A stretch of 42,506 nucleotides of DNA from Gammaproteobacteria bacterium. Its GTDB lineage: Bacteria > Pseudomonadota > Gammaproteobacteria > SG8-11. Both the position numbers and the translations under genes were made by a program. The stretch spans positions 1 through 42,506 of the forward strand of contig JAHECY010000030.1 of NCBI GenBank assembly GCA_024641505.1, written 5' to 3'. Positions 1 to 42,506 of the stretch are shown here, in pieces. The notes below the pieces were generated by a model. It was not told the origin of the DNA. It was given only the letters and a program-made list of their open reading frames with translations, and did no database searches. Positions within the stretch are counted from its first letter, which is position 1; each line of letters opens with the position of its first letter.

Positions 1-391
1 CCTGCAGCGCGCGTAAATCATTCAGCAACGGCAGCAATACCAATGGTATGTCCTGCTGACCGTGGTACAACTGTTCCAGATAGCCGGGTAATTGCAGCAT
101 GCCCCGCATTAACACTTCATAGGCGTCATCCACGCGCGCGATTGTACCCGCGGCCAGCATGCGAACCGTATTTTCAAGCTCCTGAGCCAATAACGACGGC
201 CCTAAAATTCCCACCATCTGGATGGCGCCTCGTACCCGGCATGTGGCTTCCACGCATTGTTGCAGCAGCTCGGGATCCGAGGGATCATCCGCAAATGATT
301 CCAAAGCCTGCTCCGCCGGTTTCAGCGACTCCTCAACTTGTTGTTTGACCCATCCAAGAGTTTTAACGTCTATTTGCGTACCTACACTCAA
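1..391 (-). CDS. chpA: ChpA/PilL-type hybrid chemosensory kinase, N-terminal part (cut by window edge)
   Basis: The minus strand is open from a TTG at 391 to the left edge, giving 130 residues of a much longer protein. It begins MSVGTQIDVKTLGWVKQQ and contains LLQQCVEATCRVRGAIQMV and an ending like IPLVLLPLLNDLRALQ. These are the phrases I know from the N-terminal Hpt-like domain of ChpA/PilL, the CheA-like kinase of the type IV pilus chemosensory system. In that family the full protein has several Hpt domains, a HATPase, a CheW domain and a receiver; all of that lies outside the window. An in-frame stop lies five codons upstream, and AAAGGGG precedes the TTG at about six bases, so TTG is the best start. 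The gene is divergent from sohB. Identity is by recognition of the motif pattern only. Confidence 0.8.
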   Translation of the reverse strand, partial: MSVGTQIDVKTLGWVKQQVEESLKPAEQALESFADDPSDPELLQQCVEATCRVRGAIQMVGILGPSLLAQELENTVRMLAAGTIARVDDAYEVLMRGMLQLPGYLEQLYHGQQDIPLVLLPLLNDLRALQ

Positions 392-956
392 AGCGCACCC
401 CTTTTACTGCGTTCCCATACCCGTTATTGCCGTTTCGACTTATTTTATGATCGGCCACTAGGTTTAAATGGTTATTCTATTATCAATTACCGTTGCGGTC
501 CACCACCTATCCTGTGGGCTATTTTTAGCACAAATTGACAATATTTTCCCCTCCACAATCTTCTAACCCACGACAATATCCTTAATTTACATGATATTAG
601 AGCGCATCTCAGCCCCCTCCATGCACGCCAGGGTTCCAGATGCAATGTTATTAATTACATGCAATCAAGGGGTTAACCTGGTCGATGCGATATTTCCTGG
701 AGCTGAAGGCAGATCAATGGTTGGGCCAAGCATTTTATACTTTCTTGTGCGCTGACCTTGCCCTGGCTGCGCCGTGAGCATCACTCCCAAGGCAGCGCAT
801 CCTCTATTCACACGGGATTCGACAGTCGGCGCCCCCCTGCGGTTGCCACCACCGGCCCGGACCGGAACTCGGTCACCGGAGGGTGAAATTGGTGGTTCAC
901 TTCCAGCTCAGGGTATAATGCCGGCCACATCAACATGGCTAGCAAAGGGGAATGCG
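392..956. other. Divergent intergenic region between chpA and sohB
   Basis: These 565 bases separate two divergent genes. The short open frames here have no ribosome-binding site and no recognisable protein. The left half (about 400-750) is AT-rich compared with its neighbours and should hold the chpA promoter, which I could not place. The right end holds the sohB promoter candidate, listed separately. Confidence 0.5.
889..919 (+). promoter_or_regulatory. Sigma-70-like promoter candidate for sohB
   Basis: A perfect TATAAT at 914-919 is preceded by TTGGTG at 889-894. The spacing is 19 bases, two longer than ideal. Transcription would begin near 926, about 30 bases before the GTG start of sohB. 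Confidence 0.45.
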
Positions 957-1943
957 GTGAGTGAGTTCTTGTTGCAATACGGTCTGTTTTTCGCCAAAAC
1001 CATCACGCTGGTCGCCGCTCTGGTTCTGCTCATTGTATTGGTCATGTTTTTTTCGGGCAAATCCATGCCACAGCGCAAAGATCGACTGGAGATTTGCAAA
1101 CTCAATGACAAATATGACGAAATTCAGCAGTCGTTCCAAGCCACGGTGCTCGACAAGAACCAGCTCAAACAAGCCGCCCGGGACGCGAAACAAAAGCAAA
1201 AACAAATCAACAAACAAGCTGACCGCAAGCGTATCTATGTGCTGAATTTCGACGGTGATATCAAAGCCAGCGCAGTGCAGAATCTGCGCGAGGAGATCAC
1301 CGCATTGTTGACCGTGGTACGCGGCGGCGATGAAGTGTTTCTGCGCCTGACCAGTTCCGGTGGACTCGTGCATTCCTATGGCCTGGCCGCATCACAGTTG
1401 ATGCGCTTTCGGGATCGGGGTATCGCGCTCACGGTAGCGGTCGACAAGGTGGCCGCCAGCGGCGGCTATATGATGGCGTGCGTGGGCAATCGCATCATTG
1501 CCGCACCCTTTGCCATTCTGGGTTCCATCGGCGTAGTCGCCCAACTGCCGAACTTTAATCGCCTGCTGAAAAAACACGATGTGGATTTCGAACAATTCAC
1601 GGCAGGGGAATATAAGCGCACCGTCACCCTGTTTGGGGAAAACACCGATGCCGCGCGCGGCAAATTCAAGGACGAGATCGAGCAAACCCATGGCTTGTTC
1701 AAACAGTTCGTTATCGAAAACCGGCCGCAACTGGATATCGACCGCGTTGCCAATGGCGAGCATTGGTATGGCACGCAGGCGCTGGCATTGAAACTGGTGG
1801 ATGAATTGCTGACCAGCGACGATTTCATGTACAACAAGAGCAAGGAGGCGGACCTGTACGAAGTGACTTACTCGATGCACAAGGGCATCACCGAGCGCTT
1901 CGGCAAGTTCATGAGTGACAATGTCGCCAGACTTTTCAGCTGA
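957..1943 (+). CDS. sohB: SohB, S49 family inner-membrane serine protease
   Basis: The 328-residue protein matches SohB along its length. One N-terminal membrane segment (about residues 3-30) is followed by a Lys/Gln-rich coiled stretch and then the S49 protease domain. The Ser/Lys dyad is visible: Ser168 in AASGGYMMA and Lys220 in AGEYKRT, 52 residues apart as in SppA-type enzymes. LPNFNRLLK and GEHWYG are also typical SohB phrases. I chose the GTG at 957 because AAAGGGG sits six bases upstream and the protein then starts like SohB (MSEFLLQYGLFFAK). An earlier ATG at 774 would add about 60 unrelated residues. The role is periplasmic quality control of membrane or secreted proteins, and the physiological substrate is not well defined in the family. 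Confidence 0.92.
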   Translation: MSEFLLQYGLFFAKTITLVAALVLLIVLVMFFSGKSMPQRKDRLEICKLNDKYDEIQQSFQATVLDKNQLKQAARDAKQKQKQINKQADRKRIYVLNFDGDIKASAVQNLREEITALLTVVRGGDEVFLRLTSSGGLVHSYGLAASQLMRFRDRGIALTVAVDKVAASGGYMMACVGNRIIAAPFAILGSIGVVAQLPNFNRLLKKHDVDFEQFTAGEYKRTVTLFGENTDAARGKFKDEIEQTHGLFKQFVIENRPQLDIDRVANGEHWYGTQALALKLVDELLTSDDFMYNKSKEADLYEVTYSMHKGITERFGKFMSDNVARLFS

Positions 1944-2090
1944 AGCTGCGACTGCGATGCATCCTGTGCCCTGCTCGCTCCTTGCCGGTGACGCAGATCA
2001 ACGAAATGTTCCACATTTTCCGCCAGCGGTAGCGGTGGGGGTGCGAGACTGCATAAAAACGCCCCGGCTCATTATGCCACGTCACTGATT

Positions 2091-2177
2091 GCAGGGTGCG
2101 TTGACGCACCGGCTCTTGATCTCGAACGAAGACGCCGCAACAAGAGCAACAGCGGTGCGTAGTACGCGCCCTACGGG
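2091..2177. repeat. REP/BIME-like palindromic element
   Basis: Two copies of a palindromic core face each other: GGGTGCGTTGACGCACC at 2094-2110 and GGTGCGTAGTACGCGCC at 2154-2170. Between them are inverted arms GCTCTTG (2112-2118) and CAAGAGC (2141-2147). The whole segment can fold into one compound hairpin. The same core recurs at 15756 and 15905. It lies in the 285-base gap between sohB and the mltB-like gene, which read toward each other, so it may also help end transcription. Confidence 0.6.
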
Positions 2178-2228
2178 TAACACCGTGGCAGGCGTGATGT
2201 CCGGATGCGTGCCGAGTGTGCGGGGCGA

Positions 2229-3251
2229 TTAATTTTCCCGCAGACTGTCCGCCAGATGCCCTACCGCCAGCGCGAAGGAATGAGAGCGGTTCCACTTGAG
2301 GATGACGTCGAAATTGTCGTAGACCAGATAGGCCGGGGTGCCGGGACCGTCGGGTTGCAGCAAGGCGGCCTGGAGATGTGTTTGCGGCAACCGCGAGCGG
2401 TCCGTGTTGCGCACGCCAAGGTTGTGCCAATCCTGCAGATACTTGCGGGTGTCCAAACCGATCAGCGTGGCATCGAATTTCTTCGGTAGGCGCACTTCCC
2501 GACCCCAGGTGTATTTATTATTCCAGCCGGACTCATGTAAATAATTCGCGATGGACGCCATCACGTCCTCGGTACTGCGCCAGATGTCCTTGTGCCCGTC
2601 GTTGTCCTCATCCACGGCAAACCGTTGAAAGCTCGAAGGCATAAACTGGCACTGCCCCATGGCACCCGCCCAGGAACCGGTCATGAATTCCGCATCGATG
2701 TGACCGGCATCCAGAATACGCAAGGCGTGGAACAGCTCGGTCCGGAAGAATGCCGCGCGCCGTCCTTCAAATGCCAACGTCGCCAGCGCGCCGACCACGG
2801 GAAAACCACCCGTCAGGTTGCCATAGTCGGTTTCGATACCCCACAGCGCCACAATGAACCGGGCGGGCACCTGGTACTGACCGGTGATTTTGGTCAGGTC
2901 ACCGTTATGTTTGGAAATGCGTTTCTGGCCCCGCTTTATCCTGCCCTTGGAAATGACCTTTTCCAGGTATTGGGCAAACGTCAGGGAAAATTCCGGTTGT
3001 TTGCGATCGAAATCGATGACTTTGGGAATAAAGTTGATATCGAGGAACACACCATCCACGGTCGCCTGACTGATCCCCTGGTCCAACGCCTCTTGTCTTG
3101 CCCCTGCAAGCCATGCGGTAAAGCGTTTTTGAGTCTCCAGAGCATCTGCGTCCGCCGCGCTTTCATCAGCGCCGGCAAAATTCATAAACACCATAAATAT
3201 CATAATGTTAAGGACGGGCAATAAGAACCTGTGCATAGGAGATAGTGGCAT
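2229..3251 (-). CDS. MltB-family lytic murein transglycosylase
   Basis: The 340-residue exported enzyme cleaves peptidoglycan glycan strands to give 1,6-anhydro-muramyl ends. The N-terminus is hydrophobic (residues 8-26, ending FAGADES), a signal peptide without a clear lipobox, so this is a soluble or membrane-attached periplasmic form rather than a classic MltB lipoprotein. The catalytic Glu is E140 in [35 protein letters not shown] and SGWN are further family motifs. No Shine-Dalgarno is obvious at the ATG at 3251, and M6 is an alternative start. The gene is divergent from ttcA. I leave the symbol empty because several MltB-like paralogues exist. Confidence 0.9.
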
Positions 3252-3347
3252 AATCAGTTAAAATACATGAAAATAAACAGTTTTCTCAACCCAATCATTG
3301 TGATTGATTTCATCGGCAGCGCTAAAGAAATATTGAAGGTAACCACA

Positions 3348-4187
3348 GTGCCCGACACGACCACGGAAAAAAAACTTCTCCGCTATATGGGCAAAGCCAT
3401 CGCGGACTTCAATATGATCCAAACCGGCGATCGCATCATGGTCTGTTTATCCGGCGGTAAGGATTCCTACACCTTGCTGCGATTACTGCACAAACTACGC
3501 CTGCGGACAAACAATAAATTTGAGGTATTTTCTTTTACCCTGGATCAATCCCAGCCCGGCTGGGATGACAGCGGCATGCGCGCCTGGCTTGAAGAGAAAA
3601 ACTACCCGTACCACATTCTCACGCGCAACACCTACGCGGTCGTCAAGGAGAAAATTCCCGAAGGCAAAACCTATTGCTCCCTGTGCTCGCGCATGCGCCG
3701 GGGTAATATCTACGAATACGCGGAAAAACACGGTTATAACAAAATTGCTCTTGGTCACCATCGGGATGACGCCATTGAGAGCCTGCTGATGTCGGTGTTC
3801 TATGCCGGTGCCATCAAGTCGATGCCACCCAAATTACTCACGGATAATAAACACAATATCGTGATTCGCCCCTTGGTCTATTGTCAGGAAAAAGACATCA
3901 TCAAGTATGCCCAGGAACAAGCATTCCCCATCATCCCGTGCAATTTATGCGGCTCCCAGGAAAATTTGACCCGCGTAAAAGTCAAAAAACTGATCGCAGA
4001 ACTGGCCGCGGACAATCGCAAGATTCCCGGCAACATCCTGGCGGCCATGGGCAATGTGTCACTGAGCCAACTCATGGATCACAGTCACTGGAATTTCAAA
4101 GACTTAGAACAAAATCGAGACAGCATCCCCGATATTGCCGAACATCCTATACCATTTATGGACAAGATCCTCGATGTGGTGGTTTAA
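3348..4187 (+). CDS. ttcA: TtcA, tRNA 2-thiocytidine-32 synthetase
   Basis: This is a PP-loop ATPase that thiolates C32 of certain tRNAs and carries an Fe-S cluster. The PP-loop SGGKDS is at residues 35-40. The cysteine pairs are C110-S-L-C113 and C198-N-L-C201, and [24 protein letters not shown] and IPCNLCGSQ are diagnostic. I prefer the GTG at 3348 (GAAGG eight bases upstream), which gives 279 residues and a start like known TtcA. An ATG at 3267 in the same frame would add 27 unusual residues, has no ribosome site and leaves only 15 bases to the divergent mltB-like start. The C-terminus is shorter than in E. coli. Confidence 0.93.
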
Positions 4188-4313
4188 GGGTGCTTCAGCG
4201 CGATTTTCCCGGCATTCAGTGGTAATCTGATGGGCACAACGTTTGTGTTATAAAGTACAACAACATTACGACAGATGTATTCGTATATCTACACTAAAAG
4301 GGGGATTATTGGG

Positions 4314-5219
4314 ATGAGCGTAGTCAACAGAAAAATCGCGTACTCGGGCTGCAGCATGCTCTTGGCAGCGTTGCTCATGAGCAGCTGTGCTTCGGAACAA
4401 GTCGCCGCACCGGCACCCGCTGCGGACGCCACCGCAACCTCGGCACCTGAACCCAGTGTCGCGACAACCGAAACCGCGCCGATCGCCGCAGAGCCGGCCG
4501 CGCCAGCCGCCGACGCCGCCACCATCGAATCCGCCAACCCCGTCATGTCCGTGGCGGCGGCAACGCAGGAAACAACATTGGACGAAACCATTGTCGTGGT
4601 GAAGAGTTGTGGCAAGGAACCGTTTGTGGACTATGAAAAGCAGGCCCGTGAAGGCATCAACAGCGCCTGGCAAGACACCCAGGCGGGGCGTTTTGGTTAC
4701 GGCTTTGCCGGTAACGACGAGTACAAGAAATGGAAAGACGCCCACAAGGAATTATTCTCCGCCGTTTCGGTGTCCTGCCAGGTGTTAACCACCTGCGCCG
4801 ATAAAGCCGGACGCAACGCCAAAGAACAGTGTGCCACCGAGGCGCGTAATTTCGCCGGCTGGCAGCGGACGAGCAAGGATTTCCTGGCCAAGGTCAAAAC
4901 CATGGAATCCGGCATGGCGCCGAGCCTGTGCGCGATCACGCCGGAGGCCGGCGATTTGAGCGACTGTTATAACCGTCTGGCGGAACGCATCGAAACCGCC
5001 TGCAATGACGAATCCTGCAAGGAAATCAGTCAATGCTGGCGCGGCGTTGCCTTTCTGGACCAAGCTATCCGGCAGGCGGAATCGGCCTGTGGTTTTGTTC
5101 GGCAGGATCTGTCCAAATGTCGTGGTTACACGGAAGCGACCGGACGCCGGGAGGCTAAATTCCAGCAATGCCAGTCCCAATACAAATCCGCGAAAATCGA
5201 ACATTTTCCGGTATTGTGA
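4314..5219 (+). CDS. Cys-rich lipoprotein of unknown function
   Basis: I do not recognise this 301-residue protein. It has a lipoprotein signal (residues 1-25, LLMSSC with Cys25 as the likely acylated residue), then an Ala/Pro/Thr-rich linker to about residue 90. A charged, mostly helical domain follows with about twelve cysteines in spaced pairs, such as CQVLTTC, CNDESCKEISQC and CRGYTEATG. The even number and spacing of cysteines suggest disulfides outside the cytoplasm; no CxxCH is present. The ATG at 4314 is preferred over 4275 because it directly precedes the signal peptide and has AGGGGG about ten bases upstream. The gene stands alone between ttcA and nadA, all in the same direction. 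Confidence 0.75.
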   Translation: MSVVNRKIAYSGCSMLLAALLMSSCASEQVAAPAPAADATATSAPEPSVATTETAPIAAEPAAPAADAATIESANPVMSVAAATQETTLDETIVVVKSCGKEPFVDYEKQAREGINSAWQDTQAGRFGYGFAGNDEYKKWKDAHKELFSAVSVSCQVLTTCADKAGRNAKEQCATEARNFAGWQRTSKDFLAKVKTMESGMAPSLCAITPEAGDLSDCYNRLAERIETACNDESCKEISQCWRGVAFLDQAIRQAESACGFVRQDLSKCRGYTEATGRREAKFQQCQSQYKSAKIEHFPVL

Positions 5220-5293
5220 ACCGGCTCCCGGTGACCCGGGTCCAAAGAGTGGTTTAGTATTGTGGCGTAAGCCCGCTGTACAGGACTGATGTA

Positions 5294-6376
5294 ATGAGCA
5301 AATTCAGAACCCATTTTTCCCTGCCGGCATCCGCGGTACCGGCCACTCGTTCCATACGGGATTCTCAGGATGCACTGACGCCGATCGCAAGGGCGCGCCT
5401 GATCAAGCACATCAAAGCGCTATTGGTCAAAGAGCATGCCGTGCTGGTCGCCCACTACTATACGGACCGCGATCTGCAAGTGCTGGCCGAAGAAACGGGT
5501 GGTTATGTCTCCGACTCATTGGACATGGCACGTTTTGGTCATGAGCACCCGGCCACAACCCTGGTGGTGGCCGGCGTACGTTTCATGGGAGAAACCGCAA
5601 AGATTCTCAATCCGGAAAAACGCGTGCTGATGCCCACCCTGGAGGCGGACTGTTCACTGGACATGGGTTGTCCCGTCGACGCATTCAGCCAATTTTGCGA
5701 TGCGCATCCGGACCGGACCGTGGTGGTGTATGCCAATACCAGCGCGGCGGTGAAAGCACGATCCGATTGGGTGGTCACGTCAGGTATCGCGCAACGGGTG
5801 GTGCAGTACCTGCACGATCACGGCCAGAAAATTCTATGGGCTCCGGACCAATACCTCGGGGGCTATGTGCAACAGCAGACCGGTGCGGACATGCTGTTAT
5901 GGCAGGGCTCCTGTATCGTACACGAAGAGTTCAAAGGCAGAGAGCTGGCGTTAATGAAAGCACGCCACCCCGACGCGCTGGTGCTGGTACACCCGGAATC
6001 TCCCGCCGCCGTTATCGGTCTGGCGGATATCGTCGGTTCCACCACGCACTTGATCAATGCGGCCCGGCAATCGGACCGCACGGAATTCATTGTCGCCACC
6101 GACAACGGCATCATGCACAAAATGCGTCAGGTGGCGCCCGACAAGATATTTCTCGAAGCCCCCACCGGCGGCGCTGGCGCCACCTGCCACAGCTGCGCCC
6201 ATTGTCCGTGGATGGCCATGAATTCCCTGCAACTGCTGGCGCAGGTTCTGGAACAGGGCAGCAATGAAATAGTGGTTGACCCCGCGATCGGAAAACAAGC
6301 ATTGATCCCGCTGCACCGCATGCTGGAGTTTTCAAAAACGCAGGATATCAATTCCTTCGCCACCGGCAACGCATAA
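5294..6376 (+). CDS. nadA: NadA, quinolinate synthase
   Basis: NadA condenses iminoaspartate and dihydroxyacetone phosphate to quinolinate, the second step of de novo NAD synthesis, using a [4Fe-4S] cluster. The 360 residues carry the expected cysteines: C120 ([11 protein letters not shown]), C207 ([11 protein letters not shown]) and the [10 protein letters not shown] group, whose C304 fits the third ligand. [23 protein letters not shown] is the usual NadA start of the fold. The ATG at 5294 has AGGA eight bases upstream. nadB and nadC are not nearby. Confidence 0.96.
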
Positions 6377-6409
6377 TTATAATTACTATCATCAACGGGG
6401 AGATCTGGC

Positions 6410-7795
6410 GTGACACGAGGAACAGGCGTATTGGTGGCATTGACCCTGCTGAGCTGCCAGACCGGTTTCGCGGATGAGCTAATGCTGAATGATGCGAGCA
6501 TTGCCCTGGAGCTGCAGGACTATGCGGTGGCCACCCGTATTTACACCGACCTGGTGGCGCAACATGAGCTGGCAGCCTACCTGCCCCTGGCCATGCTCTA
6601 TGAGCAGGGATTGGGACAACAGGCAAATAAAAGCAAAGCCCTGCAACTGATTCGCGATGCCGCGCAGCTGGATTACGCCCCCGCGCAAACCCGTCTGGGT
6701 CAGCATTATGAACAAGGCAATGGCGTGGCGCGGGATTACCGGCAAGCCTTGCACTGGTATCAAAATGCCGCCGCACAACAGGATCCCGGAGCGATTACCA
6801 GCATCGGCGCGCTTTACGAAGCCGGCAATGGCATACCCCAGGATTACCAGCGCGCTCTGGAGCAATACACCCTGGCGGCGGAACAAAACTACGCGCCAGC
6901 CCAATACGCCCTGGGTTTCATGCATGAACAGGGACGTGGTGTTCCCCGGAACTTCGATACCGCCTATGGCTGGTATCTGCAGGCGGCCCAGGGTAATTTC
7001 CCCCCGGCCATGAATATCCTGGGTTTCATGCACCGGGTAGGATATGGCGCGAAAATCGACTACGCCCAAAGTATCCATTGGCTGCGTGGCTCATCCGGCC
7101 TGGGTGATGCCGGAGGTCAAGATGCCTTGGGCTACATGTATGAACATGGCCTCGGTTTGACGCGCAACTACGTTCTGGCGGAACGCTGGTATCGCAAGGC
7201 CGCAGAACAGGATTACGCGGACGCCCAGTTCCATCTGGGTCACTTGTATGCCGCGGGCTTGGGCGTTACCAAAAGTGAAAAAGAGGCTCTGCGCTGGTAT
7301 CTCAAGTCCGCGGCGACGCGACACCCCATGGGCATGCATGCCGCGGCGGAATTTTTTGAGGAAGGCAGAATCGTCAAACAGGATTATCGCAAAGCTGCCC
7401 GCCTGTACCGCGCCGCCGCCGATAAAGGACTGGCACAAAGCCAGTACGCCTATGCACGCCTGGCGGAAAATGGCCTGGGCATGAAGGAAAATCTCAAGAC
7501 CGCATTGCTCTGGTACCGCAAAGCCGCCGACCAGGGTTATGTCGCGAGTCAGAACAGTCTGGGTTATCTCTATGAAACCGGACAAGGCACCAAACCGGAT
7601 CTGATTCAGGCCATGGCGTGGTACGACGTTGCCGCACGCACCGGCAACAATGACGCCATCAAGCACCGCGACATTCTGCGCGCCAAACTCTCCGATGAAC
7701 AGGCAATGCGCGCCCTGGTCCGCGCGCGCACTTGGGAAGAAAACTCGTCGTTACTGACGTTGCAGCGGGAGCAACTGCTGACGACAACCCCCTGA
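6410..7795 (+). CDS. Exported Sel1-like repeat protein
   Basis: The 461-residue protein has a signal peptide and then ten Sel1-like repeats of about 36 residues, each with the pattern LGxxYExGxGVxxDYxxALxWYxxAA. Such solenoids bind partner proteins; no enzymatic domain is visible. LTLLSC near residue 16 could be a weak lipobox, otherwise signal peptidase I would cut at GFA/DE. The GTG start at 6410 has GGGGAG seven bases upstream. It is convergent with the Ser/Thr kinase gene, with 17 bases between their stop codons. The partner is unknown; exported Sel1 proteins often act in envelope stress, polysaccharide or signalling scaffolds. Confidence 0.88.
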   Translation: MTRGTGVLVALTLLSCQTGFADELMLNDASIALELQDYAVATRIYTDLVAQHELAAYLPLAMLYEQGLGQQANKSKALQLIRDAAQLDYAPAQTRLGQHYEQGNGVARDYRQALHWYQNAAAQQDPGAITSIGALYEAGNGIPQDYQRALEQYTLAAEQNYAPAQYALGFMHEQGRGVPRNFDTAYGWYLQAAQGNFPPAMNILGFMHRVGYGAKIDYAQSIHWLRGSSGLGDAGGQDALGYMYEHGLGLTRNYVLAERWYRKAAEQDYADAQFHLGHLYAAGLGVTKSEKEALRWYLKSAATRHPMGMHAAAEFFEEGRIVKQDYRKAARLYRAAADKGLAQSQYAYARLAENGLGMKENLKTALLWYRKAADQGYVASQNSLGYLYETGQGTKPDLIQAMAWYDVAARTGNNDAIKHRDILRAKLSDEQAMRALVRARTWEENSSLLTLQREQLLTTTP

Positions 7796-7812
7796 GCCTG
7801 GAACGGGCGGAT

Positions 7813-9525
7813 TTATTCGTACTTGGTTTTGGCTTCGCGAATCTTTTCCTTGTATTCCTGCTTCGTGATCTTGTCATCCTTGTATAAAGCTTTTAACGCG
7901 AGAATCTCACTTCGTTCCGCATCCTGAATCTCGCGCAAATGTTCCACATAGGTCTTCTTGTCGATGGACTTGGCGCGGTACGCCTGCTTGGCCAAGGTAA
8001 CGGTCGGAAATTTAAGATTGGTTTGAAAATCGGGAAACTTGGACTCCGGTGCCGGGGGCGTCCCGGCCGGCACCACCGCCACGGTCTTGGACTCGGGCGT
8101 CGCATCGGGCTTGCCGGGCGCGCTCATCGGCGCGGATGTGTGCGGCGCTGGCGTGGTAGCTGTGGTTACCGGTTTGGAGGCAGCAACCGGTGCCTGATAT
8201 CGAGTATTGTCCGGTGGTGGGGTACTGACCCGAGGCGCAGGTTTGTTGGGAACAGCGTTCACTGCCGCGTGTTCACTGCCGGTACGCGCGGCGCTCGCAG
8301 CCGCTGGCTTGGTGACGGACGGCGCCGGCGCCACCGCTTTGGCGGGAGGTGCGCTAGGCGCCGGGACTGGCGTCGCCACCACAATTTTGGGCGCGATCAC
8401 GGGTGCCGTTTGCGGCGCCAGCACCGTAACATCCTCCGTCGATGCAGGGGGTGTGGTCGGCGCGGGTATCGACGCAGTCTCGTGCGGCGTCACCGTTTCC
8501 TGCAGTTCGACCGCCTGTTGCGGTACCGACGCCGGCATGCCGGTAACAAGATACACGTAGGCACCGGCACCCATCGCGCCCGCCATTACCACCAACCCAA
8601 GGGCCAGCCATGGCGCACGCGAGCGTTGCGCCGCGGCAGCAACACGGGGCGCCAGTTTCACCGTGGCATCGAAACTGGCATCGCCGCCGGGAGCGGCTGG
8701 CAAATTGCTGGTATCCACGGCACGTAACGCTTCCGCGAGTTCATGACCGGAACGAAAACGCTTTGCCGGATCTTTTTTCAATAGCTGATCGATGAGCTGC
8801 AACACTTGCAAGGGCAGATACGGTGCCAGACTCTTGAGCGGTACCGGTTCTTCGGTGGCAATCCGAAACAGTAAAGTGCCCAGGGTTTCCGCCTTGAACG
8901 GTTTTTGACCGCTCAACAATTGATACAACAATACTCCGGTGGAAAACAGATCCGTGCGCCCATCGATCTTCTGTCCCATCACTTGTTCCGGCGACATATA
9001 CTGCGGCGTACCTAAAACCTCGGTGGTCTGCGTGTGACGCGGCAGATCGGGATCCTCGATGCGCGCAATACCAAAATCGGCAATCTTGATGACGTTTTTA
9101 TGGGGATCGATGATGACGTTACTGGGCTTGATATCCCGGTGGATGATACCTTTGCTGTGCGCATAATCCAGGGCGTCCGCCAGCTGGATGCCGACTTGCA
9201 GGATTTGCTGCAGAGTCAGTTTCTTGCCGCTGCGCATGTATTCGTCGAGGGGAATGCCCTCGATCAACTCCATGGCGATAAACGGCCGGTCCTCCACCTC
9301 GCCTACGTCAAACATGGTAACGATATTAGGATGCGACAGAATCCCCGCTGCACGCGCCTCGCGTTGAAACCGCTCACGGAACTTGTCATCGGCGCTCATT
9401 TTTTCATTGAGGATTTTTACCGCTAAATCCCGTCCCATTTTCGGATCATGAGCGCGATACACTTCCGCCATCGCGCCTTCCCCTAATTTATTGCAGATTT
9501 GATATCGACCTACCTGTTCAAACAT
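7813..9525 (-). CDS. Membrane-anchored Hanks-type Ser/Thr protein kinase
   Basis: The N-terminal 270 residues are a complete eukaryote-like kinase: glycine loop LGEGAMAEVY, Lys37 (AVKIL), HRDIKPSN with Asp131, DFG with Asp150, and GTPQYMSPEQ in the activation segment. A short linker leads to one membrane helix near residues 305-325. After it comes a long Ala/Pro/Thr-rich stretch to about residue 490, then a charged helical end resembling a SHOCT-type tail (ITKQEYKEKIREAKTKYE). The kinase should face the cytoplasm and the Pro-rich part the periplasm. No PASTA or other ligand domain and no adjacent PP2C phosphatase are seen. Its substrate cannot be read from the sequence. Confidence 0.92.
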   Translation of the reverse strand: MFEQVGRYQICNKLGEGAMAEVYRAHDPKMGRDLAVKILNEKMSADDKFRERFQREARAAGILSHPNIVTMFDVGEVEDRPFIAMELIEGIPLDEYMRSGKKLTLQQILQVGIQLADALDYAHSKGIIHRDIKPSNVIIDPHKNVIKIADFGIARIEDPDLPRHTQTTEVLGTPQYMSPEQVMGQKIDGRTDLFSTGVLLYQLLSGQKPFKAETLGTLLFRIATEEPVPLKSLAPYLPLQVLQLIDQLLKKDPAKRFRSGHELAEALRAVDTSNLPAAPGGDASFDATVKLAPRVAAAAQRSRAPWLALGLVVMAGAMGAGAYVYLVTGMPASVPQQAVELQETVTPHETASIPAPTTPPASTEDVTVLAPQTAPVIAPKIVVATPVPAPSAPPAKAVAPAPSVTKPAAASAARTGSEHAAVNAVPNKPAPRVSTPPPDNTRYQAPVAASKPVTTATTPAPHTSAPMSAPGKPDATPESKTVAVVPAGTPPAPESKFPDFQTNLKFPTVTLAKQAYRAKSIDKKTYVEHLREIQDAERSEILALKALYKDDKITKQEYKEKIREAKTKYE

Positions 9526-9970
9526 AGGGTATTCTCATTTGTCGCCAATGATGATAAGACGGGAAAGCGGGCATTATAGCGCAGATACTCATACAGTTTC
9601 GGCTATCATGAACACCTACGCCTGCTAAATTGAAACCACGCCATCAAATACTCCTCTCGCCAAAGCGCAAAGTCCGCCATACCGGTATCCGCCACGCACG
9701 GATGAAAAATCCCGGCACACTTTCGACTCCTTGTTCGTGCCGATCTGCTATCAGGCCTGAATCAACCCCGCGCTGATGTTCAGCCTTGGTGTGCTCAACG
9801 CCTTGTCGAGAAAAATAATGTTGTTTGTGGACATTCATCAATTAATATCGGTTAAGTCTATTTATTCATTAAACCGGAAACGGATATTAAATTAGGGTTG
9901 ACGACAGGAAAAAACCTAACGTATAAAAGCAATCTTGACCATCGTAATCAACAATAACAAGGTGCGCGCC
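9526..9970. other. Divergent intergenic region between kinase and subtilase genes
   Basis: These 445 bases should carry both promoters. The stretch 9841-9960 is AT-rich and most promoter-like for the protease. A 65-codon minus-strand frame at 9644-9841 has no ribosome site and no known pattern, so I do not call it. Confidence 0.4.
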
Positions 9971-12421
9971 ATGAAATTTCTGCTTACGCCCGGCTATCGT
10001 TCCGTCCTCTATGGTTCTTTCGTGTTGTTGGGGGCATGCGGCGATACCGACACCAGCGTATCCCGTAGCGGTGCCACTGAACGGTATTTGATTCAATGCA
10101 ACGCTTCCTGTACCGACACGGTCCGGGATATTGAGGCATTGGGGGGCAGTGTCACCATCAGTTACCGTAACATTCCCGCGCTGGCGGTCAACATGCCGGA
10201 GCAGGCCATCGCCAAAGCAGAGAAACTCGCCAGCGTGAAACTGATGGTCAAAGATGCCCAGGTCAGTTCACCGCGGCCCGTACATTCCGAAAAGGTCGAT
10301 TTCAATAAGCTAACGCAGGTAACTGCCGGCGACGCTCAAAGACTTACCAATCAGTTCATTACACGTCCCCATAATTATTTGCTGAACAGCGCCATGACCG
10401 GAGCCGCCGCCTTACATGAAGCCGGCGAGCTGGGCGCAGGTGTCATCGTCGCGGTCATCGACAGCGGCGTCTCCAACAATGCCGATGTCGTGCATGTGTT
10501 GCAAGATACGGTAATCGGCGGCGAAAACCTGGTGCCGGGTAGCGATGAACCCTCGGCAACCAGCACCCTCAACGACCCCCACGGCACCATGGTGGCCAGC
10601 ATGATCGCGGCCCACGGCGGCTTTATCATGGGTCCTGACTCCTTCATTGCCGCCGCGGTCAAGATGTATGCGCCGGACAGCATCTTGGAACTGGAGGATG
10701 GTGACTACCTGCTCCCCATGATCGGTACCGCACCGGCAGCCAATGTCTACGCCCTTAAAGTATTCCCCGCCGCCGGTGACGGCGCGCCCTCATCCCGGGT
10801 GTTGCTGGCCATGGACCGGGTGGTCACTCTGAAGCAGAACTTTCTCGACGGTGTGAGCACCGATCCGATCGCGGGTGATGGCAGTGAAACCGATCCGTTC
10901 GTGTACGAGGCCCTGAATATTCAGGTGGTCAACATGAGCCTGGGGGGGCCGGCGCTGTTTCCCGGTTTTGAACTGGACGATCTGCTGACATTGCAGATGC
11001 TGGCAGTGGATATCACGGTAACGACCGCCGCCGGCAACGATGGACCCACCGCGCTTACCGTGGGCAGTCCCGCCGGTGGCTATGGCACGCTGTCGGTCGG
11101 CGCCGCCAGCTCACCGGTCCATGAACGCATCTTGCGCGAATTGCAGTTCGGTCCCGGCAGTCCGCCGCCTGAACCAAGCCCGCCACCGGTATCCGAGAAC
11201 GGATTGGCGTTCCAGAACACCGCCATCGCGAAATTACCGAAGGGCGATCCGGGTGCGGGGAAGGTGTTCCGTCCCACAGACTATGTGCAAACCGCTTATT
11301 TCAGCTCCCGCGGTCCACTGGCGGACGGGCGTGTTGGCATCGATCTCATGGCCAACGGCGTCGCCTGTTATGTACAAGGCGCTAATGGTGATCTATTTCT
11401 GGTGTCGGGCACATCCTTTTCGTCACCCACCATCGCCGGAGCTGCCGCGCTGCTGCAAGCAGCCCTGCCGGAAACTCGTGCCGTGCAGATTCGTCAGGCC
11501 CTGCTGGAGAGCGCCAACCCGGACCTTATAGGCGCCATGCCCATGCCCATCGATCAAGGCCGAGGATTCGTTAACATCGCCAAAGCTCATGAATTGTTAC
11601 AGCAAGAGGAACTGGAAGCGAGGTTGCCGCGACTGCCGGAATTCGACAATCCCATGCTGATCAGCGAAAGTATCACGCGCAGCGGCCAACAAACCATCGA
11701 ACTGGAAAACGGCACCTATGGCGCGCATGTCAACCTGGTACCGGGACAGACCCGGCAATTCTATGTGCCGGTACGAAACACGACAGCGCACCTGGATGTG
11801 GACGTCAGCACGATCATGCCGGAACTTCCGCCGGAGGAACAAAATGCCATGTTCGGCGATGATCTTATCATCACGGTGGTGGACGCACCCACCTCCTACG
11901 GGGAGTTCCTGTTCGACGACTTCATTTTCGAGGACACCAATATCCCGGTGCCATACCCGCAACCCGGCCTGGTACGTGTGGCGGTCATGGGCGACTGGAC
12001 CAATGCCGGCCCAGTGGAAGCGGATGTGATGATTTCCGTCACATCGATGGACAACGTGCGGCCTTCCGTACGCGGCAGGATCAAGGACGAGGAAGAAGAT
12101 GTCTTCCAATTCGATGTTGGTGACAGCGTAACTCAGCTTAATTTCGTTCTTACCTGGATCCGAAACTGGTCTTACTCCCCCACACATGACATTGACATAG
12201 AGGTCTACGATCCCAATGGCGATCCCTACTTCGAGGGTGCCACTCTGCGTAGCCCGGAGATGTTTTCCGTCGACAGCGTTGTACCCGGTGTCTGGACCGT
12301 TAAGGTGGTCGGTTTTATGCTCCACGGCTTTGAAGACCGCTATGCGCTGTATGTGAGCCAACAGGACGGGCAAATCATGCAAACCAATACCCGGCGGTCG
12401 CAGGCGCGATCCAGCGACTGA
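9971..12421 (+). CDS. Subtilisin-like (S8) serine protease lipoprotein
   Basis: The 816-residue protein begins with a lipoprotein signal ending LLGAC (Cys23, followed by Gly, so outer-membrane sorting is plausible). The S8 catalytic triad is Asp164 in VAVIDSGV, His204 in DPHGTMVASMI and Ser482 in SGTSFSSPTIAGAAA, with the oxyanion Asn in AAGNDGP. The D-to-H distance is normal; the H-to-S distance is long because of inserts near residues 215-245 and 395-440, the latter Pro-rich. About 300 residues follow the catalytic domain and end in a beta-rich region (DIDIEVYDPNG, PGVWTVKVVGF) like a P-domain or pre-peptidase fold. The ATG at 9971 has AAGG eight bases upstream. It is probably a surface or periplasmic protease. 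Confidence 0.92.
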   Translation: MKFLLTPGYRSVLYGSFVLLGACGDTDTSVSRSGATERYLIQCNASCTDTVRDIEALGGSVTISYRNIPALAVNMPEQAIAKAEKLASVKLMVKDAQVSSPRPVHSEKVDFNKLTQVTAGDAQRLTNQFITRPHNYLLNSAMTGAAALHEAGELGAGVIVAVIDSGVSNNADVVHVLQDTVIGGENLVPGSDEPSATSTLNDPHGTMVASMIAAHGGFIMGPDSFIAAAVKMYAPDSILELEDGDYLLPMIGTAPAANVYALKVFPAAGDGAPSSRVLLAMDRVVTLKQNFLDGVSTDPIAGDGSETDPFVYEALNIQVVNMSLGGPALFPGFELDDLLTLQMLAVDITVTTAAGNDGPTALTVGSPAGGYGTLSVGAASSPVHERILRELQFGPGSPPPEPSPPPVSENGLAFQNTAIAKLPKGDPGAGKVFRPTDYVQTAYFSSRGPLADGRVGIDLMANGVACYVQGANGDLFLVSGTSFSSPTIAGAAALLQAALPETRAVQIRQALLESANPDLIGAMPMPIDQGRGFVNIAKAHELLQQEELEARLPRLPEFDNPMLISESITRSGQQTIELENGTYGAHVNLVPGQTRQFYVPVRNTTAHLDVDVSTIMPELPPEEQNAMFGDDLIITVVDAPTSYGEFLFDDFIFEDTNIPVPYPQPGLVRVAVMGDWTNAGPVEADVMISVTSMDNVRPSVRGRIKDEEEDVFQFDVGDSVTQLNFVLTWIRNWSYSPTHDIDIEVYDPNGDPYFEGATLRSPEMFSVDSVVPGVWTVKVVGFMLHGFEDRYALYVSQQDGQIMQTNTRRSQARSSD

Positions 12422-12736
12422 TGTGGCTTAATAATATCCAAAAACTAAAACAGGATTTGTTATACCTGCGATGAACTTACCCCCCATGTCAGGAACGTTT
12501 GGCGCCTTTAGGCGCCCCATATGTCTTATTCCCGACACTTTTTGGCCTGTTTTACCTCATCGGTCCCCATGCCTCGCTGAGCTGCGGATAAATCAGGGAA
12601 TTTCGTTTCGCAACAGATGAATATCTGGGATCAACGGATAAATGATGCAACAATGACCTGGATACTGGCTTTTACCCCGCCATCCAATATGACATAATCC
12701 TTTTTTATAATCAGGATGAAGTGAGTAACTCTACCC
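12422..12736. other. Intergenic region with stem-loop and possible promoter
   Basis: The 315 bases contain a small hairpin, GGCGCC-TTTA-GGCGCC, at 12501-12516. It has no following T-run, so it is at best a weak terminator for the protease gene. A TATAAT at 12706-12711 without a convincing -35 box could serve the PAS/GGDEF/EAL gene. No gene is seen. Confidence 0.4.
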
Positions 12737-15652
12737 ATGTCCGGCGATCCAGCACAGCACCCTAATCCCCTTTCCGTAGACGCCTTTCTCGCATCGATGC
12801 CCGGTGCCGTGGTGGTGTTCGACGATCAGGGGTTGATTCAAGAAGTCAATCGCAAGGCATTGGCATTGTTCGATTACCCCAGGGACGCACTCATCGGCGC
12901 GGACATTACCGTCATCCTGCCTTACATCGATCAATACCTCGATGAATCTCTCAGCGACTTCTTTCTCCTGGATCAACCGGGCACTGTCAGTCCACTACAT
13001 TACCAGGTGACGAGCGTGAATCAGGCCGGCGTCGAACGGCAGATGGATCTGTATCTGACCGTCATTCCACGCGACCATCACCTGATGTTTTGCGCCAACC
13101 TGCTTGAGGAATACACCTCCCACCCCAGCCAACACAACCCGACCCAGGAGAGCTTGACGACCATATTCAATCATGCGGCAATTGGCATGATGATTCTGGA
13201 TCTGGAACAACATGTCATCGATGTCAATCCTGCGCTGCAACGCATGCTTCAGTACTCCAGGAACGAACTGTGCGGCAAGACATTCACTGACATCACCCAC
13301 CCGGAAGACACCCAGTTGGGTACGCGTCTGTTCAACGATCTGGTACAGGGGAAACAGGACCATTATCAGTTGGTGAAACGCTATTTACGCAAGGACGGTG
13401 CCTCGGTATATTGCCGAATAACCGTGTCCCTGCTGCCAGATGAAAGCGCACAGCCATTGCATGTGTTGAGCATGATCGAGGACATCACCGAGCAGAAAAA
13501 GGCGCAGGAGGCGTTGGAGAACAACCATGCGGAACTGGAAAAACGCGTCCATGAGCGTACCGAGGCGCTAACCGCCGCCAATCGCAGCCTGATACAACAA
13601 ATCGAGCAGCGCAAACTTACCGAACAAGCCCTTGGCGAAACCGAGGCCCGATTCAGCAGCGTGGTGCGTAATGCCCCGATCATCGTTTTTTCCATTGACG
13701 AAAACGGATACTTCACCGACATCGACGGCAAAGGCCTGGATCTACTGCACCTTAAGTCGGAGCAAGTCGTTGGCACCACAATGTTTAACCTGTTCACCCC
13801 GGCACAAGCCTTTCATCAGAGCATGACCAAGGTGCTGGCGGGACAAACCATAACACGCACCATCGACATCCAGGACAAGGTGTTCGATCTTTGGTGCGCC
13901 CCAACCATGGACAGCAGCGGTAAAATACGTGGTCTCACCGGCGTCATGGCTGACATTACCGATCGCACTCGCGCTCAACAGAAGATTAACGCATCGGCCA
14001 AAGATCTGAGCACCATCCTTAACAACTTGCAGGATACGTTTTACCGGACCGATATGCACGGCAAGGTATTGATGGTATCCCCTTCAGTAAAGCCGTTGCT
14101 CGGATACACCCAGGAAGAATTGATCGGCACCGCCATCTCGGACTTATATGTGGATGCGGCGAACCGTGAGCAATTTCTCAATTTGCTCAAACAAAACAAC
14201 GGCTATGTCAATAATTATGAAACACCGCTGCGGCGCAAGGACGGTTCCATTATATGGGTGTCCACCAACGCGCACTGGTGTCGCGACACCAACAGCAATA
14301 TTATCGGCATCGAAGGCATTACCCGCGACATCACCAAGACCAAGCGCACTGCTCAACGCCTCTACTATCTGGCGAATTATGATGCCCTGACCGAACTGCC
14401 AAATCGAACCTTGTTCCGCGACCGGTTAAAGCATGCTATGGCTCTGGCCCGTCGCAATCAGAAAATCGTAGCCTTGTTTTTTCTCGATATCGACCATTTC
14501 AAGGACATCAATGACAGTCTCGGCCACATCGCCGGCGACCAGTTGTTACAGGGGGTGGCCAAACGCATTCAAAGCTGCGCACGTGAAGGTGATACCGTGG
14601 CACGCATGGGAGGCGACGAGTTCACGGTGATTCTCGAGGGCTTGCGCGAAGCCAGCGATGCCGAACATGTTGCGGTCAAAATCATCGAGGCGATGGCGGC
14701 GCCGTTCGCCATCGAGAGCCACGACATCTACGTATCACCCAGCATAGGCATTGCGCTGTTCCCCAATGACGGCGTCAATATCGACAAACTGGTGCGCAAT
14801 GCCGATACCGCCATGTATCAGGCCAAGGGATCCGGACGCAACAATTTCAAGTTTTTCAATCCTGACATGAAGACCATGGCAATCGAAAACTTGATGTTGC
14901 AGAACAATCTGCGCAATGCCATCGACAACCGGCAGTTCCTGCTGTATTACCAACCGCAACTGGATCTGACTTCCGGTCATATGATCGGCATGGAGGCATT
15001 GATCCGTTGGCGGCATCCGGAACACGGTGTCATGCAGCCAGTTGATTTTATCCCCATCGCCGAACAATTGGGTATGATAACGGCAATTGATGAATGGGTA
15101 GTGCGCACTGTTTGTCACCAGATCGTCGCCTGGCGTGAAGCCAAGCTGGCGCCAGTCAAGATTGCCATTAACTTGTCTTCCCTGCAATTTCAACAACCGG
15201 ATTTCGCCAATACGGTACGCGCAATTCTTGAAGAAACCGGCGCTGATCCATCCTGTCTGGAGTTCGAAATCACCGAAAGTGTTCTCATCAGTGACGTTGA
15301 CCAGGCGATTCGCACATTAAAAGAATTTAGCGCGTGCGGTATCCGGATTTGTGTCGATGACTTCGGCATCGGCTACAGCTCGCTGAGTTATCTCAAGCAA
15401 TTTCCGCTCGACACCTTGAAAATCGATCGCAGCTTTATCCGTGAAATTGGCACCGGCGGTAACAGCGATGCCGTTACCGAAGCCATCATCGGCCTGGGTC
15501 ACAGCCTTAAATTGAAGGTCGTGGCGGAAGGTGTGGAGCGTGAGGATCAGTTGTCTTTCCTGGTGCCCAAAGGCTGCGATATCGTACAGGGTTATTTGTT
15601 CAGTGGCCCCTGCACCGCCAACGACATCACCGAATGGATGGCACCGGCATAA
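12737..15652 (+). CDS. Multi-PAS GGDEF-EAL protein (c-di-GMP synthesis and breakdown)
   Basis: The 971-residue cytoplasmic protein has four PAS-like modules (about 15-130, 140-255, 300-415, 425-545), a coiled coil near 255-300, a GGDEF domain (about 550-715) and an EAL domain (about 725-970). No membrane segment is seen. Both catalytic domains look intact: GGDEF at 625-629 with an inhibitory-site RxxD at R616-D619, and EAL at 753-755 with NLS, EITES, DDFGIGYSS and VAEGVER motifs. It could therefore make and degrade c-di-GMP, with the PAS domains setting the balance. The second PAS is of the PAS/PAC type followed by ITEQKKAQ. A purine-rich AGGATGAAGTGAG lies before the ATG. No PAS ligand is evident from sequence. 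Confidence 0.94.
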   Translation: MSGDPAQHPNPLSVDAFLASMPGAVVVFDDQGLIQEVNRKALALFDYPRDALIGADITVILPYIDQYLDESLSDFFLLDQPGTVSPLHYQVTSVNQAGVERQMDLYLTVIPRDHHLMFCANLLEEYTSHPSQHNPTQESLTTIFNHAAIGMMILDLEQHVIDVNPALQRMLQYSRNELCGKTFTDITHPEDTQLGTRLFNDLVQGKQDHYQLVKRYLRKDGASVYCRITVSLLPDESAQPLHVLSMIEDITEQKKAQEALENNHAELEKRVHERTEALTAANRSLIQQIEQRKLTEQALGETEARFSSVVRNAPIIVFSIDENGYFTDIDGKGLDLLHLKSEQVVGTTMFNLFTPAQAFHQSMTKVLAGQTITRTIDIQDKVFDLWCAPTMDSSGKIRGLTGVMADITDRTRAQQKINASAKDLSTILNNLQDTFYRTDMHGKVLMVSPSVKPLLGYTQEELIGTAISDLYVDAANREQFLNLLKQNNGYVNNYETPLRRKDGSIIWVSTNAHWCRDTNSNIIGIEGITRDITKTKRTAQRLYYLANYDALTELPNRTLFRDRLKHAMALARRNQKIVALFFLDIDHFKDINDSLGHIAGDQLLQGVAKRIQSCAREGDTVARMGGDEFTVILEGLREASDAEHVAVKIIEAMAAPFAIESHDIYVSPSIGIALFPNDGVNIDKLVRNADTAMYQAKGSGRNNFKFFNPDMKTMAIENLMLQNNLRNAIDNRQFLLYYQPQLDLTSGHMIGMEALIRWRHPEHGVMQPVDFIPIAEQLGMITAIDEWVVRTVCHQIVAWREAKLAPVKIAINLSSLQFQQPDFANTVRAILEETGADPSCLEFEITESVLISDVDQAIRTLKEFSACGIRICVDDFGIGYSSLSYLKQFPLDTLKIDRSFIREIGTGGNSDAVTEAIIGLGHSLKLKVVAEGVEREDQLSFLVPKGCDIVQGYLFSGPCTANDITEWMAPA

Positions 15653-15755
15653 CTTCGGTATCAGGCTCCGGTCACCGCGCCGCAAATGTAGCTACGCAGC
15701 GTGCATGCATTACGATCCAGGCGCCTGAATATCTTCCGCGTTGAAGTAACAGAAC

Positions 15756-15920
15756 GGTGCGTCATACGCACCCCGCGCACGGCATCGGCAATCGCGCGAT
15801 ACGCGGTGACGGGGCTTGATGTGCGTGAGACAAACCTAGTGGTCCATATGTGTAAAATACAGTGACACCCATACGTGCCGCGCGCAGTGAACAGTTTCGG
15901 TAGAGTGCGTTATGCGCACC
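15756..15920. repeat. Second pair of REP-like palindromes
   Basis: GGTGCGTCATACGCACC at 15756-15772 is a perfect palindrome around a three-base centre. A second, slightly imperfect copy, GTGCGTTATGCGCAC, is at 15905-15919. The core GGTGCGT-N3-ACGCACC matches the two copies near 2.1 kb, which makes at least four copies in this window, all between genes. Confidence 0.6.
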
Positions 15921-16018
15921 ATTAACAGTGCCGGCGCCACCAAGCGTATAGCGGTTGTTACCTAATCATACGCGTGCACCACCAGATATTATTAGGCGCG
16001 CAGTACGCAGCCAACACC

Positions 16019-16044
16019 GGGCGGCGCTGTCAGCAGCGCCGCCC
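16019..16044 (-). terminator. Strong hairpin after the globin receptor gene
   Basis: A perfect 11-bp stem (16019-16029 with 16034-16044) closes a four-base loop twelve bases beyond the receptor stop codon. It is very GC-rich and has no clear T-run, so it may act as a partial or Rho-assisted terminator or an mRNA 3' protector. Confidence 0.6.
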
Positions 16045-16055
16045 GTCACTGTCGA

Positions 16056-18953
16056 CTAAAACTCATCCCAGTTTTCGCTGTCATCACCGCGTGATGCCGG
16101 CCGCGAGGCGGGTTTGCGGGCCGGTGGCGCAGCGGCGTTACGGGCTTGCGTTGCAGGTCGGCGCGGCGCGTTCGACTGGGCTGACGGCCGTGACCGGTTT
16201 TGCCGTTGTGGTTCATCATCGCCCTGGCCGCCGTCTTCCTGCACCTGGAAAAATGACATCAGATCCTCAAGTTGCTTGGCTTGCTCATCCAGAGCTTCAC
16301 TGGCGGCCGCCGCTTCTTCAACCAGCGCGGCATTTTGTTGGGTGACTTCGTCCATCTGGGTAACCGCCTTGTTGACCTGATCGATACCGGTGGACTGTTC
16401 CTGGCTGGCAGCGGCGATTTCGGAAATAATATCGCTGACCTTCTTCACAGCGGTGACGATCTCTTGCAGCGTTTTACCCGAGTCATCAACCAGGCGCGTG
16501 CCATCTTCGACCTTTTCGACGCTGTCGTTGATCAGTGCCTTGATTTCCTTGGCGGCAGCGGCGCTGCGCTGTGCCAGATTGCGGACTTCAGTCGCTACCA
16601 CCGCAAAACCTCGCCCTTGTTCGCCGGCACGTGCGGCTTCCACCGCGGCGTTTAACGCCAGCAAATTGGTCTGGAACGCAATTTCGTCGATAACACCAAT
16701 GATATCGGCGATTTTCTTGCTTGACTGATTAATCGCGCCCATGGCGCCAACGGCCTTACCGACAATGTCCCCGCCTTTCTCGGCCTGATTTCGGGCATCA
16801 CTGGCCAGTTGATTAGCCTGCCGGGCATTATCGGCATTCTGTTTCACGGTGCTGGTCAGTTCTTCCATGCTGGACGCTGTTTCTTCCAGGGATGATGCCT
16901 GCTCTTCGGTACGTTGACTCAAATCCGTATTGCCTTGCGCGATCTCAGATGACGCGGAGGCGATACTGTTGGTGGTTTCGCGTACCTTGGTAACCGTATT
17001 GCGCAAACTGGTTCCCGCTTTGTTGATGGCTTTGGCCAATACCGCGAACTCGCCTTTGTAGTCCTTATTGATATAACTGTTTACAAGATCGCCCTTGGAA
17101 CGCTGCACCATGACATCCATTACGTCCTTGATGGGCTCCACCACGGAATCCAACATACTATTGATGCCTTCGGCCAAATTCTTCATGAAGCCTTCATATT
17201 TCTCGGCGTCGATACGACTATCCAGCTCACCTTCCGAGGCTCCCTGAATCAGTTTTTCGATTTGTCGCTGTGCATCCATTTGCTCGGTAATATCCTTCCA
17301 TTCAACGGTATTACCGATCTGTTTACCATCGCGATCGACAATCGCCGTCAATGTCAGGGAAAATTCCAAATCGGCTACCTTGATTTCAACCTGATGCGGC
17401 ATGCGTGTCATGTCGCGCATGATGGCACGTTGATGCTGCGGATTCTTGTGAAATTGGTCGATGCACTGTCCGACAATATTGTTGATATCGAAACCGGGGA
17501 ATATCTGGCGCAGCTTGTATTGGTGCTTGGACAGCATGTTAACCACCGAGGGATTGCAGTAGGTTATCCGGGCATCCATATCCGCCATCATCAGTGCCGT
17601 TGTGGAACCGGCAACCGCGGATGTCAAACGGGCCACTTCCGTTTCCTTGATTCGCAGCTCCGTGACATCGGCCCATTCCAGGGTATTCCCCATGTAATTG
17701 CCCTGCAGATCCACGATCGCATTGACCCGGATTCTGAAGACCAGCGGCCCGACATGAATATCGGACTCGTGCGGCAGATTCCTCGGGTCGGACAACAATT
17801 TACGCTGATGCGCGGGATTACGATGGAAAATGTCGATGCAGGTACCGATAAGCCTGTCGACACGAAAGCCAGGATAGATACTGGCGAGAGTTGCCTCGTG
17901 CTTGCGCAACAGTTCCGTGGTCTGCACATTGGCGTAGGTTATTTCGAGATTACGATTAATCATCATGATCGCGGTCTGGGCGCCGTCCACGGCGCGCTGT
18001 AAACGGAATGCTTCTTCCTCTTTCTTGCGTTTGGTCGTGACATCGGTCCATTGCACCACATAGCCAACAAGATTACCGCGCGCATCAACCAAGGCACGTG
18101 TTTCATGTTCAAATATGAAATGACCGGGTGTGATTTCACCATTGCGCGCGCCACCGCGATGCAGTCCGCGCAGGATTTGTTTGATCGCATTTGGATCTTT
18201 GTGGTAGCGATGAATACTGCCACCCAGCACATGACTGACTTTGAAGCCCGGCAAATAAGCGGCCAAATCACCTTCGATAGCAGTGAGAATATCGCGGGCC
18301 TTCTTGTTCACGAATATAATATTTTCGTCAGCATCCGCGATCATGATATTCATCGGTGCGTATTCTAGAATGTCGGCGAGCACGTGTATGTCATCCAATA
18401 CTACGCTTCCTTCCTGCATTTCATTGATGTTCGCGCCACTAGTCACATTCTGTCTCCTGTTCTGATCTGTACTTTTATATGCTTGAATCATTACCTGCGC
18501 CACGGTGTCCAACGCGCGCACCCAGGCACTGTTAACTCGCGGACTCCACTTGTCGCCGGCCAGCTCCCGCATTACGTCCAACAATGTTGTCGCGACCGCC
18601 TTGTAGTGTTCCGGCTTTGCGCCATAGGCCTCGTGCCTGCGTCCCAAGGCAGTCAAAGCCTGGTGCAGCTTTTCCGGAGCACGCAACGCGCCGACGGTAA
18701 GTGCCAATGCGGCAAGCAGTTTTTTCTGCTGTTCCTGCGGATCCACTCCGTCAAACAACGGGATGACCTGTGGATATCGCTTAAATAACGAATCATAAAA
18801 CCGGCGCACCAGCTCCTCGCCTTGCGGTGCCAGCAGAGCGAAAGACTCTTCCAAAACCGGCACATCCAGATCCGCACCCACGTCGTTCAAGTCAAAATCC
18901 TGATCTTGACCAGCCAGTGGATCGGATCCAAGCTTATTTGAGCGCCTAACCAT
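16056..18953 (-). CDS. Soluble globin-PAS methyl-accepting chemotaxis receptor
   Basis: The 965-residue receptor has no membrane segment. Domains in order: a globin (about 30-160), three PAS domains (about 190-310, 320-435, 445-555), a HAMP-like region (about 560-650) and a chemotaxis signalling domain with the tip [23 protein letters not shown] Pro/Arg-rich linker ends in NWDEF, the xWxxF-type CheR/CheB tether. The globin resembles flavohaemoglobin/Vitreoscilla globins, not the HemAT sensor globin: TyrB10 is Y53, GlnE7 is Q75 and the proximal His is H107 in RRHEAYGA. The PAS domains share FHxNPxHQ (YHKDPN in the first) and a Trp in LEWAD, VEWKD or VQWTD, which recalls the haem-PAS domains of Aer2. 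The ATG has GGAG six bases upstream. It lies 24 bases after the globin-CheW gene, in one operon. The ligand is probably O2 or NO (inference). Confidence 0.92.
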
Positions 18954-18977
18954 AAATATCTCCGTTACTCATTTGTT

Positions 18978-19904
18978 TCATGCTTCACCAAACTCGATAA
19001 TGCCGTCGATATCCAGCATGATCACCATCTTCTCATCCAGCGTGGCCATACCTGCCACACATTCCACCGTGACTCCACCGCCAAAACTGGGTGGTGGGCA
19101 TATCTGGTTGGCGCCGATGCTGTAGACATCCGACACCGCATCCACAACGACGCCGATGGTGCGTGCGCGATCCTTGCTTTCCACACGCAGCACGACCACC
19201 ACCGTCTTGTTAACTTCTTCTTCCCTATATGCACTCAGCATCATTTGCGAAATGGTCTTCAATGCATTGCGCCATGCCACCGCGTACGCTTCCTGCCATT
19301 GGTCGCCGGCTACATCCCGCATGGACTCGATCAGCAGCTCAGTAACGATAGGATAATGCTGAGCGGTGGCACCGTATTTCTGGTGTTTTTCGCCAAACGA
19401 CTTCATGATTTTTTTCATTGCTGCCGGCTGCCGAAGATTTGCGACCACGGTTTTCATTGCCGTCAGCAGCTTCCGCTCCTGATCTTCATGTGAACTTGCA
19501 GAGAACAGCTTACGAACCTCCGGGTGGCGCTCGAACAAGCGGTTGTAAAATCCATGCACAAGATCGGCGCCTCTAGATGCCACAATTTGAAATGACGACT
19601 CCACAACGCTCGGATCAAACTCAAAAACTTCCGCGTATCGTTGCACCGAATCTTTCATTCCAAATCGTTTCCGCAAGCACACCACCGGTACAATAGTACC
19701 GCGCAGATTCATCACGCCCTTAATATACTTCGGTACATTCGGCAATGGTGTTACCGAATCCCATCCTTTAATTTCCTGGACGCGCAGAATATCGACCCCA
19801 TACTCTTCGCCATCTAGAATAAATGTCAGGTATTGGTTCTCACCGGACGAATTTTCAATTTTCTTATTGATATCGGCTTGCGCCAATGCAGCACTTGCGG
19901 CCAT
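18978..19904 (-). CDS. CheW adaptor with a globin domain inserted inside the CheW fold
   Basis: The 308-residue protein starts as a normal CheW (residues 22-86: YLTFILDGEEYGVDILRVQE, then YIKGVMNLRGTIVPVVCLRKRF). It breaks off to a complete globin (about 97-230) and resumes as CheW (231-306: TVVVVLRV, IGVVVDAVSDVYSI, GMATLDEKMVIMLDID). The split falls where E. coli CheW passes from the DLRIKF strand to the TVVIVL strand. Globin residues match the Vitreoscilla type: TyrB10 Y120 (GFYNRLFERHPEVRKLF), GlnE7 Q142 and proximal His H174 (GEKHQKYGA). The ATG at 19904 has AGG seven bases upstream; a TTG six codons earlier is less likely. CheW couples receptors to CheA, so a haem ligand could change coupling directly (inference). 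Confidence 0.93.
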   Translation of the reverse strand: MAASAALAQADINKKIENSSGENQYLTFILDGEEYGVDILRVQEIKGWDSVTPLPNVPKYIKGVMNLRGTIVPVVCLRKRFGMKDSVQRYAEVFEFDPSVVESSFQIVASRGADLVHGFYNRLFERHPEVRKLFSASSHEDQERKLLTAMKTVVANLRQPAAMKKIMKSFGEKHQKYGATAQHYPIVTELLIESMRDVAGDQWQEAYAVAWRNALKTISQMMLSAYREEEVNKTVVVVLRVESKDRARTIGVVVDAVSDVYSIGANQICPPPSFGGGVTVECVAGMATLDEKMVIMLDIDGIIEFGEA

Positions 19905-19953
19905 GTCACAACCTGTTAACAATTATAATTCGTGGGTAGTAAAAGCTAACCGG

Positions 19954-19981
19954 TTAACGGCGTGTACGAAATTATTCTTTA
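19954..19981 (-). promoter_or_regulatory. Sigma-28 (FliA)-like promoter for the globin chemosensory operon
   Basis: On the minus strand TAAAG (19981-19977) is followed after 15 bases by GCCGTTAA (19961-19954). The flagellar sigma-28 consensus is TAAAG-N14-GCCGATAA, so there is one mismatch and one extra spacer base. The implied start site is about 40 bases before the ATG of the globin-CheW gene. Confidence 0.5.
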
Positions 19982-20629
19982 AGGGAAATCTTGACAGCAA
20001 CAACCTTAAGCGCTCTAACGTTGGTTAATTTTTGTTGACGACCAGAGCAACTGGTCGCGACACCGCCAGCATGCCCTGTTGTTACCGTGCGGCTACCACT
20101 ATAATTTCACCATTCACTTTTATTACCGCCTGGTTTCGGCGCTGATTGTGCTAACTTTCAGAAAACGCTACCAAAGTTCCCGTTTGCTCCGGTATCCGAG
20201 CACAGCGGTAATTCGATGCCGTCACTGTTTTTCGCCTGCCAGATAAATCAATAGCGACAACCGATGGCGGAGATATTCGTAACCGTGACCTGGCGGCCGG
20301 CAACTGCTTGCGATACACCAGTGCGGCAATTCACCGGCTGAATTTGAATTTATTTAACAATTATTGACGCCCGACCCTGGCCTGCGCATACCGGCGGGAG
20401 ATGAGATGGGCCACGCCGCTGCATCTCGATGACGGCAGCGCGGTAGTGATTATCAGACCGTCGGTGACCAGCCGATCTGCGTAATAGCGGGATATGCTGT
20501 ATCCACATCAAGAATCCAGGGACGCGACGAACGGTATAAAAGGTTGCCTGGTGTTTGTTTGCATTACCTAGAACGCAGAATTCGGCGCACAATACCCGCC
20601 CTGCCGCGACTTATATTGACGCGAAACAC
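19982..20629. other. Long intergenic region without a recognised gene
   Basis: About 650 bases lie between the start of the chemosensory operon and the end of the RND pump operon. I see only short open frames without ribosome sites and a small hairpin (GACCAG/CTGGTC near 20040-20057). It may hold an unrecognised small RNA or decayed sequence, but nothing in it supports a call. Confidence 0.4.
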
Positions 20630-20670
20630 GCAGATACATGCACGCGTATCATGATACGGCGTGCATCTGC
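20630..20670 (-). repeat. Long hairpin overlapping the stop codon of the RND pump gene
   Basis: An inverted repeat centred on 20651-20652 pairs GCAGAT, GCACGC and GTATC on the left with GATAC, GCGTGC and ATCTGC on the right. It has a four-base bulge on the left and a single bulged G on the right, about 17 bp in all. It contains the TGA stop of the pump gene (20649-20651). It may be a terminator or mRNA-stabilising element; no T-run follows. Confidence 0.55.
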
Positions 20671-23600
20671 CCAGTGGCGCGCAACTCTCCGATTCGTTCT
20701 TCGCCCATACGCAACAACGCAGGTAACAGCAGCAGCGTAAACAAGGTGCTGACCGACAGGCCGCCGACGATCACCGCCGCCAATCCCCGGTACAGTTCGG
20801 TACCGGCACCCGGCATCAGCAATAACGGCAGCATGCCGAAGATGCTGGTCAAGGTACTCATCAGGATCGGCCGCAGACGCAGGCGTACCGCCTGGTGCAC
20901 TGCATCACGGCGCGCCAGTTGTTCACGTTCCGCGGTGCGTGTCTGATGCACCAGCAGGATGGCATTGTTGACCACCAGACCGAGCAAAATGATAAAGCCG
21001 ATCATGGTAAGCATATCCATGGGTTGAAAGGCAAATAAATTCACCAGCGCCAGCGCCACTACACCGCCGACCGTGGCCAGTGGTACCGTCAGAATAACCA
21101 GCAAGCTATCGACAAAGGAGCGGAACAGCGCACTCATCAATAAATAGAGAATGGCAATGGCAAGCACAAAACTCTGACCCATGCTGCGCAGGGCGCTTTG
21201 CAATTTGTCAGCAGTACCGGTATAGCGAATTTCACCGTCCTCCGGTAACAGATCCAGAATTTTCGGCTCCACATCCCGCTTCAAAATATCGATCGCCTCC
21301 TCCAGCGAAATGTTTTCAGGTGGCGTCACCTGCAGAGTCACGGTGCGCCGTCGATCGTAGCGGCGAATTTCATTGGGACCCGCGGTGCGCACCACGGACA
21401 CCAGCTCATTCAAAGGCAAAACGCCAGCCTTGGGAGTCGCCAGAGGAATGCTGCCCAACTCCTCCGGCGTTTGCCAAACCTGGCTGCGTAAAATCACGTC
21501 CAGACGTTGATCCCCATCGAAATAATCACCAACATACATGCCGTCGCCCACCGCCCGGATAATACCGGCCATGGTGGCGCGGTCCCAGCCGGCCTCCGCG
21601 ATGCGCCGTTCATCGGGCACCATGCGCAATTCCGGCTCCGCCAGCGCCAATCCCGGAAATGGCCGCACCGAGGCACCAGGCAGACTTTGATGTATCTGTC
21701 CAAAAGCCGCTAACGCCGCGTCCAGCACCACACTCATATTGCGGCCCTGGATATTCATGTCGATGGTACGCCCGCCCCCCAAACCGCCAAACAGGGACGA
21801 ACGCTTGGCGAAGGCCAAGGTGTCGGGAAAACCGCTGATCAATCGGTTGACCAGGGGCACCAGCTCCCCGGTTTTGGCATCGTCCTTGGCGCGGACGCCC
21901 ATGAACACGCCGCCATTAAAGGCGACAAAAAAATAATCGCTTACCGCCGGCTCCTGACTGCCCGCCACATAGGGCTCCATCCGTTTCGCCACTTCGGCGC
22001 CCATTTCATGCTCAATGGTATCGATGTTCATTCCCGGTGGCGGTAATATGAATGCGAACACCAGATTACGATTGCCCTCCGGCAAGTAGTCCGCCTTGGG
22101 CAGCAACATAAAGGCCAGCAACACCGGCCCCAGCAACAGCCCCGCGATCCACTGCCAGCGTCGCCTGGGGGTATTGGTCAACAACATGACCAGCGCACTG
22201 ATGCGATCCCACCAATGGGCGTGCGCATCACGCATCTCCTTGCCCCGCAACCATTGCTGAGCCGCCGCCGGTAACACGGTCACCGCGACGATAAGTGAAA
22301 GAATGATGGCGAACGCGATGGTCACCGCCAGATCGGCAAACAACTGCCCCGCTTCCTCGCGCATGAATACCACTGGCAGAAAAATCGCCACCGTGGTCGC
22401 GGATGACGCCAGCAGCGCGCCCCACACCTGCGTGGTACCTTGCAGAGAGGCGTGTTCGCTGGGTTCACCGGCTTCCCGCAGACGCACGATATTTTCCAGC
22501 ACCACAATCGCGGCATCCAGCACCATGCCCACGGCAAAGGCGAGGCCGGCCAGAGAAATGACATTGATGGTACGTCCGGTGAAATCCAGAAAGATGAAAG
22601 CGGAAACCACGGACACGGGAATAGCCACGGCCACCATCAAAGTAGCGCGAAAACGCCGTAAAAACCACCATAGCACGCCAATGGCCAGCAACACTCCCAG
22701 GGCCAGGTTGGTCTGCACCATGGACATGGAGCGATCAATATACACGGTTTCATCATAAACCTGCTCGATCGACAGTTGCGCTCGGGCCAGTGGACCCTGC
22801 CGCAACTCGGTGACTGCCTCCTGCAAGCCGCGCATTACCTCCAGCACGTTGACGCCGGTTTCACGGTGCGCATTGACCGCCATGGCGCGGGCGCCGTTCT
22901 GGATCACAAAACTGTTGCGGTCCACCAATTGTACCTGGATATCCGCCACGTCACGTAACTGCACGGGTTTGCCATCACGCCATTCCAGGATCATGTCGCC
23001 GAGCTTGTCCACATCATACTTGCCGGCGAAACGCAGGGTATAGCTGCGCTTGCCCACTTCGGCGGCGCCTCCGGAAACGTCTTTGCTGCTGCCGGCGAGA
23101 CGCATTGCGGTCGGCAGTTGCACACCCAGGCTGGCGGCCTTGAACGGATCAAAGGTGATACGCACTTCCCGCGCCCGACCGCCGCGCACTTCGGACAAGG
23201 CGACACCGGGTACGCGTTCGAAACGCGTCTGCACCACTTCTTCCAGAAAATCCTGATAGCCGGCGATATTGCGTTCATTACCCGCCGTGGGCTTGACGAT
23301 GAACCAGGCAACGGGACGGCTGTTGCCGCCGATGGTGCTGATCACCGGCTCTTCGGCGTCATCCGGATAGCGCGGCACGCGATTCAGGCGATTGAGTATT
23401 TCCAGCAACCCACGCTGCAAATCCGTGCCCACGGCAAAAGTAACGGTGACATCGCTGCGCCCGCGACTGGATTTGGACAGCAACTCGGTCATGCCGGGTA
23501 ATCCACGCAACACTTTTTCCTGGGGCTCGATAATATCCGCCTCCACCTCTTCCGGTGCCGCCGCCCGCCAGTTGGTGGAAATGGTAATCTCCGGCTTTTC

Positions 23601-23720
23601 CACTTCCGGCGTAAGCTGCACCGGCAGCCGGCTATAACTGATCATGCCGAACAGCAGCGCCAACAACACGCCGACCACTACCGCCACCGGGTTACTCAGG
23701 GAAATTTTCGTCAGGGTCAC
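20649..23720 (-). CDS. RND family efflux pump, inner-membrane subunit
   Basis: The 1023-residue protein has the AcrB-type plan: a first membrane helix (13-30), a large periplasmic loop, a helix bundle around 335-500, a second helix near 520, a second periplasmic loop and a C-terminal bundle. Family phrases include RLPVQLTPEVEKPEITI and LPGMTELLSKSSRGRS. In TM4 the proton-relay pair of AcrB (Asp407-Asp408) reads LD402-A403 here, so only the first Asp is kept. The TM10 Lys of AcrB is not visible in GLVVNNAILLV. The gene starts inside the stop of the adaptor gene (ATGA overlap). No TolC-like gene is in the window, and the substrate is unknown. Confidence 0.93.
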   Translation of the reverse strand: MTLTKISLSNPVAVVVGVLLALLFGMISYSRLPVQLTPEVEKPEITISTNWRAAAPEEVEADIIEPQEKVLRGLPGMTELLSKSSRGRSDVTVTFAVGTDLQRGLLEILNRLNRVPRYPDDAEEPVISTIGGNSRPVAWFIVKPTAGNERNIAGYQDFLEEVVQTRFERVPGVALSEVRGGRAREVRITFDPFKAASLGVQLPTAMRLAGSSKDVSGGAAEVGKRSYTLRFAGKYDVDKLGDMILEWRDGKPVQLRDVADIQVQLVDRNSFVIQNGARAMAVNAHRETGVNVLEVMRGLQEAVTELRQGPLARAQLSIEQVYDETVYIDRSMSMVQTNLALGVLLAIGVLWWFLRRFRATLMVAVAIPVSVVSAFIFLDFTGRTINVISLAGLAFAVGMVLDAAIVVLENIVRLREAGEPSEHASLQGTTQVWGALLASSATTVAIFLPVVFMREEAGQLFADLAVTIAFAIILSLIVAVTVLPAAAQQWLRGKEMRDAHAHWWDRISALVMLLTNTPRRRWQWIAGLLLGPVLLAFMLLPKADYLPEGNRNLVFAFILPPPGMNIDTIEHEMGAEVAKRMEPYVAGSQEPAVSDYFFVAFNGGVFMGVRAKDDAKTGELVPLVNRLISGFPDTLAFAKRSSLFGGLGGGRTIDMNIQGRNMSVVLDAALAAFGQIHQSLPGASVRPFPGLALAEPELRMVPDERRIAEAGWDRATMAGIIRAVGDGMYVGDYFDGDQRLDVILRSQVWQTPEELGSIPLATPKAGVLPLNELVSVVRTAGPNEIRRYDRRRTVTLQVTPPENISLEEAIDILKRDVEPKILDLLPEDGEIRYTGTADKLQSALRSMGQSFVLAIAILYLLMSALFRSFVDSLLVILTVPLATVGGVVALALVNLFAFQPMDMLTMIGFIILLGLVVNNAILLVHQTRTAEREQLARRDAVHQAVRLRLRPILMSTLTSIFGMLPLLLMPGAGTELYRGLAAVIVGGLSVSTLFTLLLLPALLRMGEERIGELRATGQMHAVS

Positions 23721-24847
23721 AGGGTACTGCCTTCCTTGCGCGCCTGATTGTCGGCACCGTTGACATTGAGAATTGTTACGCTTTGCCCGGGTCGCAGCCG
23801 TTCGCCGCCACGCACCACGACTTGATCTCCCGGAGCGATGTCGCCTTGAACTTCTATCCAGTCTCCGCTGGCGGCACCGGTCTGCACCGGTATATTCACC
23901 GCCTTGTTGTCCGCATCGATCTTGTAGATGGTGATGCCTTTGTTACGCAGCACCATGGCATCGCGCGGCACCGCCACCACCTGGCGCGCCGCCTCAATGG
24001 GCACCTCCACGCGCACGGTCTGACCGGACGAAAAACTGTGGTCTGTCAACACCAAACGCAATTCATAGAGGCGCGATTTCTCGTCACCCACGGGCACGAA
24101 GTTTTTTACCTTGGCCTGCGTCAGTGACTGATCGTACAGCACATTGAGGTCCATGCCTTTGCGCAGGTGATTGATCGATTGCAGGCTGACGTTGGCCTGA
24201 ACCTCGAGCGCCCCGGGATCGGCGAAGCGCAGCATGACGTCACCCACGGCTATGCGCTCCCCCTGATATTTAAAGCGTTGCACCACCACGCCGGCAAACG
24301 GCGCGCGTATCTGGGTGCGCGCCATTTGATCCGCCGCCTGTTCCAGGCGAATGCTGGCGACATCCAGCTCACTGCTGGCAACGTCCCGGTCCGCGAACGC
24401 CAGATCCAACTGAGTCTTGGCGGCGCTGTTCTGGGCCGATAATTTTTCCAGCCGGTCGACCTCCCCGGCCAGAAACACCAGTCGCGCCTTCTGGCGCGCG
24501 ACATTCGCCCTGGCCTCCGCCACTTGCAGCCGGGTATTGGTATCATCGATATGCGCCAGCACATCGCCCTGTTTGAACAGCTGTCCGACCTCCGCCACCG
24601 AGTTCACGACGCCCTCCACTTCCGCGGCGATGCGCGCGTCGAACCGGCTGATGACCGTGCCCGGCACCACCGCCGAAGGCGCCAACAAACGTGATTCCGC
24701 TACCTGCACCGCAACCGGCGCCGGCGGCGGCCCCTTTTTCTGTGCGTCATCCGCCACCGCGACACCGTGCGCGAACAACAGCAGCAACAGCCTGAAATCG
24801 CCTGTCACCGCCTTGCGCGAGGGTAAAAACCCGGAGAATTTTTTCAT
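23717..24847 (-). CDS. RND pump periplasmic adaptor (membrane fusion protein)
   Basis: The protein of about 376 residues links the inner-membrane pump to an outer-membrane channel. It has a signal sequence (MKKFSGFLPSRK then a Leu-rich core to VAVADD), a split lipoyl/barrel-sandwich domain (VVPGTVISRFDARIAAEVEG and APFAGVVVQRFKYQGERI) around an alpha-hairpin of about 100 residues, then beta-barrel and membrane-proximal domains. I chose the ATG at 24847 because it opens the signal peptide. GTG codons 9-15 bases earlier are possible, and none has a strong ribosome site. It overlaps the pump gene by four bases, so translation is coupled. Confidence 0.9.
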   Translation of the reverse strand: MKKFSGFLPSRKAVTGDFRLLLLLFAHGVAVADDAQKKGPPPAPVAVQVAESRLLAPSAVVPGTVISRFDARIAAEVEGVVNSVAEVGQLFKQGDVLAHIDDTNTRLQVAEARANVARQKARLVFLAGEVDRLEKLSAQNSAAKTQLDLAFADRDVASSELDVASIRLEQAADQMARTQIRAPFAGVVVQRFKYQGERIAVGDVMLRFADPGALEVQANVSLQSINHLRKGMDLNVLYDQSLTQAKVKNFVPVGDEKSRLYELRLVLTDHSFSSGQTVRVEVPIEAARQVVAVPRDAMVLRNKGITIYKIDADNKAVNIPVQTGAASGDWIEVQGDIAPGDQVVVRGGERLRPGQSVTILNVNGADNQARKEGSTL

Positions 24848-25109
24848 GTGTGCTACCACCACTTGCTCGCTGAAAAAACTATAAGAATACGGTCTATGGC
24901 GCCCCTGCGCTACCCTTGTGGCGCAGACGATGCGATTTCTCGACGATTCATTTATTCACTATTATTTTGTGGGATAATTGTTCGATTCACGAAAAGGTAA
25001 ATATACGTTAAAATCCCCGGCGTCGCGTCGATATAGTAGTGTCATTATTGCCGCCATGGAGATCCTGGCCGCAGTACCAATGCCCTAACAAGACTTTCAG
25101 GATCAGGAT

Positions 25110-25961
25110 ATGTTCGAGTTATTACGGAACATGGACGCCTTTACGGAGGACATGTTCAACCGCATTATCGCCTTTCAGGAAAAGGAACATCCGGCGTGGG
25201 TAGCCGAGTTGCCCTTCGAACAACGCATCGCGGATCTGCCGCTGCATTATCTGCTGTTCAGCAACGGTGACCGGGACCCGGCGAAATACGGTCCGACGGT
25301 TGCACCCTTCTATCCGCTGCATTGGGAAATTCTGCGTTTCGCCCATTATATTCAGCAGTTAGGCGCTAATGCTCGGGTTTGCGATATCCATTGTGGTAAC
25401 GGTTTCATCGGCAGCTTGCTGGGACGCGAAGGCATCAATATTTTCGGTGTGCGCGAACCGGGCAGCAAACCCAACCAGATCGAAAACTTTTATGATCCTG
25501 AGCGCTTTCAATTACACGTCGGTACCCTGGCCGCCATCACTTCCGGTTTCGATGTCGCCTTGTCCAGTTGGATGCCCGCCAATATCAACATCACTCCGGA
25601 TATTCTGCGGCACCAACCGAAACTGGTCATTTATATTTATACCGACCATATCGACGAGCGCACCGGCCAACGGCAGACCGGCACCGATGGCGCTTTCGAT
25701 CTGGCACGGCCCTATCACTTGCTGGACGAGTGGTCGGTCACACAACCGGAAAACCTGCTCAAGGAAATCTGGCCGGATCTGACCGGTAATATCGAGGAAA
25801 CTCGCAAGGTACGCATTTACGGTCACCAAAACTACCAGTTTGATGCGCCGGCTACGACCGAAAATCCAATCGTCGGCTACGATTGGGAGAAGGAATTACA
25901 ACTGATCGAAACCGCGCATCAAGCCAAAGCCTTGGTCAAAGCGCGGGGATTTCCCGCCTAG
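25110..25961 (+). CDS. Methyltransferase-like protein of unknown function
   Basis: I do not recognise a named family for this 283-residue protein. Residues 90-101 read VCDIHCGNGFIG, close to motif I of class I SAM-dependent methyltransferases (usually VLDIGCGxGxxG) but with His for the first Gly. A strand (INIFGVREP) and DVALSSWMP follow at the positions of motifs II and IV. The first 85 residues are rich in Trp, Tyr and acidic residues. There is no signal or membrane segment. Two AGGAT copies lie just before the ATG. It is the only plus-strand gene in this stretch, convergent with the wecA-like gene, and no partner is evident. It may be a degenerate methyltransferase fold. Confidence 0.75.
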   Translation: MFELLRNMDAFTEDMFNRIIAFQEKEHPAWVAELPFEQRIADLPLHYLLFSNGDRDPAKYGPTVAPFYPLHWEILRFAHYIQQLGANARVCDIHCGNGFIGSLLGREGINIFGVREPGSKPNQIENFYDPERFQLHVGTLAAITSGFDVALSSWMPANINITPDILRHQPKLVIYIYTDHIDERTGQRQTGTDGAFDLARPYHLLDEWSVTQPENLLKEIWPDLTGNIEETRKVRIYGHQNYQFDAPATTENPIVGYDWEKELQLIETAHQAKALVKARGFPA

Positions 25962-25999
25962 GCGCGGCAACGCGACGCGTTTGGGCGCCGCTTGTGTCG

Positions 26000-27211
26000 T
26001 CAGTTCTTTGATATCTGACGCAGCACCGGGGGTTGGTGCGCCGCGTCAACGCCTGCGAGACGACGATCATGAGCCAAGACGCGCCGGTTGCGGCGTATCC
26101 ACCGGCTGGTTTGCAGTTCCTGGCGGCGATCGGACAATTCCCGGCGTTCGACCAGATAGGGGTTAAGTTTCTTGTGTAACAAGCGCCCGGTATGCCAGCA
26201 ATGCATCAGACCGCAAAAATACACGGCAAATAATCCGAGAAACGCCAGGAACATGGTCAGTTCCGCAAAATGGTAAAAATGGCCGGCCAACCCCGCGCCC
26301 ATGGCGATCATTGCGATCACCAGCATGATGGCCAGGGACTGGTTGACGGTGAATCCCGCCGCCAGCAACACATGATGCAAATGCTCCCGGTCGGCGTTAA
26401 AGGGGGAGCGCTTCAGCAGCAAGCGCCGCAACATGACACCTACGGTGTCAAATAGCGGCACCAGTAACAACCACAACGCGGTGACCGGTGCCATCAGACG
26501 TGTTGGTCCCTGCGAAAAGCCGATGACGTACCAGACCAGGGCGAGACCCAGAAACATTGCCCCGGCATCCCCGAGGAACACAGATGCGCGTTTCTTGCCG
26601 ACACGTATATTGAACGCCAGAAACGCCAATAAAGTGCTGGCGAGCAGCAACAAGCTTTCGAAATTGCCATGATCATGCGATTGCCAGGCCACCACCGCCA
26701 ACCCTGTTATCGCGACCAGCACCAGACTGCCTGACAATCCGTCCATGCCGTCCGACATATTGATCGCATTAATCACGCCCACTGTCGCGAACACCGTCAC
26801 CGGCAAAGCCATCACGCCAAGGGTGAACACACTGCCATCCAAGGCCAGGGCACCCATGTCCCGCAGCGCCACGCCACCCCAGACCGACAGCAGCAGCGCC
26901 GCCGATATCTGCGCGGCAAACCGCAACCGGGCCGAAAGCTCGCGCCAGTCGTCGAATAAGCCGGTAATCACCAGCAGCAACCCGGCGCCAAATAACGCCA
27001 GCAGCTGGGTTGTCGGTACCTGGGCGCTGATACAACTGAAACCAAATGCGCCGTAGATCGCCAGCCCGCCAATGAGCGGTATATTTCCTCGGTGCAATTT
27101 TCTTTCATCCGGGACATCCACCAGACCGAGACGAATCGCGCGTGGGCGCATAAAGTAGATCAATACCGCGCATAACAGAAACGCCAATAAATATTCGTTT
27201 ATGGAATCCAT
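26000..27211 (-). CDS. WecA/MraY-family undecaprenyl-phosphate sugar-1-phosphate transferase
   Basis: The 403-residue polytopic protein starts lipid-linked polysaccharide synthesis by moving a sugar-1-phosphate (often GlcNAc-1-P) to undecaprenyl phosphate. About ten membrane helices are visible. Motifs match WecA/TagO: DVPDERKLHRGNIPLIGG, NAINMSDGMDGLSG (Asp-rich substrate site), FLGDAGAMFLG and the HLHHVLLAAGF loop. A basic C-terminal tail of about 60 residues (RRELSDRRQ, RRNRRVLAHDRR) is longer than usual. It is the last gene of the EPS operon, 51 bases after the ligase/polymerase gene. Sugar specificity cannot be read from sequence. Confidence 0.92.
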   Translation of the reverse strand: MDSINEYLLAFLLCAVLIYFMRPRAIRLGLVDVPDERKLHRGNIPLIGGLAIYGAFGFSCISAQVPTTQLLALFGAGLLLVITGLFDDWRELSARLRFAAQISAALLLSVWGGVALRDMGALALDGSVFTLGVMALPVTVFATVGVINAINMSDGMDGLSGSLVLVAITGLAVVAWQSHDHGNFESLLLLASTLLAFLAFNIRVGKKRASVFLGDAGAMFLGLALVWYVIGFSQGPTRLMAPVTALWLLLVPLFDTVGVMLRRLLLKRSPFNADREHLHHVLLAAGFTVNQSLAIMLVIAMIAMGAGLAGHFYHFAELTMFLAFLGLFAVYFCGLMHCWHTGRLLHKKLNPYLVERRELSDRRQELQTSRWIRRNRRVLAHDRRLAGVDAAHQPPVLRQISKN

Positions 27212-27262
27212 GGGATATTCTTCACACTATTGAGCGCCATGACGCAAGACAAATTGCAGGTG

Positions 27263-28756
27263 TTATGCATTGCCGTCACCACGCGCTTGAGAAATTTTCC
27301 TTATATCCTTACCCTGCCGTTGGCCGCTTCCCTGACTTCCAATCACTACCCCCAAAGATATCAGTATTATCAGATAGCATATATTCGCCGGTATTTGAAA
27401 ATTGAAATCCACCGTGGCATGCGCCAGCAACGCCAACACCGCAGTAAGAATCGCAAACGCGATACTCACCGCAAACGGATCGCGCCGCGCCATTAATGCT
27501 TTGAGCGTATGTTTGCTCATCAGCAACAACACCATGCCGAGCAACAAGCCGCCTAAAAGCCCCTGCTCGGCGACTATTTCGAGAAAGTCATTATGGGCGT
27601 GTTCAAACGTGCCGGTACCGGCCGCGCTGACGCGATACAGTGGAAAAATGCTTTTCCAGGCACCACCTCCCACGCCAAACATCGGATAACGCCCGATTAT
27701 CTTCGCGGATGATCCCCACACTTCAATGCGCAGCTCATCAATACCTTGCTTTGCGATCTTGTTAGTCAGTCCGGCGATCCCGAACCAGGTCACGGACACG
27801 AAAGCCATCACCAGAAACACCGGCAACATGCGCGCTTCATGGCTGTGCGGATTTCTGATCCGGGCGAATCCTCCTACCACGACACCGGCGAACAGCAGCG
27901 CGGCAACACCTCCCCGCGACGTTGTCATCAACAGTACGCCAAACATCAGCGTGGTCATGACTAAAACCAGAAATCTACGTTGCAGCAAGGTATCCGACAC
28001 GTCCCGCAGTTTTTGACGCCATCCCGGCGCCACATATCGGTCTCGCCCCCGGTACCAGTACAGCCCCAACCCCAGGGGCAGGGTCATTTCCAGCAATCCG
28101 GCAAGATGGTTGCGATTGACATACGTGCCGGAAACGCTCCCTGGTGTCGGATTCCAAAGCAACACGCCGTTGACTGCCAACAAACCATAAATTGCTTCCG
28201 CGAAACCGGTGAGAAACAGCACCCACACCAGCATCTTGAGCCGTTGCCGAGATGTCACCAAGGTTAAGGTAAGCAAGCAAATACCGACATAGCTGGCCGC
28301 TTTCAACAGTTCCACCTGTGCCGCGCCACGATCCAGTGCCAGTGGTATTGTCGCCAAGCTTCCCGATGTGTAGTTGTATAAATCATAGCCTGCCGGACCA
28401 AGCACTCTGATCAAGGAAGCTGGCAATGGCAGCGATTGCAAGCCCAAGTACACCAGCCAAACGCCGCTCATCATCAGCGGTAGTTTCGCCATCGCCAGCG
28501 CGTCACTCCAAGGCCGGGGCCGAATCACCATGCTTAACAACATCAGACCGAATATACTCATGACCATGATTTCCAACACGGACCAGGCCCAGGGTCGATT
28601 ACTCCCCAAGGGAATGGGCATACACACGACCAGCACCAGGAACAGCCTGAACGCGACATTCTCAATAACAAGCGCGCCATCACTTGCGCCATCCAATACC
28701 TGGGGTGACGAAGATATTGTTGGGCTGTGATGTATGGAATTCATAACATATGTCAC
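27263..28756 (-). CDS. O-antigen ligase/polymerase family (Wzy_C) membrane protein
   Basis: The 497-residue protein has about a dozen membrane helices and the long periplasmic loop of the Wzy/WaaL family. PLGSNRPWAW near the first helices and GVGGGAWKSIFP with EHAHNDFLEIVAEQGLLG near residues 365-400 are typical. It should polymerise or ligate lipid-linked oligosaccharide at the periplasmic face. In an EPS operon without LPS genes, polymerase is the better guess (inference). The GTG start directly follows the TGA of the VpsP-like gene; an ATG four codons later is an alternative. This tight junction points to coupled translation. Confidence 0.88.
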   Translation of the reverse strand: MTYVMNSIHHSPTISSSPQVLDGASDGALVIENVAFRLFLVLVVCMPIPLGSNRPWAWSVLEIMVMSIFGLMLLSMVIRPRPWSDALAMAKLPLMMSGVWLVYLGLQSLPLPASLIRVLGPAGYDLYNYTSGSLATIPLALDRGAAQVELLKAASYVGICLLTLTLVTSRQRLKMLVWVLFLTGFAEAIYGLLAVNGVLLWNPTPGSVSGTYVNRNHLAGLLEMTLPLGLGLYWYRGRDRYVAPGWRQKLRDVSDTLLQRRFLVLVMTTLMFGVLLMTTSRGGVAALLFAGVVVGGFARIRNPHSHEARMLPVFLVMAFVSVTWFGIAGLTNKIAKQGIDELRIEVWGSSAKIIGRYPMFGVGGGAWKSIFPLYRVSAAGTGTFEHAHNDFLEIVAEQGLLGGLLLGMVLLLMSKHTLKALMARRDPFAVSIAFAILTAVLALLAHATVDFNFQIPANICYLIILISLGVVIGSQGSGQRQGKDIRKISQARGDGNA

Positions 28757-29506
28757 TCATTGTTTTTGATAGGTGGCAAGCAAACCACTAAGCATCACCT
28801 GCTGCCGATCATCAAGCAAGGGTTCGACAACCGCATGACGACGCGTCCGCGCAATCAAATTCAAAGCGGGTCCGGCCTGTATGGCCAGGGCGCGTGTAAT
28901 TTCGTTACGCACCATGGCACGCATATCGTCCGGCAGTTGATCCCAGATGTGCAATCCGCTCCAGATAACCTTGAGCTGCACATCCGCTTCCCAGGGGGCC
29001 AGCACCATGGCCTTTTCCAATGCGTCTAACGCATCCTGATCCAACCCCTGGTTTAGAATCTTGCTGTAGGCATACTGGGCCCACATATAGCCCCAGGCCG
29101 GTCGCAGAGATACTGCATGTTGAAAATAATGTGTCGCCCGTGCGCGCATGGCTTGCGACTCCCGATGCCAAACCGGATAGCGTTGCGCGCCCCATTCATA
29201 GATACGCCCAAGGTCGGCCGCGTAGCCGGCATCGTCGGGATGCAATTGAACGGCGACGGTCATACGTTCGACAGCGCGCCGCCAGTCGCTATCGGTACCC
29301 ACCGCAAGATCCTTCTCCCATTGCGTCATTAAGTTACGCGCACCCAGGGCCTGCAAGTCCGCCCAGCCCCAACGCGCCGCGACCGCAGCCATCAGCAGCA
29401 CCACCAGCAGGCAAAAACCATAAAACACGCGCGTCGTCACCGCGGCCCTGGCGCCGGATGATGCAGTAATCTTCGTTTGAGTTCCAAGTTGCGTGGTAAC
29501 CAACAT
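28757..29506 (-). CDS. VpsP-like membrane-anchored helical-repeat protein of the EPS operon
   Basis: The 249-residue protein has one N-terminal membrane helix (about 27-45, FYGFCLLVVLLMAAVAARWGW) and a periplasmic helical-repeat domain. It includes AVQLHPDDAGYAADLGRIYEW and YFQHAVSLRPAWGYMWAQYAYSK, which look like two or three degenerate TPRs. The place between a PHP phosphatase and a Wzy-like protein matches VpsP-type proteins from Vibrio-like EPS loci; I assign it by layout and context, not by a diagnostic motif. It probably scaffolds the polymerisation complex. Confidence 0.75.
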   Translation of the reverse strand: MLVTTQLGTQTKITASSGARAAVTTRVFYGFCLLVVLLMAAVAARWGWADLQALGARNLMTQWEKDLAVGTDSDWRRAVERMTVAVQLHPDDAGYAADLGRIYEWGAQRYPVWHRESQAMRARATHYFQHAVSLRPAWGYMWAQYAYSKILNQGLDQDALDALEKAMVLAPWEADVQLKVIWSGLHIWDQLPDDMRAMVRNEITRALAIQAGPALNLIARTRRHAVVEPLLDDRQQVMLSGLLATYQKQ

Positions 29507-29577
29507 ATCAAGGTTCCTGAACTATATCCTGAGCAACGCGCCGTCAGCGAAACCGGAATACGGGCTCCGTAAAATTG

Positions 29578-30309
29578 TTATGCGGCTTCCTGGCGCCGCT
29601 CAAACAGACGTTGCGGAAACTCCGTCACCAGGCGCATGGCCGCATCCGCACCGATGATCCGTTGCGCCTGTGCCACGCCCGCCGCCAGATTCGGCGGACG
29701 ATAGCGCAAATTGTGACAATCGCTGGCGAGAAAACTCACCAACCCGGAACGCAGCAAATCTTCGGCGCAATCCTTGGCCGCACGCCCGAACTGACCGAGC
29801 AAACTGCCTGCCGTTACCTGCACCAGACAGCCGTTATCAACGAAATCGCGTATCAACGCCGGCTTGAGCTGTAACTCCCGATTTCTTTCCGGATGTACAA
29901 TAATGGGCTGGATTTCGCGCCGCACCAACCAGCGAATAACATTGACGCTGCCAACGGGCACTGCATTGTGCGGCAACTCCAGCAATAACGCTCGCCTGCC
30001 TTCCCAACTCCCCAACCACAGCATGTCGTCACGTTGCACCGTATCCAACAATTGCGGACACAAACGAAATTCAGCGGCGAGGCGCAGGGTCACAGGAATA
30101 TTGCAGTCGGCAATGTTCACGACAAACGCGTCGAATTCACGTCGCACATCCGCGCAGGTGTTGGCAAAATGATCCGGATGGATATGTGGCGTGAGTATCT
30201 GGGTAGTGACGCCATCCCGGCAAGCCAGTCCGAGCATGTTCACGGCTTGCGACAAATCTCCAGCGCCATCATCGATGGCCGGCAAAATATGACTATGACA
30301 ATCAATCAT
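29578..30309 (-). CDS. CpsB/YwqE-type PHP-domain protein-tyrosine phosphatase
   Basis: The 243-residue protein is a metal-dependent PHP phosphatase that removes phosphate from the tyrosine kinase of polysaccharide assembly. Metal-binding motifs are in order: MIDCHSHILPAIDDGA, LTPHIHPDHF, LELPHN, IIVHPERN and FLASDCHN. The ATG at 30309 starts the fold exactly as in CpsB; a GTG three codons earlier is less likely. It follows the Wzc-type kinase gene by 63 bases, so it most likely acts on that kinase's tyrosine cluster. This PHP type is better known from Gram-positive bacteria than the low-molecular-weight Wzb usual in enterobacteria. Confidence 0.93.
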   Translation of the reverse strand: MIDCHSHILPAIDDGAGDLSQAVNMLGLACRDGVTTQILTPHIHPDHFANTCADVRREFDAFVVNIADCNIPVTLRLAAEFRLCPQLLDTVQRDDMLWLGSWEGRRALLLELPHNAVPVGSVNVIRWLVRREIQPIIVHPERNRELQLKPALIRDFVDNGCLVQVTAGSLLGQFGRAAKDCAEDLLRSGLVSFLASDCHNLRYRPPNLAAGVAQAQRIIGADAAMRLVTEFPQRLFERRQEAA

Positions 30310-30372
30310 TGCCGGCACCCCACGAGTGCAACGCTACGCCTTGATCGCGTACCTGCAGCACAACACACCGGG

Positions 30373-32610
30373 TCATGCGGGCACCTCGTCACCGTAATAT
30401 TTCCCATAGGCTTCACCGTAGTTTGACTTGTAGTAACGGTTGCCATAGTAGGCTTTCAGTTTGCGCATATCGACCATGGACAGCACCGCACCCAAAGGCT
30501 CGATGTTATTGCTGCGCAGACGCTTTACCATCTCCTCTGCCAGAGGATAGGTGGTGACGTCAAAACGCACGCTTAGTATCACCTTATCGACGAGATTTCC
30601 CAGCACCAGGGCATCGCTGACCGGCAACATCGGCGGCGTGTCGAAAATGATATAGTCAAACTCCTGTTTCAGCTTCTCGATTTGCTGCCGGAACCTGTTA
30701 GACGACAACAGCTCCAGGGGATTGGGCGGGATCTGTCCGGTGGTCATAATGTACAGTGTCGCGCATTCATCATCCTGACGCAGCGCCTGCTCCAGCTCCA
30801 CGCTGCCGGCGATCCATTCCGACAATCCGGGTCTCTGCTCCCAGCCTAACACGCGTCGCAACGCCGGTCTGCGCATGTCGGCATCCACCAGCAGGGTGCG
30901 TCCCATGTGCGCGAATGACAACGCCAGGTTGGAGGATAAAGTAGTCTTTCCTTCCGACGGTTGCGATGACGTCACTACCAGGGTTTGCACCGGATCGTCG
31001 AGGTCGGAAAACAGAATTCCTGTACGTATGTGATTGACGGCTTCGGCGAACACCGAACGCGGCTCATGAAAAACGAATCGCTCCGGCATGTGTGCGCCCA
31101 GTTGCGCCGCATCCAATTGAACCAATTCACTGAGCACTGGCAACAACAGTTTTTCCTCGATATCAGCGCCTTTCTTAAACGTATTGTCCAAATTCGAGCG
31201 CAATAACGCGAGGCCGATTCCCAGGCTCAAGCCGAATACCAGCCCGAGGAATAGAATACTACCCCGGTTCGGCTTGAAGGGTAACACCGGCACCGCCGCC
31301 GAATCGATGACACGCACATTCAGTTGATCCGTCTCCCCGGCGCCGTCGATTTCCTTGAAGCGCGCCATGAAAGTCTCATAGATCTGCCGGTTGGATTCCA
31401 CCTCACGTTCCAATTTCGCCTGTTGAAACCCTTTGCCCGCCACGTTTTGCATGTCCTGCTGCAACTCGTCGATCTGTCGCTGGGCTTCCAATTCCTGAGC
31501 CTTGGCCGCCTCAAAATCCTTGAAAATCACTTCCGCTACCCGGTTGATCTCCAGAACCAACCGCCGTTCCGTTTCGTCACGATCCGCTTTCGCGGCGATC
31601 ATGCGTGGATGTCGATCCCCGTAACGTTCGCCGAGTTCGGACAGTTTTCGTTCCAGTCGCCCAAACTCCTCGAACAACCGCTCCACCAATGAATTGTTCG
31701 ACAGCGGCACCAACTCCTCGTAGCCCTTACCCGCCAACTTCATTTCATGTACCTGCCGGTAACGAATTTCCGCCTCAGCGCGCGCCGCTTGAGATTTTAC
31801 CAATAGGGACGCGAGATTGGCCATTTTGGTTTCCAGGATACGCCGCCGGTTACTGGAGTCCACCATGGATTCCCGATCCTGAAAAGCCTGTAACTGGCGC
31901 TCGGAATTTTCCAACTGCGATTTCAGATTTTGCAGACGCGCGCTCAACCAGGACGTGGCTTCTTTAACCATGGTTAAACGGGATTCCAGGCCGTACTGCG
32001 AATAGGCGTGGGTGACATTGTTGACGATGCGGGCCGCGAGCGCGGGATTCGGGTCTTCGTATTCAACGACGATAATCTGACTCTTCTGACCGCCTACGAT
32101 ATTGAGATGTTCCTGCAGTCGCTGGGTCGCCATTTTATTCCGGGTCGCCGGTTCAGTGTCTACCGCGTCTTCAGGCAACCAGTCACGCCATGTTTCCGGC
32201 CACAAATCCCATTGATAGGATTGTGCGGGATTTCGACCTCTCAAAAACCATTCGTTCGACGCCAAGCTCAGGTTTTGCACCACGGTTTCGGCAATCGCCC
32301 GGCTGCCGAGAATTTCGTATTGAGTTTCGTAAAAAAGAGTTAACGGTGCCGGCCCTTCCAGGGCCTGAATATTCACGAATTTCGGTTGCGCCGGCTCCAC
32401 CAATAAAGTGGCGGTGGCCTTATAGATTGGTGTCGTGGTAAACGCATAACTGATACCAATCAACACACCGGCCAATGTCAGACCTACAACGCTCCACTTG
32501 TAGCGTATAATAATCCGCCAGTAGTCAAGTACGGTCAGCTCCGGCGGCGTCACCGACGGCGGCTTCGCGTACTGTTTTCTAAGCTCTGAAATCGGCACCG
32601 CTTTATTCAT
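30373..32610 (-). CDS. Wzc-type chain-length determinant and autophosphorylating tyrosine kinase
   Basis: The 745-residue inner-membrane protein controls polysaccharide length. A Wzz domain begins at about residue 25 with helix 1 near 39-57. A long periplasmic coiled coil (about 215-420) follows, then the GNVR-type turn before helix 2 near 455-475. The cytoplasmic BY-kinase has Walker A SSQPSEGKTTL, Walker A' TLLVDADMRRP and Walker B YIIFDTPP. The last 25 residues carry eight tyrosines (AYYGNRYYKSNYGEAYGKYY), the usual autophosphorylation cluster. It is downstream of the export gene and upstream of its probable phosphatase. Confidence 0.95.
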   Translation of the reverse strand: MNKAVPISELRKQYAKPPSVTPPELTVLDYWRIIIRYKWSVVGLTLAGVLIGISYAFTTTPIYKATATLLVEPAQPKFVNIQALEGPAPLTLFYETQYEILGSRAIAETVVQNLSLASNEWFLRGRNPAQSYQWDLWPETWRDWLPEDAVDTEPATRNKMATQRLQEHLNIVGGQKSQIIVVEYEDPNPALAARIVNNVTHAYSQYGLESRLTMVKEATSWLSARLQNLKSQLENSERQLQAFQDRESMVDSSNRRRILETKMANLASLLVKSQAARAEAEIRYRQVHEMKLAGKGYEELVPLSNNSLVERLFEEFGRLERKLSELGERYGDRHPRMIAAKADRDETERRLVLEINRVAEVIFKDFEAAKAQELEAQRQIDELQQDMQNVAGKGFQQAKLEREVESNRQIYETFMARFKEIDGAGETDQLNVRVIDSAAVPVLPFKPNRGSILFLGLVFGLSLGIGLALLRSNLDNTFKKGADIEEKLLLPVLSELVQLDAAQLGAHMPERFVFHEPRSVFAEAVNHIRTGILFSDLDDPVQTLVVTSSQPSEGKTTLSSNLALSFAHMGRTLLVDADMRRPALRRVLGWEQRPGLSEWIAGSVELEQALRQDDECATLYIMTTGQIPPNPLELLSSNRFRQQIEKLKQEFDYIIFDTPPMLPVSDALVLGNLVDKVILSVRFDVTTYPLAEEMVKRLRSNNIEPLGAVLSMVDMRKLKAYYGNRYYKSNYGEAYGKYYGDEVPA

Positions 32611-32647
32611 TTACTGACGCACCTTGCTTTCATGATCGATCAACACG

Positions 32648-33301
32648 CTAAAAGAAACTTTCCCCGACATTAAGAATGTCGCCAGGCCCCATGCCGGCTT
32701 CCATCTTTACTTGCACTTCCATACCATCCTGGTTTTCCTGAATCATATTCAATTTACTCTCGGATCCGCGCACTGTCAGGCCGCCGGCGATAGCGATTGC
32801 CTTCCGCACCGTCAAACCCACTATATAGTTGTACCCGCCGGGATTTCTCACCTGTCCGGTGACATAAAACATACGGTACTCCAGCACCGATACCGTCACC
32901 TTGGGTTTTTTCAGATAGCCATCCAACAGCATATCGGTAATCTTGCGCTCGACCTCTCCGATACCGAGATCGACGATGACGATTTCGCCGAGCAATGGCA
33001 TAGAAATTTTTCCGCCACTGCCCACACGCACCTTCGGCAGGCTCATATCATCTTCACCGTACACCTGAACCGACAGCAAATCACCGGCATTGATGCGATA
33101 AGCGTCCGCACTCCAGGCCGGGCCGGTCAGCAACACCATGAAGATCACGCCGACGAACAGCAGTCGATGTTGCCGCCTTTCGCGCCACACAGCCTGCTGG
33201 AAAGCCAGCGCCCCAATGGCCAAGGTACCAACCGCCGCGAATCCGAGCGAAGCTTTCAGGATATTTTTAGATTTCGCGGACCGCGGCGCCATGAAACTCA
33301 T
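32648..33301 (-). CDS. Wza-like polysaccharide export protein (SLBB)
   Basis: The export domain begins at about residue 66 (AYRINAGDLLSVQVYGEDDMS) and contains GGKISMPLLGEI and DGYLKKPKVTVSV, followed by one SLBB domain (FYVTGQVRNPGGYNYIVGLTVRKAIAIAGGL). Wza-type proteins form the outer-membrane or periplasmic exit channel. At 217 residues it is shorter than Wza and has no lipobox, so it may rely on the neighbouring barrel protein. The N-terminus is odd: two hydrophobic stretches (14-34 and 46-62) are split by WRERRQHR. The second ends GPAWSA/DAY and alone makes a good signal peptide if the GTG at 33190 is the true start. The gene begins eight bases after the barrel gene. Confidence 0.88.
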   Translation of the reverse strand: MSFMAPRSAKSKNILKASLGFAAVGTLAIGALAFQQAVWRERRQHRLLFVGVIFMVLLTGPAWSADAYRINAGDLLSVQVYGEDDMSLPKVRVGSGGKISMPLLGEIVIVDLGIGEVERKITDMLLDGYLKKPKVTVSVLEYRMFYVTGQVRNPGGYNYIVGLTVRKAIAIAGGLTVRGSESKLNMIQENQDGMEVQVKMEAGMGPGDILNVGESFF

Positions 33302-33309
33302 TTTTGTCG

Positions 33310-34506
33310 CTACTTGGAAACATAGGTTCCGGTTAACATCAGCACATTGCTGGTAAAATCGGCTCCCGCCAGCGATGATGACTTGCTGCCATAGGTATAG
33401 TTGAACTCGAGCCGCATATGCTGGGTCATACCGTAGCCCCCACCCATCGTTACATTCGTCAACTCGTCGCTGCGACCGTCGCTGAATTCATCGTTCTGCG
33501 CGCCAATGCCGGCGTCAAGCGCAAACAGGGAAGAAAAATCATGGTGCCAGGCGATATTCAGCATATTGGAAATATAGTAGCTTGATGTTACCTCGGTACT
33601 TTCCCGTGCTTGCCGAGTCAAACCCAGCTTGAATCGATCTATTGGCTGCGGTGCCCAATCTACGGATCCTTCAGCGGTAAAACCGCTGAAATCCTCCAAA
33701 GAATTCCCATAATAATCCGTGGTCCCCTGGAGATCTTTCGACAACATACCCAGGCGCACAACACCGGTGGTAATACCGGTAAAATCCCAACGTGAGCCGA
33801 GCATATAGGAAAATTCGGTGCTATCCCGGTCCGAACTGGGTGCATCGGTATAGGTAATATTTCTTGAACGCATTTCCAGTAACCAGGAACTGCGCGCCGT
33901 CATATTATAATATGCCGTCAAATAGAGAGTGCCTGTATCGCGGTTGCGTGACGCCTGGTTGTTATTGGTAAATTCCCGACCGATACCTTCATACTTCAAT
34001 TGCACCTGGGCCTGACTGGTACGCCGCCCGTATACGACATCCAGGTTGTAGGCTAATTCTTCCCAGGTATCCGGCTCCAGACCCGGCGTCATACTGGCTC
34101 CGGATGCGCCGCGAGAATCATGGGACCATGTGTACTTTGCGCCCAGGTTCATACTGAGTTTGGGTGAAAGATCCATCAAGAAATCGGCATTTACCTTACT
34201 GTCATTGTAGTTCTCGTCGGACTTGTCACTGTAAGCCGCATATGCGCCTGTATAACCTAAATCCAGCCGATGCTTGTTGAACACACTCATGTGCGTCAAC
34301 GACGGCGTCAAAACAAAAGCCAGGTCGCTGATTTGATTGCTTTCAGTCCGGTAAATATTGTCATCGGACAGCACATGCAGCGACAACGTGCCAGCAAATC
34401 CAGGCTCCAAAGTGTCGGGAGTTTCCGCATGCGCACCGGCAACGAACCAAAGAATCATCGGCATTAACACCTGCCAGCGTTTCAATCCTGTGGGTAAATT
34501 AAACAT
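33310..34506 (-). CDS. Outer-membrane beta-barrel protein of the EPS operon
   Basis: The 398-residue protein has a signal peptide (ending GAHA/ETPD) and then alternating amphipathic strands throughout, with many Tyr and Asp/Asn turn residues. Examples are HRLDLGYTGAYAAYSD, KLSMNLGAKYTWSH and MRLEFNYTYGSKSS. It resembles the putative beta-barrel porin family found beside Wza/Wzc genes, such as EpsL-like proteins. It ends TGTYVSK rather than with the usual aromatic residue. It is a likely outer-membrane partner of the export protein, either the secretion pore or its support. Confidence 0.85.
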   Translation of the reverse strand: MFNLPTGLKRWQVLMPMILWFVAGAHAETPDTLEPGFAGTLSLHVLSDDNIYRTESNQISDLAFVLTPSLTHMSVFNKHRLDLGYTGAYAAYSDKSDENYNDSKVNADFLMDLSPKLSMNLGAKYTWSHDSRGASGASMTPGLEPDTWEELAYNLDVVYGRRTSQAQVQLKYEGIGREFTNNNQASRNRDTGTLYLTAYYNMTARSSWLLEMRSRNITYTDAPSSDRDSTEFSYMLGSRWDFTGITTGVVRLGMLSKDLQGTTDYYGNSLEDFSGFTAEGSVDWAPQPIDRFKLGLTRQARESTEVTSSYYISNMLNIAWHHDFSSLFALDAGIGAQNDEFSDGRSDELTNVTMGGGYGMTQHMRLEFNYTYGSKSSSLAGADFTSNVLMLTGTYVSK

Positions 34507-34521
34507 AGGGCCCCCATACGT

Positions 34522-35262
34522 TCATGAGCCACTGACCACCACGCCACCACCATCACCACCGCCGGGAATTTGAACCGGCGCTATCGTACTATTGCTCGAT
34601 GGAGACTGGCCGCCGGGTATGGCACTGGAAGGCACCTGGCCGGATGCGCTGGCCTGGGTGACGATTTGCGGATCAATGTTCAAACTTATCGCCTGTTGCT
34701 CGATTTGGGTGGCGAATTGTGGCGCAGTGGCCACCGCCGCGGTAAGCACATTGCGAACATAAGTTTCGTCACGATTGGCGGCGATCGCCCCGGCAATAAT
34801 CAGCGACGTCTGATTGGGTTGCGCGCGGATCGCGGTGGCGACGATATCGCCCACCATATATGCCGGATCCAATACCGCGGATATCGCCCCTTTAACGATG
34901 CGATCGGCATTTTCCGGGGTGGAATTAACCGCCAGGGTAACGATGGCCAACGCCATGTTGGGTAGTATTCCCACCACGGTATTAACAATTTGTTCGGATA
35001 GCCAAGGTGCGATCTGGAGTGCGATTTGGGTGATTTGTTGTGTACGCTCCGGTTGTACCGCCAGCGCCGCACTGAGAATAATCACAATATCGTCGGGATA
35101 GCTGATGATTGATCGTTGCAGTTCGCTTTCGAAGGATTCGGCGGAACTGAATAGTTGTTGATAATGACGCTGGTGCTCATAGCGCTCGTCAGCGCCGGAC
35201 GATAACGCCGGCAACGCAAGAAACGCTATTATAATAATTGATTTAATCCTGCCCGGTTTCAC
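34522..35262 (-). CDS. Secreted helical-repeat protein with Gly-rich tail, unknown function
   Basis: I do not recognise this 246-residue protein. A signal peptide (MKPGRIKSIIIIAFLALPALSSGA) is followed by an Ala/Ile/Val-rich helical domain with loose repeats of about 35 residues. Examples are ALAVQPERTQQITQIALQIAP, TLAVNSTPENADRIVKGAIS, AIRAQPNQTSLIIAGAI and AVATAPQFATQIEQQAI. A Ser/Pro/Gln linker leads to GGGDGGGVVVSGS. The GTG start at 35262 has AAGGAG nine bases upstream. It is the second gene of the EPS operon, 16 bases before the barrel gene, so a periplasmic or matrix role in export is likely (inference). Confidence 0.75.
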   Translation of the reverse strand: MKPGRIKSIIIIAFLALPALSSGADERYEHQRHYQQLFSSAESFESELQRSIISYPDDIVIILSAALAVQPERTQQITQIALQIAPWLSEQIVNTVVGILPNMALAIVTLAVNSTPENADRIVKGAISAVLDPAYMVGDIVATAIRAQPNQTSLIIAGAIAANRDETYVRNVLTAAVATAPQFATQIEQQAISLNIDPQIVTQASASGQVPSSAIPGGQSPSSNSTIAPVQIPGGGDGGGVVVSGS

Positions 35263-35445
35263 CTGTATGCTCCTTCGCCATCGACAATTTGTTAAAATTT
35301 ACAAATCGTCAAAATTCGAAGCACAAACTATGCCGGGGTATTTCTCGCAAATATAATCAGGGATTGCCTCTTCAGACGCATGTCTGCAACGAACCGGCCG
35401 CTGCTGAAAGCAAGCAATGCCTTTGATCAAACAGGATATCGCGAC

Positions 35446-36096
35446 TTAGCGCAAACGACTCCACAACGCGGCCCAGTGGCCAATACGCAGTGCCGGTCCC
35501 ACCAGATCATTCCGGGATGCCGCGCGCGTAATCCACAGGGAATCGCCGTTGAATCCATAGACCGGCTCCAGATCATGACGTTGCTCCAGCGGCAGAATCG
35601 CGGCCGTCGTATTGTCCAACACCCACCAAACACTTTGGCGCAGCACCGCCAATACCATGTGCGGCCGGGAAGTTTCCCGCTGCTTGACGAATAGCAAGCG
35701 CAAATGGTTATCGTCGACACCGAGCACGCGTAAGGTGAAATACTTGGCTATTGCCAGATCTTCACAGTCGCCATGACCGGCGCGAAACAGCTCCTCCGGT
35801 GTCGCCCAATAGTCATTCTCGCCCCACTGCACAAGATCTTCGCGATACGGAATTTTATTGATGTAGCTGTTGACCCAATCCAATTGCGCCGGCAGCGATT
35901 CGGACTTGAGGTGTTGCACCAGAGCATACCAGTCCAGAGTAATACGCCGGGTCGCGACATCGTCCTGCAATGACAGTCGCTGCATGCTTTGCTGGAACCA
36001 CCGGATTTCATGATCAGCCGCCGTGGCCATGCCCCAGCAGGCGCTGGCGACCAACAAGATCATGCCTCGAATCGGGAATTTCCTCCACTGCAACAT
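35446..36096 (-). CDS. Transglutaminase-like cysteine protease (BTLCP family)
   Basis: The 216-residue exported protein has a signal peptide (MLQWRKFPIRG then a hydrophobic core to MATAA). It carries the bacterial transglutaminase-like cysteine proteinase triad: Cys in GHGDCEDLAIAKYF, His in RPHMVLAV and Asp in VLDNTT. LapG, the periplasmic protease controlled by c-di-GMP through LapD, belongs to this family, but no LapD or LapA is in the window. Other members sit in EPS operons, as here, with unknown substrates. I chose the ATG at 36096 over an earlier one at 36135 because it opens the signal peptide. It is the first gene of the operon. Confidence 0.88.
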   Translation of the reverse strand: MLQWRKFPIRGMILLVASACWGMATAADHEIRWFQQSMQRLSLQDDVATRRITLDWYALVQHLKSESLPAQLDWVNSYINKIPYREDLVQWGENDYWATPEELFRAGHGDCEDLAIAKYFTLRVLGVDDNHLRLLFVKQRETSRPHMVLAVLRQSVWWVLDNTTAAILPLEQRHDLEPVYGFNGDSLWITRAASRNDLVGPALRIGHWAALWSRLR

Positions 36097-36442
36097 CAAG
36101 CACCCACCACGATATTCACCTATTGCCATCAACACCCGGGCACCACCCGAATCACCAGGCAGGAACCAGACTGTTGTTCCCTGCCCGGTTGTCGGCCCCT
36201 GCGCGTTTGGTCACTTATCGCAAGCGTTAACATTGATGGCGGCACCGCAAACATTGGTCAACTGAAAATGGCGGTGTGGCCCAGGACACTTGCACCGGGT
36301 CATCCAACGGCAGTGACGGCGTCGCCGCGGGCTGCGCACCTCGCGAAGATGCCAAGCATAACAATATCCGCAATTATTAAGGAGTATTAGATCGGAGGTA
36401 ATGCAAAAAAAACCGCAGCACTTTACATAACACAACGCTTTT
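36097..36442. other. Region upstream of the EPS operon
   Basis: These 346 bases between the Nudix gene and the first EPS gene, both on the minus strand, probably contain the EPS promoter. I could not place -35/-10 or sigma-54 boxes. A hairpin at 36158-36185 (GGCAGGAAC with GTTCCCTGCC, one bulged base) lies in the expected leader. A run of eight T on the minus strand near 36404-36411 might end the Nudix transcript, but I see no clear stem before it. Confidence 0.4.
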
Positions 36443-36949
36443 TTACATAAGGCAGGCGTAAATCGCGCACAAGGTCTTTGCATCCTGGATCTCGCCCGCG
36501 CGGCACATGGCCAGCACCTGCTCCCGGGACAACCAATGCACTTCGATCACTTCATGATGATGATGCTCTGTGGCCACGGGCTGGAGCAACGTGGCTTGAT
36601 AGAGGTAGATGCGCTCGGTGCAGAAGCCCGGCGTGGAAAAAATAAAACCCAGATCCCGCCAGTGACCGGCACTGACACCGGCCTCTTCCTGCAATTCGCG
36701 ATGCGCGGTAGTAGCCGGCGTTTCACCGGGATCGATTTTTCCCGCCGGAATTTCCCAAAGCCAACCCCCGGCGGCATGGCGGTATTGCCGAATCAGACAG
36801 AGGCGATCCTGCGCATCCTGGGCCAGCACCGCGGCGCCTCCCGGGTGACGTACGATTTCAAGCTCCGCGCGATGACCGTTGGGCAATTCGACGGTCTCCA
36901 GGCCCAGATCCACGACCTGTCCCTGGTAAACGGACCTGCGCGGGGTCAT
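36443..36949 (-). CDS. Nudix hydrolase, ADP-ribose pyrophosphatase-like
   Basis: The 168-residue protein contains a complete Nudix box, GKIDPGETPATTAHRELQEEAG. The surrounding layout (GQVVDLGLETVELPNG, QYRHAAGGWLWEIPAG) is that of NudF/YffH-type ADP-sugar pyrophosphatases. It probably hydrolyses ADP-ribose or a nucleoside-diphosphate sugar. It starts three bases after the preceding small secreted protein gene, with GGAG nine bases upstream, and is the last gene of a three-gene operon. Confidence 0.9.
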   Translation of the reverse strand: MTPRRSVYQGQVVDLGLETVELPNGHRAELEIVRHPGGAAVLAQDAQDRLCLIRQYRHAAGGWLWEIPAGKIDPGETPATTAHRELQEEAGVSAGHWRDLGFIFSTPGFCTERIYLYQATLLQPVATEHHHHEVIEVHWLSREQVLAMCRAGEIQDAKTLCAIYACLM

Positions 36950-36952
36950 GGG

Positions 36953-37348
36953 TTATTGCTCCACCTTGAAACGATCACCGGAAGCTTGGGTAAGATCGAC
37001 TTTCACCTTTTGCTTGCTCCAGCCGTGCACCTTGTCATGGGCTTCCACAAATACCGTGGTGGTGCCTGAGGGAATCTCAAGACTGCTCAGCGAGCGCGTG
37101 AAAGGCTGCTCGGTTTCATGGGGATGAACCAGCGTCCGACGTCCCAGCTCCTTGCCTTGCGCATCCACCACCCGCCACGCATCCGCATAATGATCCCAAC
37201 CGGCATCGTCATGACGCAAGGTGGTATCCACGCTCCAACTGCCGGCATCTTTATGAAAAACCGTTGCCACGATTTCCACTTCATTGGCCTGAGCCGTGCT
37301 GCAACTCATCACCCACATCAGCGTCAACAATCCTGCGCTTCTCATCAT
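36953..37348 (-). CDS. Small exported protein of unknown function
   Basis: The protein of about 131 residues has a signal peptide (MMRSAGLLTLMWVMSCSTAQA/NEV) and a compact beta-rich domain with GWDHYADAWRVVDAQGKELG, HPHETEQPFTRSL and VFVEAHDKVHGWS. Trp and His residues recur. I recall similar small conserved hypothetical proteins in proteobacteria but know no function. The tandem ATGs at 37348 and 37345 follow GGAGGG closely; an upstream start at 37396 would overlap the phosphatase gene. MSCS is not a good lipobox context. It lies between the phosphatase and Nudix genes in the same operon. Confidence 0.8.
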   Translation of the reverse strand: MMRSAGLLTLMWVMSCSTAQANEVEIVATVFHKDAGSWSVDTTLRHDDAGWDHYADAWRVVDAQGKELGRRTLVHPHETEQPFTRSLSSLEIPSGTTTVFVEAHDKVHGWSKQKVKVDLTQASGDRFKVEQ

Positions 37349-37361
37349 TTCCCTCCAGCAT

Positions 37362-38102
37362 TTACGAACTGATTTTACGCACAACCACTTTGTCATCGGG
37401 ATCGGCGATATTCATCACGGTAAGCGTACGGCCATAACAAGCGCCGGTATCGATAAAATACATATTGTCGATGACCAGCGGATCCTGCACCGGAGTATGG
37501 CCACAGAACACCCGCACCACGCCCGTCACCGGTGCCGTCGCCATACGTTGCAAGCGCACCCGGCTCCACAAGGCGCAATCCCGGAATTCTTTGTTACCGT
37601 TGACCAATTGCGACAGAAATGTATCCCAATCCACGTTGAGTGGCAAATCCGCGTGTACCAGCCCCACGGGACCGGCCACCGTGGCGATTTCCAAAGCGAT
37701 GGGCAGTTGCTTCATGGCGTCGACAAAGGCCTTGCGTTGTTCACGACCCTGACGTAACCACCAGCCGCCGCCATTCAGCGAGGTCCACCACATCAACATA
37801 TTGGTATCCCGCTCCGATTGCAGCAACATGAATTCATGATTCCCCAGCACTGAGTAGAACCACGGTTGATATAGCCACTCCAGCGCTTCCTCGGAATTGC
37901 TGCCACGATCGATTAGATCGCCGGTGGCGAACAACCGGTCCTTGTCAGTGTTGAATTTCAGCGTTTCCAGAGCCTGACGCAATAGATTGAATTCACCATG
38001 AACATCGCCGAATACATAATCCCGCCCGCGCTCATTGCGGGGCAATTTCAGCACCGGGAGGAAATCAGACTTAGGGGATTTGCGAAAAAACATGGGGGCC
38101 AT
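37362..38102 (-). CDS. Serine/threonine protein phosphatase-like metallophosphatase
   Basis: The 246-residue protein has the PPP-family metal-binding motifs in order: FGDVHGE (about 31-37), TGDLIDRGS (about 60-68) and LGNHEFM (about 86-92), with later His residues in LVHADLPL and CGHTPVQ. This matches PrpA/PrpB-type bacterial Ser/Thr or diadenosine-tetraphosphate phosphatases; the substrate is undecided. No signal peptide is present. A second Met three codons in (MFFRKSPKS) is an alternative start. It leads the operon with the small exported protein and the Nudix hydrolase. Confidence 0.9.
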   Translation of the reverse strand: MAPMFFRKSPKSDFLPVLKLPRNERGRDYVFGDVHGEFNLLRQALETLKFNTDKDRLFATGDLIDRGSNSEEALEWLYQPWFYSVLGNHEFMLLQSERDTNMLMWWTSLNGGGWWLRQGREQRKAFVDAMKQLPIALEIATVAGPVGLVHADLPLNVDWDTFLSQLVNGNKEFRDCALWSRVRLQRMATAPVTGVVRVFCGHTPVQDPLVIDNMYFIDTGACYGRTLTVMNIADPDDKVVVRKISS

Positions 38103-38423
38103 GATACCAGACCTGGGGAAGGTCGTGGGTCCATGTGCCGGAAGACAGTAACCTGAATATTTCTATGGAACGGGATTTCTCGGCGCTTTTCAGCGCAGGC
38201 CGCGGGTTACCTGGCCCATTCCCGCTTTGGCAGTACGGAGCAAGCCTCAAGATTGCCACAGATATCTATAGTGACCTCAAGCCAAGCCGTTCAGGCGTCG
38301 ACCGACCATCAAGAGCTTTGTTGGACTCTCTTCGGCGCTTAGATCGGGCGAGCGCGACCACCGCCGGAAAGATTGTGCTATGTATGTGTGCAGCTCTGAC
38401 CGCCGGTGGACAGCATAGCAATC
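38103..38423. other. Intergenic region with a foldable segment
   Basis: These 321 bases follow the cytochrome stop codon on the minus strand. Short open frames here look like noise. The segment 38167-38222 can form a three-stem fold on the minus strand: GGAATGGG with CCCGTTCC (8 bp, one G-U), CAGG with CCTG, and GCGCT-GAAA-AGCGC with a GNRA-type loop. It could be part of the cytochrome 3' region or a small RNA; no known RNA family is recognised. Confidence 0.35.
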
Positions 38424-41891
<3,468 letters not shown>

Positions 41892-42228
41892 ACACACCTT
41901 CCCAACTATACCCGAATAGTACAACTGTAAAACTCGTGAGCCTTGTGAACCCACGCCCCCTGACACTGGTGTTGTGTACGACGAGGACCTCAGCCCGACT
42001 TTTTATCCATTATTTTAATAGGCGAGTCCGTTACTAAGGATATTACAAGTGGTTAACAGAATGGAATGCTTTTTATATTAAGAAATTATTATTGGTTATA
42101 AACAAACCAGTTTTGGCATGTTAAGTCGGTTTCTAGTAACTACTCCTTATATATATACAGTGGATCGATTATTCATCTCATTGTTTAGTGTTATTGTGAT
42201 TTCACCAGGTGAATGGCGATAGCCGGTA
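41892..42228. other. AT-rich region upstream of the cytochrome gene
   Basis: About 340 bases lie between the cytochrome start and the hairpin that ends the next gene. They are clearly more AT-rich than the coding DNA around them and probably hold the cytochrome promoter. TAAAAT near 42014-42019 (minus strand) is a possible -10 box without a well-placed -35. I found no c-di-GMP riboswitch core and no gene. Confidence 0.4.
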
Positions 42229-42252
42229 AGGCTGCTCTGAAAAGAGCAGCCT
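42229..42252 (-). terminator. Terminator hairpin of the Gly-tail gene
   Basis: AGGCTGCTCT and AGAGCAGCCT form a perfect 10-bp stem around a four-base loop. The hairpin overlaps the last bases of the TAG stop codon on the minus strand. The following sequence has only a short T-rich start, so it may be Rho-assisted. It separates this gene from the cytochrome transcript. Confidence 0.65.
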
Positions 42253-42506
42253 ACATGCCACCGCCACCACCTGTGCCACCACCGCCAGTGCCACCACCGC
42301 CAGTGCCACCGCCGCCGGTACCGCCACCGCCGCCGGTACCGCCACCGCCGCCGGTACCGCCACCGCCGCCGGTACCGCCACCGCCCGTGCCGCCACCACC
42401 TGTGCCGCCACCACCTGTGCCGCCACCGCCAGTACCACCGCCGCCCGTGCCACCGCCGCCCGTGCCACCGCCGCCCGTGCCACCACCGCCAGTACCACCG
42501 CCGCCG
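42251..42506 (-). CDS. 3' end of a gene encoding a (GGGGT)n C-terminal tail (cut by window edge)
   Basis: In the frame closed by the TAG at 42253-42251, the minus strand is open to the right edge. It encodes only Gly and Thr in pentapeptides GGGGT, with fifteen Thr in 84 residues, then a final GGGGG-Met. The Thr codons vary (ACA, ACT, ACC, ACG) and Gly uses both GGC and GGT, so the peptide is kept while DNA has drifted, which supports a real protein. The rest of the gene lies outside the window, so its function is unknown. The Gly tail ending in Met recalls the end of the neighbouring cytochrome (GGMGGM). A 98-codon Ala/Val frame on the same strand is a shadow. Confidence 0.7.
   Translation of the reverse strand, partial: GGGGTGGGGTGGGGTGGGGTGGGGTGGGGTGGGGTGGGGTGGGGTGGGGGTGGGGGTGGGGGTGGGGTGGGGTGGGGTGGGGGM

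Follow-up and report, generated by a model that had tools for sequence, protein, structure and literature searches.

The glycine-rich repeat at the right edge of the window (the whole stretch of DNA analyzed here, 42,506 bases) is, with near certainty, the end of gene B, which its sequence marks as a giant c-type cytochrome, and three further giant multihaem genes of the same genome carry comparable tails that end in Met. Our preferred reading, to which we assign a probability of about 0.55, is that these proteins combine an electron-conducting haem chain at or outside the outer membrane with a tail that serves the extracellular cytochrome as an extended, soluble tether.

The window is the entire contig C45 of a 4.78-Mb source genome in 222 contigs (G000), and it ends inside the repeat, so that the window edge is also the contig edge. 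On the minus strand, positions 42254-42505 form a single open frame of 84 residues consisting of Gly and Thr alone save for the final Met. Read 5' to 3', it comprises nine GGGGT units running in from the contig edge (42371..42505), three GGGGGT units (42317..42370), three more GGGGT units (42272..42316) and the Met-tipped end GGGGGM (42254..42271), followed by the stop codon TAG of this Gly-tailed giant cytochrome (42251..42253). A sequence-only reading had described a pure GGGGT tail with a final Met; the length of 84 residues and the Met held, whereas the purity did not, given 12 GGGGT units alongside three GGGGGT units and GGGGGM. The mixed synonymous codons it had pointed out are there: the 12 GGGGT units come in ten DNA versions, and Thr is encoded by each of its four codons. 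As all three minus-strand frames are open across the repeat, openness of the frame proves nothing. Pairwise comparison of the GGGGT units (66 comparisons), however, gave 0, 0 and 165 differences at codon positions 1, 2 and 3, respectively, with all five third-position columns variable, a pattern that singles out the Gly frame as the coding one. The GGGGT peptide is thus under purifying selection, as the same reading had proposed. The three GGGGGT units are identical 18-bp copies and probably reflect a recent tandem duplication. A perfect 9-bp stem, GGCTGCTCT-TTTC-AGAGCAGCC (42230..42251, minus strand), lies at the stop codon; this hairpin has no T-run and a terminator scan gave no call, but it may possibly mark the transcript end.

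Searching the genome with the repeat located a pure GGGGT frame at just one other contig end, the left edge of contig C216 (3-94, minus strand), in the complementary orientation that a join requires. Over 22 bp the two ends overlap exactly and in phase; the last base of C45 is mismatched. In UBA6920, a genome of the same genus, the C-terminal part of a gene B homologue lies directly upstream of a homologue of gene A, the neighbouring cytochrome gene in the window, in the same orientation and within a single contig (L034, which seems to be the one also present as G001:C157), and a phosphatase-like gene then follows the A homologue, as in the window. From repeat overlap and gene order together, it is near certain that C216 holds the remainder of gene B (L016 1-4384, minus strand). 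An assembly artefact, in which the C45 tail would be foreign to the C216 gene, might be suspected where both contigs break within a repeat and overlap by so little, with a mismatch at the end, but the single matching contig end and the UBA6920 gene order make it very improbable. Two other contigs were rejected as continuations: the repeat on C60 reads GGTSSGGMSGG and what lies on that contig is the C-terminal end of a gene rather than an N-terminal part, and the gene on C131 has a complete Gly/Met tail of its own.

The C216 part of gene B encodes 1461 residues with 51 CxxCH motifs, bringing the protein to at least about 1,540 residues. Its N-terminus, MLRRAKWVLIGMVCLSYLSIVHG-A, resembles a signal peptide as judged by eye, and it matches Pfam Cytochrome_C7 (PF14522) with 207.7 bits (E 1.5e-62, cut-off 24.8). 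The earlier suggestion of another multihaem protein upstream, to be sought through CxxCH motifs and a signal peptide to the right of the window, was thereby supported; the upstream part turned out to be neither non-coding nor an unrelated cytoplasmic protein. Past the last haem domain, PAPAP and GGGGM blocks run into the GGGGT repeat. C216 contributes a further 165 tail residues, so the true tail exceeds 84 residues, and any length given for it is a lower bound, since the contig breaks inside the repeat.

Four giant multihaem genes, B among them, follow one another on one strand. Gene A (38424..41966, minus strand) encodes 1180 amino acids with 43 CxxCH motifs, a signal-peptide-like N-terminus and a Gly/Met tail of the form G12-M-GGG-M-G9-M-GG-M (38427..38516, minus strand). 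Gene C (C216 4550-10765) has 79 motifs and gene D (C131, to 23807; L020 3888-13805, plus strand) has 129 in about 3,300 residues, within an ORF of 3306 codons from stop to stop, and likewise ends in a Gly/Met tail. B and A are separated by about 285 bp and C and B by 165 bp, while a gene on the opposite strand separates D and C; likeness of this gene to the one beside the G040 cytochromes was considered and rejected, as the two share no similarity. The adjacency of C216 and C131, and with it the order A-B-C-D, follows from a 72-bp repeat that occurs at full length only at the right ends of these two contigs; its first ~22 bp belong to an element spread through the genome, with a total of 84 matches. 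A short palindromic element, GGTGCGTAATACGCACC... (L016 13578-13796 and many other sites in the genome), often occurs in opposite-facing pairs and is part of the 72-bp tandem repeat between C and D. About 2 kb beyond gene A, the window also holds what its translations suggest is an exopolysaccharide-like cluster (27263-36135, minus strand), with O-antigen-ligase-like, chain-length/tyrosine-kinase-like and export-like proteins.

All four genes share one layout: a signal-peptide-like start, tandem multihaem repeats, a conserved last domain (61-85% identity to that of A), a Pro/Ala linker, a Gly-rich stretch and a terminal Met. The three proteins scanned (A, B and C) matched Cytochrome_C7, cytochrome c3 and DmsE-type decahaem repeats. 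Against the DmsE model TIGR03508 (cut-off 192.2 bits), A (153) and B (181) stayed below the cut-off and only C exceeded it (247.6). Against the OmcA/MtrC model TIGR03507 (cut-off 209.3), A scored 22.8 bits and B and C were not listed, and the sole solved relative returned by a profile search was an MtrC. Cytochromes of the DmsE/MtrA type (TIGR03508, PF14522 and MtrC/MtrF domains II-IV, PF22113) resemble A-D in their signal-peptide-like start and in a CxxCH motif every ~23-28 residues, but A-D have 4 to 13 times more haem motifs than the decahaem proteins and add the Pro/Gly/Met tail. The giant cytochromes of ANME archaea are likewise single polypeptides with tens of haem motifs, at most 86 in the data set concerned against 129 in gene D (PMC9012536). 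In ANME types A and B, S-layer domains are present together with a C-terminal transmembrane helix (PMC9012536); A-D show neither feature and finish in a soluble Gly tail. A large survey lists gene neighbourhoods that exceed a hundred haem motifs (PMC11475568). Giant cytochromes as such are known, and we claim no record for gene D.

The sequence-only reading had also suggested a family of Gly-tailed proteins. Three further multihaem genes do carry Gly/Met tails, each of the ends of A, C and D consisting of a Pro/Ala linker and Gly/Met stretches with Met last, but the GGGGT sequence itself is not conserved. In the UBA6920 homologue of B, the GGGGT part is swapped for about 300 residues of PAPAPxPSP, followed by SPGGGSGGGGGM and the stop codon; in the public contig, this Pro-rich stretch comes after a gap of two N bases, across which it has to be linked to the haem part. 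The Gly-rich end there is still Met-final and contains one Met only. UBA6920-A ends in ...AMGGGGGGTMGGGGGGGMGM (A homologue, ...GGGGGGGMGM before the stop), a gammaproteobacterium from Hainich in PAPAAGGGGGGGMGGGGGGGM before the stop, and G002 has the tail PAPAPGGGGMGGGGMGGGGGGGGMG. In another family the end is PPPPAAGGGGGGHGGGH before the stop, with His in place of Met; two G040 proteins end in PPPPPAAGG-GGGHGGGH, and GGGGC ends occur in L129 and L148. A tail is missing altogether from G001:C156 and from the majority of conduit cytochromes in other families. Because relatives vary in sequence and some end without it, we regard the tail as optional; where it is present, these sequences indicate that composition and tip are kept. 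By the same comparison, the kept property is not GGGGT but a flexible, low-complexity arm with a metal-ligand tip, Met here and His elsewhere.

Similar Gly-rich segments were seen outside these cytochromes. A gene end broken by the contig edge in the same genome (C60:3-281, plus strand) carries a GGTSSGGMSGGTTSGGG repeat and likewise finishes in SGGGGM; no upstream part was located for it. GGGMGGG inserts occur in multicopper-oxidase-like and polysaccharide-export-like proteins of other genomes (L125, L127, L143, L147 and L169), their functions being read from translations. There are also free-standing ORFs of about 25-60 codons that encode almost nothing but Gly and Met and end in GGGM, GGM or GGGGM, ten out of ten with a Shine-Dalgarno-like site. 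Two lie in G000 (C79:22690-22830 and C164:8549-8650, minus strand) and the others at L153, L154, L155, L156, L157, L161, L166 and L167, one of them cut by a sequence gap. Several sit between or beside an MsbA-like ABC transporter and a fused MFS/spermidine-synthase-like gene, and two lie near an asparagine-synthase-like gene; no known family was identified for them. At two contig ends of G000, the right end of C204 (54778-54829) and the left end of C106 (1-80), the break falls within or immediately behind a Gly-rich ORF. The genes seen around Gly-Met ORFs at other sites, the ABC transporter and the spermidine-synthase-like gene, are found on these contig ends as well. Judging by these ends, a single gene (MGGGGGGGGGAHEAA...DGGGGGGGGGGGGGGM) was probably split there by the assembly. 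A phylum-wide search for a ribosome site plus Gly-Met ORF returned 9 of 398 genomes, but matches beyond G000 often looked out of frame or like chance, and we do not treat this as a count.

Gene context bears on where the tailed proteins may reside. In the Hainich genome (L035), a tailed cytochrome with 47 CxxCH motifs comes after a membrane protein, a 21-haem cytochrome and a TPR/beta-barrel-like protein, and the same set lies beside a PKD-like, Gly/Met-ended cytochrome on contig C200 of G000 (L017). Between the sets of different genomes, identity is 45% for the 21-haem cytochrome, 24-30% for the barrel and 31% for the membrane protein (about 340 aa). The set recurs at L017, L116, L035 and L117/L118, in each case with a tailed relative next to the multihaem protein and the barrel-like gene; its barrel, 21-haem and giant-cytochrome members were also found in G001 and G040, and relatives of the barrel in 46 of 369 genomes of the class. 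"Barrel" is read here from an aromatic C-terminus and the layout rather than from a model match: the L035 protein matched no porin model in Pfam and gave weak TPR matches only. On these grounds the recurrent set is a probable outer-membrane electron conduit, and the tailed relatives are, by genome context, probably located at the outer surface. Next to A-D themselves, no barrel gene was seen. G000 also encodes two MtrB/PioB porins, indicating that the genome is equipped for extracellular electron transfer. The idea that the tail is a constant part of the 21-haem/barrel conduit was rejected, as most of the conduit cytochromes in other families lack one.

Under the tether reading, the haem part would form a long electron-conducting chain at or beyond the outer membrane, and the tail would be an extended, soluble, non-membrane arm, probably polyproline-II-like, a conformation borrowed from GroEL. 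Such an arm could give reach, so that the cytochrome stays attached to, or touches, partners outside the cell; selection would then keep composition, low complexity and a soft-ligand tip. More tentatively, the terminal Met or His might make a specific contact, either by metal or haem coordination or by hydrophobic docking. The Gly/Met tails of GroEL adopt polyproline II, as do their Gly-poor, Pro-rich chloroplast counterparts (PMC12571646). That both tail types share this conformation fits the Gly-to-Pro swap between gene B and its UBA6920 homologue and favours an extended tether. GroEL's C-terminal Gly-Gly-Met tail resembles the present ones in being soluble, in its Gly/Met composition and in the interchange of Gly-rich and Pro-rich forms between homologues (PMC12571646, PMC11978752); ours, in contrast, belong to probably secreted non-chaperonins, are much longer and favour Thr over Met in the repeat, so the comparison concerns only how such a tail might work. 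What counts against a tether is that tails are dispensable in the wider family.

Three other readings of the tail compete with this one. It might be a Gly-rich carrier of Met and His ligands that binds copper or iron, or that gives an axial ligand to a neighbour's haem and so chains the giants together. The tip and the spaced residues are indeed Met or His, at times Cys, multicopper-oxidase-like proteins also contain GGGMGGG, and a neighbouring molecule supplies one of the 12 axial His ligands in OmcS filaments (PMC6584659). By analogy with this sharing of His between molecules, the Met/His tip could serve as a ligand, OmcS being a possible precedent in which no Gly tail is involved. The long GGGGT part of gene B, however, has no Met except at its tip, and Thr in its place makes metal binding unlikely along most of the tail; the UBA6920 homologue, too, retains a single Met in its Gly end. 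We consider a ligand arm rather doubtful as the main function.

A C-terminal sorting or secretion signal, recognized for export or surface retention and perhaps removed, would account for the Gly-rich, Met-last ends that several genes share here, one of them the unrelated-looking gene on C60 (GGTSSGGMSGG...SGGGGM). Yet the tail, ending in ...TGGGGGM, has no hydrophobic transmembrane helix and no basic residue, unlike the GlyGly-CTERM and PEP-CTERM layouts, no NCBIfam CTERM model matched A, the C216 part of B or C, and several homologues of the same family are tail-less, which leaves such a signal improbable. We give equally little credit to a neutral origin, in which an unstable GGN/ACN tract grew by slippage and was tolerated at the protein end. 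The identical 18-bp copies and the PAPAP replacement in the same-genus homologue are what slippage might produce, but the diversity of DNA versions among the GGGGT units, with differences confined to third positions, and the similar, Met-final tails found in other genera as well as on each of the paralogues A-D argue against it.

A bolder reading is that Gly-rich, Met/His-tipped arms act as an assembly module, the tip docking on or ligating a haem of the next cytochrome. A-D, with 302 haem motifs between them, would then build a cross-linked conductive mesh that needs neither a pilus nor a polymerising fold, and the free Gly-Met peptides of the same genomes would be part of this system; we regard this as a long shot. 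With 43, 51, 79 and 129 haem motifs in adjacent genes, this relative of an uncultured proteobacterium represents an extreme case of extracellular electron transport. A literature search for Gly/Met or Gly/His tails on cytochromes turned up no report of the recurring linker, Gly stretch and Met/His tip among the papers covered; most matches dealt with GroEL and Hsp40. Should the tail prove to be a tether or a ligand arm, this would be a simple and testable explanation of how giant soluble cytochromes are kept together and in contact outside the cell.
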